Of a DNA stretch of 64,000 nt, positions 1 through 64,000 are shown in pieces; the stretch's first letter is position 1, and every line of letters begins with the position of its first letter. The notes under the pieces are model-generated. The model saw only the letters and a program-made list of their open reading frames with translations. It did not search any database and was not told where the DNA came from. Both the position numbers and the translations under genes were made by a program. Origin of the DNA: Crocinitomicaceae bacterium (lineage in GTDB: Bacteria; Bacteroidota; Bacteroidia; Flavobacteriales_D; Crocinitomicaceae); NCBI GenBank assembly GCA_029249445.1, contig JAQWHI010000013.1, forward strand, positions 124,001 through 188,000. Direction: 5' to 3'.

Positions 1-398
1 CCCATTGGATGCGCTTGTGCAGGATACGCCTCAAAGAATTGTTTCATGTCTTCATGAACCAGAGTGTGGTTTGTAATACTTGCTTTAAATGAATCCAACT
101 CTTCTTTTGATGGAAGCTCACCGTAGATGAGTAAAAAAGAAACCTCAAGAAAGCTGGCTTTTTCTGCAAGTTGCTCAATTGGGTATCCGCGGTAACGTAG
201 GATACCGTTTTCTCCATCCAAATAAGTTATGGCACTTTTTGTACTCCCTGTATTTTTAAAACCAGGGTCTAAGGTGATGTAACCGCCAGTTTCAGCTCTT
301 AACTTGCTAATATCTATCCCTTTTTCGTTCTCAGTGCCTTCTGTAATCGGCAATTCGAACTTTTTGCCATCTAATTCTATCTTTGCGATTTCCTTCAT
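1..398 (-). CDS. gltA: Citrate synthase, N-terminal part (runs off the left edge)
   Basis: Condenses acetyl-CoA with oxaloacetate in the first step of the TCA cycle, in the cytoplasm. About 132 N-terminal residues are inside the window; the rest lies beyond base 1. The reading frame opens at the ATG at 398-396 (MKEIAKIELDGKK) and contains family landmarks: the small N-terminal beta domain, then DPGFKNTGS, the ITYLDGENGILRYRGYPI segment, and the helix with LLIYGELPS. These match type II (hexameric, Gram-negative type) citrate synthases. The gene is followed on the same strand upstream by dipeptidyl peptidase IV, 94 bp away. No good TAnnTTTG box was found in that gap. Identity is secure although catalytic His and Asp residues are outside the window. 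Confidence 0.93.
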   Translation of the reverse strand, partial: MKEIAKIELDGKKFELPITEGTENEKGIDISKLRAETGGYITLDPGFKNTGSTKSAITYLDGENGILRYRGYPIEQLAEKASFLEVSFLLIYGELPSKEELDSFKASITNHTLVHEDMKQFFEAYPAQAHPM

Positions 399-492
399 TT
401 TGTTCCTAAATACAGTGTATGATTCCAGTTCGGTCGGCTAAGATACTACTTCTATGGCTTTCTATCAAGCGAAGATTAGAATATGTTACTGT

Positions 493-2736
493 CTACAGGT
501 TTTTAAGGGTATAATTTAACATCATCGAGTACAAATGATTTCGTGTATTTCCTCCATATATTCCATGATTTTTATTCGGATAAATGAATACATCAAATTG
601 TTTGTTGGCCGCAACTAAGGCAGAAATCATCTCCATTGTATTTTGGTAGTGTACATTGTCATCACCTGAACCATGGATGAGTAGGTAATTTCCTTTCAAT
701 TTTTCAACGTAGTTGATGGGCGAATTTTGATCATAACCATTTGGATTCTCCTCAGGAGTTCTCATGAACCTTTCTGTGTAGATATTGTCGTAAAATCTCC
801 AGTTTGTGACCGGTGCAACAGCAATTCCCATTTTAAATAAATCTGCACCTTTTGTCATCGCCAATGATGTCATAAAACCACCATAACTCCAACCCATGAT
901 TCCAATGCGGTTACTATCTACAAAGTCGTACCCCTGCAATTCTTTAGCGACAGCTATGAAGTCCTCCGTTTCTAATTTTCCCAACTCTCGATAAGTGCTT
1001 TTTTTGAAATCTGCACCGCGATACATTGTGCCCCGTGGATCTACAGATACGACTATGTATCCTCTTTGAGCGAGAAGTTGATGGTAGATGAACCCCATGC
1101 CACCCCAAGAATCAGAGACCTCGTTGGCTCCGGGTCCGCCATATATTTCCATATAAACAGGATATTTTTTTGTTTTATCGAAATTTGGTGGCTTAATCAT
1201 AAAGCCATTCAATTCATGTTCATGTCCTTGAAATGTTACAAACAATTTTGTCGACATTTTGTAGCTTCGAAGTGTAGTGTTGAGTCTGTTGTTTGTCTCA
1301 AGTATTTCTATTTCTTTACCGGTATTATCACAAAGCGAATATACAGTTGGTGTGTTGGCATTGGAGTAGCGTTTGATAAAATAGCTCATGCCGTTTGAGA
1401 AATCGGCGCCATTGGTCCCCGTCTCTTTGCTGATTGCCTTTAGGGTTGAACCATCCATTTTAATAGAGTAGATTCCTTTGTGTAGTGGACCTTTTTTTGC
1501 TGCGGTAAAATAAATCGTATTACTTTTTTCATTTACTCCTAGAAATTCAATTACATCCCATTTGCCTTTCGTTATTTGAGTTGTGTTTCCATTAAAATCT
1601 AGAAGATAGATATGATTAAATCCACTTTGTTCACTGGTGCGCAAAATTGCTTCTCTGTTGCGAAGAAGTAGCAAATTATCGTCAATTTCAACATATGTAT
1701 TTGATTGCTCTTCATACATTAAATTCACTGAAATCTTATTTTTATTTAATGCAATTAAATGATACCTCAATTTATTTTGGTGGCGGTTCATTGTTTGAAT
1801 GATCAGATTATTCTCCTTTTCTGCCCATTGCATTCTCGGGATGTATTCATAGTCACTTAGGTCAATTTGTTTTGCTTTTCCTCCTTTTGCTTTTATGATC
1901 AAAGCTGTGACTTTTGAGTTTTCTTCACCAGCTTTTGGATATTTAAAAGTGTGGTAATTCGGGTAGAGTTCGTGGAATGCGGTCATGGTGAAATCACGAA
2001 CATTGCTCTCATCAAAACGAAGGAAGGCAATATACTTGCTGTCTGGCGACCAATCATAAGCTTTAGTGATTGCAAATTCCTCCTCATAGACCCAATCCGT
2101 GGTTCCGTTTATTACTTTGTTTGTTGCTCCATCTTTTGTCAGTTGCTTTATTTTTCCAGTTAAAAGATCTTTTACATAGAGGTTGTTTTTGAAGATGTAC
2201 GAAACTTTATTTCCATCTGGCGAATACTCTGCTAATGTTTGTGGCTGACGTTCTGGGTCCAGCGCTTGTAATTTTTTTGTTTGTAAATCCAAGCAATAAA
2301 AAACAGCAGAATAACTTCTTCTGTAGATACTTTTTGTTTCTGTTGTAATGAGTGCTTTTGTTTCATCTGAATTAAATGAATATCCATCCATATCGATACT
2401 AGAAATTATGGTGGGTGCGATAAGAACTTCTCCTGAACCGGAGTAATCAACAAAGCTATGTTTTGTTACGGCCTTTTCACCGTTAATTCTTGTGATCTTA
2501 GAGAAGTAGTTTCCATCTTTCATCGATCGAAACCCATTTACTCCAGCACCAATGAATTTGTAATCTTTCCAAATATCCTCTACCGTAATGTGCTCTTTTT
2601 GAGCCATCAATCTTATTTTACTTGATGTCTCATCGTATTGGTTTGGAGCTGAGGTCATTGGTCCAATTTTGGACTGAGCAAAAATTAGGGTGGTCAACAT
2701 TATAAATGTGGAAATAAGAGAAAATTTCATTTTCAT
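493..2736 (-). CDS. Dipeptidyl peptidase IV, S9B serine peptidase, secreted
   Basis: Removes X-Pro or X-Ala dipeptides from peptide N termini; expected in the periplasm or at the cell surface. The 747-residue protein starts with a signal peptide (hydrophobic core at residues 5-20, ending near FAQS). Residues of roughly 60-480 form the eight-bladed beta-propeller, with a DWVYEEEF segment that holds the Glu pair binding the substrate amino terminus. The C-terminal alpha/beta hydrolase has GWSYGG (Ser about 617), the Asp in GSGDDNVH (about 693) and the His in NKNHGIYGG (about 724), so the catalytic triad is complete. A second Met at codon 3 could also be the start. Length fits the Bacteroidota DPP IV family. 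It stands alone between gltA and a divergent gene. Confidence 0.93.
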   Translation of the reverse strand: MKMKFSLISTFIMLTTLIFAQSKIGPMTSAPNQYDETSSKIRLMAQKEHITVEDIWKDYKFIGAGVNGFRSMKDGNYFSKITRINGEKAVTKHSFVDYSGSGEVLIAPTIISSIDMDGYSFNSDETKALITTETKSIYRRSYSAVFYCLDLQTKKLQALDPERQPQTLAEYSPDGNKVSYIFKNNLYVKDLLTGKIKQLTKDGATNKVINGTTDWVYEEEFAITKAYDWSPDSKYIAFLRFDESNVRDFTMTAFHELYPNYHTFKYPKAGEENSKVTALIIKAKGGKAKQIDLSDYEYIPRMQWAEKENNLIIQTMNRHQNKLRYHLIALNKNKISVNLMYEEQSNTYVEIDDNLLLLRNREAILRTSEQSGFNHIYLLDFNGNTTQITKGKWDVIEFLGVNEKSNTIYFTAAKKGPLHKGIYSIKMDGSTLKAISKETGTNGADFSNGMSYFIKRYSNANTPTVYSLCDNTGKEIEILETNNRLNTTLRSYKMSTKLFVTFQGHEHELNGFMIKPPNFDKTKKYPVYMEIYGGPGANEVSDSWGGMGFIYHQLLAQRGYIVVSVDPRGTMYRGADFKKSTYRELGKLETEDFIAVAKELQGYDFVDSNRIGIMGWSYGGFMTSLAMTKGADLFKMGIAVAPVTNWRFYDNIYTERFMRTPEENPNGYDQNSPINYVEKLKGNYLLIHGSGDDNVHYQNTMEMISALVAANKQFDVFIYPNKNHGIYGGNTRNHLYSMMLNYTLKNL

Positions 2737-3065
2737 AGTGGATTGAATTTATGTTCGAAAAGTCTAATTTAAGGAACTATTTTTTTCAAAAATCGATTAA
2801 TCGTGTAAAACATTAAAGCTTTGTTAATAATTTATTGATATATTGAAGTGATTTTTGTCCTACATTTGTAACTAGAACATCGATGTGATAACCTTGACGT
2901 CGGAAAAGATTGAAACCACGTCGTTGTGCAACAAAGTTGATAATGAGCTAATGGATATTACTTTTCATTCGAAAAATAGTAGTCGAAACGCATTTATATC
3001 TCGAATTCATTGGTATTATCAACGTTTCATTGTCGGAATTTCTTAATCATACATAAATAGTTTCT
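2737..3065. other. Divergent intergenic region with long leader
   Basis: This 329-bp gap separates the divergent DPP IV and lamin-tail genes. It holds a TACATTTG box at 2861-2868 and then a leader of about 190 nt before the ATG at 3066. The leader contains a 9-bp inverted repeat, GTTGATAAT at 2936-2944 and ATTATCAAC at 3015-3023, separated by 70 nt. No open frame of convincing coding character was seen in it. Confidence 0.5.
2835..2868 (+). promoter_or_regulatory. Candidate Bacteroidota promoter of the lamin-tail gene
   Basis: TACATTTG at 2861-2868 is an exact match to the TAnnTTTG -7 element of Bacteroidota. A TTG at 2835-2837 lies 23 nt upstream, at the long end of the reported spacing. 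Transcription from here would give a leader of about 190 nt. Assignment is by motif only. Confidence 0.45.
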
Positions 3066-4022
3066 ATGAAAAAAACACTACTACTAATCGCTACTTGCAT
3101 CGGGTCAATGACAATGGCTCAAGACTGCTCTGATTTATTTATCTCTGAATACGTAGAAGGATGGTCGAACAACAAAGCAATTGAATTGTACAATCCGACT
3201 GATGCTGATATTGACCTCAGTCAGTACATTATTGTTCGATATTCAAACGGTTCAACTTCAGCAACGCCTGCGAATGCTGTTGCCTTGATTGGAACTATTC
3301 CATCGTTAGGAACGCATGTTGGAGTAATCGAAAAGCTGGATCAAGCTGGAACAGGACAGGAAGCTCCTGTATGGGATTCGCTTCAAGCTAGAGCGGATCA
3401 ATTTTACTGTCCAGAATACAATGTTTCGAATGCATTTTATTGGAACGGAAACGATGTTGTCGTTTTGGCAAAAGGATCTATCGGAGACATTCTCAATGCA
3501 GAATTGATTGATATGTTTGGTAAACTGGGAGAGGATCCTGGTGTTGCATGGACGTCTGATTTCCCATACACTGGAGCGGGCGATGAAGTAACCAAAGATC
3601 ATTCAATGATTCGTAAGGCATCAATTCTTGGTGGTGTCACGAACTTACCGTCCTTCTTCGATCCATTAGAAGAGTACGATTCAATTCCTGCTGTTGTTGA
3701 TATAGGAGGGCAATTGTATGGTAACTGGTTCTCTTTAGGGGAGCATACATGTGACTGTGCAACTCTCGGTTTTAGTGAGGAGATTTCGAATGCGCCAGTG
3801 CGTGTTTTTCCAAACCCATCGACTGCTGAATTTGATGTTAGTGGAGTTGCTACATACAATACACTAGTTGTCTTGAACTCTTTAGGTCAAGAGGTAAGAA
3901 GAATGGAGAACAACACAAAGTCAGTCGTTTCATTCGACTTTTCAGGTAGAAGAGGTGTTTACTTTGTAAAAATGAGTGCTATCGACGGAAGTACAATCAC
4001 AAAACGTGTGATTGTTAAATAA
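3066..4022 (+). CDS. Secreted lamin-tail-domain protein with T9SS sorting domain
   Basis: A 318-residue secreted protein. It begins with a signal peptide ending near MTMAQD. Residues 20-200 resemble the bacterial lamin tail domain (LTD): DLFISEYVEGWSNNKAIELY, then strands of the form LSQYIIVRYSNG and a WNGNDVVVL segment. The last 75 residues form a type A T9SS sorting domain (VFPNPS near 247, ending KRVIVK), so the protein is exported by the type IX system and probably anchored or released at the surface. LTDs often accompany extracellular nucleases and phosphoesterases, and an endonuclease I gene lies 2.8 kb downstream. No enzymatic domain is visible. A strong terminator follows, before the TonB receptor. 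Binding partner unknown. Confidence 0.82.
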   Translation: MKKTLLLIATCIGSMTMAQDCSDLFISEYVEGWSNNKAIELYNPTDADIDLSQYIIVRYSNGSTSATPANAVALIGTIPSLGTHVGVIEKLDQAGTGQEAPVWDSLQARADQFYCPEYNVSNAFYWNGNDVVVLAKGSIGDILNAELIDMFGKLGEDPGVAWTSDFPYTGAGDEVTKDHSMIRKASILGGVTNLPSFFDPLEEYDSIPAVVDIGGQLYGNWFSLGEHTCDCATLGFSEEISNAPVRVFPNPSTAEFDVSGVATYNTLVVLNSLGQEVRRMENNTKSVVSFDFSGRRGVYFVKMSAIDGSTITKRVIVK

Positions 4023-4044
4023 TTAGAACAAATGAATTATAATT

Positions 4045-4085
4045 AGAGGTCTTTCGTGTACATTGTCGAGAGACCTCTTTTTTTG
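4045..4085 (+). terminator. Intrinsic terminator, possibly an attenuator
   Basis: AGAGGTCT at 4045-4052 pairs with AGACCTCT at 4071-4078, and the stem can extend inward by four pairs, including one G-U. A run of T follows (4079-4084). The structure ends only 7 nt before the ATG of the TonB receptor gene, so it would act within the leader of the downstream operon as well as terminate the upstream gene. Confidence 0.85.
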
Positions 4086-4091
4086 TAAGCT

Positions 4092-6830
4092 ATGAAATCA
4101 CTACTCTTAATTTTTGGACTACTCGTTTCGTTACAATCATTTTCACAAGTGGGAATGTTAAGTGGCACCGTAACAGATAATGGGGCAAAAGAGCCTGTTG
4201 TTGGCGCAAAAATAGTAATCTCACCTAAGCTGCGCGCTATATCCGATTTTGATGGAAATTATACCATAAAAAATGTTCCTTTTGGGGAGTATGAAATTGT
4301 CGTTTCAATGTTGTCATTTGACACTCTTTTTATGACAATTAGCGTTGATGCTCCTTATGTCAAAAATGACATACTCCTCGGTGGAAGTCAGGAGATCGAA
4401 GCTGTGAATGTTACTGGAAACCTTGCAAAAGATAGGGAAACACCTGTAGCTGTGACAACCTTAGGGGCAAAAGAAATTCAGGAGGAACTTGGCTCCCAAG
4501 ATCTTCCAATGGTTTTGAATTCGAAGCCAGGAGTTCATGCGACGCAAACAGGCGGGGGTGATGGAGATGCAAGAATCACCATTCGTGGTTTTAGCCAGCG
4601 AAACGTGGGAGTCATGATCGATGGTGTACCTGTCAACGATATGGAAAATGGCTGGGTTTATTGGTCAAACTGGTTTGGTTTGGATGCAATTACATCACAA
4701 ATACAAGTTCAGCGAGGTTTGGGAGCCACAAAGCTTGCAATGCCCTCTGTAGGAGGAACAATGAATATTCTTACTCAAAATACAGGAGGAAAGCGTCAGA
4801 TTAAATTTCGTCAAGAATACGGAACAGGGAATTTTTTACGAACATCACTCGCTTATAAATCCGGAACCCTTAAGAATGGCTGGGGAGTTTTGTTTTCTGG
4901 ATCTTATAAACAAGGTGATGGCTGGGTAGATGCATTGAATACGCAAGGCGGATTTTATTATCTTAAGGTACAAAAGAAATGGGGGAGTCATGTTACTTCT
5001 CTAAGCGGTTTTGGTGCACCACAGAATCATGGTCAACGCTCTTATTCGCAGCCAATCGAATATTGGGATTCAGAATATGCCTCTTCTTTAGGTATCGCTG
5101 ATTCTTTGATTGATTCAGATCGTGATAACGGGTCGCAATTTAACCAACATTGGGGTTGGAGAACTGATGAGAACGGCAATAGATACGTTCAAAATGAGCG
5201 AAAAAACTTTTATCATAAACCTCAGATCACCTTAAAAGATTTCTGGAAGATTAATGACAAACTATCGTGGTCGAATATAGCATATGTATCGATTGGTCGA
5301 GGTGGCGGACAGCGATTTTTCACTTCTTCATCCAATATATTGAGGGATAGCACAGGACTCATTGACTGGGATGTAATGGAGGATCGAAATATTGAATATC
5401 CTTTTTTCGGATCTATGATAAGTACAGTAGACACAAATTACCATCCTACTCATCACAAGTCATCACAGATTATTTCGGCATCTGTTAACAATCATTTTTG
5501 GGTTGGCGGACTGTCTCAATTTGATTACAAGGTGAATGGCAAATGGAAAATTGCAGCTGGTCTTGATTATAGATTTTACAAGGGCACACATTATACTGAA
5601 GTTGTTGATTTACTGGGAGGAGATTACTTCATCAATGAATCAAATTTAAATGCTGATACTCCAATGAAATACGTCGGGGACAAAATCGCTCGCGAGGACC
5701 GTCCTTATCAAAACCACCGGGATGGAATTGTGCAATGGGCAGGCGGTTTCGGTCAGGCCGAATATTCGTATGGTCGATGGAGTGCATTCGTCAATGTTTC
5801 TGGTGTGTCAAATTTCTACAAAGGCATTGATTATTTTAGGAACAAGCAAATTACACTTGGAGATTCAACATACACAATAGACGATACAACAACAATTCAA
5901 TACGATGGAAAAACCTATGATTCGAATTCTCCTGAACTCGTAGATAACCAAACGGATTGGGTTTCTAAGTCCGGGTTTACTGTCAAGACTGGAGCTAACT
6001 TGAACTTAACAGAACGATCAAATGTTTTCGTAAACCTTGGTGTCTTGAGCAGAACGCCACAATTTTCAAATGTAATAGACAATAACAACAATAAGGTTTT
6101 TGGTAATATTTTAAATGAAAACATTCTTGCGTTTGAAGTAGGATATGGGTTTAGATCAAAACGATTGAGTGGTAACTTCAACGGATACTGCACGCGCTGG
6201 GAAAATAGACCATTGCCATTTGGTTTACAAATCCAAGATCCAAATGATCCTCAGGAATTTATAGCTATCAATGTGCCAGGTATGGATGCCTTACACATTG
6301 GAGGTGAGATTGATTTGGCATATCGAATTTCAAAGAATCTTACTTTGGAGGGAATGGTGAGTATTGGAGATTGGACTTGGCAATCAAATGAGACAGTTGT
6401 TGTTTTGGGAGATACAAGTGTTCTTAATGCAAAAGGAATTCATGTCGGCGATGCTGCTCAATCTTCATACGCTGCAAGCTTGAGATATGCATTTGTGAAA
6501 AATGGATATATCAAGATCAAATACACATATTTTGATCGCTATTACAGTGACTTCAATCCAGATGATCTAACAGGAACAGATGTTGCTATTGAACCATGGA
6601 TAATCCCGGGATATGGGCTGATGAGTGTACATGCTGGCTATGGATTGAAATTTGAAAAAAGTCAATTGAACTTTAGAGCAAATGTATTTAACGCATTAAA
6701 TACAACATATATCTCTAATGCCAGAAATAATGGACATCTGGACAATTCAGATACGTACGACGCAAATTCAGCGACTGTATTTATCGGTCAAGGTCTTCGG
6801 TTCAATGTATCAGTTGGATTTCAGTTTTAA
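4092..6830 (+). CDS. TonB-dependent outer-membrane receptor with carboxypeptidase-like N-terminal domain
   Basis: A 912-residue outer-membrane transporter powered by TonB-ExbBD. It has a signal peptide (MKSLLLIFGLLVSLQSFSQ), a carboxypeptidase-D regulatory-like domain at about 22-105 (GTVTDNGAKEPVVGAKI), a plug domain at about 115-225 (ITIRGFSQRNVGVMIDGVP), then a beta-barrel of some 680 residues ending in Phe (VSVGFQF). The FNALNTTYI segment near the end is typical of the family. There is no SusD-like partner next to it, so it is not a standard SusCD pair. The next genes encode a secreted nuclease and two 5'-nucleotidase parts, which points to a nucleic-acid-derived or phosphate-containing substrate. 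The substrate itself cannot be read from the sequence. The start lies 7 nt after a terminator hairpin. Confidence 0.93.
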   Translation: MKSLLLIFGLLVSLQSFSQVGMLSGTVTDNGAKEPVVGAKIVISPKLRAISDFDGNYTIKNVPFGEYEIVVSMLSFDTLFMTISVDAPYVKNDILLGGSQEIEAVNVTGNLAKDRETPVAVTTLGAKEIQEELGSQDLPMVLNSKPGVHATQTGGGDGDARITIRGFSQRNVGVMIDGVPVNDMENGWVYWSNWFGLDAITSQIQVQRGLGATKLAMPSVGGTMNILTQNTGGKRQIKFRQEYGTGNFLRTSLAYKSGTLKNGWGVLFSGSYKQGDGWVDALNTQGGFYYLKVQKKWGSHVTSLSGFGAPQNHGQRSYSQPIEYWDSEYASSLGIADSLIDSDRDNGSQFNQHWGWRTDENGNRYVQNERKNFYHKPQITLKDFWKINDKLSWSNIAYVSIGRGGGQRFFTSSSNILRDSTGLIDWDVMEDRNIEYPFFGSMISTVDTNYHPTHHKSSQIISASVNNHFWVGGLSQFDYKVNGKWKIAAGLDYRFYKGTHYTEVVDLLGGDYFINESNLNADTPMKYVGDKIAREDRPYQNHRDGIVQWAGGFGQAEYSYGRWSAFVNVSGVSNFYKGIDYFRNKQITLGDSTYTIDDTTTIQYDGKTYDSNSPELVDNQTDWVSKSGFTVKTGANLNLTERSNVFVNLGVLSRTPQFSNVIDNNNNKVFGNILNENILAFEVGYGFRSKRLSGNFNGYCTRWENRPLPFGLQIQDPNDPQEFIAINVPGMDALHIGGEIDLAYRISKNLTLEGMVSIGDWTWQSNETVVVLGDTSVLNAKGIHVGDAAQSSYAASLRYAFVKNGYIKIKYTYFDRYYSDFNPDDLTGTDVAIEPWIIPGYGLMSVHAGYGLKFEKSQLNFRANVFNALNTTYISNARNNGHLDNSDTYDANSATVFIGQGLRFNVSVGFQF

Positions 6831-6857
6831 ATAATGAGAATAAAAACAAAAAATAAT

Positions 6858-9131
6858 ATGAAAAAAATACTTTTAATTTTAGCAGTAATTCTGGTGTCTG
6901 GTGTTCTTTCTGCACAGACAGATATTGCCAATGCACGTACTTTTGGAATTGGTCAAACAGTGACAGTTCATGGTGTGGCAACCAATGGCGCAGAGTTGGG
7001 TCCGATTCGTTATATGCAAGATGGAACCGCCGGGATTGCAGGATATGGTGGCCCAATTACTGGAGTCAATCGAGGAGATTCTATTTCGGTTACCGGCCCA
7101 TTGATTGAGTTTGCCGGTTTGCTTGAAATTTCAACAGTAACAAATGTTGTGAATCATGGACCCGCAGTTAACTTTCCAAGTCCACTTCAAATACCAATTA
7201 CCTCTGCTGGTGAAAGCATAGAATCAGAATTGGTAGAGATTCAAAATGTAACCTTTGTGGAGACAGGAAACTTTTCAGGAAATACGACATACACAATTAG
7301 TGATGGTTCGAGCACTCTGGATGTTCGTGTGAACAATGGGGTTAATCTTGTTGGAGCGCCGATTCCTTCAGGTCCTATTACAATCACAGGTTTGATTGGT
7401 CAGTACAACTCAAACTATCAAATAGTCCCTCGAGATCTTAATGATATCGTGACCTATGTTGCTCCAGTATACGAAATTAATGTTTTGGTAGAAGGAACAA
7501 CAGTTTTACATACAGACGATTATTTTATTGGCAACAATTCGGTAATTAATGTTACGATTGAAAATACGGGGTCATCTCCGTTAATTCTAACAGGGCATTC
7601 ATTTACTGGTGCCGATGCAGCTGATTTTTCATCAACTATTTCTGCAACAAGTATCGCTGGTTTATCGAGTCAATCGTATACAATTAACTATTCACCATCA
7701 GGTATTGGATCACATTTCGCTTCAATAGAGATTGGATCCAATGATTCAGATGAGAATCCGTACATTATCAATTTTGAAGGTGTTGGAACAGACAATCTCG
7801 CCTCTGAACCATCTGCAAATGCGACAGCACTCACGTTTCCGTTGTTAGAAGCCTATACTCTAGGTGGACAGTATACTGCTGGTACAGGAGCCGGGAAATA
7901 CCTGGTATTGTGGAAAAACGGAAGTGCAATTACTGGAGTTCCAACTGACGGAACAAGTTATTTACGAGGTGATGTAGTTGGGGATGCTCGTGTTGCTTAT
8001 GCAGGACCGGGAACTTCATTTACACCGAGAGGAGTTATTGCAAATCAAGATTACCATTTTGCAGTATATGCTTACAATGGTTCGGGTGGTTTTGAGAATT
8101 ATTTGACTAGTTCGCCTGCCATCGGGAATATTACAAGTTTGGGTGAACAAATTGGTACATATTACGATGGAATATCGACCTCTTCTAGTTCACTTCCTTC
8201 TGATCTTTATGCTCTGATCAATCCACATACTCAAATTACATATTTCATGTACAAACAAACCATGATGAGTGAATTTGAGATTCGTGATACACTCAATGGT
8301 CAATCTTACGTGACATGCGTTTATTCAGGGGAGAAAAAAGTGTTTGATGACCCATTTGATTGGACGGCGACAGGCTACAGTAGAGAGCACACATTTGCTC
8401 ATTCATGGATGCATTCTTGGCCTGCAGACAACCCAGAGTCACCTGAGTATACCGATCAGCACAACCTCTATCCAACGAACTTGTCTGGTGCGAATTCGCC
8501 TAGAAGTAACCTTCCTCTTGGCGACATTGTTGGAAACATCGTTTTTACGTTTCTCGAAGGAAACGTTGGAATAAATATTGATGGACAAATGGTTTATGAG
8601 CCGAGAGATATCCATAAAGGAAATGCCGCACGGTCAATTTTTTATATGGCTACCGCATATAATTTTGAGTTGACCGGTGATTTTGATTCAGACAAGCAAG
8701 ATGAGCAATTGCTAAAGGATTGGCATTTTGCGGATTTACCTGACGACTATGAAATTGCCCGAAATGAATACATTTTTGACCTACAAGGCAATAGGAATCC
8801 ATTCATTGACTCTGTTGATTTTGTTTGTTTCATCAACTTTGATGACAATGTGCATTTGCCCAATGGATGCCCCGTTGGTATAGAGGAGAAATTAGAAAAT
8901 AATTTCGTTGTTTATCCAGTTCCTGCTAACGATAAAGTATATATTCAAGTGAATGGAACGACAATTTCAGGTTATACCGTTCTTGATATGCAGGGACGCG
9001 TGGTTGTATCTGAACATCAATCGCAATTGCAGTTGTTGGAGTTAAATACAAGCGATTTTGAAGCAGGGCATTATATTGTTGAGGTAGAAACACCTTACGG
9101 CAAAGTTCAACAAAAGTTCATTATTGAATGA
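6858..9131 (+). CDS. T9SS-exported endonuclease I family nuclease, multidomain
   Basis: Predicted extracellular nuclease cutting DNA and/or RNA. The start at 6858 is preferred over 6834 because it begins a clean signal peptide (MKKILLILAVILVSGVLSAQ). In the 757-residue protein, about 20-210 look like an OB-fold nucleic-acid-binding region, 220-320 an ASH/choice-of-anchor immunoglobulin-like domain (NVTIENTGSSPLILTG), 320-425 a fibronectin-like segment, and 430-660 endonuclease I: SREHTFAHSWM, DQHNLYPTNLSGANSPRSN, YEPRDIHKGNAARSIFYM and NPFIDSVDFV, which include the metal-binding His/Asn positions of the family. About 670-757 is a type A T9SS sorting domain. Its stop codon overlaps the next gene by 4 bp, so the two are translationally coupled. 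Confidence 0.9.
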   Translation: MKKILLILAVILVSGVLSAQTDIANARTFGIGQTVTVHGVATNGAELGPIRYMQDGTAGIAGYGGPITGVNRGDSISVTGPLIEFAGLLEISTVTNVVNHGPAVNFPSPLQIPITSAGESIESELVEIQNVTFVETGNFSGNTTYTISDGSSTLDVRVNNGVNLVGAPIPSGPITITGLIGQYNSNYQIVPRDLNDIVTYVAPVYEINVLVEGTTVLHTDDYFIGNNSVINVTIENTGSSPLILTGHSFTGADAADFSSTISATSIAGLSSQSYTINYSPSGIGSHFASIEIGSNDSDENPYIINFEGVGTDNLASEPSANATALTFPLLEAYTLGGQYTAGTGAGKYLVLWKNGSAITGVPTDGTSYLRGDVVGDARVAYAGPGTSFTPRGVIANQDYHFAVYAYNGSGGFENYLTSSPAIGNITSLGEQIGTYYDGISTSSSSLPSDLYALINPHTQITYFMYKQTMMSEFEIRDTLNGQSYVTCVYSGEKKVFDDPFDWTATGYSREHTFAHSWMHSWPADNPESPEYTDQHNLYPTNLSGANSPRSNLPLGDIVGNIVFTFLEGNVGINIDGQMVYEPRDIHKGNAARSIFYMATAYNFELTGDFDSDKQDEQLLKDWHFADLPDDYEIARNEYIFDLQGNRNPFIDSVDFVCFINFDDNVHLPNGCPVGIEEKLENNFVVYPVPANDKVYIQVNGTTISGYTVLDMQGRVVVSEHQSQLQLLELNTSDFEAGHYIVEVETPYGKVQQKFIIE

Positions 9132-9835
9132 TCCACAAGTACTTGATAGTATTTTTCATTGGAGCAGGTCTTTTGGCCTGCTCTTCTGTTACTGGCATTG
9201 GCTTTGAAGCAGAACAAATTGCAGTCACTGGCGCGAATTCATCTGATAATGTGATTGATAGTCTCATTCGACCTTACAAAGTTAAGATGGATGCTAAAAT
9301 GGATTCTACGATTGCCATAGCAGATCAAGATTTCACAAAAGGTCGCCCCGGAGGAGCATTGAACAATTGGGCTGCCGATGCCATATATAATCAAGTAGAA
9401 CAATCCATTAAAGATCAATTGCCTAAATTATGTTTACTAAACGTTGGAGGATTGAGAAATCCGATCAATAAAGGGAATGTTTCACTTGGGGATATTTTCA
9501 AACTAATGCCTTTTGACAATGAAGTTGTTGCGGTAAAATTACCCATGTCAACTATTGAGGAAATCGAGGCTTATTTTAAAAAAAGTGGGGGAGAGCCTAT
9601 ATCTGGAGCAATGGTAAAAGCAGGAAAGATACGTTTTGTTGAGGATTATATAAATCCAAGGTTCTTTTGGGTTATAACATCAGATTATCTTTTGGGAGGA
9701 GGAGATCACATGGATTTCTTCACCAAAGGTATTGAGATTCAGAATACGGGGTTATTGATGCGTGATTTGATGCTTAAAGAGGCCTCTGAGCAAGGTAGAT
9801 TGATTTGGGACAATGAAATTCGAATATCCTTTTAG
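9128..9835 (+). CDS. 5'-nucleotidase C-terminal domain lipoprotein
   Basis: A 235-residue protein that consists only of the substrate-binding C-terminal domain of UshA-type 5'-nucleotidases. A lipobox (GLLACSS, Cys18) predicts a lipid-anchored envelope protein. Family features are KGRPGGALNNWAADA, LLNVGGLRNPINKGNVSLGD, PFDNEVVAVKL and the YLLGGGDHM segment, where nucleotide base contacts normally sit. The metallophosphatase half that it needs is encoded by the next gene, 2 nt downstream, so the enzyme is split in two and in the order opposite to the single-chain form (metal domain first). It overlaps the nuclease gene by 4 bp. The family assignment is firm; that the two halves act together is inferred. 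Confidence 0.88.
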   Translation: MIHKYLIVFFIGAGLLACSSVTGIGFEAEQIAVTGANSSDNVIDSLIRPYKVKMDAKMDSTIAIADQDFTKGRPGGALNNWAADAIYNQVEQSIKDQLPKLCLLNVGGLRNPINKGNVSLGDIFKLMPFDNEVVAVKLPMSTIEEIEAYFKKSGGEPISGAMVKAGKIRFVEDYINPRFFWVITSDYLLGGGDHMDFFTKGIEIQNTGLLMRDLMLKEASEQGRLIWDNEIRISF

Positions 9836-9837
9836 AT

Positions 9838-10752
9838 ATGAAAAGAAGAGACTTTGTTCGAACGACCGCCTTGATTTCAGGATGCTCCCTTGTTGCGCCC
9901 TCTGTTTTGTCAAGAGACGTTGGTAGAAGTAAGAGTGTCAAATCCAATCGTTTGACTATTTTACATACGAATGATACACATTCAAATATTGACCCCTTTC
10001 CAATGAATCATGCAAAGTATCCTGGGAAGGGTGGTGTCGCTCGGCGCTATGAGTTGATTCAAAAAATACGTACAGAAGAAGAGAATGTTCTACTTCTTGA
10101 TGCAGGTGATATTTTCCAAGGAACTCCATATTTTAATCTGTATGGTGGAGTGTTGGAGATGAAGTTGATGTCAAAATTAGGTTATGATGCCGTAACAATG
10201 GGAAATCATGATTTTGATGGTGGTATGGATGGTTTTGTCAAGGCAGTTGAATATGCTAACTTTCCGTTTTTGTGTTCCAATTATGGTTTTTCTAATACAC
10301 CTATTGATGGAATTACCCGAGAGCACCTTATACTCGAGAAAGGAAACATGAAGGTCGGAATTTTTGGTATTGGTGTGGAATTAAATGGACTGGTACCAAA
10401 GGTCAAGTTTGGTGAAACGAAATATTTTGATCCGATAGAAATAGCAAATGACCAAGCCCAGCAACTAAAGGAGAAAGGTTGTGATCTAATTATTTGTCTT
10501 TCGCATTTGGGATATGCTTATGATGACGATCAAGTATCTGATCTTGTATTGGCTCGGCGAACAAAAAATATACATTTGATTATTGGCGGGCATACGCACA
10601 CATTTCTTGAGAGACCTGTAGAAGAGAAGAATATGGCTGGTGAAACGGTTTTGATAAATCAAGTGGGCTGGGCAGGAATTAACGTAGGACGTATCGATTT
10701 CGAGTTTGAATTCAAGAAATTCGAAAAAAAAGATGTGCTCTTTGTACAATAA
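9838..10752 (+). CDS. 5'-nucleotidase metallophosphatase domain protein with Tat-like signal
   Basis: A 304-residue calcineurin-like phosphoesterase of the UshA/5'-nucleotidase N-terminal type. It begins with a twin-arginine-like leader (MKRRDFVRTTALISG), suggesting export of a folded, metal-loaded protein. Metal ligands are visible in the expected order: ILHTNDTHSN, LLDAGDIFQG, GNHDFDGGMDG, CLSHLGYAYDDDQ and IGGHTHTFLE. It ends where the metal domain ends; the substrate-binding half is the preceding gene, 2 nt upstream. Together they should hydrolyse nucleoside 5'-phosphates outside the inner membrane, giving nucleoside and phosphate. Position after a secreted nuclease supports a role in using external nucleic acids. 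Confidence 0.9.
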   Translation: MKRRDFVRTTALISGCSLVAPSVLSRDVGRSKSVKSNRLTILHTNDTHSNIDPFPMNHAKYPGKGGVARRYELIQKIRTEEENVLLLDAGDIFQGTPYFNLYGGVLEMKLMSKLGYDAVTMGNHDFDGGMDGFVKAVEYANFPFLCSNYGFSNTPIDGITREHLILEKGNMKVGIFGIGVELNGLVPKVKFGETKYFDPIEIANDQAQQLKEKGCDLIICLSHLGYAYDDDQVSDLVLARRTKNIHLIIGGHTHTFLERPVEEKNMAGETVLINQVGWAGINVGRIDFEFEFKKFEKKDVLFVQ

Positions 10753-10803
10753 TTATTCAACTATATCATTATACATATGCTAGCTAATAAAAAAACAAAC
10801 AAA

Positions 10804-11514
10804 ATGAGTATTATAAAACTATTTAGTGTATCCCTAATTTTTCTCATTTCCTTCGGATCAATGGCACAAAATGAGGTGATTATAATTGACCGCAAGAACT
10901 ACAAGAAAGATCGAAACCGAGATATACGTTTGAATGATAATACTCAAATTGTTAAATTTGCTCCGATCAATTTGTTGGCAGGAGAGATTAACTTTGGCTA
11001 TGAAAGACAACTGAGCCAGAAGAGCAGTCTTGATTTTGAAATCGGTCCAACACTATCGAATCTTAGGACAGGATTTAATAATCATTTTATTGATCCTTTT
11101 CAACCTGTGACAGTAGCAAAAAGTGCATTGGGATTTTTAATAGGGGCTAGTTTTCGTTATTATCCTTTGGACGAAACTGAAGCGTTGAATCGTTTTTATG
11201 TAAGTCCAGTTTTGAAATACAAATTGATGAATTCTCGTTTTGAAGACGTATCCGGATTTGTTGACGGTACAAGACGTGGGTCTTTTTCGCGATTGAACTT
11301 TTACTTTAATTTTGGGTATCAATTTTGGTTATCTAAGTCATTTTCACTAGATGTTTTTGGTGGTTTTGGCCTTGGCTTTCACAGTGAGATAGCGTACACA
11401 GCAAATCATATATTTACTGGGGACGATTGGTTAAGTTCATGGGAAGAAAGAACGCACAGTCAAGGTGTTCTAGTTGGAAATGTTGGACTAAAACTTGGGA
11501 TTGGATCGAAATAA
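10804..11514 (+). CDS. Outer-membrane beta-barrel-like protein, uncharacterised
   Basis: About 237 residues with a signal peptide (MSIIKLFSVSLIFLISFGSMAQ); the start at 10804 is chosen because an upstream in-frame ATG at 10777 would add a charged stretch before that signal. The mature part has alternating aromatic and polar strands typical of a small beta-barrel (INFGYERQLSQKSSLDFEIG, GFLIGASFRYYPLD, NFYFNFGYQFWLSKSFSLD, GGFGLGFHSE) and ends GLKLGIGSK. It resembles DUF3575-like or general outer-membrane beta-barrel proteins, but I do not recognise a specific family. It lies 51 nt after the metallophosphatase and may be the last gene of that operon. It converges with the glycosyltransferase gene. 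Confidence 0.72.
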   Translation: MSIIKLFSVSLIFLISFGSMAQNEVIIIDRKNYKKDRNRDIRLNDNTQIVKFAPINLLAGEINFGYERQLSQKSSLDFEIGPTLSNLRTGFNNHFIDPFQPVTVAKSALGFLIGASFRYYPLDETEALNRFYVSPVLKYKLMNSRFEDVSGFVDGTRRGSFSRLNFYFNFGYQFWLSKSFSLDVFGGFGLGFHSEIAYTANHIFTGDDWLSSWEERTHSQGVLVGNVGLKLGIGSK

Positions 11515-11524
11515 GATGATTCTT

Positions 11525-12499
11525 CTAAAGGTACCATGCATTTGTGCCCAGCACATAACCTTTTGATCTGATAAATGCTTCCAACTCTTCCCTTTTTTCT
11601 GGATAAATAGCAATGAGTAATAGATCTTCTGAGATTAAATTATAATTGTTGATTTGCTGGTTATAAACGGGGGTATTGAAATTGGAGTAATTCAAATCAT
11701 ACCAGTTCATGACACGACTATTTTTGAGTAAAATCTTCGCGGCTATTTTCCCTTTTGTGCCGGCTCCAAGTAATGCAATTGACTTTGGTTTCGGGTGCAA
11801 GAAATTGAACCAACCAAGTTTTAGCTTAAATAGATTTTCTTGATTGTATGCGTTAGAATTCTTTGATATACGTTTTGGATGGTCCCGCCACAATAGTGTT
11901 GTTTCTCTGACTCCTTGAATAGTGAATTGATTTAGTAACCATCGAAAAACAAGATCATAATCTTCGGGGTATTTCAATTGACTGAAAAAGTCAAATGTTT
12001 TAAATTCTTCGGTTCTCCCCATCCAATTTGGTGAAGCTACGGGGCATTCACGAAAGATATGTTTGTAGAAATCATTGTTGTCAGTTCTTTCGTTGATCCA
12101 TATTTCATAATTTGCAAAGCCGACTGATAATTCCCCGGTTGAGAAGTAATTTACTTTTCCTGTGACAATCGTTTTCGGTGGTGACTTAGAAAGAAGCTCA
12201 GCCATCGCTAGAAGTCTTCCTTTTGGCATGATGTCATCTGCATCCATTCTTGTGAGATAAGAACCATTGACATGTTTGAGTCCAGTTTGAAGTGCTGAAA
12301 CAATTCCAGTACCCTCATTTTTGACAACCCGAATGCGTGTGTCTTGGAATTTGAGAATTTCTACTTCGCCTCCATCTGTGGAGTGGTCATTTACACAAAT
12401 CAATTCCCAATTTCCTGATTGCAGTTGAATGGATTCAATGGTTTTGCTTATCCATTGTGAGGCATCTTTGAATGGAATGATTATCGAGATCAACTGCAT
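11525..12499 (-). CDS. Family 2 glycosyltransferase with C-terminal Rossmann-like domain
   Basis: A 324-residue predicted cytoplasmic glycosyltransferase. Residues 1-220 are a GT-A fold: ISIIIPFKDASQW at the N terminus, the ELICVNDHSTDGG nucleotide-binding segment, and TRMDADDIMPKGR with the DxD-type metal site. Residues 235-324 form a second domain beginning SIALLGAGTKGKIAAK, a glycine-rich Rossmann-like dinucleotide fold similar to the N-terminal part of PglD-type sugar acetyltransferases. The donor and acceptor are unknown; polysaccharide or glycoprotein synthesis is likely. It lies downstream of lpdA but is separated from it by a terminator. No other polysaccharide gene is adjacent. Confidence 0.85.
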   Translation of the reverse strand: MQLISIIIPFKDASQWISKTIESIQLQSGNWELICVNDHSTDGGEVEILKFQDTRIRVVKNEGTGIVSALQTGLKHVNGSYLTRMDADDIMPKGRLLAMAELLSKSPPKTIVTGKVNYFSTGELSVGFANYEIWINERTDNNDFYKHIFRECPVASPNWMGRTEEFKTFDFFSQLKYPEDYDLVFRWLLNQFTIQGVRETTLLWRDHPKRISKNSNAYNQENLFKLKLGWFNFLHPKPKSIALLGAGTKGKIAAKILLKNSRVMNWYDLNYSNFNTPVYNQQINNYNLISEDLLLIAIYPEKREELEAFIRSKGYVLGTNAWYL

Positions 12500-12533
12500 G
12501 TAGGTGAATTCAAATCGTGTTTTTCAAATGTAT

Positions 12534-12565
12534 AAAAAAAGCCGACCCTCGTGGGGATCGGCTTT
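12534..12565 (-). terminator. Intrinsic terminator after lpdA
   Basis: GCCGA at 12541-12545 pairs with TCGGC at 12558-12562, with further CCC/GGG pairing inside. The run of A at 12534-12540 is the U-tract on the minus strand. It sits between the lpdA stop and the glycosyltransferase start. Confidence 0.8.
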
Positions 12566-12593
12566 CGTATATCTATGCATTGAATCTTTAATT

Positions 12594-13985
12594 CTATAAA
12601 TGAATAACTTCATCATACGCGGCAGCTGCCGCCTCCATCACTGCTTCTGACATGGTAGGATGTGGATGAACGGTTTTGATTAGTTCATGACCGGTAACTT
12701 CTAGTTTGCGGATTGCAACAATTTCAGCAATCATTTCTGTTACATTCGCTCCAATCATATGTCCTCCGAGAAGTTCTCCATATTTTGCATCAAAAATCAA
12801 TTTAACAAACCCTTCTTTTGCTCCTGCAGCAGATGCTTTCCCTGATGCAGCGAATGGGAATTTCCCAACCTTGATTTCGTGTCCTGCATCTATTGCTTGA
12901 GCTTCAGTCATTCCGACAGATGCAATTTCCGGAGAACAATAAGTACAACCAGGGATATTTCCGTAGTCCAATGGGTCAGGGTTTTCACCTGCAATTTTTT
13001 CTACACAGATAATTCCCTCAGCTGATGCAACGTGTGCGAGTGCAGCAGTAGGTAACACATCTCCAATTGCGTAGTACCCTGGCATATTTGTTTGGTAGAA
13101 CTCGTCCACGATTATTCGCCCTCTGTCGGTAACGATACCAACGTCTTCGAGGCCAATATTTTCAATATTTGCTTCAATACCAACGGCTGATAATACGACA
13201 TCACATTCGATTTTTTCTTCTCCTTTTTTTGTTTTCACAGAGACAACACATCCTTTTCCAGAAGTATCAACTGATTCTACTGAAGAATCTGTCATTACTT
13301 TAATTCCAGATTTCTTGAAAGACTTCGTTAATTCTTTAGAGACGTCTTTATCCTCTATTGGGACAATATTTGGGAGGTATTCCACAACGGTAACTTCAGT
13401 TCCTATAGCGTTATAGAAATAGGCGAATTCGACACCAATTGCTCCCGAGCCAACAACGACTAATTTTTTTGGTTGTTTTTCCAATGTCATTGCTTTTCGG
13501 TATCCAATAACCTTCTCACCATCCTGGGGTAGGTTCGGCAATTGCCGCGAGCGTGCACCTGTTGCAATGATTACTCCTTTGTTTGCTGTGTATTCTGTTG
13601 TTTTTCCTTTGTCATCCGTGACAGCTACTTTTTTTCCCGCTTTCACGGCGCCTGTGCCCATGATCACATCGATCTTGTTTTTATTCATTAGGAATTGAAC
13701 TCCTTTGCTCATTCCTTCTGCAACGCCTCTGCTTCTTTTGACCATTCCTCCAAAATCAGCACTACTTTCTTTTACGTTAATTCCGTAGTCAGCAGCATGT
13801 GAAATGTACTCAAATACATTGGCGCTTTTCAAAAGGGCCTTTGTTGGGATACATCCCCAGTTCAAACATATACCTCCGAGCGATTCCTTCTCAATGACTG
13901 CAGTTTTTAATCCTAATTGGGACGCTCGTATGGCTGTTACATAACCACCGGGACCACTTCCAACAACAATAATATCGTAATTCAT
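12594..13985 (-). CDS. lpdA: Dihydrolipoyl dehydrogenase (E3)
   Basis: The FAD-dependent E3 subunit that reoxidises dihydrolipoamide in 2-oxoacid dehydrogenase complexes and the glycine cleavage system, with NAD+ as acceptor. The start at 13985 gives MNYDIIVVGSGPGGYVTAIR, the standard FAD-binding N terminus, and 463 residues, the normal length; an open extension to 14111 upstream has no family similarity. The redox-active disulfide is in GGICLNWGCIPTKAL (Cys40, Cys45), the NAD site in VVVGSGAIGVEFAYF, and the catalytic His in HPHPTMSEAV near the C terminus. The E1 gene at 62.9 kb could be one of its partners. It is divergent from purL. A TACCTTCG-like box lies just upstream of the start. Confidence 0.96.
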   Translation of the reverse strand: MNYDIIVVGSGPGGYVTAIRASQLGLKTAVIEKESLGGICLNWGCIPTKALLKSANVFEYISHAADYGINVKESSADFGGMVKRSRGVAEGMSKGVQFLMNKNKIDVIMGTGAVKAGKKVAVTDDKGKTTEYTANKGVIIATGARSRQLPNLPQDGEKVIGYRKAMTLEKQPKKLVVVGSGAIGVEFAYFYNAIGTEVTVVEYLPNIVPIEDKDVSKELTKSFKKSGIKVMTDSSVESVDTSGKGCVVSVKTKKGEEKIECDVVLSAVGIEANIENIGLEDVGIVTDRGRIIVDEFYQTNMPGYYAIGDVLPTAALAHVASAEGIICVEKIAGENPDPLDYGNIPGCTYCSPEIASVGMTEAQAIDAGHEIKVGKFPFAASGKASAAGAKEGFVKLIFDAKYGELLGGHMIGANVTEMIAEIVAIRKLEVTGHELIKTVHPHPTMSEAVMEAAAAAYDEVIHL

Positions 13986-14190
13986 AAAATTCAAAATTGA
14001 TAAACGCGAAGGTAAGGAATTATTCATAATTAATGCGTTGCATAGATTCAAAGTTTTTGGTTGAAAAGTGATTGGATTAACATCAAGGCATTTAAATTGG
14101 TAAATGTTCAAAACACGTGAATAATCTCCCTGAATTTCTCAGAACAACATAAGATTTATACTTATTTTCGCAGTTCAGTTTATTTACAAT

Positions 14191-16431
14191 ATGAAAAGTA
14201 CAGCGCAACAAGTTGCAACAGTTGAACAAGCCGTAGAACTCGGGCTTCGTGAAGACGAATTCGAAATGATAAAAGAGCTCCTAGGGAGGACGCCAAACTT
14301 TACAGAGACTGCAGTTTATTCTGTAATGTGGTCTGAACATTGTTCATACAAAAATTCGATTCATTGGCTAAAACAGCTTCCAAAAGATGGGCCGCATATG
14401 TTAGTCAAAGCAGGAGAAGAGAATGCAGGGTTGGTTGACTTAGGTGATGGATTGGGTTGTGTTTTCAAAATCGAATCACACAATCATCCAAGTGCTCTGG
14501 AACCGTATCAAGGAGCTGCTACAGGAGTTGGAGGGATTAATCGTGATATTTTCACGATGGGTGCGCGTCCAATTGCGCAATTAAATTCACTTCGTTTTGG
14601 AGACATAGAAAAAGATAGAACCAAATGGTTGGTAAAAGGCGTTGTTAAAGGTATTGGTGATTACGGAAATTCATTTGGAATCCCAATCGTTGGAGGTGAA
14701 GTGTTTTTTGATGAGTCCTACAACACCAACCCCCTAGTTAATGCATTTTCTGCTGGGATAATGGATCCGTCAAAGGTTATTTCTGCGACTTCGTCGGGGC
14801 CTGGAAACCCAGTATTTATAGTAGGTGCAGCAACAGGTAAAGATGGAATTGCTGGAGCAGCTTTTGCGTCTAAAGATATTACTGAAGAATCTGCAGATGA
14901 CTTACCGTCTGTTCAAGTGGGGGATCCTTTCATGGAGAAATTACTTTTAGAAGCAACGATGGAGCTTGCTGATACGGACGCAATTGTTGGAATGCAAGAT
15001 ATGGGGGCAGCTGGAATTACCTGTTCCTCTTGTGAAATGAGTGCAGCCGGAGAGAATGTTGGTATGGATATTGACCTCGACAAAGTGCCTACAAGACAAG
15101 AAAACATGTTGCCTTATGAAATATTGCTATCTGAATCTCAAGAAAGGATGTTGGTTGTTGTAGCAAAAGGAAAAGAACAGGTCGTAAAAGATATTTTTGA
15201 CAAATGGGATTTACACGCTGAAGAAATTGGAGTTGTAACCGAGGGAGGAACGGTTCGATATATGAAAGGCGAGGATGTTGTGGCTGAAGTGCCTGCAGAA
15301 TCATTAGTTCTGGGGGGAGGAGCTCCTGTTTATATTCGAGAGTATTCTGAACCGGCATATTATCAAGAGTATAAGAAGTTTTCTATTGATGACATTAAAC
15401 AACCAGATGACCTAAAAGATGTAGCTTTTCAATTGCTGGCACATCCAAATATCGCTTCAAAACGTTGGGTATATGAACAATATGATTCAATGGTTGGAAC
15501 CAAGAATATGGCGACAAACAAACCTGCAGATGCTGGTATTGTGAACATAAAAGGTACAAATAGGGCGTTGGCCATGACAGTAGATTGCAATTCGAGATTT
15601 GTAAATGCTGATCCTGAAGTCGGTACAATGATTGCAGTTTCAGAAGCTGCAAGAAATATTACATGTGCTGGAGGAAATCCAAGTGCGATAACGAATTGCT
15701 TAAATTTCGGGAATCCATACAATCCAGAGTCATATTGGCAATTTGTAGGTGCAATTAAAGGGATGTCTGCGGCATGTTTAAAGTTTGAGACACCAGTTAC
15801 AGGAGGTAATGTTTCTTTTTATAATCAGACGGTCACCGACGGTGTTGAGGTTCCAGTATTTCCGACTCCAACAATAGGAATGATTGGACTGGTAGAAGAC
15901 AAAAACAAAACAATGTCGTTGGATTTTAAATCCAAAGGTGATCTAATTTTCATTCTTGGTCAATCGTATAATGATATTTCGTCTTCAGAATATTTAGTGT
16001 CTTATCATGGTGTTAAAGAGTCGCCTGCACCGTATTTCAATTTGGAGGAGGAGTATGCATCACATCAGGTAGTTAAAGGGTTAATTTCGAATGCGCATGT
16101 GAACGCTGTTCATGATATCTCGGATGGTGGATTGTTTGTTACATTGACTGAAATGGGTATGCCGCGTGGTCTCGGTTTTGATATTGTTACTGATTCAGAG
16201 GTTAGAGAAGATGCATTCTTATTTGGTGAAGGACAAGGAAGAGTTGTAGTCGCCGTAAATGAGGATCAAGAGGATGCATTTATAGAGGAAATGATGGGGT
16301 CCGGAATAAGCTTCACCTTGTTGGGTCATGTGACCAAAGGTAAAATGATGGTTGATGATGAACACTTTGGTTTTATTGACGGAGCAAAGGATATTTTTGA
16401 CAATGCACTTGCCAAGCATCTTGAAAATTAG
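14191..16431 (+). CDS. purL: Phosphoribosylformylglycinamidine synthase II, small type
   Basis: Fourth step of de novo purine synthesis: ATP-dependent amidation of FGAR to FGAM. At 746 residues this is the small PurL, which works with separate PurQ (glutaminase) and PurS; neither is in the window. The N terminus carries the active-site SEHCSYKNS segment. Typical landmarks follow: ESHNHPSALEPYQGAATGVG, IVGGEVFFDE, VGMQDMGAAGITCSSCEM, DCNSRFVNADPEVG, GGNVSFYNQT and the C-terminal AVHDISDGGLFVTLTEM. The start at 14191 gives the family's usual N terminus. It is followed 41 nt later by the DUF4290 gene, probably on the same transcript. Confidence 0.97.
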   Translation: MKSTAQQVATVEQAVELGLREDEFEMIKELLGRTPNFTETAVYSVMWSEHCSYKNSIHWLKQLPKDGPHMLVKAGEENAGLVDLGDGLGCVFKIESHNHPSALEPYQGAATGVGGINRDIFTMGARPIAQLNSLRFGDIEKDRTKWLVKGVVKGIGDYGNSFGIPIVGGEVFFDESYNTNPLVNAFSAGIMDPSKVISATSSGPGNPVFIVGAATGKDGIAGAAFASKDITEESADDLPSVQVGDPFMEKLLLEATMELADTDAIVGMQDMGAAGITCSSCEMSAAGENVGMDIDLDKVPTRQENMLPYEILLSESQERMLVVVAKGKEQVVKDIFDKWDLHAEEIGVVTEGGTVRYMKGEDVVAEVPAESLVLGGGAPVYIREYSEPAYYQEYKKFSIDDIKQPDDLKDVAFQLLAHPNIASKRWVYEQYDSMVGTKNMATNKPADAGIVNIKGTNRALAMTVDCNSRFVNADPEVGTMIAVSEAARNITCAGGNPSAITNCLNFGNPYNPESYWQFVGAIKGMSAACLKFETPVTGGNVSFYNQTVTDGVEVPVFPTPTIGMIGLVEDKNKTMSLDFKSKGDLIFILGQSYNDISSSEYLVSYHGVKESPAPYFNLEEEYASHQVVKGLISNAHVNAVHDISDGGLFVTLTEMGMPRGLGFDIVTDSEVREDAFLFGEGQGRVVVAVNEDQEDAFIEEMMGSGISFTLLGHVTKGKMMVDDEHFGFIDGAKDIFDNALAKHLEN

Positions 16432-16472
16432 TAGATTGCCACTATCTAAACGAATCGCATAGCGATCAAACT

Positions 16473-17108
16473 ATGGAATACAATACAACAAGAGGGAAAT
16501 TACTTCTTCCAGAATATGGACGTAACGTTCAAAACATGATCATGCATGCCCAAGAGATCAATGATAGGGAAGAGAGAAATAGAGCTGCTCAAGCAATAAT
16601 AGAAGTAATGGGTCAGTTGAATCCGCATCTTAGAGATGTAGATGATTACCGTCATAAACTATGGACCCATCTGTTCATTATGTCAGATTTTCAACTTGAT
16701 GTGGATTCTCCATACGATAAGCCACAAAAGGAAATTTTGGATGAGAAACCGAATGAAGTGCCTTATCCCAAGAGTAAAATCCGATTTGGTCATTATGGTC
16801 AATATTCTCAAAAAATTTTGGAATCTTCGAAAGAATATGCAGATCAGGGGGAACGCGAATACCTAACCAATCAAATGGGTAATTTTATGAAAAAACAGTT
16901 TCTTCTGCACAATAATAATGCAGTTGAAAATCACGTGATTGCAGATCAACTGTTCGAGTTGTCCAATGGCGACTTAAAAATTGAGAACCCAGACGAATTA
17001 ATTCGAACCAATCAGATGTTGAAAGAATTGGGCATTCAAAACAATCAAAGAAACAACAAGAATCAAAGAAATAATAAGAAGAAGCAGAACTACAAGCGGA
17101 GAAGGTAG
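16473..17108 (+). CDS. DUF4290 family protein
   Basis: A 211-residue cytoplasmic protein of a family found almost only in Bacteroidota and without known function. The conserved part is residues 1-180 (MEYNTTRGKLLLPEYGRNVQ, NDREERNRAAQAIIEVMGQLNPHL-like core, DYRHKLWTHLFIMSDF). The last 30 residues are an extreme low-complexity tail of Asn, Gln, Lys and Arg ending KKQNYKRRR, which suggests nucleic-acid or ribosome contact. In this lineage the gene often precedes murA, as here: a terminator and then murA follow. It lies 41 nt after purL. I cannot assign a function. Confidence 0.88.
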   Translation: MEYNTTRGKLLLPEYGRNVQNMIMHAQEINDREERNRAAQAIIEVMGQLNPHLRDVDDYRHKLWTHLFIMSDFQLDVDSPYDKPQKEILDEKPNEVPYPKSKIRFGHYGQYSQKILESSKEYADQGEREYLTNQMGNFMKKQFLLHNNNAVENHVIADQLFELSNGDLKIENPDELIRTNQMLKELGIQNNQRNNKNQRNNKKKQNYKRRR

Positions 17109-17133
17109 TAGTTTCCTCTGACTCTAATTTGAT

Positions 17134-17166
17134 TAAAGACGTGTCCGATAAGGTCCGTCTTTTTTT
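17134..17166 (+). terminator. Intrinsic terminator after the DUF4290 gene
   Basis: AAAGACG at 17135-17141 pairs with CGTCTTT at 17156-17162, continuing into a T-run to 17166. It separates purL-DUF4290 from murA. Confidence 0.75.
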
Positions 17167-17295
17167 GTTTTTCTGAAAAATTTCATACGAAATGCTCTGC
17201 GATAAACGTTTTGAAGTGGATAACTTTTTACCGGTATCTCGGATACTTTTAATGCATTCCGTAGATTCACAGGAGAAATTAAATCAACGACTTAA

Positions 17296-18603
17296 ATGGC
17301 ATCATTCGAAATACATGGCGGAAAGCCACTCAAAGGAGAACTTACGCCTCAAGGAGCTAAAAATGAAGCTTTACAGGTGCTTTGCGCACCATTGCTTACT
17401 TCTGAAAAAGTAACGATATCCAATATCCCTGACATTGTCGATGTCAATAAATTGATTGGTCTGCTACAAGCAATGGGTGTTAAAATTGAGAAAGTTGAGA
17501 AGGGGACCTATATTTTTCAAGCCAAAGATGTGGATTTAGAATACCTTCAAACGGAAGATTTTAAAAAAAGAGCAGGTTCCCTTCGTGGATCTGTGATGAT
17601 CGTGGGCCCATTACTTGCCCGATTTGGAGTTGGTTATTTACCAAAGCCCGGTGGAGATAAAATAGGTCGCCGTCGCTTAGATACCCATTTTGCTGGGATG
17701 ATTGCGTTAGGAGCAAAGTTCAACTACGATGCTGGAGAGCACTTTTATGCTGTTGAAGGGAAAAAACTGAAAGGAACATACATCCACATGGATGAAGCAT
17801 CAGTTACGGGTACGGCAAATATCGTCATGGCAGCAGTTATGGCGGAAGGGGAGACGACCATATACAACGCGGCGTGTGAGCCGTATTTGCAACAACTTTG
17901 TAAGATGCTGAATAGTATGGGAGCTCAAATATCAGGTATAAGTTCCAATATGCTAACAATCAAAGGGGTGAAAAAGCTCGGTGGATGTTATCATCGAATT
18001 CTTCCTGACATGATTGAGATTGGTTCATTTATTGGATTGGCTGCCATGACAAATTCTCAAATAACCATTAAGGATGTTAGTTGGGAGAATCTTGGGATTA
18101 TTCCGACGATATTCCGACGACTTGGGATCAAAATTGAGAAAAAAGGAGATGACATGTTCATACCGAAGCAAAAAAGCTATTGTATTGATACGTTTATTGA
18201 TGGCTCAATTATGACCATTGCTGATGCTCCTTGGCCTGGATTTACACCAGATTTATTATCAATAGTGCTCGTGACAGCGACTCAGGCAAAAGGATCGGTA
18301 TTGGTACATCAAAAAATGTTTGAATCCCGTTTGTTCTTTACTGATAAATTGATTGATATGGGGGCTCAGATCATTTTGTGCGATCCCCATCGAGCAACTG
18401 TGATCGGAATGAATCGAGAAAATGCCCTCAGGGGAATTCAAATGACATCCCCAGACATTCGGGCAGGTGTTTCGCTTTTAATTGCTGCGTTATCTGCAAA
18501 TGGAAAAAGTACTATTCACAATATTGAACAAATTGACCGTGGTTATCAAGATATTGATATCCGTTTGAATAATTTAGGTGCAGACATAAGAAGAATAGGA
18601 TAA
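17296..18603 (+). CDS. murA: UDP-N-acetylglucosamine 1-carboxyvinyltransferase, Asp-type active site
   Basis: First committed step of peptidoglycan synthesis: transfer of enolpyruvate from PEP to UDP-GlcNAc. The 435-residue protein starts MASFEIHGGKPLKGELTPQG, with the AKNEALQVLCAPLL loop holding the catalytic Lys-Asn pair. The active-site loop reads KPGGDKIGRRRLD: Asp121 (codon at 17656-17658) replaces the Cys that is the general acid and fosfomycin target (Cys115 in E. coli). Asp at this position is known to keep activity and to give intrinsic fosfomycin resistance in other bacteria. Other conserved parts include SVTGTANIVMAAVMA, ACEPYLQQLC and DIRAGVSLLIAAL. A TACTTTTA-like box lies about 45 nt upstream, but the promoter is uncertain. 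Confidence 0.97.
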   Translation: MASFEIHGGKPLKGELTPQGAKNEALQVLCAPLLTSEKVTISNIPDIVDVNKLIGLLQAMGVKIEKVEKGTYIFQAKDVDLEYLQTEDFKKRAGSLRGSVMIVGPLLARFGVGYLPKPGGDKIGRRRLDTHFAGMIALGAKFNYDAGEHFYAVEGKKLKGTYIHMDEASVTGTANIVMAAVMAEGETTIYNAACEPYLQQLCKMLNSMGAQISGISSNMLTIKGVKKLGGCYHRILPDMIEIGSFIGLAAMTNSQITIKDVSWENLGIIPTIFRRLGIKIEKKGDDMFIPKQKSYCIDTFIDGSIMTIADAPWPGFTPDLLSIVLVTATQAKGSVLVHQKMFESRLFFTDKLIDMGAQIILCDPHRATVIGMNRENALRGIQMTSPDIRAGVSLLIAALSANGKSTIHNIEQIDRGYQDIDIRLNNLGADIRRIG

Positions 18604-18696
18604 CTATTCCGTTTCACGACAAATCCTCGAGGCTACTTTTTTTGATTTTACTTCGTAAGCCATTGCTAGAACATTATAAGACATGAATGTCACATT

Positions 18697-18752
18697 TGTA
18701 CTGTAAACTGACACATTTTCATTATTACATAAAATAAAGGTGACAACATGTC
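18697..18752 (+). promoter_or_regulatory. Candidate heat-shock control region of grpE-dnaJ
   Basis: The segment 18697-18717 (TGTACTGTAAACTGACACATT) closely matches 34120-34142 upstream of dnaK. Around it are several TGACA/TGTCA half-sites: TGTCA at 18688-18692, TGACA at 18709-18713, TGACA at 18741-18745 and TGTC at 18749-18752. The region lies 57-120 nt before the grpE start. The similarity is seen directly; its role as operator or alternative promoter is inferred. Confidence 0.45.
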
Positions 18753-18771
18753 CTAATTCCCTTAATGGCAG

Positions 18772-18779
18772 TATCTTTG
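18772..18779 (+). promoter_or_regulatory. TATCTTTG -7-like box before grpE
   Basis: Exact TAnnTTTG match 30 nt before the grpE ATG. No TTG is found 17-23 nt upstream, so recognition may depend on other factors such as the TGACA motifs just upstream. Confidence 0.4.
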
Positions 18780-18809
18780 CGTTCTCTATTCAAGAAAATT
18801 AGAATTGAT

Positions 18810-19340
18810 ATGTCAGACGAAAAAGAGATCAAAAACGATCAGGAAGTGAAAGAGAATGAGGTGAATGAAACTAAAGATACAATAGAAGAAAATGAAGAAC
18901 CAACTGCAGAACAACGTTATGCTGAATTGAATGACAAATACATAAGGATTCATGCGGAGTTCGATAATTACAGAAAGCGCACCAATAAAGAAAAGGTAGA
19001 TATCATCAATACGGCGAATGCTGGAATGATGAAAGACCTGCTTTCGGTAATTGATGATTTTCAGAGAGCCCAAGCAAACAATGAAAATGCTGAAGAAATT
19101 GAAAGTGTAAAAGAAGGGTTCAATCTTATTTACAACAAATTCAAAACGATTTTGGAGGGAAAGGGTTTGAAAGAAATGAAAGCTGACGGCGAAGTTTTTG
19201 ATAGCGAACTGCATGAGGCAATTGCTAATATTCCTGCTCCTAAAAAGAAGGACAAGGGGAAAGTGATTGAGGCCGTTGAAAAAGGATATTATCTTAATGA
19301 CAAGGTGATTCGTTACGCAAAAGTTGTTGTTGGACAATAA
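18810..19340 (+). CDS. grpE: Nucleotide exchange factor GrpE
   Basis: Co-chaperone that releases ADP from DnaK. The start at 18810 (MSDEKEIKNDQEVKENEV) is chosen because an upstream in-frame ATG at 18765 would add an unrelated basic stretch and overlap the promoter box. The 176-residue protein has the usual very acidic, disordered N terminus (to about 40), a long helix with AEFDNYRKRTNKEK, the DLLSVIDDFQRAQ segment, and the C-terminal beta domain ending KGYYLNDKVIRYAKVVVGQ with the conserved Gly-Tyr and Ala-Lys-Val-x-Val motifs. dnaJ starts 10 nt later. The DnaK partner is at 34.3 kb. Confidence 0.95.
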   Translation: MSDEKEIKNDQEVKENEVNETKDTIEENEEPTAEQRYAELNDKYIRIHAEFDNYRKRTNKEKVDIINTANAGMMKDLLSVIDDFQRAQANNENAEEIESVKEGFNLIYNKFKTILEGKGLKEMKADGEVFDSELHEAIANIPAPKKKDKGKVIEAVEKGYYLNDKVIRYAKVVVGQ

Positions 19341-19350
19341 GTAATTGAAA

Positions 19351-20463
19351 ATGAGCGAGAAGAGAGATTATTACGAAGTATTAGGTGTTGCCAAAAGTGC
19401 TTCTGCATCGGAAATAAAAAAAGCCTATCGAAAGTTAGCTTTAAAATACCACCCTGATAAGAACGAGGGAGATGCAGATGCTGAGAACAAGTTCAAAGAG
19501 GCTGCAGAGGCTTATGAAGTGCTTAGTAATTCTGAGAAAAAGAGTCGTTATGACCAGTTTGGACATGCCGGAATGGGTGGCGGTGGATTTGGTGGAGGCA
19601 TGAATATGGACGACATATTTTCTCAATTTGGCGATATTTTTGGAGGCGCGTTTGGCGGTGGAGGCGGCTTCGGCGGCCCGAGAGGAGGAGCACGTGTTGT
19701 GAAGGGCTCGAATTTACGCGTTAAAATGAAATTGAGTCTTCAGGAGATTGCAGAAGGCGTCCAAAAGAAGATAAAGGTCAATAAACTAGTGAATGCACCT
19801 GGTGTAACTTATAAAGATTGTAGCGCATGCAATGGAACAGGACGAGTTACTCGAGTTTCTCAAACATTCTTGGGTGCAATGCAAACACAATCAACATGTA
19901 ATGTCTGTCGTGGTGCAGGAAAAATGATAGATAAGAAATCAAATGATGCTGATGCACAAGGTTTGAAGCGACAGGAAGAAGTAGTTGAAATTGAAATTCC
20001 AGCTGGAGTGGAAGAGGGCATGCAACTGAGTGTTACTGGTAAAGGAAATGCTGGACCATTTAACGGTATACCGGGAGATTTAATTGTCGTTATTGAAGAG
20101 ATAGAACATGAGGATTTACGTAGAGATGGTGAACACCTTCATTACGATGCCTATGTCAACTTTGTTGATGCTGTTATGGGACATTCAATTGAAATTCCAA
20201 CGGTTTCAGGGAAGGCCAAAATAAAGGTCGAACCAGGAACACAAAGTGGGAAGGTACTTCGATTGAAAGGTAAAGGTTTGCCTCATGTTCAGCGCTATGG
20301 ACAAGGAGATTTGTTCGTACACATCAACGTTTGGACTCCGAAAAAAGTATCGAAAGAAGAAAAAGAGATTTTAGAGAAATTGAGAGGCAGTGATAATTTT
20401 ACTCCGAGTCCGGACCATCACGATAAAGGTTTCTTTCAACGGATGAAAGATATGTTTCAGTAA
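19351..20463 (+). CDS. dnaJ: Chaperone DnaJ with reduced zinc domain
   Basis: Hsp40 co-chaperone that delivers substrates to DnaK and stimulates its ATPase. The ATG at 19351 starts [13 protein letters not shown]; an in-frame TTG at 19345 is less likely. The J domain (1-70) has the HPD motif at 34-36. A Gly/Phe-rich linker covers about 73-115. The cysteine domain has only two zinc motifs, CSACNGTG (157-164) and CNVCRGAG (183-190); the classic form has four. The two C-terminal beta domains follow ([13 protein letters not shown], then [14 protein letters not shown]). Total length is 370. It lies between grpE and a CPBP protease gene, with a 3-nt gap to the latter. Confidence 0.95.
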
Positions 20464-20466
20464 GCC

Positions 20467-21348
20467 ATGAGTTTTTTAAGTCAGGGAAAAGCTGCAGAAG
20501 GTCCGAGAGGCGCGTACATAATTACGTTGTGCTTAGTTATTATTTCTACATTGATCTCAGGTATAGTAGTAAATGAACTGGCAGGGCGTTACTTGGGATT
20601 TAGTCTTGGAGGTTATCCAACAGTACAAAATAGTACTGCTGTATTAGCAGTCCAGCTCTCTCCATTTCTAATAGGGTTCATGGTGATGCTTTTATCTGTT
20701 AAGTTTATACAGAAGCAACGCATCCGAACCGCATTTACTTCTCGCGCGCGTTACGATTGGAGTCGGTTCTTTTTCTCCTTTGGTTGTTGGGCCGTTTTTC
20801 TTGTTTTGCTATTAATTGTAGGAACTTTATCAGGGATGCCTATTGAATTTCAATTTGATTTGCAAACTTTTTTTCCGCTTTTGCTCGTATCAGTGCTATT
20901 AATTCCAATTCAAACTACAGCCGAAGACCTTTTGTTTCGTGGAATTCTTTTTCAAGGGCTGGGGCAGAGTTTGAAAAATGGCCTACTTGCTGTTGTTATT
21001 CTTGGAGGTGTTTTTGGTTGGCTTCATTCAGGAAATCCTGAGGTTCAGATTTTAGGAAAGGGAATACTATTTTATTACATTTTCAGTGGAATATTTCTTG
21101 GTTTAATTACCCACTTCGATGATGGACTTGAGTTGAGTATGGGATATCACGTAGCCAATAATCTATTCGGTGCATTGATACTGACCAATGATTGGCAGGC
21201 CTTTCAAACAAATGCATTGTTTATAGATCATTCTGTTCCAGAAATTGGATGGGATTTATTACTTACCCTTATTGTTATTCAACCTCTATTGCTGTTCATC
21301 TTCTCGAAAGTATACAGATGGGAAAATTTGCGAGATAAATTATTTTAG
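20467..21348 (+). CDS. CPBP family intramembrane metalloprotease (CAAX-type)
   Basis: A 293-residue inner-membrane protein with about eight hydrophobic segments. The Abi/CPBP catalytic motifs are present: TAEDLLFRGILFQGL (Glu, Asp and Arg of motif 1), FGWLHSGNP (His of motif 2) and YHVANNLFGALIL (His and Asn of motif 3). Family members cleave prenylated or membrane peptides, or act in bacteriocin immunity; the substrate here is unknown. It starts 3 nt after dnaJ and is probably co-transcribed with grpE-dnaJ, which suggests a role in membrane protein quality control (inference). Confidence 0.88.
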   Translation: MSFLSQGKAAEGPRGAYIITLCLVIISTLISGIVVNELAGRYLGFSLGGYPTVQNSTAVLAVQLSPFLIGFMVMLLSVKFIQKQRIRTAFTSRARYDWSRFFFSFGCWAVFLVLLLIVGTLSGMPIEFQFDLQTFFPLLLVSVLLIPIQTTAEDLLFRGILFQGLGQSLKNGLLAVVILGGVFGWLHSGNPEVQILGKGILFYYIFSGIFLGLITHFDDGLELSMGYHVANNLFGALILTNDWQAFQTNALFIDHSVPEIGWDLLLTLIVIQPLLLFIFSKVYRWENLRDKLF

Positions 21349-21405
21349 TGGAGAACTACAATGAATTTCTGTTGTTCGCGTTTCAAAAATTGAGAAGTTA
21401 CTTCT

Positions 21406-22452
21406 ATGAATATACTAAAACATAAATCACTGGCAGCTCAAAAGCATGAGTTGTCTGAAACCAGTCGTCAACTGGACTTGATAGATCAGAGTGGATTGGT
21501 CCGTTTTGAAAATAATTTGGGCGCTTCTGGGTTGTTTCCACTTATGCCTCTAGAATTGGACACCTTTCAGATCAATCTCGGAAAAATGTGCAATCAGGTA
21601 TGCAATCATTGTCATGTCGATGCGGGTCCAGACCGTAAAGAAATAATGACTCTTGAAACAATGGAACAGTGTCTGGATGCTTTAGATCGTACAAATTGTT
21701 CAACGGTTGATTTAACGGGAGGTGCACCGGAAATGAATCCCAATTTTCGTTGGTTTGTTGAGCAACTAACAGCGAAAGGAAAAGAAATTATTGTTCGTTG
21801 TAATTTGACAATTATCGTTGCGAACAAAAAGTACAATGACCTCCCTGAATTCTTCAAAAAACACAAAGTGCAAGTCATATCATCACTCCCTTGTTATACT
21901 GCCGATAATACAGATTCTCAGCGGGGGAATGGTGTGTTCGAACAAAGTATTCAAGCGCTCAAAATGTTAAATAAAGTTGGTTATGGAACAAATGACTCAG
22001 AGCTTATCTTAAATTTAGTTTTTAATCCATCTGGTCCTGATTTACCTGGAGATCAAATGAAATTAGAACAAGATTACAAACGAGTACTGAAGTCAGATTT
22101 TGATATTGAATTCAATAATTTATTTACCATTACGAATCTGCCCATAAGTCGTTATCTACAGTATTTGGTTGCTTCTAACAACTATGAGGCATATATGGAT
22201 AAATTAGTAAATGCATACAACCCATTAGCAGCTGAAGCTGTAATGTGTCGGAATTCGATATCAGTAGGCTGGGATGGATTTTTGTTTGATTGTGATTTCA
22301 ATCAAATGCTTGATTTGAAAGTAGCGGTGCAAGGGAAGCATATAACCAAGTTTAACCTTGAAGAGATTCAAAATAGAGAGGTTATAGTGAATCAGCATTG
22401 CTATGGTTGTACAGCTGGAGCAGGATCTAGTTGTGGAGGAGCAACAACGTAG
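21406..22452 (+). CDS. arsS: ArsS-type radical SAM protein, cysteine form
   Basis: A 348-residue radical SAM enzyme. The [4Fe-4S] motif is CNQVCNHCHVDAGP (CxxxCxxC), followed by the SAM-binding VDLTGGAPEMNP segment. The C-terminal part fits DUF3641, with CDFNQMLDL and a Cys-rich end: CYGCTAGAGSSCGGATT. This is the ArsS/arsenosugar biosynthesis family, in which some relatives carry selenocysteine near the C terminus; here that position is an ordinary Cys (TGT codon). ArsS is thought to add the 5'-deoxyadenosyl group to arsenic to make arsenosugars. The usual partner ArsM methyltransferase is not in the window. Function is inferred from family membership. Confidence 0.88.
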   Translation: MNILKHKSLAAQKHELSETSRQLDLIDQSGLVRFENNLGASGLFPLMPLELDTFQINLGKMCNQVCNHCHVDAGPDRKEIMTLETMEQCLDALDRTNCSTVDLTGGAPEMNPNFRWFVEQLTAKGKEIIVRCNLTIIVANKKYNDLPEFFKKHKVQVISSLPCYTADNTDSQRGNGVFEQSIQALKMLNKVGYGTNDSELILNLVFNPSGPDLPGDQMKLEQDYKRVLKSDFDIEFNNLFTITNLPISRYLQYLVASNNYEAYMDKLVNAYNPLAAEAVMCRNSISVGWDGFLFDCDFNQMLDLKVAVQGKHITKFNLEEIQNREVIVNQHCYGCTAGAGSSCGGATT

Positions 22453-22653
22453 TAGTAAATTCTTGTAATTCACTTAATGATATTTATTTCGCCATCGACT
22501 TACTTTTATGATGGTGGTGGCTGTTAAACATCCAGAATAAGAGGATTTACCTGATTCAGTAGAAGTTAGAAAAGTTGAAATAGATTCGAACCAGTGGTTT
22601 TTTCCTGTTACTATCGACACACTTTTTATTATATTCACGCTATTATCATTGTC

Positions 22654-23586
22654 ATGTTAGAAGTAAGAAATATATCGAAGTCATTTTACAAAAGAGAAGC
22701 ATTAAACAACGTGTCTTTTAATGTAAATCAAGGTGAGATTTTTGGATTACTCGGTCCGAATGGAGCTGGAAAATCGACAATAATTCGAATTATCAATCGA
22801 ATTGTTCAAGCGGATGAAGGATCGATACGATTAAACGGCGATTTGATGGTTGCTGGCGATTTGTCGCAAATTGGTTACTTACCTGAAGAACGTGGTCTTT
22901 ATAGAAACATGACTGTTGAGGCACAAGTTGAGTTTTTAGGCAGGTTGCGTGGATTATCGAAAGCTGATGCAAAAATAAAAAGTAATTATTGGTTCAATCG
23001 TTTTGAAATCAATGATTGGCGCAAGAAACGAATAGAAGAGCTCTCGAAAGGGATGGCTCAAAAAGTGCAATTCATCTGCTCAGTGCTTCATGAGCCCGAT
23101 CTTTTGATTTTGGATGAACCTTTCAGTGGGTTTGATCCAATCAATGTCGAATTGATTAAAAATGAGCTTATCAGAATGAAAGCAGTTGGGAAGACCATTA
23201 TCTTATCCACACACAATATGAAAAGTGTAGAAGAGATTTGTGATCGAGTTGTGCTTGTTGATGCGGCGAAAAAAGTTGCCGAAGGTTCAGTGTCTGAGTT
23301 GCAGGACGAACGTAAGACCGGATTGTATTCAGTACGCTTTAGTGGCAGCATGATTGCATTTGTAAATGCATTGTGGACTGGGTTTGAAATTGTGGATAAA
23401 GAAATTCATGGAGAAGATAAGTTTACTGTTCGAGTAAAAATGCGAAATGAAAGTTCGTTTGAAGATCTGCTGAAAGTACTATTGGGAGAAGTGAAAATTG
23501 AGGCTGCTTGGGAGGTTTTGCCATCGATGCAGGATGTATTTATTGATCTTATTAAACTTGAAAGTCAGGAGGGATATGAAAAATAG
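22654..23586 (+). CDS. ABC transporter ATP-binding protein
   Basis: Cytoplasmic ATPase of an ABC exporter. The ATG at 22654 opens MLEVRNISKSFYKREALNNV, the usual N terminus; the frame is open further upstream but without similarity. In the 310 residues: Walker A GPNGAGKST, the signature ELSKGMAQKVQF, Walker B LLILDEPFSGFDP and the H-loop STHN. The C-terminal 90 residues are a DUF4162-like extension found in NatA/drug-exporter subfamilies. It overlaps the following permease gene by 11 bp, so the two form a transporter. The substrate is unknown; similarity is to the NatA/YhaQ type. Confidence 0.92.
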   Translation: MLEVRNISKSFYKREALNNVSFNVNQGEIFGLLGPNGAGKSTIIRIINRIVQADEGSIRLNGDLMVAGDLSQIGYLPEERGLYRNMTVEAQVEFLGRLRGLSKADAKIKSNYWFNRFEINDWRKKRIEELSKGMAQKVQFICSVLHEPDLLILDEPFSGFDPINVELIKNELIRMKAVGKTIILSTHNMKSVEEICDRVVLVDAAKKVAEGSVSELQDERKTGLYSVRFSGSMIAFVNALWTGFEIVDKEIHGEDKFTVRVKMRNESSFEDLLKVLLGEVKIEAAWEVLPSMQDVFIDLIKLESQEGYEK

Positions 23587-24913
23587 TTTGTTAATCGCAG
23601 TTCGAGAATGGAAAGCAAGAGTAGGATCAAGGTCCTTTCTTTTGATGTCTGTAATTGGCCCAAGTTTGATTTTAACACTTATTTATATACTCTTCGCTTT
23701 TGGAGGTGAGGGAAAACAAAAGTGGAAAGTGTTGGTGACTGATAAGGCCGGTTTATTGGAGCACAAAATAATTACTGATGACGATAAAGCTATAAACTAT
23801 TATTTTGCCGACGACTATATCGAGATTGAGGATTTCAGAGACGGCAAGAGGTATCAGGAATTTGATGCAATGGTGGAAGTGAATGAGAAAGTCCTGTCCA
23901 ATAAAGTGGGGCATATCTTTTATCGCGAACTTCCATCCACGCGAATGCAAACGAGGGTTCAATATCAAATTGAAAGAAGAATAGAAGAGATTATGGTTGG
24001 AGAGTTTACCGATTTTTCGATCAATGATTATCTTAAAATCAAACAGGCTTTAAATCTCTCTTTTCATAATGTTTATGACCCAAGAGATGAAGCATCCGAT
24101 TTGAGCGGCTGGGTTGGCTTTTTTTATGGGACACTTATTTTTTCCTTTATCTTCCTCTTTGGAATGACCATTTTACGAAGTGTCACATATGAAAAAAGCA
24201 ATCGTATTGTGGAAGTATTACTTGCTTCTGTTTCGCCTCGACAATTAATGAGTGGTAAAATTATGGGGATTGGTTTTGCGGCAATAATTCAATTTGTTGT
24301 TTGGATAGTAGTTATTGGTTTTGGGTTGTTTTTTATGAGAGAATTGTTATTTCCAGATATGTTAGATCCGGCAAATATGAATTTTGATCAGTTTGCGATT
24401 GAAGCTTCGCAGAAATCATATGCAGATAAATATTATGCGAACTTGGAGTACAATCAATTTGTAGAGCTTGTATATGAACGCGTTAATTTTGGGGTCATTC
24501 TTCCATTTTTCGTCTTGTTTTTTATCGCCGGTTATTTATTTTACGGTGCCTTGTTTGCGGCAATTGGAGCGACCATGGGAACTGAAAGTGATGGTCAGCA
24601 ATTTGTTATTCCATTGGTATTGTTGTTGTTTTTATCACTTTATGCTGGATATTTCGCAATGAATCATCCGGAAAGTAACCTTACTTCTATTTTACAGTAT
24701 GTTCCTTTTACTAGTCCAGTTGTAGTAATGGTTAAGTTAGCCCAAGGATATGAGCCTGGACATGGGTACGAGGTGTACCTCGCACTTCTTACGCTTTTGC
24801 TAAGTGCATTTTTTGTCTTAGGGATTGCATCGCGGTTGTACAAGAATGGAATTTTACAATTTGGTCACCGTCTGCGCTTGCGACATATACTAAAATGGTT
24901 AAGAAGTACCTAG
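23576..24913 (+). CDS. ABC-2 type exporter permease
   Basis: A 445-residue inner-membrane permease. The ATG at 23576 lies inside the end of the ATPase gene (11-bp overlap) and starts MKNSLLIAVREWKARVGSRS, typical of the NatB/YhaP-type ABC-2 permeases. A first membrane segment (about 22-42) is followed by a large extracytoplasmic domain of about 140 residues, then five further membrane segments clustered at 180-420. EKSNRIVEVLLASVSPRQLMSGK is the conserved cytoplasmic loop. Works with the upstream ATPase; substrate unknown. One base separates its stop from the next gene. Confidence 0.9.
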   Translation: MKNSLLIAVREWKARVGSRSFLLMSVIGPSLILTLIYILFAFGGEGKQKWKVLVTDKAGLLEHKIITDDDKAINYYFADDYIEIEDFRDGKRYQEFDAMVEVNEKVLSNKVGHIFYRELPSTRMQTRVQYQIERRIEEIMVGEFTDFSINDYLKIKQALNLSFHNVYDPRDEASDLSGWVGFFYGTLIFSFIFLFGMTILRSVTYEKSNRIVEVLLASVSPRQLMSGKIMGIGFAAIIQFVVWIVVIGFGLFFMRELLFPDMLDPANMNFDQFAIEASQKSYADKYYANLEYNQFVELVYERVNFGVILPFFVLFFIAGYLFYGALFAAIGATMGTESDGQQFVIPLVLLLFLSLYAGYFAMNHPESNLTSILQYVPFTSPVVVMVKLAQGYEPGHGYEVYLALLTLLLSAFFVLGIASRLYKNGILQFGHRLRLRHILKWLRST

Positions 24914-24914
24914 A

Positions 24915-25820
24915 ATGAAAAAGGCAGTTATTGATCTTGGTACCAATACATTCAATTTACTTGTTGGTTCAGTTTTTGGAGACAAACTAGAAATTATTTA
25001 TTGTGAGAAAGAGGCTGTTCTTTTGGGGATGAATGGCATCAACAATGGTTCTATTGCTGAGGATGCATGGATGCGAGCAATGCAGACCTTATTTAGATTT
25101 AAAAAACGATGTGAAAAACAAAATGTCGACGAGATCATTGGTTTTGGGACATCGGCATTAAGAGGTGCGAAGAATGGTGAATTATTTGTTAAAGAAGTCT
25201 ATGAGAACATTGGAATCCGAATTCATATAATTTCTGGAAGTCAAGAGGCGCAATTGATTTATCGCGGTGTAAGATGGTTATTCGACTTTAAGCAGGCCGC
25301 TACAATTATGGATATTGGTGGCGGAAGTACCGAGTTTATTGCAGCGAATGCAGGAGGTATAGTTGAAGCTCAAAGTTTTGATATCGGCGTGTCACGTTTG
25401 TACCAGAATCTAAATAAGAGAAACAATCTTACAGCAAATGATTTTAAATTCATTAATGAATATTTAGAAGCGCGTACAGGTCGTTTTTTTGAGGAGGATA
25501 GATCAACTCTTTTAATTGGTGCATCTGGAAGTTTTGAAACATTTTATGAAATGATTTTTCAAAAAAAGTTCACTGCAGAGGAGAAGATGGTCACTCTTCC
25601 GCTCTTACCTCTTTTAGATCAGTTAAATTGGGTCATTGATTCGCGTTATGAGGATCGAATAAATCACAAATGGATCGTTCCAATGAGAAAAAAAATGATA
25701 CCGATTGCAGCGTTCAAAATAAAATGGATCATTCAAAAATTGAATGTGGATAGAGTACTTTTATCACCATATTCGCTTAAAGAAGGAGCATTTGGACTAG
25801 TTGGTGATGCAATTATTTAA
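24915..25820 (+). CDS. Ppx/GppA family phosphatase, short form
   Basis: A 301-residue member of the ASKHA fold: exopolyphosphatase or pppGpp 5'-phosphohydrolase. Motifs are IDLGTNTFNLLVG (phosphate 1 loop), FGTSALRGAKNG, SGSQEAQLIYRGV and the phosphate 2 loop MDIGGGSTEFIA with the catalytic Glu in the SQEAQ region. It lacks the C-terminal HD domain of longer Ppx proteins, so its length matches the Bacteroidota short form. It begins 1 nt after the ABC permease gene, implying one transcript. Whether polyphosphate or (p)ppGpp is the main substrate cannot be decided here. Confidence 0.9.
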   Translation: MKKAVIDLGTNTFNLLVGSVFGDKLEIIYCEKEAVLLGMNGINNGSIAEDAWMRAMQTLFRFKKRCEKQNVDEIIGFGTSALRGAKNGELFVKEVYENIGIRIHIISGSQEAQLIYRGVRWLFDFKQAATIMDIGGGSTEFIAANAGGIVEAQSFDIGVSRLYQNLNKRNNLTANDFKFINEYLEARTGRFFEEDRSTLLIGASGSFETFYEMIFQKKFTAEEKMVTLPLLPLLDQLNWVIDSRYEDRINHKWIVPMRKKMIPIAAFKIKWIIQKLNVDRVLLSPYSLKEGAFGLVGDAII

Positions 25821-25958
25821 TGGTTTATTTATTTCAAAAGTGATTTTTCTTAGAGCAGAATATTGCCAAGAATAGAGATTTTCAGATGATTACATACTTA
25901 AAGTGCTTTCCTATGAAAATAAACACGTTTTTCTTACATTTAACCAAATGTTTAGGGC

Positions 25959-27128
25959 ATGGGCAGAATATTGATTATTGATGATGAAAGAGCTATAAGA
26001 AGGGCATTGAGAGAAATTCTTGAGTTTGAGGAGTTTGAGGTGGATGAAGCTGAAAATGGTAAGCAAGGATTGGATAAAGCTAAATCTGAAACGTATGATA
26101 TAATATTCTGCGATATTAAGATGCCAGAGTTGGACGGCATGGAGGTGCTCGAAGGATTAAAAAATGCAAAGATTGATATCCCTGTTATTATGATTAGCGG
26201 TCATGGTAATGTTGAGACAGCTGTTCAAGCAATTAAAAAAGGAGCTTTTGACTTCATTGAAAAGCCACTCGATTTGAATCGAATATTAGTTACGTTGCGC
26301 AATGCCAATGATAAAACAGTATTGATTGAAGAAAAGAAAGTACTGAAAAAAACAGTGAATCGCTTTAAGGGGTCTTCTATTATTGGTGAAACAGAAGCAA
26401 TTTTACAAATCAAAGAAATGATTGAAAAAGTTGCTCCCTCTGATGCACGTGTTTTGGTGACTGGTCAAAATGGAACAGGAAAAGAATTGGTTGCTCAGTC
26501 GTTGCACGATCAAAGCTTGAGAAAGGGGAAGCCTTTTATTGAGGTTAATTGTGCCGCAATTCCTGCAGAATTGATTGAGAGCGAGTTGTTTGGACATGAG
26601 AAAGGTGCATTTACCTCAGCTGTGAAGCAGAAAAAAGGGAAGTTTGAGCTAGCCTCAGGCGGTACTTTGTTTCTCGATGAGATTGGCGATATGTCGGCAA
26701 GTGCGCAAGCCAAAGTACTTCGTGCGTTGCAAGAAAATGTGATTCAAAGAGTAGGGGGTGAAAAAGATATAAAAGTAAATGCCCGTGTTGTTGCTGCCAC
26801 GAACAAGGATTTAAGACAGGAAATACACGATGGGAATTTTCGTGAGGATTTGTTCCATCGTTTGGCTGTTATTTTGATTCATGTTCCCTCATTGAATGAC
26901 AGAAGAGATGACATTCCACTTTTGGCCAATCATTTTATTTCGATGGTTTGTGCTGAGCACGGAATTGCAAGAAAATCATTTGATCCTAAAGCGATTGACG
27001 AATTACAAAAGATCAATTGGACAGGAAATATTCGGGAGCTAAGAAACATTGTTGAGCGGTTGATCATTCTAGGGGGGGATACTATCTCAGCAGAAGAAGT
27101 GAAAATGTTCTCCAATCCTCATCGCTAG
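25959..27128 (+). CDS. Sigma-54-dependent response regulator without DNA-binding domain
   Basis: A 389-residue NtrC-type activator. The receiver domain (1-120) has the acidic pair in IIDDE, the phosphorylated Asp52 in CDIKMPELDG, and the Lys in EKPLDL. The AAA+ domain (about 140-370) has Walker A TGQNGTGKE, the sigma-54 contact loop as GHEKGAFTSA (Ser instead of the second Gly of GAFTGA), Walker B GGTLFLDEIGD and the NWTGNIRELRN sensor II. The protein ends 23 residues later at SNPHR, so the usual Fis-type helix-turn-helix is absent. It may act from solution or through another protein. A TACATTTA box at 25935-25942 could be its promoter. No histidine kinase gene is adjacent. Confidence 0.92.
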   Translation: MGRILIIDDERAIRRALREILEFEEFEVDEAENGKQGLDKAKSETYDIIFCDIKMPELDGMEVLEGLKNAKIDIPVIMISGHGNVETAVQAIKKGAFDFIEKPLDLNRILVTLRNANDKTVLIEEKKVLKKTVNRFKGSSIIGETEAILQIKEMIEKVAPSDARVLVTGQNGTGKELVAQSLHDQSLRKGKPFIEVNCAAIPAELIESELFGHEKGAFTSAVKQKKGKFELASGGTLFLDEIGDMSASAQAKVLRALQENVIQRVGGEKDIKVNARVVAATNKDLRQEIHDGNFREDLFHRLAVILIHVPSLNDRRDDIPLLANHFISMVCAEHGIARKSFDPKAIDELQKINWTGNIRELRNIVERLIILGGDTISAEEVKMFSNPHR

Positions 27129-27170
27129 AACTGAATGGAATGTTTTACTCTTTATTTTTTGACGCTCTTG

Positions 27171-27725
27171 TTATGGTAATATAAAACTTTGAGCAGGATC
27201 AGCAGTTGCGTTTAGATCATCAAGTGTATCTTTTGCCGAAGCAAAAAATAAGTTTTGAGTAACGACATCCATTACAGTAGTTTCGATCATAACGCCACCT
27301 TTCATCCATCCGATGTGTGTGGAATCATTTGAAATGAATTCGAGGTGATGCGTATTCGGTTCAACTTCATTTTCAAAAATGGCTCGATGTGCATATACAC
27401 GTACAATTGGTGAGGGATGAATCAAGCATTTGTTCAATTCGTATGCATTTGCGACACGTTTAAAACGTCGGTAGCCCTCATAAAACTCATTTTGATTTAG
27501 AAAGGTGTTCGGTTCATCAGCAATATACGGTGATTCAGATAGAACTTTCACCAAGCGAACAACGTGCCTTTCGTGAGAAATTGAATCACTTTTATTTTTC
27601 AATTCCCATTTTGCTAAAAGCTCAATATCGGCATCATCAATTATTCCGTCCTGCGCACTTATCGTGTACGACTTAATCGCTAGGACCACAATTATCGAAA
27701 ATAAAGTCAGTAAACGGAGTTTCAT
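27171..27725 (-). CDS. Secreted protein of unknown function
   Basis: A 184-residue protein with a signal peptide (MKLRLLTLFSIIVVLAIKSYTISAQ). The mature part is acidic and mostly helical. A segment LNKCLIHPSPIVRVYAHRAIFEN looks like one HEAT-type repeat, the pattern seen in scaffold or lyase-like HEAT proteins. There are no evident catalytic motifs and only one Cys. The gene converges with the sigma-54 regulator and lies 91 bp downstream of the glycosyltransferase-alaS pair on the same strand. I do not recognise the family. Confidence 0.7.
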   Translation of the reverse strand: MKLRLLTLFSIIVVLAIKSYTISAQDGIIDDADIELLAKWELKNKSDSISHERHVVRLVKVLSESPYIADEPNTFLNQNEFYEGYRRFKRVANAYELNKCLIHPSPIVRVYAHRAIFENEVEPNTHHLEFISNDSTHIGWMKGGVMIETTVMDVVTQNLFFASAKDTLDDLNATADPAQSFILP

Positions 27726-27816
27726 ATTTCGTAGTTTCGCATATCCGAGTTTGATGAACTATCAAAATAAGGATATAACTGCCTGTAAATATACAAATTA
27801 TGTTGATTTGACATAT

Positions 27817-29094
27817 TTAGTTGATTAATTCACAATATTTTTTGGCCAAATGTTTGCTACTGTAGATGTCTATGTTCCGACTGTTTGATTTCAGTTTGTT
27901 CTCTTTGTAAAGTGCATAAAATTCCAATAGTTCAGCTTTTAATTTATCAAGTTCGTTATTTCCAATAAAAGCACCACTTTTTGTATTATTAACAGCGTTT
28001 TCTAAATCACTGTCTTTTGAACCAATTGCTAAAATTGGTCGATATGCACCTAAGTATTCAAAAAATTTCCCTGTAAGTATACCTTTTACATTTCCGGTAT
28101 TATTGGCTACAAGTAACAGTAGTTGAGCTTTTTCCTGGAGCTTAATACTTTCTGAATGTTTGACTATTGAGAAACGTCGTACTTTATCGTTGAGCTTAAA
28201 AAAGTTGATTCGCTCAACAACTGAAAAATCAGATGGACCATACAGCTTAACCTCCAGATCATTGGCAAATTCTTCATTTTCTTTACACAGAATTGAAAGA
28301 CATTCCCACAATACTTCTGGATTTCGTGAAAAAGGCAAAGAACCAAAATGACAAATCGTAAATTTCTCATCCAAATTGACTTTATTTCCTCGTTCTGGAA
28401 AGTTATAGCCATTGGTAATGACTTCGACTTTTTTATTTACAGTACGCTCCAGATCGAGAGCGCAGTTGTCACTGACAGTCACAATTTTATCTGCAGTATC
28501 CAAACACAATTTTTCCAATTGATGGTGTCTTTTGTTTGCCCATTTTCCGATATTTAAGTCGTTGTAAAAATCAATGTCTGTCCATGGATCTCTGAAATCA
28601 GCAATCCATTGAATCTCTGGAAATTTCTTTTTAAGTCGTAACGCAATCATATGGACACTGTGCGGTGGACCTGTCGAAATCATGGTGGTTATGTCTGGAT
28701 TTTGGGACAAGTATGATTTGAGAAATCTACTGCTTGGTCTTATCCAAAACATTCTCGCATCAGGAATAAATAAATTCCCCCGAATCCAAATGATCAATTT
28801 TTGGACCAATGAGGTTTTTTTTGATTGTGTAAATCCGCCACTAACATTGGGATTGTTTTTTTTCCCGACAACTTTGTGTGGTTCAAATATTTTCCTTTTT
28901 ATTACTGATATGTCTGCACTTACCTCACGTTCTAGATCTTTGTCGATCATCGGATAAGCTGCAGAATCTGGACAATACACGTGCAGATTAACATTGTTTT
29001 CTTTGAAAAAGTTACTAAATCGCAGCCATCTGTGAACGCCAGCCCCACCAGCAGGAGGCCAATAATAAGTTATTAGTAATGCCTTTTTCATCAT
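27817..29094 (-). CDS. Family 4 glycosyltransferase
   Basis: A 425-residue cytoplasmic glycosyltransferase of the GT-B fold. The N terminus [19 protein letters not shown] is the glycine-rich acceptor-side motif of GT4 enzymes. The C-terminal half has [36 protein letters not shown] and the nucleotide-sugar contact region [26 protein letters not shown] with its Glu. Its ATG overlaps the alaS stop by 4 bp (ATGA), so translation is coupled to alanyl-tRNA synthetase. Donor and acceptor sugars are unknown; it probably builds a surface polysaccharide. Confidence 0.88.
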
Positions 29095-31706
29095 ACAATT
29101 CGTTCTTTCACCTCTTGTATTGCTATTGTGAGGCCTTCACTATTTTTCCCTCCGGCAGTTGCAAAGAACGGTTGACCACCTCCACCACCTTGGATGTGTT
29201 TTGAAACCTCACGTACAATGTCTCCAGCATTGAACTTTTTATCAGCTACGATTTGGTTAGATGCTATGATGCTCAATGTGCATTTTCCATCATTTTTCCC
29301 ACCGATTACCCCGACGAAATTGTCAATTTCACCACGTAATTGAAACAAAATATCTTTAATTGAACCACCATCGAGTTCAACGATGTCACCTAAGAAATTT
29401 GTTCCGTTAAACGCCACAATTTTAGCTTTTAAATCATTTTTAATTGATTTTGCTTTTTCTTTTTGATACTGCTCAATTTCTTTAGTCAAGGTATTGTTTT
29501 TAGCAAGTAATTCATTGATTGTTTTCACAACATCTTTCGGAGATTTCAAAGCATAATTCACAGCATCAAATAAGCGTGCTTTCTTTGCGTAAAATTCTTG
29601 CGCTTTCTGAGATGTAATGGCTTCGATTCTTCGAACTCCTGCAGCTACTGCAGTTTCAGTAGTTATGACGAACAAACCAATTTCACCCGTAGCTTGAACA
29701 TGTGTTCCTCCACACAACTCAATTGAATCACCAAATTTTATTACACGTACCGTATCTTGATATTTTTCACCAAACAGAGCCATTGCGCCCATCTCTTGTG
29801 CAATTTCCATCGGCGTATTTCTTTTCTCATCAAGCCGAATATTACCACGAATTTGTTCAGACACCAATTGACTCACCTGTGCCAATTCTTCTTCGCTTAC
29901 TTTTGAAAAATGAGAGAAGTCGAAACGAAGGTATTCTGAATTGACCAAAGAACCTTTTTGTTCAACATGTTCACCTAATACTTTACGAAGGGCATTGTGC
30001 AGCAGGTGTGTTGCGGTATGATTATTTGCGGTTGCCATTCTATTCGATGAATTGACGACAGCATTGAATGTCGCACTCGTGTTTTTTGGAAGTTCTTTCA
30101 TCATGTGGACGATGAGGTTGTTTTCCTTTTTGGTGTCGAATATTGACGACTTCCCTTCATTACTCTCAATATAGCCAGTATCTCCAACTTGACCTCCTCC
30201 CTCTGGATAGAAAGGAGTAAGATTGAAAACGACTTGATAGAACTCTTTTTTCTTCTGGGTAACTTTCCGGAATTTAACGATTTTAACAGAAGTCGATAAG
30301 AGGTCATAACCGACAAATTCTTCAACGTTATCTTCACGGATTATTGTCCAGTCTTCAGTTTCGATTGCTGTAGCTTTCCGCGATCGATTCTTTTGTTTTT
30401 CAAGTTCCGCCTCAAATCCTTGTTCGTCGACGAGAAGATTATTTTCTCGAGCAATTAAAGATGTTAAGTCCAATGGGAATCCGAACGTGTCGTACAATTC
30501 AAAGACGACAGTTCCATCAATCGTGTTTTTATTTGCTTTTTTTACTGTGGCTATCACAGAATCGATACGGCGCAATCCTTGCTCAAGAGTTCGAAAGAAG
30601 CTTGTCTCTTCTTCTTTAATTACCTTATAAATTAATTCTTGTTGTTGTCTGATTTCCGGGAAAGCATCACCCATTATTTCTGACAAAAGGATCGAGAGGT
30701 CGGCAAGAAATGACTCTTTCAAATTTAAGGTTTGGTAACCATAGCGAATTGCTCTACGGAGAATTCTGCGTATTACATAACCAGCACCTGTATTTGATGG
30801 CAACTGTCCATCAGCAATAGAAAATGCAATTGCTCTGACATGGTCAGCAATAACGCGCAATGCGACATCTGTTTCTTCTTTTTGACCATAAATGACTCCA
30901 GACACCTGTTCCATTTTGTAGATTAGCGTTTGGAACAAGTCTGAGTCATAGTTGGATTGTTTTCCTTGAAGTGTCATTGCCAATCGTTCGAGCCCCATTC
31001 CTGTATCAACATGAGTCTCTGGCAATGGCTCCAATGATCCGTCTGCTTTTCTGTTGAATTGCATGAAGACATTGTTCCAAATCTCGATTACTTGGGGGTG
31101 ATCTTCATTTACCAGTGATTTTCCATCTGTAATTAAACGACTTTCCTCTGCTCTTAGGTCAACATGGATTTCTGAGCAAGGCCCACATGGCCCAATATCA
31201 CCCATCTCCCAGAAGTTGTCTTTTTTGCTTGCGAGTATAATTCGATCCTCAGAAATGTATTTTTTCCAAATATCGAAGCTTTCTTGATCTATTGGAACCC
31301 CATCACTTTCGTCACCTTCAAATACAGTAACGTAGAGACGGTCCTTTGGTATTTTATAGACATTTGTGAGTAGATCCCATGCCCATTCAATGGCCTCCTC
31401 TTTGAAGTAGTCACCGAAAGACCAATTACCGAGCATTTCGAACATTGTGTGGTGGTAGGTGTCTACTCCAACTTCTTCCAAGTCATTGTGCTTTCCTGAT
31501 ACACGAAGACATTTTTGCGAATTGGCAACACGACGATTTTTTGGAATTGAATTTCCCAGGAAATAATCTTTGAATTGATTCATTCCAGCATTGATGAACA
31601 TCAATGTAGGATCGTTTTTCACCACCATTGGCGCACTTGACACAATCTCGTGTCCTTTTGATTCGAAATAATCAAAAAATACTTTTCGGATTTCAGCAAC
31701 TGTCAT
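29091..31706 (-). CDS. alaS: Alanyl-tRNA synthetase
   Basis: Charges tRNA-Ala; a class II enzyme with editing activity. The 871-residue protein starts [20 protein letters not shown]. Class II motifs lie in the first 250 residues ([29 protein letters not shown], and TGMGLERL). The editing domain has the zinc ligands in [11 protein letters not shown] (HxxxH) and CGGTHV. The C-Ala domain ends with the glycine-rich [16 protein letters not shown]. Length is normal. It lies 58 bp after mscS on the same strand, and overlaps the following glycosyltransferase by 4 bp. Confidence 0.97.
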
Positions 31707-31764
31707 TATTACTTGCTATATTGTTTTCTACTTTATCGTTTTCTTTCTTTGCTAATCCGAACAC

Positions 31765-32928
31765 TTATAGTTCTTTTTTATAGATGGTTTGGGTTGGGAA
31801 TGCAAACTCAAGTCCCTCGGCATTGAACAGTTTCAAAATTTCAAGATTTATCTCCGATTGCGCAGAGAAAATAAAATCTAGTGAGCTAATGTAATATATC
31901 ACTTGAATGCCCATGGCAAAATCACCCCACGCATTAAAGGCGACCAGCGCATCATCTTCAACTTTTGAGTTTGCTTTAATAATATCCTTGATGATATTCA
32001 TTGCGTTTTCCATTTGCTCCGGTGTCGTATCATAGGTTAATCCTAAACTAATATTCACTTTTCGGGTTGGTTCGAGAGATACATTTTCAACAGCGTTATC
32101 ACTAAACTGACCGTTTGGTATTGTAATCAAGCGACCTTCAAGCGTTCTCAGCCGTGTGCTTCGAACTCCTATTTCTTCTACGACACCATCCATTCCATTG
32201 ACCTTGATTCTATCTTTTATTTTGAACGGCTTATCGAGGAATACCATAATTCCTCCGAAAATATTTTTCACTGTGTCTTGCGCAGCCAGAGCGAGTGCCA
32301 AACCTCCAATACCTAATCCAGCAATAAGTGCCGCAACATCAAATCCAGAATTACTCAGTGCGATAACGATACCAAAAATCCATAGGACGGCCTTGATCGT
32401 TTTTCTCAGTATTGGGAGAAGTTGATCATCTAGATCACTTTCTGATTTTGTTACAATTGGAACAATGTACTCCTCTATTAGTGAGTCTATGACTCGAGCA
32501 ATAAGCCATGTAACGTTTAGAATAAATAAAATCATGAAAACATTCGCAAAGAAGCTGTCAACGCTTTCATTGAAGTGGAGTCGTGTGAATCCCCAATAGA
32601 ATCCAAGAATTACAATACCATATACAATTGGTTCTTCGAGTTTGTCAATAAGTATATCGTCAAGTCCAGATTTTGTTCTTGCAGCTAGCGATTTTGCGAA
32701 GGTTCCAATCAACCAGTACAAAAGTTTACCAATAACAATTGCTCCAACTAAGATGAGAATTGAGACAATAATACTGATCGTTGTGTTTTGTCCCCACCAG
32801 CTAAAGAACCAGTCGAAGCTCCAGTCCTGCTTATCGAACCAACGTGTGATCTTATCAAATTTCTCTGATCCAGGTCGAGAGTTGTTCATGTTTGGAGTAG
32901 CAGCTACGAGTATAGAGAATACGTTCAT
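31765..32928 (-). CDS. MscS family mechanosensitive channel
   Basis: A 387-residue inner-membrane channel that opens under membrane tension to release solutes. After a soluble N-terminal stretch it has four or five hydrophobic helices; the pore helix is recognisable by its Gly/Ala pattern (FDVAALIAGLGIGGLALALA). The cytoplasmic beta domain follows with FLDKPFKIKDRIKVNGMDGVVEEIG, VRSTRLRTLEGRLITIPNG and a C-terminal alpha/beta part (TRKVNISLGLTYDT) as in MscS. A TATCTTCG box on the minus strand (32962-32955) lies 26 nt before the start. It is divergent from the M23 peptidase gene. Confidence 0.93.
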   Translation of the reverse strand: MNVFSILVAATPNMNNSRPGSEKFDKITRWFDKQDWSFDWFFSWWGQNTTISIIVSILILVGAIVIGKLLYWLIGTFAKSLAARTKSGLDDILIDKLEEPIVYGIVILGFYWGFTRLHFNESVDSFFANVFMILFILNVTWLIARVIDSLIEEYIVPIVTKSESDLDDQLLPILRKTIKAVLWIFGIVIALSNSGFDVAALIAGLGIGGLALALAAQDTVKNIFGGIMVFLDKPFKIKDRIKVNGMDGVVEEIGVRSTRLRTLEGRLITIPNGQFSDNAVENVSLEPTRKVNISLGLTYDTTPEQMENAMNIIKDIIKANSKVEDDALVAFNAWGDFAMGIQVIYYISSLDFIFSAQSEINLEILKLFNAEGLEFAFPTQTIYKKEL

Positions 32929-32954
32929 ATTATCTTAAGTAATAATTTCAAAGA

Positions 32955-32962
32955 CGAAGATA
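32955..32962 (-). promoter_or_regulatory. Candidate -7 box of mscS
   Basis: On the minus strand this reads TATCTTCG, a one-base variant of TAnnTTTG, 26 nt before the ATG. No TTG at the usual spacing was found. Confidence 0.35.
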
Positions 32963-33091
32963 GGAGTATCTTTTATCAATACATAGTAATGAGGCAAAGG
33001 ATTGAACTTAAATACTAGGTGTCATTGCCTTTTTAAGGGAAAATTTCATTTGTTTTTATTTTTCTTAACACCTTGCTGCTTTAATTCTGTG

Positions 33092-33099
33092 TACTTTTG
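33092..33099 (+). promoter_or_regulatory. Candidate -7 box of the M23 peptidase gene
   Basis: TACTTTTG, an exact TAnnTTTG match, with a TTG at 33073-33075 (16-nt spacing, slightly short). It ends 4 nt before the GTG start, so the transcript would have almost no leader. Confidence 0.45.
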
Positions 33100-33103
33100 T
33101 TTC

Positions 33104-34075
33104 GTGTCAAAAATACATTTTAAATACAACCCCAAAACGTTGGCTTATGAAGAGGTGAGCGTAAGTGTCTGGCGGAAATTATTTCGTGTTGTACTTTGGC
33201 TAGCTCCGAATGTTGTTGTTGGTCTCCTTTTGGCATTTATATTCACGCAACAACTTGATGCTCCAAGAGAAAAGCATCAACAAGCTGAAATTAAGCGTGT
33301 AGAAAAGGAGTTACTTCAACTGCGACAAGATTTCACCTTTATCAATGATTTTCTCGATGAGATGGAGTTAAGAGATGAAGACCTTTACAGGAATGCATTG
33401 CATGCCAAAGAGTTTCCGGATGAATTGAGAATGATGGGAGCAGGAGGGAGCGATAAATATTCTTACCTGTTGGACCTTCCAAATTCCGAGTTGTTGATAG
33501 AGACAAAAACTGAAATTGATAAACTTGAACGTCGCCTTTATGCTCAGAGTTTATCTTTCAAAGAGTTGATGGCATTGGCAAAAGAGAAAGAAAAGATGCT
33601 CTCCCACATTCCTGCGATACAACCAGTAAGAAATTCTGAGTTAAAACGAGGTATCTCTGGTTTTGGATGGCGTATAGATCCGCATTACAGGACACGTCGT
33701 ATGCATTCTGGGATTGACTTTACCGCAGATCGGGGTACTGAGGTTTATGCAACAGGTGATGGTTTTATAGAAACAATCGAAAGTAAACGATGGGGTTATG
33801 GCAAGAGTATTGTTATTGATCACGGTTTTGGGTACAAAACGCGTTATGCCCATTTGAGTGCCTTTAAGGTAAATAAAGGACAAAAAATAAAGCGTGGTGA
33901 GTTGATTGGTTTGATTGGATCAACAGGTAAATCGACTGGGCCGCACTTGCACTACGAAGTGATTAAAGATGGTAAAAAGATAAACCCTATTGGCTTTTTC
34001 CATTCCGATCTTTCTCCTGAACAGTATGAGCAGTTATTAGAAATGAGTGATAATTCACATAAAGCATTCGATTGA
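33104..34075 (+). CDS. M23 family zinc metallopeptidase (LytM-type), membrane anchored
   Basis: A peptidoglycan endopeptidase or its regulator, in the periplasm. The start is the GTG at 33104 giving (M)SKIHFKYNPKTLAYEEV, which is the N terminus of this Bacteroidota family; the open frame before it is low-complexity and unlikely. The 323-residue protein has one membrane helix (about 28-48), a coiled-coil stalk (about 55-160), and a LytM domain: ISGFGWRIDPHYRTRRMHSGIDF with the first His and Asp zinc ligands, RYAHLSAF, and GPHLHYEVI with the HxH ligand. All zinc ligands are present, so it should be active. A TACTTTTG box lies only 4 nt upstream. Confidence 0.9.
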   Translation: MSKIHFKYNPKTLAYEEVSVSVWRKLFRVVLWLAPNVVVGLLLAFIFTQQLDAPREKHQQAEIKRVEKELLQLRQDFTFINDFLDEMELRDEDLYRNALHAKEFPDELRMMGAGGSDKYSYLLDLPNSELLIETKTEIDKLERRLYAQSLSFKELMALAKEKEKMLSHIPAIQPVRNSELKRGISGFGWRIDPHYRTRRMHSGIDFTADRGTEVYATGDGFIETIESKRWGYGKSIVIDHGFGYKTRYAHLSAFKVNKGQKIKRGELIGLIGSTGKSTGPHLHYEVIKDGKKINPIGFFHSDLSPEQYEQLLEMSDNSHKAFD

Positions 34076-34119
34076 GGTATCATTTCTCCCGGATACTTCC
34101 TTTCCTTTAATTTAAATAA

Positions 34120-34156
34120 TGTACTTTAAAAACTGACATATTGACGTTTTGTCAGT
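34120..34156 (+). promoter_or_regulatory. Candidate heat-shock control element of dnaK
   Basis: The segment 34120-34142 (TGTACTTTAAAAACTGACATATT without its last bases) matches the element upstream of grpE. It runs into an inverted repeat, ACTGACA at 34132-34138 and TGTCAGT at 34150-34156, with an 11-nt spacer. It lies about 120-160 nt before the dnaK ATG. No TAnnTTTG box was found in the dnaK leader. An operator or alternative promoter is inferred. Confidence 0.5.
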
Positions 34157-34277
34157 ACTTAGATGGCTGTTTTTACTGATCAATCGATCATTTTGGCAGA
34201 AAATCAAACAAAATTTCCAATGGCATAAAGATTGAAGTTGTTGAAACAGATTAAAACTGAAAATGAAATAAATAATT

Positions 34278-36179
34278 ATGGGAAAAATAATCGGAATAGA
34301 TTTAGGTACTACGAATTCATGTGTCTCTGTTATGGAGGGAAATGAGCCGGTAGTTATCGCAAACTCAGAAGGAAAAAGAACGACCCCATCAGTTGTTGCT
34401 TTTGTAGAGGGTGGAGAACGGAAGATTGGTGATCCGGCAAAACGCCAGGCAATTACCAATCCGACAAAAACGATTTACTCGATTAAGCGCTTTATGGGAT
34501 CATCGTTTGATGACACAACCAAAGAAACTGGTAGAGTGCCATATGAAGTAGTTAAAGGAGACAACAACACTCCACGTGTACTAATTGATGATAGAAAATA
34601 TACTCCACAGGAAATTTCTGCAATGATTCTTCAGAAAATGAAGAAAACTGCTGAAGATTACTTAGGACAAGAGGTTTCTGAAGCTGTTGTTACGGTTCCT
34701 GCGTACTTTAATGACTCTCAGAGACAGGCAACCAAAGAGGCAGGTGAGATTGCTGGATTAACAATTAAACGGATCATTAACGAGCCAACAGCTGCGGCAT
34801 TGGCCTACGGATTAGATAAAAAAGGCGTTGATCAAAAAATAGTTGTTTTTGATTTTGGTGGTGGTACACACGATGTTTCGATCTTGGAACTTGGAGATGG
34901 TGTTTTTGAAGTGTTGTCGACAGACGGAGACACACACTTGGGAGGTGATGACGTTGATGATGCAATTATTAATTGGTTGGCCGAAGAATTCAAAACAGAT
35001 GAAGGTTTGGATTTAAGAAAAGACCCAATGGCTTTGCAGCGCTTGAAAGAAGCTGCTGAGAAAGCTAAAATTGAATTGTCATCCACGACCTCTACTGAGA
35101 TCAACTTGCCATACATAATGCCAGTTGATGGTGTGCCAAAGCATTTGGTGCGAACACTTCAACGTTCGAAATTTGAGCAATTAATTTCTAGTATCGTAGA
35201 AAGAACAATAGCTCCTTGTCGTTCAGCTCTTAAAAATGCTGGATTATCAACAAGTGATATTGATGAAATTATTTTGGTCGGAGGTTCTACTCGTATTCCT
35301 GTGATTCAGGATGCTGTGAAGAACTTCTTTGGAAAAGAAGCTTCGAAAGGTGTGAATCCTGATGAGGTTGTTGCAGTAGGTGCTGCGATTCAGGGAGGTG
35401 TATTAACCGGAGAGGTAAAAGATGTGCTTCTTTTGGATGTTATTCCTTTGTCTCTCGGTATTGAAACAATGGGGGGAGTATTTACCAAATTGATTGAAGC
35501 CAATACGACAATCCCAACGAAGAAGAGTGAAGTTTTTTCAACTGCATCTGACAACCAACCATCTGTAGACATTCATGTACTTCAAGGTGAACGCTCTATG
35601 GCTACAGACAATAAGGCGCTTGGAAGATTCCAATTGACGGATATTCCACCGGCACCAAGAGGTGTGCCTCAAATTGAGGTGACATTTGATATTGATGCGA
35701 ACGGAATCATGAATATTTCTGCTAAAGATAAGGGAACAGGTAAAGAACAATCAATTAAAATTGAGGCTTCTTCTGGTTTGTCTGATGAAGAAATAGAAAA
35801 GATGAAAGCTGAAGCTGAGGCGAATGCAGATGCAGATCAAAAAGCAAAAGAGGCTGTGGAATTGGTCAATAAAGCCGATTCGTTGATTTTCCAGACTGAG
35901 CGTCAATTGAAGGAATATGGAGATAAAATTTCTGCGGACAAGAAACAACCAATTGAAGATGCTCTTGCTGAATTGAAGAAAGAGTTTGAAGCGAATAATA
36001 TGGAGAATCTTGAACCAGCAATGGAAAAGTTGAATGAAGTATTCCAAGCGGCCTCACAGGATATGTACAACGCAGCGAATGCTGAAGGCGGTGACGCTGG
36101 AGCAGGTGCAGACGACGCTGGAGCAGGTGCAGAAGATGAGGTTACAGATGTTGATTTTGAAGAGGTAGACGAAAAGTAG
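34278..36179 (+). CDS. dnaK: Chaperone DnaK (Hsp70)
   Basis: ATP-dependent Hsp70 chaperone. The 633-residue protein starts [20 protein letters not shown] (phosphate 1 loop). The second phosphate loop is [13 protein letters not shown], where His198 replaces the usual Phe. The adenosine loop is [10 protein letters not shown], the interdomain linker [19 protein letters not shown], and the substrate-binding domain continues to about 540, followed by the helical lid. The disordered tail has two 21-bp DNA repeats (encoding DAGAGAD) and ends FEEVDEK. It is not next to grpE-dnaJ (15 kb away) but shares an upstream element with them. A strong bidirectional terminator follows. Confidence 0.97.
36093..36134 (+). 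repeat. 21-bp tandem repeat, two copies, in the dnaK tail
   Basis: Units 36093-36113 and 36114-36134 are identical except at the last base. Each encodes a seven-residue Asp-Ala-Gly-Ala-Gly-Ala-Asp/Glu unit in the disordered DnaK tail and keeps the frame, so copy number could vary without damage. Confidence 0.8.
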
Positions 36180-36241
36180 TCGATTTCTTTGAGTGTCTGC
36201 CGCTGTTATCTGGCACTTCTCATTTTCAAACATAGATTAAC

Positions 36242-36270
36242 AAAAGGGAGAATAAAAGTTCTCCCTTTTT
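36242..36270. terminator. Bidirectional intrinsic terminator after dnaK
   Basis: AAAAGGGAGAA (36242-36252) pairs with TTCTCCCTTTT (36259-36269) around a 6-nt loop. The flanking A and T runs allow it to act for dnaK (+) and for the convergent PKD protein gene (-). Confidence 0.88.
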
Positions 36271-36311
36271 GCGTTCTATTCATTCATGAAACATTCTCAG
36301 GTCTCAAGATT

Positions 36312-37142
36312 TTATTTTTTAACGAATTTTTTTGAACTTATTTTGTTGCCATTTATATCTAATGCATGAATGATATAGATGCCATTTGGATAATTCTCAA
36401 TATATATATTAGTTGCATCACCGTTAATTGAGGTTGTTTCTATTTTCCTTCCGAAGATATCCGATACCGAAATCTCGAAAATAGAGGAGTTGTCAATTGA
36501 TATTGTTAGTTCTCTGTTGGCTGGATTTGGGTAGATCGAGAAATTAAAAATCTGTTCTAAATTGAATACAGAACTTGTCGAGTCAAAAATGGTAACATCA
36601 AAACAGTTGCTGTCGCATTCCATTTGAGTGATATCATCAAAAGCTGCAAGACAAATAGAGTAAGTACCATTTGGCACTGGTCCAAAGGATAGATCAGTTG
36701 TTGATGACGAATGTAAAAAAGTTCCATTGCTGCTGTATACACCCCATAGGAAAGTGTTTGATCCTGTAGTTGTATTTTGTCCAATAATCATATTGTTTTG
36801 ATCTCCATAGAGTTGAACAGATACTGTACAACCACTCCCAACAGAGATCCAGAGTGAATCGCACATTTGATCCTGACAAAATCCATTTGCCGAGCTATCG
36901 GTTACGGTTAAACACATGAAGTAATCCGATGTCTGTGTATACGTGTGTGATGGGTTGACCTGATTCGAGGTTGTGCCATCACCAAAATCCCATTCATATG
37001 TCAAGTTTGTTCCTGTTGATAAATTTGTGAAATCGATTGTTGCTCCATTAATAACGAATGAATAGTCCGCCTGGCATAAAGCTTGACCAAATGAAAAGGA
37101 AGTTAACAAGAAAGTTGTTACGAGTAATGTTAGTTTTATCAT
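36312..37142 (-). CDS. PKD-domain secreted protein with T9SS sorting domain
   Basis: A 276-residue secreted protein. Signal peptide MIKLTLLVTTFLLTSFSFGQ. Residues 25-105 form a PKD immunoglobulin-like domain (FVINGATIDFTNLSTG, then LTYEWDFGDGTTS and PSHTYTQ). A second beta-rich part (110-190) has several Cys residues and the phrase PNGTYSICLAAFDD. The last 80 residues are a type A T9SS sorting domain (SIYPNPANRELTISID ... SSKKFVKK). Likely a surface protein with a binding or adhesive role; no enzyme motif is visible. It sits alone between dnaK and the rplT operon. Confidence 0.85.
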   Translation of the reverse strand: MIKLTLLVTTFLLTSFSFGQALCQADYSFVINGATIDFTNLSTGTNLTYEWDFGDGTTSNQVNPSHTYTQTSDYFMCLTVTDSSANGFCQDQMCDSLWISVGSGCTVSVQLYGDQNNMIIGQNTTTGSNTFLWGVYSSNGTFLHSSSTTDLSFGPVPNGTYSICLAAFDDITQMECDSNCFDVTIFDSTSSVFNLEQIFNFSIYPNPANRELTISIDNSSIFEISVSDIFGRKIETTSINGDATNIYIENYPNGIYIIHALDINGNKISSKKFVKK

Positions 37143-37254
37143 AATTCAATTTTTTTAGTTAAGACTCATTATCTAGTTGATTGGTTGCTCAGGGTGTTTT
37201 TTGAAAAGTTTAATTTCGATTTTACCGGTGAGATGACATTATTTGGATTTTAGA

Positions 37255-37290
37255 GCAAAAAAAAACCTCTGAAGTCAACTTCAGAGGTTT
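37255..37290 (-). terminator. Intrinsic terminator of the thrS-infC-rpmI-rplT operon
   Basis: AAACCTCTGAAGT (37263-37275) and ACTTCAGAGGTTT (37278-37290) are perfect inverted repeats. The A-run 37257-37265 is the U-tract on the minus strand. It begins 22 nt after the rplT stop. Confidence 0.93.
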
Positions 37291-37312
37291 GCTATATAGA
37301 AGAATGATTAAT

Positions 37313-37660
37313 TTACTTTTTAACTTCTTTTACAACTGCTGCAAAGGCATCAGGGTGATTCATCGCTAAATCAGCAAGTACCTTGCGATTTAGTTCCATG
37401 TCACTCTTGTTAACAAGTCCCATGAATTGAGAATAGCTCATTCCGTGCTGGCGTGCACCCGCATTAATACGTGTGATCCACAATGAACGGAAGTTTCTTT
37501 TCTTTTGTTTACGTCCTTCATAAGCGTACAACATCCCTTTTTCAACGGCGTTTTTCGCTACAGTCCAAACATTTTTTCTTCTTCCAAAGTAACCTTTGGC
37601 GTGCTTCATGACGTTTTTACGACGTGCTCTTGAAGCTACATGATTTACCGATCTTGGCAT
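37313..37660 (-). CDS. rplT: 50S ribosomal protein L20
   Basis: A 115-residue protein that binds 23S rRNA early in large-subunit assembly. The sequence is typical: [30 protein letters not shown] (in part), a very basic N-terminal helix, then [22 protein letters not shown] and a globular end. In other bacteria L20 represses its own operon through the rpmI leader; the 89-nt spacer to rpmI could hold such a site, but I see no clear structure. Last gene of the operon, followed by a terminator. Confidence 0.97.
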
Positions 37661-37749
37661 AATTTTAGTTTTTTAATAAAGAGTGCATCACTATTTCAGA
37701 TGGCTCAGGTACTCGTTACTGGGTTAACAAATAATAAACCTGTATATGA

Positions 37750-37947
37750 CTATTTCATACACAATTGTTGCTTGATGTTCGCTTCGTCTGATTTGTGAAC
37801 CAGTCCGGCGTGTGTCAAGTTACGCTTCTGCTTTTTTGTCTTCTTCGTTAAAATGTGACTTTTAAAAGCATGCTTTCTTTTAATTTTACCGCTTCCAGTT
37901 ACCTTGAATCTCTTCTTGGCACTAGATTTAGTTTTCATTTTTGGCAT
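37750..37947 (-). CDS. rpmI: 50S ribosomal protein L35
   Basis: A 65-residue basic large-subunit protein: [20 protein letters not shown] then [24 protein letters not shown], the standard L35 pattern. It lies 120 nt after infC and 89 nt before rplT, in the conserved infC-rpmI-rplT order. Confidence 0.97.
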
Positions 37948-38067
37948 CTCTTTTCAATTTTAAGTTACCTCTATATAGCTTCTTTTTTCTCAATTCTCGA
38001 CCTAATTTTTCAGATCAGATTGAGCTTATTTTATCTTTTGATGACATTCCCAATTGCAGAAGATGAA

Positions 38068-38619
38068 CTACTTCTTTTTTGGGTTAATCATCATGATCAT
38101 TCTTTTTCCTTCGAGTTTCGGCATTTGTTCAACAACACCGTGCTCTGCTAGCTCTTGCGCCAGACGCAACAATAGAATTTCTCCTCGGTCCTTAAAAACA
38201 ATGGTTCGTCCTCTGAAGAAAACATATGCTTTTAATTTACTTCCATCCTCTAAGAACTTTTTGGCATGTGCTAATTTAAAATCAAAATCGTGATCATCGG
38301 TATTGGGTCCAAATCTGATTTCTTTTAAAACAACTTTGCTTTGTTTTGCTTTGAGTTCTTTTTGTTTTCTTTTTTGGTTATAAAGGAACTTTTTGTAATC
38401 CAGAATCTTACAAACTGGTGGATTTGCTTTCGGTGAAATCTCTACAAGATCTAATCCTTGCTCATCAGCCAATTTAATCGCATCGCTGGTCGACATTACC
38501 TGAGGTTCTTGTCCTTCTTGGACCAATCTGATCTCACGGACTAAAATCTTATCATTGATTTTATGCGGATCTTCCTCTTGTCTTTTTACAAATTTTCTTC
38601 TATTGTTTGGTCTTCTCAT
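38068..38619 (-). CDS. infC: Translation initiation factor IF-3
   Basis: A 183-residue factor that binds the 30S subunit and checks start-codon pairing. The N domain has [15 protein letters not shown] and [20 protein letters not shown]; the linker is Lys-rich ([12 protein letters not shown]); the C domain has [18 protein letters not shown] and [20 protein letters not shown]. The start codon is a plain ATG at 38619-38617. In many bacteria infC begins with AUU as part of autoregulation; that is not so here with this start. It lies 7 nt after thrS. Confidence 0.97.
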
Positions 38620-38626
38620 TAAGTTT

Positions 38627-40570
38627 TTAAACGTTTAAAGCTAATTCCTTTTCAATTGTATCATTTATCAAGGCAGTGAATGCATCGATATCCATTACCC
38701 CTAAATCTCCCATTCCTCGCTGTCTCACAGAGACCTGATTGTTCTCGGCTTCTTTTTCACCGATAATCAACATGAATGGAATTTTTCCAAGCTCGGACTC
38801 CCGAATTTTCTTACCTATCTTCTCGTTTCGCTCGTCAACGAATCCGCGAATATCGTAATTATTTAGCACTTTCAAAAGGTTTTGTGCGTAATCGTTGTAT
38901 TTCTCGCTGATAGGTAAAATCGAAATTTGATCCGTTGTTAACCAAAGGGGAAAGTCTCCAGCGCAGTGTTCCAACAATACCGCTACAAATCGTTCCATCG
39001 AACCGAATGGTGCACGGTGAATCATGACGGGTCTGTGCTTTTGATTGTCAGCACCTGTATATTCTAACTCGAAACGCTCAGGCAGGTTGTAATCCACCTG
39101 GATTGTTCCTAATTGCCACTCTCTTCCAAGGGCGTCCTCTACCATGAAGTCCAATTTCGGACCATAGAAAGCCGCCTCTCCATATTCTACAACAGTATTC
39201 AGGTCCTTCTCGGCGGCAGCCTCAATAATTGCATTTTCCGCTTTGTCCCAATTGGAATCCTCACCAATGTATTTTTCTGGTGTTTCAGGATCTCTCAGTG
39301 AAATTTGTGCTTTAAAATTCTGAAAGTCAAGCGTTTTGAAGATGTATAAAACAAGATCGATAACTTTTTTGAATTCATCTTTCACTTGATCTTGAGTACA
39401 AAAAATGTGTGCATCGTCTTGTGTAAACCCTCGAACTCTTGTCAAGCCATGTAATTCTCCGCTTTGTTCATAACGGTATACTGTTCCAAATTCAGCGAAC
39501 CGTGTAGGTAGGTCTCTGTAGGACCGTGGGCGTGATTTAAATATTTCACAATGGTGCGGGCAATTCATCGGCTTCAACAAAAATTCCTCATCTTCATCTG
39601 GTGTGTTGATTGGTTGAAATGAGTCTTTCCCGTATTTGGCATAATGTCCGGAACACACATACAATTCTTTTGATCCTATGTGAGGCGTTATGACTTGATC
39701 ATATCCTCCATCTCGCTGTGCTTTTTTGAGAAAGTTTTCAAGACGTTCGCGCAATGCGGCCCCTTTAGGTAGCCATAGTGGAAGTCCCTGACCAACCCGC
39801 TGTGAGAATGTAAATAAATCCAATTCCTTCCCAAGTTTTCTGTGGTCTCGTGCTTTTGCCAATTCAACCTTCTCAAGGTGCTCAGTTAGCTCTTTGTTCT
39901 TAGGGAATGTGATTCCGTAAATTCGTGTTAGTTGTTTCCGTGTCTCGTCACCACGCCAATATGCTCCAGCAATGGAGGTCAGTTTTACAGCTTTAATATG
40001 TCCTGTATGTGGAATATGAGGACCACGACAAAGGTCTGTAAATTCACCTTGTGTATAGAATGTAATTGATCCATCATCGAGACCATCAATTAATTCTAGT
40101 TTGTACTCGTCATTTTTTTCTGTAAAATAGGAAATGGCGTCTGCCTTCGAAACTTCCTTCCGGACGTATTCGTTTTTTTGCTTTGCCAATTCTTTCATTT
40201 TCTGCTCTATCTTCTCTAGATCCGCTTCTGTAATTGTGTGATCCATGAAATCTATATCGTAATAGAACCCATTTTTGATGGGAGGCCCAATAGCGAGTTT
40301 GACTCCAGGATAGTAGAATTCAATTGCCTCAGCCATTAAGTGTGCAGAAGAATGCCACATGGTTGCTTTGCCATCGGTGTCATTCCAGGTTAGCAACTGT
40401 AAACTTGCATCAGTTTCGATTGAGCGATTGGCATCAATAACTTCATCGTTTACTTTGGCCGCAAGAACATTGCGAGCAAGCCCTTCGGAGATACTCATTG
40501 CGATATCCATTGCTGAAGTTCCCGCAGCTACTTGCTTTACTGTACCATCAGGAAGCGTAATATTAATCAT
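38627..40570 (-). CDS. thrS: Threonyl-tRNA synthetase
   Basis: Charges tRNA-Thr and edits Ser-tRNA-Thr. The 647-residue protein has the TGS domain (1-61, [20 protein letters not shown]), the editing domain with [10 protein letters not shown] (HxxxH) and later [12 protein letters not shown], the class II core with [11 protein letters not shown] (zinc-binding Cys) and [14 protein letters not shown], and the anticodon-binding domain at about 545-640. A TATCTTTG box lies 23 nt before the ATG. It heads the thrS-infC-rpmI-rplT operon. Confidence 0.97.
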
Positions 40571-40593
40571 TCTACTTTAAATAAATTAGAGGC

Positions 40594-40601
40594 CAAAGAT
40601 A
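40594..40601 (-). promoter_or_regulatory. Candidate -7 box of the thrS operon
   Basis: Minus strand reads TATCTTTG, an exact TAnnTTTG match, 23 nt before the thrS ATG. No -33 TTG is found at the usual spacing. Confidence 0.5.
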
Positions 40602-40775
40602 GTCAATTCGTTTAATTAAAGTACAGTGCACTCTTGGTAAAGCTTACTTCTTATTTTGTAAGCCCGTAAGAATTCAAATTGACTTTGAATTTCTTGTAGT
40701 TTTAATTCTAACTGGAGTAAAAACCCAAAAATTAAATTATACATTTGGATGAAGCGCAGGCATTCCAACACTACT

Positions 40776-40997
40776 ATGGACACAATGTTTACCTTCAAAG
40801 TGGGAATTTGTGCTGCTCTTCATTGTTTTGGTGATAATGGAGACATCGGGATCAATCTTAAAAATAAAAAATATGCAATTCGATCACGTTACTTTTCAGA
40901 AATATCGGATTCAATAGAGACCATCGATTTACCATACTTGCCCCAAAATCGTGCAACTTATAATTTAGGCTCAGGAGCCTATTTGATTGATTTATAG
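40776..40997 (+). CDS. Short orphan protein or gene remnant
   Basis: A 73-residue frame starting MDTMFTFKVGICAALHCFGD and ending TYNLGSGAYLIDL; the frame is open 27 nt further upstream to 40749. The phrases CAALHCFGDNGDIGINLKNK and YAIRSRYFSEIS resemble alternating strands of a small outer-membrane-type protein found as hypotheticals in this phylum. It has no signal peptide and ends abruptly, so it may be the middle of a decayed gene. No promoter box is clear. It could also be chance. Confidence 0.3.
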   Translation: MDTMFTFKVGICAALHCFGDNGDIGINLKNKKYAIRSRYFSEISDSIETIDLPYLPQNRATYNLGSGAYLIDL

Positions 40998-41082
40998 CTG
41001 AAGTTGTTGTTCTATTTTTTGAGATTTCTATTTTTCGGCACATTCTTTGGTTTATTTATTATTAACCGTAATAAATTGAATT

Positions 41083-41769
41083 ATGAAAAGAACAATTACA
41101 CTAGTTACAATACTATCAGTAGTTCTTTTCTTTACGTCATGTAATAGAGAGGAATCTGTAAATATTGATCAAAACAGAATTTATTCAACTTATGAATTCA
41201 TATATGATACAGAAACAAATGTTTCACATCTAAATGCAACATTTAGATTGGATAATAGTTCGGGGCAAAAACTCGAGTTATCTTACCCTTCTCGAGTCGA
41301 TTTTAATGGTGAGCAGTTGGATTGGAGAAAAACTTCTGGATATTATCGACTGAATCGCACAGGAAATTTAAATGGAGGAACTTTTAATTTCTTTGATATA
41401 AATGGAGTCGTCTATTCAAATGCAAGTATTTCACTAAGTTCAATTGATATTCCATTCGGAATGAACAGTATTAGTAAAAGTGGAAACTTTTTTCTTCCAT
41501 GGACTGGAAATCCATTACAGCAGGGAGAAACGATTCAGGTTCGTATTTCAGGGAGTGAAAATGGAGGTTCACAGGAGTTTATTTTAACGCAGCCAGGAGC
41601 TACTCACATACTACTTGATCAATACAAGTTGAATAATTTAACTTCAGGAACGGCCAGCATTCAAATTGAAAGATCAAAATCTTCATCTTTAACTCAATCA
41701 AACCTCTCTGGAGGTCGTGTAAATTCTACTTATAGAGGAAGGAAGGTATCGATTTTGATTGTTGATTAA
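41083..41769 (+). CDS. Lipoprotein of unknown function
   Basis: A 228-residue envelope lipoprotein. The signal has a lipobox (VVLFFTSCNRE; Cys20). The mature protein is beta-rich, with long strands such as VSHLNATFRLDNSSGQKLEL and ETIQVRISGSENGGSQEFIL, and no Cys after the lipid anchor. The pattern suggests one or two immunoglobulin-like beta-sandwich domains. No family recognised. It stands alone, convergent with a 634-residue gene. Confidence 0.75.
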   Translation: MKRTITLVTILSVVLFFTSCNREESVNIDQNRIYSTYEFIYDTETNVSHLNATFRLDNSSGQKLELSYPSRVDFNGEQLDWRKTSGYYRLNRTGNLNGGTFNFFDINGVVYSNASISLSSIDIPFGMNSISKSGNFFLPWTGNPLQQGETIQVRISGSENGGSQEFILTQPGATHILLDQYKLNNLTSGTASIQIERSKSSSLTQSNLSGGRVNSTYRGRKVSILIVD

Positions 41770-41788
41770 TGTCTTCTATCAACCGCAA

Positions 41789-41820
41789 GATGGCCTGTTT
41801 GATCTGTCATTCAGGCCATT
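41789..41820. terminator. Hairpin between convergent genes, weak terminator
   Basis: ATGGCCTG (41790-41797) pairs with CAGGCCAT (41812-41819) around a 14-nt loop. There is no clear T-run on either side, so termination is uncertain. Confidence 0.4.
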
Positions 41821-41841
41821 GTAATTCTTCATATTTTAGAA

Positions 41842-43746
41842 TTAATTCAATTCAAGGTTTTCTAATCCTTTTTTGAGTGCTTGAAGCTTTAGCTCAGACC
41901 AGTCGCGATTTTCAATTACTGGGTTATTTAAGAACTGTTGTACTTTTTTGTAAAGGGCATCTAAGACGAATTGGTCAGAAGGTGCTATTGTAGGGGGTTC
42001 AAATTTCACCCACTGTAATCGAATTCCGGCATAAATGCTAAATATTTCCTCCATATTCTGAATGTCTTTCTCGAATGCTTTGTTCAAAACACTCATTTCT
42101 TCGACACGGTCTAAGAGAATTGGACGTGCCTCATTTTTTAACTGCTCATTCTGCTTTGGCGCAACCTCTGAGCAAAATGCACTCATCGATTCCAACATTG
42201 AGAGATTGTTCATTTTTATGATCTGTGAAATTGGCAGTTGATTCATGAGTTCCTCAATTAAACGCATTTTATCCGTATTAAATAGTGGTGGGAGTTCCTG
42301 GATTCCGTAGCATACAAAGTTGAGTTCGTAGGCACCACTGTGTTTTAACGCATTCAGGTAACTTACTTCAGTGTAGAGCATTAAATTGTCCAGCTGGCGA
42401 ATGGATTCCTTATCTGATTTGAATGGTTGTATTTTCGGAGTAAGGTGGAAGCTTTTTCCACGTTCTAAATAGTATTCAACAAGTCCAAGCAAATACATTT
42501 GAAAGGGACTGGTAAAATTAAAATCTCGCGCAGGGTTGCTGGAGATAATATCAAGAATGGCCAGGTCGTTATGTGCAAAGAAGTTTCCGTTCATTTTCAC
42601 GTTTAAATTTGACCCTTTGAATGGGATAATGAAAGCTTTTGGAACCAAATCGTACAATAGAGTTGAGGTATCACTTGTTTGTACTTTTTGAGAAAGCCAG
42701 TTTTTGAAGGGAACCTTTTCTTGTTTGTTGTCCCAATACATACCTTTTTTGAGTAATGCAGCATAGCTGTTTTGGTCAAGGAGACTATTGTATTTGTATC
42801 GCTCTTTGTTCATTTGTAAGAACCATGGGGTGTAAAGCAGTGGAGCATTTATCACGACGACATCGTTCCGATAGTTTTGCTTTTTTTGAACGTACCAGAG
42901 CGGATATGTATCGGAGTCACCTTGCGTTATTAAGAATGCATCTATTGAGCAACTGAAGAGAAGATTTTTTGCACTTTGAATGTAACATTCAGGGTACCAT
43001 GCTCTGGAGAGAAAATAGTTGGCTTTATTTTCCATTTTTACAGAGTTGAATAAATTGTAAAAATGCATATTTTCATTTCCTATTTTTAAATCTAAATCTT
43101 CGATGATCAGAGGAGTATACTTCGGATTTATTTTTTTGATCGCTGCCCAATATTCCATCGAGTTTTGTGCATATGCACTCGCTTTTTCCGCATCTTCAGT
43201 TCGTAGTGTTTTATATTTACGAAATTGATTGCCTTGATTGATGGCTTGTTTTGCAAGTTCATCATTAGCTCTGGCCATGTTTTCAAGGTCCTCAGCGGAC
43301 AGTGAATCTTTCATTGGTTTTAAAAAATTGACAATGTCTTGGGCCCAATTGTTATAACCATAAAAAAACATGAAATCAAATTTCTCTCGCTGATTGTAAA
43401 GTTCTGAGAATTCATTGTTTGCCTGCGATCTTGGACGGTTCATATTGGCATAGTCGGAACGCACGGATTCGACGAATTTATTGTTTGCTGATGACCAAAT
43501 TAACTGCTCGTCAGATTCTTTAGAGATGAAATTTCTGTAAGTTAAAAAGTATCCAGACTCTTTTTTAGCAATACCATATTGACAGCTTTGACATTCATAA
43601 AGCAGTGCATTGTTGAGAAAAGAGAGCACCTCCTCTAGAGAAGGGAAATTATTCCTTATACTTTCTCTAGGATCAATCGTCCTTGAATTAATTGATAGTG
43701 TTATTAAAATAAATCCAATGGCCGTAATAATTCGTGTGCTGTTCAT
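41842..43746 (-). CDS. Secreted protein with DUF2723-like soluble region
   Basis: A 634-residue protein with a short N-terminal signal-like segment (MNSTRIITAIGFILITLSIN) and no other clear membrane helix. The phrase FLITQGDSDTYPLWYVQKKQNYRNDVVVIN, at about 285-315, resembles the soluble region after the membrane helices in DUF2723 proteins (glycosyltransferase-like membrane proteins), where it reads roughly DNDTYPLWYAQ. The rest is helical and Asn/Gln/Glu-rich, with possible TPR-like stretches (NSMEYWAAIKKINPKYTPLI). A pair of Cys occurs at YECQSCQYG. Function unknown. It is divergent from the DUF1853 gene. Confidence 0.65.
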   Translation of the reverse strand: MNSTRIITAIGFILITLSINSRTIDPRESIRNNFPSLEEVLSFLNNALLYECQSCQYGIAKKESGYFLTYRNFISKESDEQLIWSSANNKFVESVRSDYANMNRPRSQANNEFSELYNQREKFDFMFFYGYNNWAQDIVNFLKPMKDSLSAEDLENMARANDELAKQAINQGNQFRKYKTLRTEDAEKASAYAQNSMEYWAAIKKINPKYTPLIIEDLDLKIGNENMHFYNLFNSVKMENKANYFLSRAWYPECYIQSAKNLLFSCSIDAFLITQGDSDTYPLWYVQKKQNYRNDVVVINAPLLYTPWFLQMNKERYKYNSLLDQNSYAALLKKGMYWDNKQEKVPFKNWLSQKVQTSDTSTLLYDLVPKAFIIPFKGSNLNVKMNGNFFAHNDLAILDIISSNPARDFNFTSPFQMYLLGLVEYYLERGKSFHLTPKIQPFKSDKESIRQLDNLMLYTEVSYLNALKHSGAYELNFVCYGIQELPPLFNTDKMRLIEELMNQLPISQIIKMNNLSMLESMSAFCSEVAPKQNEQLKNEARPILLDRVEEMSVLNKAFEKDIQNMEEIFSIYAGIRLQWVKFEPPTIAPSDQFVLDALYKKVQQFLNNPVIENRDWSELKLQALKKGLENLELN

Positions 43747-43827
43747 CCGCTAAAAATAGGATGAATTTTTCAGAAGAGGTTGTGAACAATCGTTAAGACT
43801 TCAACTTGATTTCGTAAATTGCATTTG

Positions 43828-44622
43828 ATGAGGTACGCTTTACAACGGCAATACGATGGCTATCAAAAAACAGAAGTGCTGTGGGTGCAGGAATTGGATG
43901 GAATCAACCAGTTTGGGCATGTAATTGGTCCGAATCCATTTGATATTGCAATAAATAAGAAATACCGTCTCGGTCACTTGGTTGAGTATTTTTATCGTTA
44001 TGCGCTTGATATGGATGAATCGTTGCAATGTGTGGAACAAAATCTTCAGTTTTTCAACAAAAAACGTACGATTGGTGAGATTGATTTTCTAATTCGTTTA
44101 GGAACTGTGATACATCATGTTGAATTGGTTTATAAATTCTATCTTTTTGATTCAAACGCAGGGCATACAGCCCTTGAGCATTGGGTAGGACCCAATCGAA
44201 AAGATGCCCTGGTTAATAAATTAGATAAAATTAAATCAGTGCAATTCCCATTAATTAGAAACTCTCAGGTTTCTCAGTTACTCGAGTTAAAGGGCTACAA
44301 TGTGGATCAGATCGAGCAATCAGTTTGTTTCAAAGGACAGTTGTTTGTTCCTTTTGGTGAATTTATTGATGCTGCACAATTGAATCAAGATTGTATTGTT
44401 GGGTGGTATTTGAATTTTGATTCAATTGATAAATTTAAGGATTGCATGTTTTACATCCCCTCAAAGCTGAATTGGCTCGTTGCTCCCTTTACTAGTGTTT
44501 TATGGGTTTCATATTCTAATGCGAAAAAAGAGATTGAGGAATTAATTAAAAATCAGCGATCACCAATGATTTGGGTCAAGCGCAATCATGTGATCCAAAA
44601 AGGCTTTATCGTATGGTGGTAA
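43828..44622 (+). CDS. DUF1853 family protein
   Basis: A 264-residue cytoplasmic protein. The ATG at 43828 is preferred to the in-frame TTG at 43819. Family features are YRLGHLVEYFYRYAL, KRTIGEIDFLIRLGTVIHHVELVYKFYLF and HWVGPNRKDALVNKLDKIKSVQFPL, which match the DUF1853 pattern (a fold with a Glu-Ile-Asp-Phe core and Glu-Leu-x-x-Lys-Phe-Tyr, reminiscent of PD-(D/E)xK nucleases). Biochemical role is not established. A metallophosphoesterase-like gene follows 44 nt later. Confidence 0.8.
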   Translation: MRYALQRQYDGYQKTEVLWVQELDGINQFGHVIGPNPFDIAINKKYRLGHLVEYFYRYALDMDESLQCVEQNLQFFNKKRTIGEIDFLIRLGTVIHHVELVYKFYLFDSNAGHTALEHWVGPNRKDALVNKLDKIKSVQFPLIRNSQVSQLLELKGYNVDQIEQSVCFKGQLFVPFGEFIDAAQLNQDCIVGWYLNFDSIDKFKDCMFYIPSKLNWLVAPFTSVLWVSYSNAKKEIEELIKNQRSPMIWVKRNHVIQKGFIVWW

Positions 44623-44642
44623 TTTCAATTCCAAAAGAATTT

Positions 44643-44650
44643 TATCTTTG
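44643..44650 (+). promoter_or_regulatory. Candidate -7 box of the metallophosphoesterase-like gene
   Basis: TATCTTTG, exact match to TAnnTTTG, 16 nt before the ATG at 44667. No TTG at the expected -33 distance. Confidence 0.5.
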
Positions 44651-44666
44651 ATGCAATAAGATTTGA

Positions 44667-45593
44667 ATGAAATATTTGGTTTTTATAGGGCTTTTGGGCT
44701 TAATTTATTTTTCGAGCAGTTTCTCAAATATTATTTTGGTGCAGTCTAATTTCGATTCTGTGAAAAAGGGAGATGATACATTAAAATATATTTTCCTCGG
44801 GCACACTTATGATTATCAAAATCCCGGTCCATGGCATCGCTTAGATCCTCGAATTCAGGATTTGGATTTAACAAGATATCATCGGATTTGGCTCGGTGGT
44901 GATATTTCAAGTGAGGCTACACTTGATTTGGGGACGATGATTTATTTGGATAGTGTATTTGATTTAGGGTCACCTCGGGTTCAATATGCGCTTGGCAATC
45001 ACGACATTAGAAATGGAAATATCCAGTATTACAGAACGATCACTAATAAGAAAAGCTACAATGTTTATTCTGAAAACGGCGTTGTTTCAATTTGTATGAA
45101 TTCGCAGCTAAACCCCACTCAATGTGAGGATTTAAATTCACAATTTCAACTCATCAAAAACGTATGTGACACGATTCAGGAGTCATCTCATCTTTTACTA
45201 ATGATGCACAATTGTTTGTTTTATGGAGTTCCCAATATACCGCATCCAAGCAATTTTGCACATTCGAACTACCAGTATTGGAATGCAAACTGCTCAAGTG
45301 CTACTCAGACCTTTTCAACGGCAATTTATCCAATGTTGGAGGCTGTGAAAAATCGCGGCATTGAAGTATATGTTATGATGGGAGATTCAGGAGTAAGCTC
45401 AAAGCAATTCCATCAAGAATCTACTGATTCGATTCATTTTTATGCCAGTGGAATTGCGAATTCAAAGTATACAGATTCTTCGGTTTTGGCACAGGAGCCA
45501 CTCGATCGGGTTTTAATTTTCGAGCATGTTTTGACCACTCAAGAGATGACATGGAGTTTTCAGGACCTCGATTCCCTCTTTAATGCACAATAA
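44667..45593 (+). CDS. Metallophosphoesterase-like exported protein
   Basis: A 308-residue protein with an N-terminal hydrophobic signal or anchor (YLVFIGLLGLIYFSSSF). It has a partial calcineurin-like metal site: YIFLGHTYDY in place of the first DxH, IWLGGDISSE, ALGNHDIRNG (the classic GNHD), LMMHNCLF, and VMMGDSGVSS where the final GHxH would be expected. Several ligands are therefore altered, and activity is doubtful or the chemistry differs. The substrate is unknown. Its 3' end overlaps the convergent T9SS gene by 14 bp. Confidence 0.72.
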   Translation: MKYLVFIGLLGLIYFSSSFSNIILVQSNFDSVKKGDDTLKYIFLGHTYDYQNPGPWHRLDPRIQDLDLTRYHRIWLGGDISSEATLDLGTMIYLDSVFDLGSPRVQYALGNHDIRNGNIQYYRTITNKKSYNVYSENGVVSICMNSQLNPTQCEDLNSQFQLIKNVCDTIQESSHLLLMMHNCLFYGVPNIPHPSNFAHSNYQYWNANCSSATQTFSTAIYPMLEAVKNRGIEVYVMMGDSGVSSKQFHQESTDSIHFYASGIANSKYTDSSVLAQEPLDRVLIFEHVLTTQEMTWSFQDLDSLFNAQ

Positions 45594-47025
45594 AGGAACC
45601 TCGCAGCTCATTAAGACAGGGTGAAGACACTCTATAAATGTAACGGCCTTGTGCAAATTCAGTGACATCAAGAGTTACCAGTTTTGTCGCATTTGTTTTT
45701 GAATAAATGAGGTTTCCAACACCATCATAAATTTCGTAGAGGTAGTCGAGACAATCATTCCCCTCTTGCAGGTAAAAGTTCAATTGATCTACTGCGGGAT
45801 TCGGATATACTAACATTGACGATTCATTAGAACCCAAAAGCGGCTCGATGAGTCCATTTGATGAAAGCTTTATAAAGAAAATATCATCTCCGCCCATTCC
45901 AAAAGATTTAGAATTTCCAATAATAGCGCATCCTCCATCGGGCGTAGAGCGGATAAAATTGCCATAATCAGATGCCGATCCACCAAGTGTAAGAGACCAA
46001 ATTTCATTTCCTTGTAGATCGGTTTTAAGCACCGCTATATCGGTTTTAAACGTTAAGGTATCGGTGTTGGTTGTTCCAGCAATATAGATTGCACCGCTTG
46101 GATCAATGTCTAGTGAGCTACCGTAGTCAAACCCAATATTTCCGTAGTTTTTAGACCATAGTTCGTTTCCATTTGGATCAATTTTTAAAAGGTACATATC
46201 GAAACTCCCGAATCCCGCGCTTTGTGTTGATCCGATAACATAAAAATTGCCATTTGGACCTTGTTTTATTTGTCGACCTAGTTCATTTTCATTTCCACCG
46301 TACTGATTTTCCCATATTATTTCTCCGCTCGCACTGATCTTTGATATCAGAAGGTCAGAATGTGTATCTGTAAATTCGAAAGTTGAATATCGGTGAAATC
46401 CCGAATAGGTTCCTACTGCGAGAAATGATCCATCTGCAGTCTCGATAATATCGAAGGAATAATCTTTACCGGGTCCGCCAGCGTAGGCATGCCATTCTTC
46501 ATTTCCAAGTGGGTCTGTCTTCACAATATACATTTGCCCGAAACTAAATATGGTATCTGAGGTTGTAAACCCACATGCAATATAACCTCCATCTGAAGTT
46601 TGCTTTACAGAAAATATTTCTTCTCTACCGCTCCCACCAATATACTTCAGCCACGTGATTTCTCCTTCTGAATTTATTTTAGAAATGAAGCCATCAAAGG
46701 ACAAAAATCCACCGTCATATCTACTTCCTGCTATGATGTAGCCTCCATCCTTCGTTTGTTCGATGTGTTCGGGTATATCACTTCTCAGCGATCCCCAATT
46801 GCGTTTCCAAATTACATTTCCTTTTTCGTCGATATTGACCCAAGAAAAATCTTCAGAACTGTTTTCAGATGTACGCTCTGTGCCAAGCAAAACGTATCCT
46901 CCCAGTCCATTTGGAGCAAAGCAATAACCTATATCGTCATCAGTTCCTCCATGCGTGAAGGCTTCAACCTGTCCGCTGGCGCAAAAAGAAATCAATAGGT
47001 ATAACAAGACGAGGTTACATTTCAT
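45580..47025 (-). CDS. Secreted repeat (propeller-like) protein with T9SS sorting domain
   Basis: A 481-residue secreted protein. The start at 47025 gives the signal peptide MKCNLVLLYLLISFCASGQ; an upstream ATG at 47040 adds only five residues. Residues 25-390 are seven or eight repeats of about 50 residues with the pattern TSDGGYIACGFTTSD / IVKTDPLGNEEWHAYAGGPG, as in beta-propeller-like proteins of Bacteroidota. The last 75 residues are a type A T9SS sorting domain (LVYPNPAVDQLNFYLQ ... GSFIVH). Probably surface-exposed; binding partner unknown. The 3' ends of this gene and the metallophosphoesterase-like gene overlap by 14 bp. Confidence 0.85.
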   Translation of the reverse strand: MKCNLVLLYLLISFCASGQVEAFTHGGTDDDIGYCFAPNGLGGYVLLGTERTSENSSEDFSWVNIDEKGNVIWKRNWGSLRSDIPEHIEQTKDGGYIIAGSRYDGGFLSFDGFISKINSEGEITWLKYIGGSGREEIFSVKQTSDGGYIACGFTTSDTIFSFGQMYIVKTDPLGNEEWHAYAGGPGKDYSFDIIETADGSFLAVGTYSGFHRYSTFEFTDTHSDLLISKISASGEIIWENQYGGNENELGRQIKQGPNGNFYVIGSTQSAGFGSFDMYLLKIDPNGNELWSKNYGNIGFDYGSSLDIDPSGAIYIAGTTNTDTLTFKTDIAVLKTDLQGNEIWSLTLGGSASDYGNFIRSTPDGGCAIIGNSKSFGMGGDDIFFIKLSSNGLIEPLLGSNESSMLVYPNPAVDQLNFYLQEGNDCLDYLYEIYDGVGNLIYSKTNATKLVTLDVTEFAQGRYIYRVSSPCLNELRGSFIVH

Positions 47026-47070
47026 GGTGTAAATATACAAAGAAGCATCTCAGAATGGAAATATAAAATC

Positions 47071-47556
47071 TTAGCTAAGTTTCTTTTGCATCCAAAGGTT
47101 ACAGGCGAAATGACCTGAGTTTCCCATGGGGGTCTTGAGTGTTTCGTATCCCATTTTTCGATAGAGGTGAACAGCGCGATTTAGTTCTGGCATTGATTCG
47201 AGATAGATAGTTTCATATCCGAGAGTTTTGGCTTTCACATCGCATAACTTCATAAGTTGCCTTCCAATACCTTTCCCACGAAGTTCTTTTGATAGGTAGA
47301 GTTTAACCAATTCAACGCATCCATTTTTTAGACCAGTGGTAGGGTAGATACCACAGCCACCAAGAATGGTTTCATCGGATTCGACAACCCAATAAAATGA
47401 GCCTTTGGTTTGGAACAATTCAAATAGTGCATTTGTTGTTGGATCTGTATAAACAGTGCCCGGCTTGTTCATACCGTGTTCTGTTAAAATTGAACGAATC
47501 GTAGCTGCTATTTTGGGATTGTCTTTTTGCTCTATTTGACGAATTCTAATTGACAT
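47071..47556 (-). CDS. GNAT family N-acetyltransferase
   Basis: A 161-residue acetyl-CoA-dependent acetyltransferase. The start at 47556 (MSIRIRQIEQKDNPKIAATI) is the standard N terminus; the open frame extends 8 codons further. The acetyl-CoA loop is LSKELRGKGIGRQLMKLC, and the C-terminal ESMPELNRAVHLYRKMGYE is typical of the fold. The target substrate cannot be read. A TAACTTTG box lies 35 nt upstream on the minus strand. Confidence 0.9.
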   Translation of the reverse strand: MSIRIRQIEQKDNPKIAATIRSILTEHGMNKPGTVYTDPTTNALFELFQTKGSFYWVVESDETILGGCGIYPTTGLKNGCVELVKLYLSKELRGKGIGRQLMKLCDVKAKTLGYETIYLESMPELNRAVHLYRKMGYETLKTPMGNSGHFACNLWMQKKLS

Positions 47557-47591
47557 TGTTTTTTGCTTATTGTGCGTCACAAATACACGAC

Positions 47592-47599
47592 CAAAGTTA
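47592..47599 (-). promoter_or_regulatory. Candidate -7 box of the GNAT gene
   Basis: Minus strand TAACTTTG, an exact TAnnTTTG match 35 nt before the ATG. Confidence 0.4.
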
Positions 47600-47628
47600 G
47601 GATATTTACATCGATTGATTTTTAAATT

Positions 47629-49269
47629 TTAATTATCCATCAAGTCAATTTGCTTGAGGTTTTCAACACGATTCCGTGCCAAAAATTCATCAATCGTTTC
47701 AAAATGTTCAATGATCCGTTTGTTTTTGAATTCAAAAACTTTTTGTGAGAGTCCCTCGAGAAAATCCCGGTCGTGTGAAACTAAAATCAGCGTACCGTCA
47801 AATGATTTAAGTGCTTGCTTCAGTACATCTTTGGATTTTAGGTCCAGATGGTTGGTTGGCTCATCCAGAATTAGAACATTAACGGGCTCAAGTAATAATT
47901 TCACCATTGCGAGTCGTGTTTTTTCTCCTCCTGATAGGAAACTGACTTTTTTATCGATTGCATCTCCACCAAACATGAATCCACCGAGAATATTTTTCAT
48001 TTCTTTCCGCACTTCTCCCTCAGCAATATTGTCTACAGTCTCAAATACGGTTATGTTTTCATCCAGCAATGAAGCTTGATTTTGTGCGAAATAACCGACC
48101 TTTGCATTGTGTCCTAATTCGCAAGTTCCTTTAAAATCAATCTGTCCCATAATGGCCTTAATCATGGTGGATTTTCCTTCACCATTTCGACCAACAAATG
48201 ACACTTTCTCTCCTCTGGAAATGGACATGTTTGCATCTTTAAAGACGATATTTTCACCATATGATTTACTCATGTCTTTGACATGTATCGGTGTATCACC
48301 AGATCGTTCAGATGGAGGAAATCGAAGATTTAGTGATGAAGTATCAATTTCATCAATCTCCACCAGCTCAAGTTTATCAAGCATTCGTTTTCTTGAATTG
48401 ACTTGATTGGTTTTTGAGAATGTTCCTTTGAACTTATCGATGAATAATTTTGTATCTACAATAAACGCCTGTTGCTCTTTGTATGCTTTGATTTGAGCTA
48501 ATCTACGGTCTTCTCGCAATTGTAAGTAATGTGAATAATTTGCTTTGTAATCATAGATGCGTCCCATGGTGACTTCGATAGTTCTATTGGTAATTGTATC
48601 GATGAATGTTTTGTCGTGGGAGATCACGATTACGGCCTTGGCTTTGTTCATTAAAAAGTCTTCCAACCAAATGACAGATTCAATATCAATGTGGTTTGTA
48701 GGTTCGTCGAGCAGGACGAGGTCTGGTTTCTGAAGTAGAATTTTTGCTAATTCGATTCTCATTCGCCAACCTCCACTAAATTCATTCGTTTGACGTAAGA
48801 AGTCGCCTCGTTTAAACCCAAGTCCGAGAAGGGATTTCTCAACTTCAGCATCATAATTAATCTCCTCGATTGCGTAAAATTTTTCACCTAAATCACTCAC
48901 TTTAGTAATGATGTCCATGTATTCTTGAGATTCATAATCCGTTCGGGTTTCCAATTCTGAATTCAATCGATCCATTTCTGTTTTCATTTCAAAAATGCCT
49001 CCGAATGCTTTTGAGGCCTCTTCAAAGACAGTGCAATTATCTTCCGTTAGTAAATGCTGCGGGAGATAGGCAATAACTGTGTCTTCAGGAGACTGTATCG
49101 TGCCGCGAGTTGGAGCATTTACACCAGCAATAATTTTCATCATTGTAGATTTTCCTGCACCATTTTTACCCATCAAAGCGATTTTGTCATTTTCATTAAT
49201 GACAAAGTTTACATCGCTGAAGAGCGCTTCTCCGCCAAATTCAACTGCAATTCCGTTGACTGAGATCAT
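47629..49269 (-). CDS. ABC-F family ATPase
   Basis: A 546-residue soluble protein with two ABC domains and no membrane part, as in ribosome-binding ABC-F factors. First domain: Walker A MGKNGAGKST, signature EFSGGWRMRIELAK, Walker B LVLLDEPTNHID. Second domain: Walker A VGRNGEGKST, signature FLSGGEKTRLAMVK, Walker B VLILDEPTNHLD. The linker between them is rich in charged residues (LREDRRLAQIKAYKEQQAFI) as in the P-site tRNA interaction motif. Closest by eye to the YbiT type. A TACCTTTG box lies 17 nt upstream. The role is probably in rescue of stalled ribosomes. Confidence 0.93.
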   Translation of the reverse strand: MISVNGIAVEFGGEALFSDVNFVINENDKIALMGKNGAGKSTMMKIIAGVNAPTRGTIQSPEDTVIAYLPQHLLTEDNCTVFEEASKAFGGIFEMKTEMDRLNSELETRTDYESQEYMDIITKVSDLGEKFYAIEEINYDAEVEKSLLGLGFKRGDFLRQTNEFSGGWRMRIELAKILLQKPDLVLLDEPTNHIDIESVIWLEDFLMNKAKAVIVISHDKTFIDTITNRTIEVTMGRIYDYKANYSHYLQLREDRRLAQIKAYKEQQAFIVDTKLFIDKFKGTFSKTNQVNSRKRMLDKLELVEIDEIDTSSLNLRFPPSERSGDTPIHVKDMSKSYGENIVFKDANMSISRGEKVSFVGRNGEGKSTMIKAIMGQIDFKGTCELGHNAKVGYFAQNQASLLDENITVFETVDNIAEGEVRKEMKNILGGFMFGGDAIDKKVSFLSGGEKTRLAMVKLLLEPVNVLILDEPTNHLDLKSKDVLKQALKSFDGTLILVSHDRDFLEGLSQKVFEFKNKRIIEHFETIDEFLARNRVENLKQIDLMDN

Positions 49270-49286
49270 ACTATTAGTTTAAGCGG

Positions 49287-49294
49287 CAAAGGTA
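49287..49294 (-). promoter_or_regulatory. Candidate -7 box of the ABC-F gene
   Basis: Minus strand TACCTTTG, an exact TAnnTTTG match 17 nt before the ATG. Confidence 0.5.
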
Positions 49295-49356
49295 TGAATA
49301 CTTTCGTCCCTAAGAGTACTTGAGCCATTAGAATTGTCTTTCTGACTTGCATTGTT

Positions 49357-49974
49357 CTAGCGGTCTAAGAAGATTCTGTAGATTGGTATATCAGTATAAA
49401 TAAATTTTTGAAAAATCTCCTGTCCTCGATACGGTCTATACTTTGAAATTCGTTGTTGTTCGGTAGTTTTCACCGCGATCATAAAACCCTCTTTCTCTCG
49501 CCAAATACACTCATCGTTACAAAGTACGTTGTTGAATGATTTGGAGTTCGGATAGTGCGCCAAGAAATCATTTAAGTTCATGCCGACATGGACTTTTTCA
49601 TCAATGATATAATTGGAGTTTAGAATGAGGATTCCGCTGATTTCTTCATGTGCTCCATCCAACCAAATAAAGAACAGTGGCTCTCCATTTCGTATCACGT
49701 CATATCCATTTCCACCACCGTTAATGCCATACTTTATAGCCTCAACTTCTATAAACTCTGCAGTGGGATAAAGTTCGTTTATTTTTCCCCATTTCATGCC
49801 GAATTCTGGCATTGGAAATGTTTCAACAGATTCAATTGGTTCTATTTTCGACTCCGTATTTGTCGCCAATTCTGGATTGTTCACTTCATTAGAATCTGTA
49901 TTTTCTTGAGTCGGTGATGTACAGGCATTTAACACACCAAAGAGAAACAATAGACAAAGATATTTTGATTTCAT
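49357..49974 (-). CDS. Lipoprotein of unknown function
   Basis: A 205-residue lipoprotein with lipobox GVLNACTSP (Cys18). A low-complexity acidic linker (about 20-50, rich in Asn, Glu, Ser and Thr) leads to a globular part with FGMKWGKINELYPTAEFIEV, IDEKVHVGMNLNDFLAHYP and CNDECIWREKEGFMIAV, which contains a Cys pair. The GMNLNDF segment resembles DUF1131- or BamE-like 'G-M-x-x-x-x-F' motifs. No clear family. It is divergent from icmF. A TAACTTCG box (50019-50012, minus strand) lies 37 nt before the start. Confidence 0.75.
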   Translation of the reverse strand: MKSKYLCLLFLFGVLNACTSPTQENTDSNEVNNPELATNTESKIEPIESVETFPMPEFGMKWGKINELYPTAEFIEVEAIKYGINGGGNGYDVIRNGEPLFFIWLDGAHEEISGILILNSNYIIDEKVHVGMNLNDFLAHYPNSKSFNNVLCNDECIWREKEGFMIAVKTTEQQRISKYRPYRGQEIFQKFIYTDIPIYRIFLDR

Positions 49975-50042
49975 ACGCCAATATTCGAGGTTAATCCAGT
50001 TAAAATCGAAACGAAGTTAGTGATAAAATCATCCAAAATCAC

Positions 50043-50050
50043 TACCTTCG
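50043..50050 (+). promoter_or_regulatory. Candidate -7 box of icmF
   Basis: TACCTTCG, a one-base variant of TAnnTTTG, 34 nt before the ATG. On the opposite strand a TAACTTCG box (50019-50012) may serve the divergent lipoprotein gene. Confidence 0.35.
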
Positions 50051-50084
50051 CATGCCTATAAAGGCAGCGTGAATTATTTTTTTT

Positions 50085-53000
50085 ATGGAAAGAGTAAAGC
50101 CTTATATCCCTTCTAATAAAGTACGAATTGTGACTGCAGCATCCTTATTTGATGGTCACGATGCAGCGATCAATATTATGCGTCGAATCATTCAATCTAC
50201 GGGTTGTGAAGTAATTCATCTTGGGCATGACCGCTCTGTAGAAGAGGTTGTTAATTGTGCGATTCAAGAGGACGCCCAGGCTATAGCAATGACTTCATAT
50301 CAGGGTGGACACAATGAATACTTCAAGTACATGTATGATTTGCTGAAAGAGAAGGGAGCACCCCAAATAAAAATATTTGGGGGAGGAGGTGGAACCATTC
50401 TTCCATCAGAGATCGCGGAATTGGAAGCGCATGGAATTGAGCGCATTTATCATCCAGATGATGGAAGAGAGATGGGACTTCAAGGTATGATTAATGATCT
50501 TGTAAAGCGGTGTGATTTCCCTGTTGGAAATGACCTAAGTTCAGAATTGGATTACATCAAGGAAAAGAGTGCACCGAAGATTGCTCGCATCATCTCTGCG
50601 GCGGAAAATTTTGCAGTCGAATCAGAGGGTATTCTCTCCAAGATTTCTGATATGGCGAATGCTGTTGATGTTCCGGTTCTAGGAATCACTGGAACGGGGG
50701 GGGCTGGAAAGTCGTCATTGGTCGATGAGTTGGTACGTCGTTTCTTGGTCGATTTTAAAGATAAAACGATTGCTGTTGTCTCGGTGGATCCTTCAAAACG
50801 TAAAACTGGAGGAGCGCTTTTGGGAGATAGAATACGAATGAATTCGATAAAGAATGATCGTGTTTATATGCGTTCTTTGGCGACACGACAATCAAATCTT
50901 GCATTGTCCAAACACGTTGCCGAAGCAATTAACGTTTTAAAGGCTGCCGAATTTGATTTGGTGATCCTTGAAACTTCCGGAATTGGTCAATCAGACACTG
51001 AAATTTTGGACCACTCTGACACTTCATTGTACGTAATGACTCCAGAGTACGGAGCAGCAACGCAGCTGGAGAAAATAGATATGTTGGACTTTGCAGACGT
51101 TATTGCTTTAAATAAGTTTGATAAGCGTGGTGCATTGGATGCGCTCCGTGATGTCCGCAAACAATACCAAAGAAACCACAACAAGTGGGACGAAGATGTT
51201 GACTCAATGCCGGTATTTGGAACCATCGCCTCGCAGTTCAATGATCCAGGTATGAATACACTTTACAAAGTAATCATGGATACGCTCGTAGAAAAGGCAG
51301 GAGCAAATTTAAAATCCACGTTTGAGATTACTGAAGAAATGTCTGAGAAGATTTTTGTGATACCACCAGATCGTACAAGATATCTTTCAGAAATAACAGA
51401 GAACAATAGAGGATATGACAAATGGGTAAATGAACAAGTTGCTGTTGCCGATAAGCTCTGGGGATTGCAATCTTCCATGGAGGCAATCAAAGCATCTAAA
51501 GTAGATGACAAAGACCGCTTGGTAAAGGCATTACAGGAAACATTTGAGCAAGAGAAGTTGAACTTTGACCCGAGGAATTGGGCAACTTTGGAAGCTTGGG
51601 AGGACATACGTGCCACTTATAAGGAGCCAGTCTTTAAGTTCAAAGTTCGAGATAAAGAACTTTCCATTGAGACACACACTGAATCACTTTCACATTCAAA
51701 AATACCAAAGGTTGTTACACCGAAGTATACAGGTTGGGGTGATATTCTGAGATGGGTGCTTCAAGAAAATGTACCAGGAGCGTTTCCTTTTACGTCAGGT
51801 TTGTTCCCTTTTAAGCGAGAAGGAGAAGATCCTACCCGTATGTTTGCTGGGGAGGGCGGGCCTGAGAGAACAAATAAGAGGTTCCATTATGTGAGTTTGG
51901 GAATGCCAGCTAAGCGGCTCTCAACAGCATTCGATTCAGTGACATTATACGGTAATGATCCAGATACACGTCCTGACATCTACGGTAAAATTGGTAATAG
52001 TGGTGTTTCAATTTGTTGTTTGGATGATGCGAAAAAATTATATTCTGGATTTGACCTTTCAGATCCGAAAACTTCTGTTTCAATGACAATCAACGGTCCT
52101 GCTCCAATGTTGCTAGGATTTTTTATGAATGCTGCAATCGATCAAAATTGTGAGAAGTACATCAAAGAGAATGGTTTAGAAAAAGAAATTGAAGCCAAAA
52201 TTCAGGCGATATATCAGCAAAAGGGAACGGAGCGTCCAAGGTATCAAGGAAACCTTCCGGAGGGGAACAATGGTTTGGGATTGATGCTCCTTGGGGTAAC
52301 CGGCGATCAAGTACTTCCAGATAAAATTTATTCTGAGATCAAGAAGACGACACTCATGCAAGTTAGGGGTACCGTTCAAGCAGATATATTGAAAGAGGAT
52401 CAGGCACAAAATACCTGCATCTTTTCAACGGAATTTGCGTTGCGTTTGATGGGTGATGTTCAAGAATATTTCATCAATAACGGTGTTCGGAACTTTTATT
52501 CTGTATCTATTTCTGGGTATCACATTGCCGAAGCTGGTGCCAATCCAATTACACAATTGGCATTCACTTTAGCGAATGGGTTTACTTATGTTGAATACTA
52601 CCTGAGTCGAGGGATGGACATCAATGCATTTGGTCCAAATTTGTCCTTTTTCTTTTCAAATGGAATTGATCCGGAATATGCCGTAATTGGCCGCGTTGCA
52701 AGAAGAATATGGTCAAAAGCATTGTCCAAAAAATATGGTGCTAATTCAAGAGCTCAAATGTTAAAGTACCACATTCAAACATCTGGGCGATCACTTCATG
52801 CGCAAGAGATTGATTTCAATGACATTCGAACTACTCTTCAAGCGCTGTATGCTATTTATGACAATTGTAATTCTTTGCATACTAATGCTTATGATGAAGC
52901 GATTACTACGCCAACTGAGGAATCTGTGCGTAGAGCTATGGCAATTCAACTGATTATCAATCGAGAATTAGGTCTTGCAAAGAACGAAAATCCGCTACAA

Positions 53001-53465
53001 GGGTCATTTATAATTGAGGAAATGACTGATTTGGTTGAAGAAGCAGTGCTTACAGAGTTCGACAGAATCACAGAAAGAGGAGGAGTTCTTGGTGCAATGG
53101 AAACCATGTATCAAAGATCTAAAATCCAAGAGGAGTCGCTGTACTACGAGACCCTGAAACATACAGGTGAATTCCCAATTATTGGGGTGAATACATTTCT
53201 GAGTTCCAAAGGTTCTCCCACGATTTTGCCGAAAGAGGTTATTCGAGCAACAGAAGAAGAAAAAGAGTACCAAATTTCAATGTTGAAGGAATTGCATACG
53301 TCTTATTCGAAGGAGGCTGCTTTAGGAATTGATAACATCCAAAAGGCTGCGATTCAAAATGAAAATATGTTTGAGCAGCTCATGGAGGTTTGTAAGTATG
53401 CTTCATTAGGTGAGATTACAAATGCGTTGTTTGAGGTTGGTGGTCAGTATCGAAGAAACATGTAG
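50085..53465 (+). CDS. icmF: Fused isobutyryl-CoA mutase (IcmF-type, B12-dependent)
   Basis: A 1126-residue adenosylcobalamin enzyme interconverting isobutyryl-CoA and n-butyryl-CoA (or related acyl-CoAs). Order of domains: cobalamin-binding (1-140) with [10 protein letters not shown], whose His25 is the lower cobalt ligand; a MeaB-like GTPase chaperone (about 170-420) with Walker [13 protein letters not shown] and ALNKFDKRG; then the mutase substrate domain (about 560-1090) with [38 protein letters not shown]-like core and [23 protein letters not shown]. This order (B12, GTPase, mutase) defines IcmF and differs from methylmalonyl-CoA mutase. The exact substrate depends on active-site residues I cannot align here. 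Confidence 0.93.
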
Positions 53466-53635
53466 TCGTAAAGTATTTGTTGGCCAATCTGTGTCGGGTT
53501 CGGTTTTCTAATTTGAGTAAAAAGAACCTGATTGACTTTCAAAATAATCGTATTTTGTATGCTCAATCAACAGAGATTCTTCAAAATGAGATACAAAACA
53601 CTTATTCGATTGTTGTTTGAACTTAAATTAAATAA

Positions 53636-55873
53636 ATGAAGTTTCTGTTCACATTTTTCGTACTGATTTCAGCCGCAACATCAAGTTCACAATGTCCGAT
53701 TATACCAACACCAGATCATTTTTCGGAACATACAGGTTTTTTTACATTCTCTGATACACTTTCTGTAAAAGCTGATGGATTGCCTGCAGGAGCGAAGGAC
53801 TACCTTTCTATGCATCTTTCAAAGCGTGCAATCACTCTTGTCGAGGTGGACGGTCGAGCAGATATTCAGTTTGAAGCGGTTGCCGGTAAACCAGATTTTT
53901 CATACAAAATCCATGTGGACAGCAATGCGGTCGTATCATTTTATACTCCAGAAGGCGCATTTTATGCAATGAATTCCTTTTTGCAGTTAATTCGTAATGA
54001 AAAGACGATTTACAAAATCCCAAAATGTAGTATTCGAGACCAACCAAAATTTGGATGGCGTGGGCTGCATCTTGACGTAAGTAGACACTTTTTTTCAGTA
54101 AAAGAAATCAAGAAATTTATTGATGCCATGGCGCTTTATAAATTCAATAAGTTCCATTGGCACTTAACAGATGATCAGGGATGGAGAATCGAAATAAAGA
54201 AATTCCCCAAATTGACTCAAATTGGAGCGTATCGCGACAGTACTGTAATCGGTCATTACTCCGATGAACCAAGAAAATATAAAGCACAACGCTATGGTGG
54301 ATATTATACGCAAGAGGAGGTACGAGATCTAGTTGCCTACGCCAAGCAGCGTTTCATTGAAGTAATACCTGAAATTGAAATGCCAGGACACAGTCGAGCC
54401 GCATTGGCAGCTTATCCCGAGTTTTCTTGTACAGGAAAAAAACAAGAGGTTCCAGGACTGTGGGGGGTATTCAATGATATCTATTGCTCAAAAGAGGAAA
54501 CGCTTCGCTTCATGAAAGATGTACTCACCGAAGTGTTGGAATTATTTCCTGCTGACTACATTCATATTGGGGGAGATGAAGCACCAAAATTTCAATGGGA
54601 ACATTGTTCGGCCTGTCAGAATGTAATGAAAATAAATGGTCTGGCTGACGAGCATGAGTTGCAGAGCTATTTTATTGGTGAAATAGATGCATTTTTAACG
54701 CAAAGAGGTCGGAAAATCATAGGATGGGACGAAATATTAGAAGGAGGACTTTCACCAAATGCTGCTGTAATGTCCTGGCGGGGAGAAAAAGGAGGTATTG
54801 AAGCTGCAAAGCAAAGCCATTACGTTGTCATGTCGCCAACGACTTATTGTTATTTCGATTACTATCAAAGTTCATACGATAGTGAGCCACTGGCCATCGG
54901 CGGATATCTCCCACTTGAGAAGGTGTATGACTACGATCCAATTCCTGATGAAATTCCAGAAGAATACAAGAAGTTCGTTCTTGGAGGTCAAGCAAACTTA
55001 TGGACCGAGTATATGTCAAGTATGGATCATGTGGAATACATGGCTTATCCAAGAGCGCTCGCATTAATTCAATCACTTTGGTGTTTTAATAAACCAGATT
55101 ACCGCTCTTTTTTAAAGGTTTATCTGCGTTTTCATGAGTCATATTTGAAATTAAATGACATTAATTTTGCTCGTTCCGTGCATTACCCAGATTTAAAAAT
55201 TGCTCGTGTAGAGGGAGGTATTGAACTTCAATTTTTGGGATCAAACGCGAATGAAATATTTACCGTTAAAAGAACTTCCATGGTTCAAGGAATACCGGAA
55301 AAAGTCACTAATTCAAATAGCGATAAACACATGTTGTTCTCGAAGAAGGCCCACGATCGCTTCGAACTGCTTTCCGATCAATTTGATGATACTTTAGTTT
55401 ATGATTTTTATACGACTAAAGATTTGGGTCGTGAGATTGAATTCATTACACCGCCGCATCCAAAATACGATCACAACGGTAGCTTGAACCTTGTAGATGG
55501 TGTCTGGAGTGGCGAGAAGTTCAAAGGAAGTGAATGGCTCGGTTTCAGAGACACAATTATTGAAATGATTGTTGAAATGAACGATTCAGATTTCGTTGAG
55601 GGACTTGAAATTGGATTTAAGGAAGACAATGGATCATGGATTTACTTGCCACATATTGTGCGTGTTTATGTTTCTGATGATAAAATTCAATGGAAGGAAA
55701 TTCTTCGAGGATTTGATATTCAATCGGGAATAAATAAGCTAAATTTCAAAAGAAGTGCAGCGAATTATTTTAAAGTGGAAATTAAACCATTAGATGCTAT
55801 CCCTTTTGGGAATGGTGGAGCAGGAACTCTTCCTTGGACATTTATTGATGAGATTCAATTTATTAGAAATTAG
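53636..55873 (+). CDS. Secreted beta-N-acetylhexosaminidase, GH20
   Basis: Releases terminal GlcNAc or GalNAc from chitin, peptidoglycan fragments or glycans. The 745-residue protein has a signal peptide ending near SSSQ, a GH20b domain (20-130), and the catalytic TIM barrel (135-500) with LHLDVSRHFF, HWHLTDDQGWRIEIKKFP, EIEMPGHSRAALAAYPE and IHIGGDEAPKFQW; Asp314-Glu315 are the catalytic pair. The last 170 residues look like a discoidin/F5-8-type carbohydrate-binding domain (DGVWSGEKFKGSEWLGF, VRVYVSDDKIQWKEI). cutC starts 4 nt later. Confidence 0.95.
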   Translation: MKFLFTFFVLISAATSSSQCPIIPTPDHFSEHTGFFTFSDTLSVKADGLPAGAKDYLSMHLSKRAITLVEVDGRADIQFEAVAGKPDFSYKIHVDSNAVVSFYTPEGAFYAMNSFLQLIRNEKTIYKIPKCSIRDQPKFGWRGLHLDVSRHFFSVKEIKKFIDAMALYKFNKFHWHLTDDQGWRIEIKKFPKLTQIGAYRDSTVIGHYSDEPRKYKAQRYGGYYTQEEVRDLVAYAKQRFIEVIPEIEMPGHSRAALAAYPEFSCTGKKQEVPGLWGVFNDIYCSKEETLRFMKDVLTEVLELFPADYIHIGGDEAPKFQWEHCSACQNVMKINGLADEHELQSYFIGEIDAFLTQRGRKIIGWDEILEGGLSPNAAVMSWRGEKGGIEAAKQSHYVVMSPTTYCYFDYYQSSYDSEPLAIGGYLPLEKVYDYDPIPDEIPEEYKKFVLGGQANLWTEYMSSMDHVEYMAYPRALALIQSLWCFNKPDYRSFLKVYLRFHESYLKLNDINFARSVHYPDLKIARVEGGIELQFLGSNANEIFTVKRTSMVQGIPEKVTNSNSDKHMLFSKKAHDRFELLSDQFDDTLVYDFYTTKDLGREIEFITPPHPKYDHNGSLNLVDGVWSGEKFKGSEWLGFRDTIIEMIVEMNDSDFVEGLEIGFKEDNGSWIYLPHIVRVYVSDDKIQWKEILRGFDIQSGINKLNFKRSAANYFKVEIKPLDAIPFGNGGAGTLPWTFIDEIQFIRN

Positions 55874-55877
55874 TTAA

Positions 55878-56573
55878 ATGAAAGTAGAACTTTGTGCAGC
55901 CTCAATTGAAGCGATTCAATTGGCAAAGAAAACAGGAATTGATAGAATTGAACTGTGTCAAAATCTTGAACAAGGAGGGACTACGCCTTCTAAAGGGCTT
56001 ATCGAATATGCATTGGAATCAGGTGTTGAAACCCACGTTTTAATTCGCCCAAGACCCGGAGGATTTCAATATACAAGTGATGAGGTTGGAATTATGCTTC
56101 GCAATATTAACGGATGTAAGTCTATCGGCGTAGAAGGTGTAGTCGTTGGTGCGCTCAGCAAAGATGGATTGATCTGCGAGGATACCATTGGTTTAATGCG
56201 TGATGAAGCGAAGGATCTTGAGTTGACCTTTCACCGTGCTTTTGATGATACTATTGAATTCGAAAAATCGCTAGATTGCTTGATTCGCTTGGGAGTTGAC
56301 CGTGTTTTATCATCTGGATTGGCAGATAATGTTGAGTCAGGGATGCAGGTACTATCCCAAATGAAAACGTATGCGAAAGGACGCATTCAAATTATGCCCG
56401 GAGGTGGAGTAAATCCATCCAATATAAATACGATTCAAAAGCAAGTTACTCCGGATGCGATTCATTTTTCAGGAACGAAAATGGAACTACTAGATCCCAC
56501 TTCAATGTTTTCGCAGAATACACTGAAAGTGGATGAAAACCTCGTTTTAAGCCTGTTAAATGAGCTACTTTAG
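55878..56573 (+). CDS. cutC: CutC family protein
   Basis: A 231-residue TIM-barrel protein. The sequence is typical of the family: MKVELCAASIEAIQLAKKTG, RIELCQNLEQGGTTPSKGL, VLIRPRPGGFQYTSDEV, VVGALSKDG, LTFHRAFDD and IMPGGGVNPSN. CutC was named for copper homeostasis in E. coli, but that role is disputed. In Bacteroidota it often sits beside hexosaminidase genes, as here (4-nt gap), so an amino-sugar-related function is a reasonable inference. It converges with the nucleoside phosphorylase gene. Confidence 0.93.
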   Translation: MKVELCAASIEAIQLAKKTGIDRIELCQNLEQGGTTPSKGLIEYALESGVETHVLIRPRPGGFQYTSDEVGIMLRNINGCKSIGVEGVVVGALSKDGLICEDTIGLMRDEAKDLELTFHRAFDDTIEFEKSLDCLIRLGVDRVLSSGLADNVESGMQVLSQMKTYAKGRIQIMPGGGVNPSNINTIQKQVTPDAIHFSGTKMELLDPTSMFSQNTLKVDENLVLSLLNELL

Positions 56574-56604
56574 TATATCAGCCGTTGCGCTTTCTGATTG
56601 AAAT

Positions 56605-57468
56605 TTAGAGTCGATCAAGGACATATTTTATTAGACCGACCATGTCTTTATCGAATCCGGAGGCAAATTCCTTGTTGGGGCGATTGGCTATTCCGAGACA
56701 TATTGTTGCACAGCGATGGCCAAGGGCTTTTCCCAAGCTAAAAAGGGCGGAGCTCTCCATTTCGAAATTTGTTATTCGATGCGACTCATGTTGGAAAGAT
56801 GAGAGGTTGTTGTTTAATTTTTGGGTTCTATTTTTCAAGCGCAATTGACGTCCTTGCGGTCCATAAAATCCACTTGAAGTGATTGTTATTCCAGATTCGG
56901 TTCTTTCAGAACTCAACTTTTTGAACAATTCACTATCTCCTTCAGATACATATGTATTTATTTCATTTGGCAGTCCAATATGGTTACTAATGATTGTGTT
57001 TAACTCAATTTCTTCTGATGAAAAATCAATGTTGTAGAAATGAGCAACATTATCTAAGCCATAGGCGTGTGATGATAAAATATAAGACAGTAGAGGTATT
57101 TGGGGATGTAAAATTCCACACGTACCAATACGAATGAGATTCAATGATTTGAATTTCGCATTGTCTTTTCTCTCCTTTGAATTTATGTTATGGATGGCGT
57201 CCAATTCATTGATGGTGATATCAATATTGTCTGTACCTATCCCGGTCGAAAGTGCTGTGATGCGCTTACCATTGTAGGTTCCTGTTTTGCAGACAAATTC
57301 ACGGTGTTGAGATGCATGCTCTAGTGTATCAAAAAGTGAAGCAATCAAATCAACACGATCTTGATCTCCAACGAGTAGAATCGTATCGGCAACATTTTCC
57401 TTTGAAAGACCGAGATGATATACATTCCCGTTGGCATCTAAAACAAGTTCAGTCGGTGGATACTGCAT
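56605..57468 (-). CDS. Nucleoside phosphorylase (PNP/UDP family)
   Basis: A 287-residue enzyme that splits nucleosides with phosphate to base and ribose-1-phosphate. Family features are LLVGDQDRVDLIASLFD at the N terminus, ALSTGIGTDNIDITINEL, LIRIGTCGILHPQIPL for the phosphate/ribose site, and TNFEMESSALFSLGKALGH, whose Met-Glu contacts the ribose. It resembles uridine phosphorylases more than purine enzymes, but the base specificity is uncertain. It could use nucleosides released by the nuclease/5'-nucleotidase locus. Confidence 0.88.
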   Translation of the reverse strand: MQYPPTELVLDANGNVYHLGLSKENVADTILLVGDQDRVDLIASLFDTLEHASQHREFVCKTGTYNGKRITALSTGIGTDNIDITINELDAIHNINSKERKDNAKFKSLNLIRIGTCGILHPQIPLLSYILSSHAYGLDNVAHFYNIDFSSEEIELNTIISNHIGLPNEINTYVSEGDSELFKKLSSERTESGITITSSGFYGPQGRQLRLKNRTQKLNNNLSSFQHESHRITNFEMESSALFSLGKALGHRCATICLGIANRPNKEFASGFDKDMVGLIKYVLDRL

Positions 57469-57537
57469 AGTTTAAGTTTATTGATAAGACATACAGAGAA
57501 CTTTTACTGCTTTTCCCTTTTTGCATTCAAATTCGAA

Positions 57538-58281
57538 TCAATTGTTATCGAGGCTACCGAATACTTTCTGGAGGATGTCTGTCACGCGTGCTAAAGGGTC
57601 TTTTCTTATTTTGTTTTCCTCTTTTTCAACCATAAAAAATAGTCCATCAATGGCCTTGCCTGTAACATAGGCATTCAAGTCGGCATTGATTTGTGTCCCT
57701 CCATTGAACTTTTGAAATGTATTGTATTTTGAGATTATTGGTTCCCAGTACCTCGTTAGCTGGACTTTTTCAATTGCGGCCTCTACTTTTGGAAGAAATG
57801 CACTGCTTAATTGAGCTGTTGTATTTGCTTTTAGATATTTTGTAGCTGCACCATCGCCACCATTTAAAATTCCAAATGCATCTTGAATACTCATACTCAC
57901 GATGGCATTTTTAAAAATTGGAAGTGCCTCTTTGCACGCTTCCTCTGCTGCATGATTAAGCGTTTCTTCGAATTGATTGATTTTATTTTCCATCCCCCAA
58001 GAAATTGCCTTTTCACGAACCTTTATGGCATCCTCTGGAAAAGGCAATCGAATGTTCACATTGTTTAGAAATCCGTCTGTAATGGAGGTTGTATTTACGG
58101 CATTCGTAATTCCTAATGTCAATGCTTCTTTTAGCCCTGAGGCAACCTCTCCTTCAGTTAAACTTGGGGTTGTTGTTTGTGCTGTGTCACTCAAAGCAAT
58201 ATCTGCGACATCTTGAAGTACATCACAAGATGAGAATACAACCGATGTCAAAGTAAATAGTAGAACGAATTTCTTTTTCAT
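57538..58281 (-). CDS. DUF4197 lipoprotein
   Basis: A 247-residue lipoprotein of the DUF4197 family. The start at 58281 gives MKKKFVLLFTLTSVVFSSCD with lipobox SSC (Cys20); an open extension of 12 codons upstream is unlikely. The DUF4197 core covers 45-240: GEVASGLKEALTLGITNAV, FLNNVNIRLPFPEDAIKVRE, AAEEACKEALPIFKNAIVSM and KAIDGLFFMVEKEENKIRKDP. The family is widespread in Gram-negative bacteria and has no known function. A good promoter lies just upstream. Confidence 0.92.
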   Translation of the reverse strand: MKKKFVLLFTLTSVVFSSCDVLQDVADIALSDTAQTTTPSLTEGEVASGLKEALTLGITNAVNTTSITDGFLNNVNIRLPFPEDAIKVREKAISWGMENKINQFEETLNHAAEEACKEALPIFKNAIVSMSIQDAFGILNGGDGAATKYLKANTTAQLSSAFLPKVEAAIEKVQLTRYWEPIISKYNTFQKFNGGTQINADLNAYVTGKAIDGLFFMVEKEENKIRKDPLARVTDILQKVFGSLDNN

Positions 58282-58293
58282 TTTTCTTTTTTC

Positions 58294-58323
58294 CAAACTT
58301 AATAACTTAATGTACAATACAAA
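58294..58323 (-). promoter_or_regulatory. Promoter of the DUF4197 gene
   Basis: On the minus strand, TTTG (58323-58320), an 18-nt spacer, and TAAGTTTG (58301-58294). Both elements match the Bacteroidota consensus. The -7 box ends 12 nt before the ATG, so the leader is very short. Confidence 0.6.
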
Positions 58324-58337
58324 AGCAATGCCATATA

Positions 58338-58369
58338 TAAAAAAAGTCCTAATCGTAAATCAGGACTTT
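58338..58369 (-). terminator. Intrinsic terminator after the large adhesin gene
   Basis: AAAGTCCT (58343-58350) pairs with AGGACTTT (58362-58369) around an 11-nt loop. The A-run 58339-58345 is the U-tract on the minus strand. It starts 21 nt after the stop codon at 58391. Confidence 0.85.
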
Positions 58370-58390
58370 GAAGTTGTTTGGTTGATGGAA

Positions 58391-61114
58391 TTATCGAATT
58401 ATATTGATTGTTCCGTTAAATTCGATTTTCTCGTCATCATAATTCGTTGAGGCTCTTGCCCACCATGCGTATGCTCCATCGGGAACTTTCTCGTTGTTGT
58501 AAGTACCATCCCACGCGGCACTTGGATCATGTGATTCCCATATGAGTTCCCCCCACCTATTGTAAATATACAAATCAAAGTCAAAGATATTGATTCCAGT
58601 TATTTGTGGTTGCCAAGTTTCATTGAATTCGTCTCCATCAGGAGTGAACGTGTTAGGCGCAAAACATAGGACATCATAGATAACATTGAACAGATATTCA
58701 ATGGTATCAACACAACCTCTTTCTGTCACGACTGAAAGCTGAACTGGGTATTGCCCCACTATTCCTTCAGGAAATACAAATTCTGGGTTTGTTAGTGTAC
58801 TGGAAACTGGAATTGAGTTCGGACTGTACCATTCCCAGCTGACAACATCAGTTGACGATTTATCCTGCATTTTTACAGTTGTCTCAAAAATCGTTACTGG
58901 GTTTGATGTAAATAAGAAATCGGCCGTCGGGTTTTTTTTGACTTCTACAATATTCGAAATAGAATCGACGTAGACGCATCCAAAAACTGAGGTAACGGTC
59001 ATGGTTAGATCAAAAAATCCAATTTGTCCAAATTCAACGGAGGTAGAGTCATTACCTACTTCTAATTGATCCCAGTAGACATTACCAAATTCCCAGTATG
59101 TTGATGCAATTTCTCCTTGATTCGATGACGTATTGGTGAATTCGAAAGCACCAGGAAGACATTTTTCTACTTCGTCTGGACTTGCATTTGGTGCAATTGG
59201 GGTAGGGAAATAAATCAGCACACACTCATTATCTACGGGTGAACCGCAAACCTCTGAAAGTTCAACACAGTAGGTTGTATTTGTTACCGTTGGATCAACT
59301 AAAATCTGATCTCCCGTACCTATGATTGCACCTCCTTGACTCCAAGTAAATATATATTGAGAGGAACCGCCTGAACCAATTGCCGAAAGAAGAATGTCAT
59401 CTTCAGAACAAATTTGTGTATCTGGTGTGATAAATGTTATGTCCAGTGGATCCGGTTCTCCAAGTGTTCCTGTGATTGCTATTACGCAACCATTGTCGTC
59501 AGTAATTGTTAATGTATGCTGACCAACTACAAGATCGTTTGCAATGTTTGTTGTCGAGGCTGAGTTATCCCAAACATAGGTGTATGGAGGTGATCCTTGA
59601 ATTATATCGACATCAATAATACCATCATTTCCTGTATAACATGAAACATCGGTTTGGCTGACAATGGTAGCGATCATACCTGGTATTTCTGTTACAACTA
59701 ACTCGACTGTATCGAGACAACCAATATCTGAGCTAATGATGCAGCTGTAGTTTCCAGCGGAAAGACCAGTTGCAGTTTGCGTTGTTTGCGCTAATGGATC
59801 ATCCCATTGATAAGTAATGGTTCCATTCGCTGGAATTATTTCAGCGAAGGCAGTTCCGTCGCTACCACCCGGACAAGTTACATTCGTTGTTGTTCCTTGG
59901 AAAATTGCTGGGGTATCACCAACCAAGACATTCGTCGTTGAAACGCAACCCAATGAGTCAGTCATTTCTACGGTATACGTTCCGCCAAAAATATTGTTAA
60001 CGGTTGCTGTTGTGGCATTTCCCAATCCTGGCCAATTGAATGTGAAGGGGGGCTGACCATTTTGTGGTATAGCAGTAACCGATCCCTGTCCCGAGGAACA
60101 AATATCATCTGTAGCTGTTGCAGTTACACTGGAAGATACACCTGTGATAAATGTTGTGTCTGAAAATGAAGTTACTGGATTGTTCGAGCACGCTGCTGGA
60201 GTTACACTACTCAGGAAATAGCCAGTAACACCGGGCATCGCTTGTGGTACGTTTAAGATACCCCCATTGTATGGCCATGTAGTGGTGTTCACGGTGTTTG
60301 CCCAAGCCAAAGTATTGTTGACATTTCCATTAACAAATACTTCATACGGGATATTACTGATGGTGTAATTTGCGGTGTTATTTGGAGCTGTGGGTGTCCA
60401 AATTTTTGAGTCTTGAATAGCTACCCATTGTGTATTATTTCTTCCGGGTGTTATGTGAGCTATGGTACCCGTACTATTTTGAGAGCCTTGAATGGCTAAC
60501 CCACCATTCCAAGTTGGTGACATTGATTTAAAGCCCAAATGGAACTCGAAGGTATTTGCAGTTTCATTCATTACTACGGCCATATCTGCACAAAACCCCA
60601 CGGGTCCGAAGTTTGCGAGGTTACTGTACACTATGACAAACCGCCTGTTTGGAGCAGTTCCAATGGTTTTGTAGTATATGGAACCCCCAGGTGAAGCCCC
60701 AGGATTAATATCGTGATACGCAGGCATTATACTATTCAATGCAGCTGCGAAAGCTGGAGAAGGCAGAGCACCAACTCCTCCTAGGGCCCAAGGGCAGTAT
60801 CCATTTGCGTTAGCTGTATTGAAGGAAACAACACCGTTTGAACCAATTACACACTGATTGTAGGTGTTTCCATAGAAGTTGAAATTGAACCCAATAGGCA
60901 CAGCTGCGCTCCATGAATCATCCGTCAGCGTAACAGTTGTTGGATTTGTAATGGTTGTGCCTGAAATTACACCAGGGTTGCAGTCTTGTATGAGCACAGA
61001 GTTCCCAACGCAAACGGTTGCATCGGTGCCAAGACAAACAGGGTTTTGCGCTCTGACGTTCACTGAGATACACAGAAGTGCTATAAAAAAGGTGAGTAAT
61101 TTTTTTAACGTCAT
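58391..61114 (-). CDS. Large secreted adhesin-like protein with gliding-motility type B T9SS domain
   Basis: A 907-residue surface protein. After a signal peptide (LLTFFIALLCISVNVRAQ) residues 35-290 form a lectin-like or nidogen-like beta domain (GFNFNFYGNTYNQCVIGSNG). Residues 320-560 contain three SprB-type repeats with VTCPGGSDGTAFAEI and VSCYTGNDGIIDVDI and the spaced 'TYQWDDP', 'YTYVWDNS' patterns. Two PKD-like domains follow (about 620-800). The last 90 residues are the gliding-associated type B sorting domain: APNTFTPDGDEFNETW, DLYIYNRWGELIWES and WDGTYNNEKVPDGAYAW. Likely a cell-surface adhesin used in gliding or attachment. Confidence 0.92.
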   Translation of the reverse strand: MTLKKLLTFFIALLCISVNVRAQNPVCLGTDATVCVGNSVLIQDCNPGVISGTTITNPTTVTLTDDSWSAAVPIGFNFNFYGNTYNQCVIGSNGVVSFNTANANGYCPWALGGVGALPSPAFAAALNSIMPAYHDINPGASPGGSIYYKTIGTAPNRRFVIVYSNLANFGPVGFCADMAVVMNETANTFEFHLGFKSMSPTWNGGLAIQGSQNSTGTIAHITPGRNNTQWVAIQDSKIWTPTAPNNTANYTISNIPYEVFVNGNVNNTLAWANTVNTTTWPYNGGILNVPQAMPGVTGYFLSSVTPAACSNNPVTSFSDTTFITGVSSSVTATATDDICSSGQGSVTAIPQNGQPPFTFNWPGLGNATTATVNNIFGGTYTVEMTDSLGCVSTTNVLVGDTPAIFQGTTTNVTCPGGSDGTAFAEIIPANGTITYQWDDPLAQTTQTATGLSAGNYSCIISSDIGCLDTVELVVTEIPGMIATIVSQTDVSCYTGNDGIIDVDIIQGSPPYTYVWDNSASTTNIANDLVVGQHTLTITDDNGCVIAITGTLGEPDPLDITFITPDTQICSEDDILLSAIGSGGSSQYIFTWSQGGAIIGTGDQILVDPTVTNTTYCVELSEVCGSPVDNECVLIYFPTPIAPNASPDEVEKCLPGAFEFTNTSSNQGEIASTYWEFGNVYWDQLEVGNDSTSVEFGQIGFFDLTMTVTSVFGCVYVDSISNIVEVKKNPTADFLFTSNPVTIFETTVKMQDKSSTDVVSWEWYSPNSIPVSSTLTNPEFVFPEGIVGQYPVQLSVVTERGCVDTIEYLFNVIYDVLCFAPNTFTPDGDEFNETWQPQITGINIFDFDLYIYNRWGELIWESHDPSAAWDGTYNNEKVPDGAYAWWARASTNYDDEKIEFNGTINIIR

Positions 61115-61374
61115 TCTAATGTGTTTAATTTTAGTAGCATGTAAAGTTATAATTTCAAGACGTAGGTGGAAAAAAATCGTTGCTTTGGGCTCAATAATTC
61201 TGTTCTACTTTGATTCCGTTCAATCAAAGCTAATACTTGTGTTTTAAAGAGTTTCTTTAAATGAATATTTGAGCGCATCCAATTATCAATTTGGAATTTT
61301 AAACATACTTTGTGTTTTTGATTTTTAGATTCAAAAAATAGTTACATTTGGTGCCATAATAAACCACAAAATAA
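61115..61374. other. Divergent gap upstream of gdhA
   Basis: A 260-bp AT-rich gap between the adhesin gene and gdhA. It contains the gdhA promoter at its right end. No RNA gene or repeat was seen. Confidence 0.5.
61317..61350 (+). promoter_or_regulatory. Promoter of gdhA
   Basis: TTTG at 61317-61320, a 22-nt spacer, and TACATTTG at 61343-61350. The -7 box lies 24 nt before the ATG at 61375. Both elements match the Bacteroidota consensus. Confidence 0.55.
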
Positions 61375-62730
<1,356 letters not shown>

Positions 62731-62750
62731 CTAGAAGAAATTAAATGATT

Positions 62751-62783
62751 AAAAGTCGCTCGAATATCGAGCGACTTTTTTTT
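62751..62783 (+). terminator. Intrinsic terminator after gdhA
   Basis: AAAAGTCGCTCGA (62751-62763) pairs perfectly with TCGAGCGACTTTT (62767-62779) and is followed by more T to 62783. It starts 20 nt after the gdhA stop. Confidence 0.95.
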
Positions 62784-62852
62784 GGGGCAACTCTTCGTCA
62801 AAATAGGATGAGAAAATACATGAATTCTCATTTGAAAATTAAGAATCAATCT

Positions 62853-62871
62853 AATCTATTTGTTAGATTTG
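62853..62871 (+). promoter_or_regulatory. Candidate promoter and overlapping palindrome of the E1 gene
   Basis: TAGATTTG at 62864-62871 matches TAnnTTTG and lies 19 nt before the ATG. It overlaps an inverted repeat, AATCTA (62853-62858) and TAGATT (62864-62869), with a 5-nt spacer, a possible operator. No TTG at the -33 distance. Confidence 0.4.
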
Positions 62872-62890
62872 TTTCAAACAATAAATAACT

Positions 62891-64000
62891 ATGGCAGTCC
62901 TTGAAAAAAGAACCATTGACTTCAATCGAACAGGATTTGATGATGCTGAACTTTTGGGCATTTACAGGAAACTCCTGAAGCCAAGACTTATAGAAGAGAA
63001 AATGTTAATTCTTCTTCGTCAAGGTAAGATTTCGAAGTGGTTTTCTGGATGGGGTCAAGAGGCGATATCTGTAGGTTCGACTTACGCGTTAAAAGATGAG
63101 GAGTATATCTTTCCCATGCATCGTAATCTTGGAGTGTTTACCACTAGAGAAATTCCTTTGAATCGTTTGTTTGCTCAATTTCAAGGTAAAATGTCTGGTT
63201 TTACGAAGGGGAGAGATCGTTCGTTTCACTTCGGTACACAAGAATATAATATTGTTGGCATGATTTCCCATCTTGGTCCGCAAATGGCTCTGGCAGGTGG
63301 GGTCGGTTTGGCTTCTAAAATAAGAGATGAAAAGAAAGCAACACTCGTATTTACAGGCGATGGAGGCGCAAGTGAGGGAGATTTTCACGAGGCATTAAAT
63401 GTTGCATCTGTTTGGGATTTACCTGTCATATTTGCTGTTGAAAACAATTGTTGGGGATTGTCCACTCCATCATCTGAGCAGTTCCGTTGCAAACAATTTA
63501 TTGATAAGGGTATTGGATACGGGATGGAGGCCATTCAGGTAAATGGAAATAATATTCTAGAGGTAATTGCTACGGTAAGAAAGCTTGCTGAAGATATACG
63601 TAAAAATCCAAAGCCTGTTTTATTGGAATTAATGACATTCCGAATGCGTGGTCATGAAGAAGCTTCCGGAACAAAATATTATCCTGAGGGACTTCAAGAC
63701 GATTGGGCACCATACGATCCGCTGGATGCGTTTAACCGCTTCTTAAAAGAGGAAAAGATTCTAACAGATTCTATTGAGGAATCGTATCAAAATGAAATTA
63801 AAAAAGAAATTCAAGAAGGTTTGGATTTGGCTTATGCTGAGGATGCTATTGTTCCAGAACTTACTGCTGAGTTAAGAGATGTTTATGCTCCCCATCAACA
63901 AGTGCTTCAGATTACCTCTGGAGCCAAATCAGAGAAGCGATTTGTTGATGCGATTCAGGACGGTTTGCGACAGTCCATGGAGAAGTATGATAATCTCGTT
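62891..64000 (+). CDS. 2-oxoacid dehydrogenase E1, fused alpha/beta subunits (runs off the right edge)
   Basis: Thiamine-diphosphate-dependent E1 of a branched-chain 2-oxoacid or related dehydrogenase complex. The 370 residues in the window start MAVLEKRTIDFNRTGFDD. The alpha subunit has GKISKWFSGWGQEAISVG, the Mg-ThDP motif TGDGGASEGDFHEALNVAS, with PVIFAVENNCWGLSTP after it, and FRMRGHEEASGTKYY. At about residue 350 the sequence passes straight on into SEKRFVDAIQDGLRQSMEKY, which looks like the start of the beta subunit, so alpha and beta are one chain, as usual in Bacteroidota. The lpdA gene at 13 kb could supply E3. Confidence 0.92.
   Translation, partial: MAVLEKRTIDFNRTGFDDAELLGIYRKLLKPRLIEEKMLILLRQGKISKWFSGWGQEAISVGSTYALKDEEYIFPMHRNLGVFTTREIPLNRLFAQFQGKMSGFTKGRDRSFHFGTQEYNIVGMISHLGPQMALAGGVGLASKIRDEKKATLVFTGDGGASEGDFHEALNVASVWDLPVIFAVENNCWGLSTPSSEQFRCKQFIDKGIGYGMEAIQVNGNNILEVIATVRKLAEDIRKNPKPVLLELMTFRMRGHEEASGTKYYPEGLQDDWAPYDPLDAFNRFLKEEKILTDSIEESYQNEIKKEIQEGLDLAYAEDAIVPELTAELRDVYAPHQQVLQITSGAKSEKRFVDAIQDGLRQSMEKYDNLV

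Follow-up and report, generated by a model that had tools for sequence, protein, structure and literature searches.

The six plus-strand genes of Table 1, in a 64,000-nucleotide stretch of Crocinitomicaceae DNA (the window), probably encode TonB-coupled acquisition of nucleic acids, a reading given a probability of roughly two-thirds. The LTD (lamin tail domain) protein and the DUF5689-Endonuclease I protein would be delivered to the cell surface by the type IX secretion system (T9SS); DNA or RNA would be held there by tandem OB folds and cut by the nuclease; the oligonucleotides would pass through the outer membrane via a dedicated TonB-dependent receptor; in the periplasm, a two-subunit UshA-type 5'-nucleotidase, consisting of a lipoprotein half and a Tat-exported metallophosphatase half, would strip phosphate; and the nucleosides would enter the cell through a CNT-type transporter, of which the genome encodes one. 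The benefit to the cell may be phosphate, nitrogen or bases. A first-pass annotation had treated the six genes as one system, in which nucleic acid is cut, dephosphorylated and then imported. The triad of LTD protein, receptor and DUF5689-nuclease holds together far beyond the genus, but the nucleotidase is an add-on, the DUF3575 gene is accessory, and the order of steps is likely to be binding, cutting, import and dephosphorylation.

All six open reading frames were found on the plus strand between 3066 and 11514. The overlap of the nuclease and C-half genes is exactly 4 bp (9128-9131) and the spacing of the C-half and N-half genes exactly 2 nt (9836-9837), as first annotated. SusD is absent as claimed: no SusD family was found by Pfam among the eight window proteins scanned, and with it is missing the SusC-SusD pair of a SusCD-type utilisation locus (PUL/PUS). 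The nuclease probably starts at ATG 6858 rather than 6834, since that methionine is invariant in 22 aligned sequences.

Table 1. Features of the candidate nucleic-acid acquisition locus (positions in the window)
Feature	Position	Strand	Basis or remark
LTD protein	3066-4022	+	Pfam LTD and T9SS sorting domain
Terminator-like hairpin	4045-4084	+	7-T run; in the gap separating LTD and receptor genes
TonB-dependent receptor	4092-6830	+	912 aa; Pfam carboxypeptidase-regulatory and Plug
DUF5689-Endonuclease I nuclease	ORF 6834-9131, start probably 6858	+	Pfam/NCBIfam DUF5689, Endonuclease_1 and T9SS sorting domain
5'-nucleotidase C half	9128-9835	+	5_nucleotid_C; separate lipoprotein
5'-nucleotidase N half	9838-10752	+	Metallophos; separate protein with Tat-type signal
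DUF3575 small outer-membrane protein	10777-11514	+	Pfam DUF3575, marginal score; accessory

The conserved core, which recurs across Bacteroidota, consists of the LTD protein, one clade of receptors and a secreted DUF5689-nuclease, and same-order gene blocks, found in the genus, the family and the phylum, speak against a chance arrangement. The LTD gene adjoins the receptor gene in 40/40 loci hand-picked for spread over genera and families (L092-L131), in 74 of the 80 top-ranking loci among at least 585 relatives, a set weighted towards near kin (L132-L211), and in 19/20 class-level loci, likewise hand-picked for spread and drawn from full-length matches only (one of them only partly, at a contig end); some loci come from the same genome, and the first two of these counts, like the motif and spacing counts below, include near copies. 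Brumimicrobium, of the Crocinitomicaceae, is among the carriers of the locus (L142, L171). Receptor and Endonuclease I genes are 2-161 bp apart in 84 loci. In the receptor tree, a single clade (SH-aLRT 99) unites the window receptor with those linked to LTD or nuclease genes in other Bacteroidota, in support of the annotated coupling of the nuclease to a TonB receptor. One receptor locus of 20 (L323) has neither LTD protein nor nuclease, and this counts against the acquisition reading.

The receptor comprises a carboxypeptidase-regulatory domain (residues 23-91) and the plug expected of a TonB-dependent receptor (residues 114-223; 58.3 bits against a cut-off of 23.9), and no match to the beta-barrel family PF00593 was found in it at E 0.001. 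A further point against the acquisition reading is that a PDB sequence search with the receptor profile gave as its best match 9gbc, deposited for the iron-piracy complex XusAB, although the alignment covers only positions 4-271 of 913. A search of a plasmid collection returned 19 records, with top identities of 35% and 34%; profile searches of the two records that were fetched found no LTD, DUF5689 or nuclease gene.

The LTD protein (318 residues) has a signal peptide, a lamin tail domain at residues 19-136 (Pfam LTD, 47.9 bits) and a T9SS type A sorting domain at residues 247-316 (Por_Secre_tail, 31.5 bits); the type A sorting domain (PF18962/TIGR04183) is above cut-off in both this protein and the nuclease. 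The top NCBIfam profile of the LTD protein is ExeM (58.5 bits over residues 8-138, far under the ExeM cut-off), and C21, H227, C229 and C231 are invariant in 24 aligned sequences. In the structure model the sorting domain resembles 8glk_D, a chain of a NucA-bound T9SS complex, and apart from this domain the model gave no informative structural match. The LTD protein is proposed to be the surface binder or anchor of the triad. The hairpin downstream of its gene has 11-12 pairs and a loop of 10 (-17.5 kcal/mol). Similar hairpins occur in 51/85 non-redundant LTD-receptor gaps of at least 25 bp in other genomes, near copies (>90% identity) having been dropped beforehand, compared with a mean of 4.05 and a maximum of 7 in 20 shuffles of the 85 gaps. 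A general promoter/terminator scan, which used loops of 3-8 and does not list this hairpin, found sites in numbers not above those of shuffles. The hairpin is proposed to be an attenuator that yields more LTD protein than receptor; given its position, a full-length transcript shared with the LTD gene cannot simply be assumed.

The annotation of a nuclease secreted by the T9SS is supported by a signal peptide, an Endonuclease_1 match (PF04231) of 88.7 bits (cut-off 25) and the sorting domain. Numbered from 6834, the order of domains is signal peptide, DUF5689, Ig-like domain, Endonuclease I (residues 453-660) and T9SS sorting domain (residues 693-764). The top PDB match is Endonuclease I 1oup (E 1.4e-8), and the motifs REH and N..R.N, which we take to be catalytic in Endonuclease I, are present in 86/86 and 85/86 homologues of a set that was not de-duplicated. 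The structure model of DUF5689 consists of tandem OB folds, for which Foldseek ranked the HIN domains of p204/IFI16 first, followed by YgiW, aspartyl-tRNA synthetase and RPA OB folds; sub-threshold OB Pfam matches were found in three relatives. Tandem OB folds with DNA-binding HIN domains as the leading PDB matches support a nucleic-acid substrate, and from this model DUF5689 gains a likely role in nucleic-acid binding. Deletion of the two-OB region of Shewanella ExeM is reported to abolish activity (PMC6085458). The catalytic domain is swapped among loci that retain receptor and LTD protein: some have Endonuclease I and others a PLD domain bearing two HKD motifs, and the two folds are unrelated. 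Together with the OB-fold model and the HIN matches, this exchange supports the substrate first proposed. Of the PLD proteins, a single one (from L182) was searched against the PDB; it matched only "mitochondrial cardiolipin hydrolase" chains (Zucchini/PLD6, an RNA nuclease) and endonuclease 1byr. Given the cardiolipin in the PDB label, the PLD version could act on lipids, which counts against the acquisition reading.

The nucleotidase is not an UshA-type single chain with both domains; its metallophosphatase and 5_nucleotid_C domains are on two genes. The N half matches Metallophos (72.3 bits) and the UshA profile (106.7 bits, under the cut-off of 600 set for the two-domain protein), and the C half matches 5_nucleotid_C with 47 bits over profile positions 21-78 of 158. 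The C half has a lipobox and no acidic run after the cysteine, such a run being the surface-export motif of lipoproteins, and 64/71 relatives of the N half have the Tat motif RR-x-[FLMV]. Both halves are predicted from their sequences to be periplasmic, and if so, import would precede phosphate removal, which reverses the order first proposed. It counts against the acquisition reading that Endonuclease I leaves oligonucleotides, whereas mononucleotides are what an UshA-type enzyme requires, and that the locus contains no exonuclease gene.

The pair may instead be a housekeeping nucleotide recycler that merely adjoins the triad in Crocinitomicaceae, the only family in which the two are linked; this is possible, with the odds leaning against it, and compatible with nucleic-acid acquisition by the triad. 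In other families, none of 8 loci with the pair has the triad (stretches of 5-20 kb), and the metallophosphatase half is present in 12/20 Crocinitomicaceae genomes without a listed receptor, receptor absence being uncertain there as the scans scored three candidates per genome and their absences are weak. Against the housekeeping reading stand overlaps or near-zero gaps typical of translational coupling, with a median spacing of -1 bp both from nuclease to C half (72 loci) and from C half to N half (79 loci), starts having been assigned by a simple signal-peptide rule. On its distribution, the pair was rejected as an ancestral part of the system. A DPP4 neighbour is conserved in 14/20 genus loci and 23/25 other Crocinitomicaceae loci, about as well as the nucleotidase link in this one family, so shared descent alone could explain that link, and synteny within the family was rejected as proof of function. 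The DUF3575 match is marginal (23.1 bits against a cut-off of 21.1), and the gene is found in 10/20 genus loci and 9/25 other Crocinitomicaceae loci.

That receptor and DUF5689 form an outer-membrane entry for natural transformation, with the nuclease trimming DNA for entry, is unlikely. RA0C_RS04915/RS04920 of Riemerella anatipestifer, which like the window locus combine a receptor-like, carboxypeptidase-regulatory outer-membrane protein with an adjacent DUF5689 protein, are reported to be essential for transformation, a process they serve with ComEC (PMC8459023), and Riemerella tonB mutants transform less, for one of two of which the authors blame iron supply (PMC8383284). A receptor-like gene adjoins the DUF5689 gene in 16/20 fetched DUF5689 regions (L267-L282), two of the 16 pairs being split by an additional ORF, the arrangement described for F. 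columnare; and with a Riemerella-like receptor as query, the triad receptor is the best match in 19/19 genomes (22-28% identity), which lie outside the query's own and one kindred family and include the window's genome. These look-alike pairs match the reported pair in gene layout, on which their identification rests, but their receptors form a separate clade (SH-aLRT 100, 15 rows), which rejects the window receptor as an orthologue and leaves a looser kinship, and six of their DUF5689 partners that were scanned have no nuclease domain, whereas the window partner has Endonuclease I. The reciprocal best match fails: in G433, G572 and G481, all of which hold the Riemerella-like pair, the triad profile picks another receptor, beside phosphoglucose isomerase. 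ComEC (PF03772) had no match in the window's genome, a 94% complete draft, and was not found in 3/24 sister genomes, yet all four have the receptor, which favours nutrition.

Tentatively, at slightly less than even odds, the triad would be a phylum-wide, undescribed outer-membrane importer of nucleic acids. It would pair one TonB-dependent receptor clade with an LTD protein as binder and an OB-fold nuclease that can be exchanged, and the DNA-uptake channel used by Flavobacteriaceae for transformation would have evolved from its kin, losing the nuclease domain.

It is quite improbable that the secreted proteins clear or remodel extracellular DNA (of biofilm, slime, phage or predator) while the receptor takes an unrelated ligand such as chelated metal: biofilms are described as a frequent site of extracellular nuclease action (PMC6085458) and the closest solved receptor is the iron-piracy one, by its N-terminal part, but the receptor clade is tied phylum-wide to LTD protein and nuclease at the short gaps given above, and the scan of eight window proteins turned up no siderophore gene.

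TonB-driven entry of nucleic acids through the outer membrane, as proposed here, would be new if confirmed. B. subtilis YhcR is a single wall-bound polypeptide made up of OB folds, a nuclease and a 5'-nucleotidase, with no receptor, and the Izemoplasmatales are bacteria without an outer membrane. DNA-degradation loci of the latter, like the window locus, combine extracellular nucleases, LTD proteins and nucleotidases, there for eating DNA; a figure legend lists phosphate ABC transporter genes, and the available part of the source mentions no TonB receptor (PMC8289736). In Shewanella ExeM, too, an LTD and a nuclease domain act together with two OB folds on DNA outside the cytoplasm, but ExeM is described as a single envelope-bound chain whose nuclease is of the EEP type and which has no receptor (PMC6085458), whereas the window locus has two T9SS proteins, with an Endonuclease I or PLD domain, and a receptor. 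EndA1 and EndA2 of F. johnsoniae, in each of which an LTD and Endonuclease I share a polypeptide, appear with positive changes in a phosphate-depletion response table, a point in favour of the acquisition reading, and, unlike the window nuclease, are given as orphans with no adjoining receptor; PUS/PusCD of Flavobacterium resembles the locus in placing TonB-dependent import beside phospho-esterases, but PUSI/II are reported as SusCD pairs, in contrast to a SusD-less receptor tied to a nuclease (PMC8115612).

The conserved receptor-nuclease set is open to gene-deletion tests in ordinary environmental strains and could be a metagenome marker for DNA-eating Bacteroidota. Beside more distant receptors, the LTD profile found an LTD gene in 0/20 loci; in a 21st (L286), an LTD-DUF5689 fusion adjoins the receptor. 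Separate assemblies of the same parts, which speak for the acquisition reading, are found in L233, with a receptor, Endonuclease I, a full 5'-nucleotidase and a DUF5689 gene nearby, and in L283, with SusCD, DUF5689 and a metallophosphatase.

The six forward-strand genes, including those for the lamin-tail T9SS protein (LTD) and the TonB-dependent receptor, occupy the positions that the first-pass annotation assigned, and the overlap and spacing that it reported are borne out by the window sequence; profile searches return the protein families that it named, and also a DUF5689 domain in the nuclease protein that it did not name. The nuclease gene probably starts at 6858. The window is on contig C2 of a 2.33 Mb genome that is 94% complete. 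The gene set is real and conserved and very probably acts on nucleic acid; a transport role for the receptor and the benefit to the cell are inferred. No description of this receptor-nuclease set was found in the open-access literature (subscription journals lay mostly outside the search), where a Riemerella study (PMC8459023) was the only paper found for DUF5689, and as far as was searched the gene set is undescribed.

Within the genus, the receptor and a strong match to the metallophosphatase (N) half of the split 5'-nucleotidase are present in the same 21 of 24 genomes, the latter in pieces in two; the genomes without the receptor (G002, G003, G006) are 79-83% complete. Of 20 genus loci fetched, 17 contain the receptor, and each of these also encodes the nuclease and the two nucleotidase halves; LTD is present in 16 of them (a contig end cuts the other). 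In the remaining three, which lack the receptor, the stretch ends within the nuclease gene. The 25 loci from other Crocinitomicaceae genera and 15 from other families of the order were chosen by hand for spread over genera and families. All 25 contain LTD, receptor and Endonuclease I; 24 encode the C half of the nucleotidase, 23 its N half and nine the small outer-membrane protein DUF3575. DPP4 is kept about as well upstream (23/25), so synteny among these relatives cannot alone establish function. All 15 have receptor and LTD, and 14 have a nuclease domain (seven Endonuclease I, seven PLD; a contig end cuts one), with the nucleotidase pair in none of the stretches fetched.

Among the best 80 of at least 585 relatives, which include Saprospiraceae, Bacteroidales, Marinilabiliales and Prolixibacteraceae (some labels of metagenome-assembled genomes are plainly unreliable), 74 have LTD directly upstream of the receptor, four are cut short by a contig end and two deviate: in L189 a downstream protein matches the LTD and DUF5689 profiles, and in L199 LTD is 653 bp upstream. 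The third gene in these 80 encodes DUF5689 with Endonuclease I (39) or PLD (22), Endonuclease I alone (5) or DUF5689 alone (5, four near contig ends); it is cut in seven and not downstream in two (L194, L196), which have a DUF5689 gene upstream of LTD. Twenty further class-level loci, chosen for spread among full-length receptor matches, have LTD in 19 (only a partial match at a contig edge in L328) and a nuclease gene in 19 (15 Endonuclease I, four PLD); L323 has neither. In a contrast set of 20 loci of more distant receptors, a profile search found no LTD neighbour, and Endonuclease I is near three (L224, L225, L233). L233 is apparently a separate assembly. In L222, L224 and L232, three genomes of one family, the distant-group receptor adjoins phosphoglucose isomerase. 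At a further distant locus, L286, the receptor adjoins an LTD-DUF5689 fusion; this fusion and that of L272 support a joint role of the two domains.

Coordinates of the window locus and of assemblies seen alongside it (L, fetched stretch)
Location	Strand	Feature
window, 3066-11514	+	six-gene locus
G000:C12:263454-264116 (L001)		second Endonuclease I gene of the window's genome, outside the locus
L233:8423-16489	one strand	different receptor, full-length 5'-nucleotidase, Endonuclease I gene, DUF5689 gene
L286:7713-10553		single-protein LTD-DUF5689 fusion adjoining receptor gene
L272:8609-10639		single-protein LTD-DUF5689 fusion adjoining receptor gene
L283:4393-12297		DUF5689 protein directly after SusC-SusD pair; calcineurin-like phosphoesterase also follows
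L285:8761-15192		DUF5689 protein directly after SusC-SusD pair
L308:5899-10264		Phocaeicola massiliensis, plasmid-labelled contig: receptor, then directly DUF5017 protein

T9SS sorting domains are present on both LTD and the nuclease. A lipobox was matched in the C half at 57 of 73 family loci; the 16 misses, judged by eye, comprise the variants L-W-A-C (14) and L-C-A-C (one) and one masked sequence. Of 71 N halves, 64 carry RR-x-[FLMV] (near copies kept in both counts). A lipoprotein's surface signal is an acidic run after the cysteine, which the C half lacks, its next residues being mostly Ser, Val or His and in a few cases Lys or Asp. These signals predict periplasmic phosphate removal, and the step order would be import first, then dephosphorylation in the periplasm. 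The window's genome has one match to a CNT nucleoside transporter.

In the PLD version of the nuclease, all 31 proteins carry two HKD motifs (near copies kept). The PDB matches of one such protein are endonuclease 1byr and chains that bear the label mitochondrial cardiolipin hydrolase (Zucchini/PLD6, an RNA nuclease). The PLD version could act on phospholipids, but nucleic acid is favoured as its substrate because the OB module and LTD are shared. A model built from 22 sequences of the DUF5689 region plus a portion of the domain that follows (pLDDT 85.7) has HIN domains of p204 and IFI16 at the top of its PDB matches (best E 2.5e-5); OB folds of YgiW, aspartyl-tRNA synthetase and RPA come up as well. 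With query-normalised TM scores of at most 0.31, the matches assign a fold type and not a close relative. The region is equivalent to the two-OB stretch of the Shewanella nuclease ExeM, whose activity reportedly requires that stretch and can partly dispense with LTD (PMC6085458).

The other function to be weighed is transformation, for which a receptor-like protein and the DUF5689 protein encoded beside it are both reported essential in Riemerella (PMC8459023); DUF5017 is also reported in the Riemerella DUF5689 protein. The DUF5017-linked receptor of L308 scores like the distant group (by score only, outside the tree). DUF5689 matches occur in 19 of 36 genomes searched, and 16 of 20 regions fetched around them have a Riemerella-like layout, a likeness judged by gene arrangement. 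The other four are the fusion L286 and SusCD with DUF5689 in L283, L284 and L285 (called by Pfam, except by gene sizes only in L284); L283 and L285 are a SusCD-based variation on the theme of the LTD-receptor-DUF5689 triad. Receptors of the Riemerella-like layout form a separate clade, none of six DUF5689 proteins scanned from it has a nuclease domain (one, in L272, has LTD), and ComEC, matched in 21 of 24 genus relatives, has no match in the window's genome, G001, G015 or G019, all of which have the receptor; these four may have lost transformation, or their drafts may miss ComEC. Thus nutrition is favoured for the window locus, and transformation is treated as the use of related parts by a relative.

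A hairpin with a T tail separates LTD from the receptor. With 85 non-redundant gaps of at least 25 bp tested (20 of 105 were too short), strict hairpins occur in 39 versus a mean of 0.7 in 20 shuffles, and hairpins with one mismatch and a T run of 4 in 51 versus 4.05; 34 gaps have none. Receptor-nuclease junctions have none in 84 and nuclease-nucleotidase junctions only one in 72, these junctions being shorter and so a weaker control. Between the T tail and the start of the receptor gene there are only 3-89 bp, and 7 bp in the window. This is scant room for a promoter and argues for read-through attenuation that would yield LTD in excess; a promoter may instead lie within the LTD gene. The stem sequence varies from family to family.

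L131 (G037), from another family, has LTD, the nuclease and a receptor 70% identical to that of the window, with the nucleotidase pair not found within the stretch; this receptor nests among the window's kin in the tree, which suggests acquisition by horizontal transfer.
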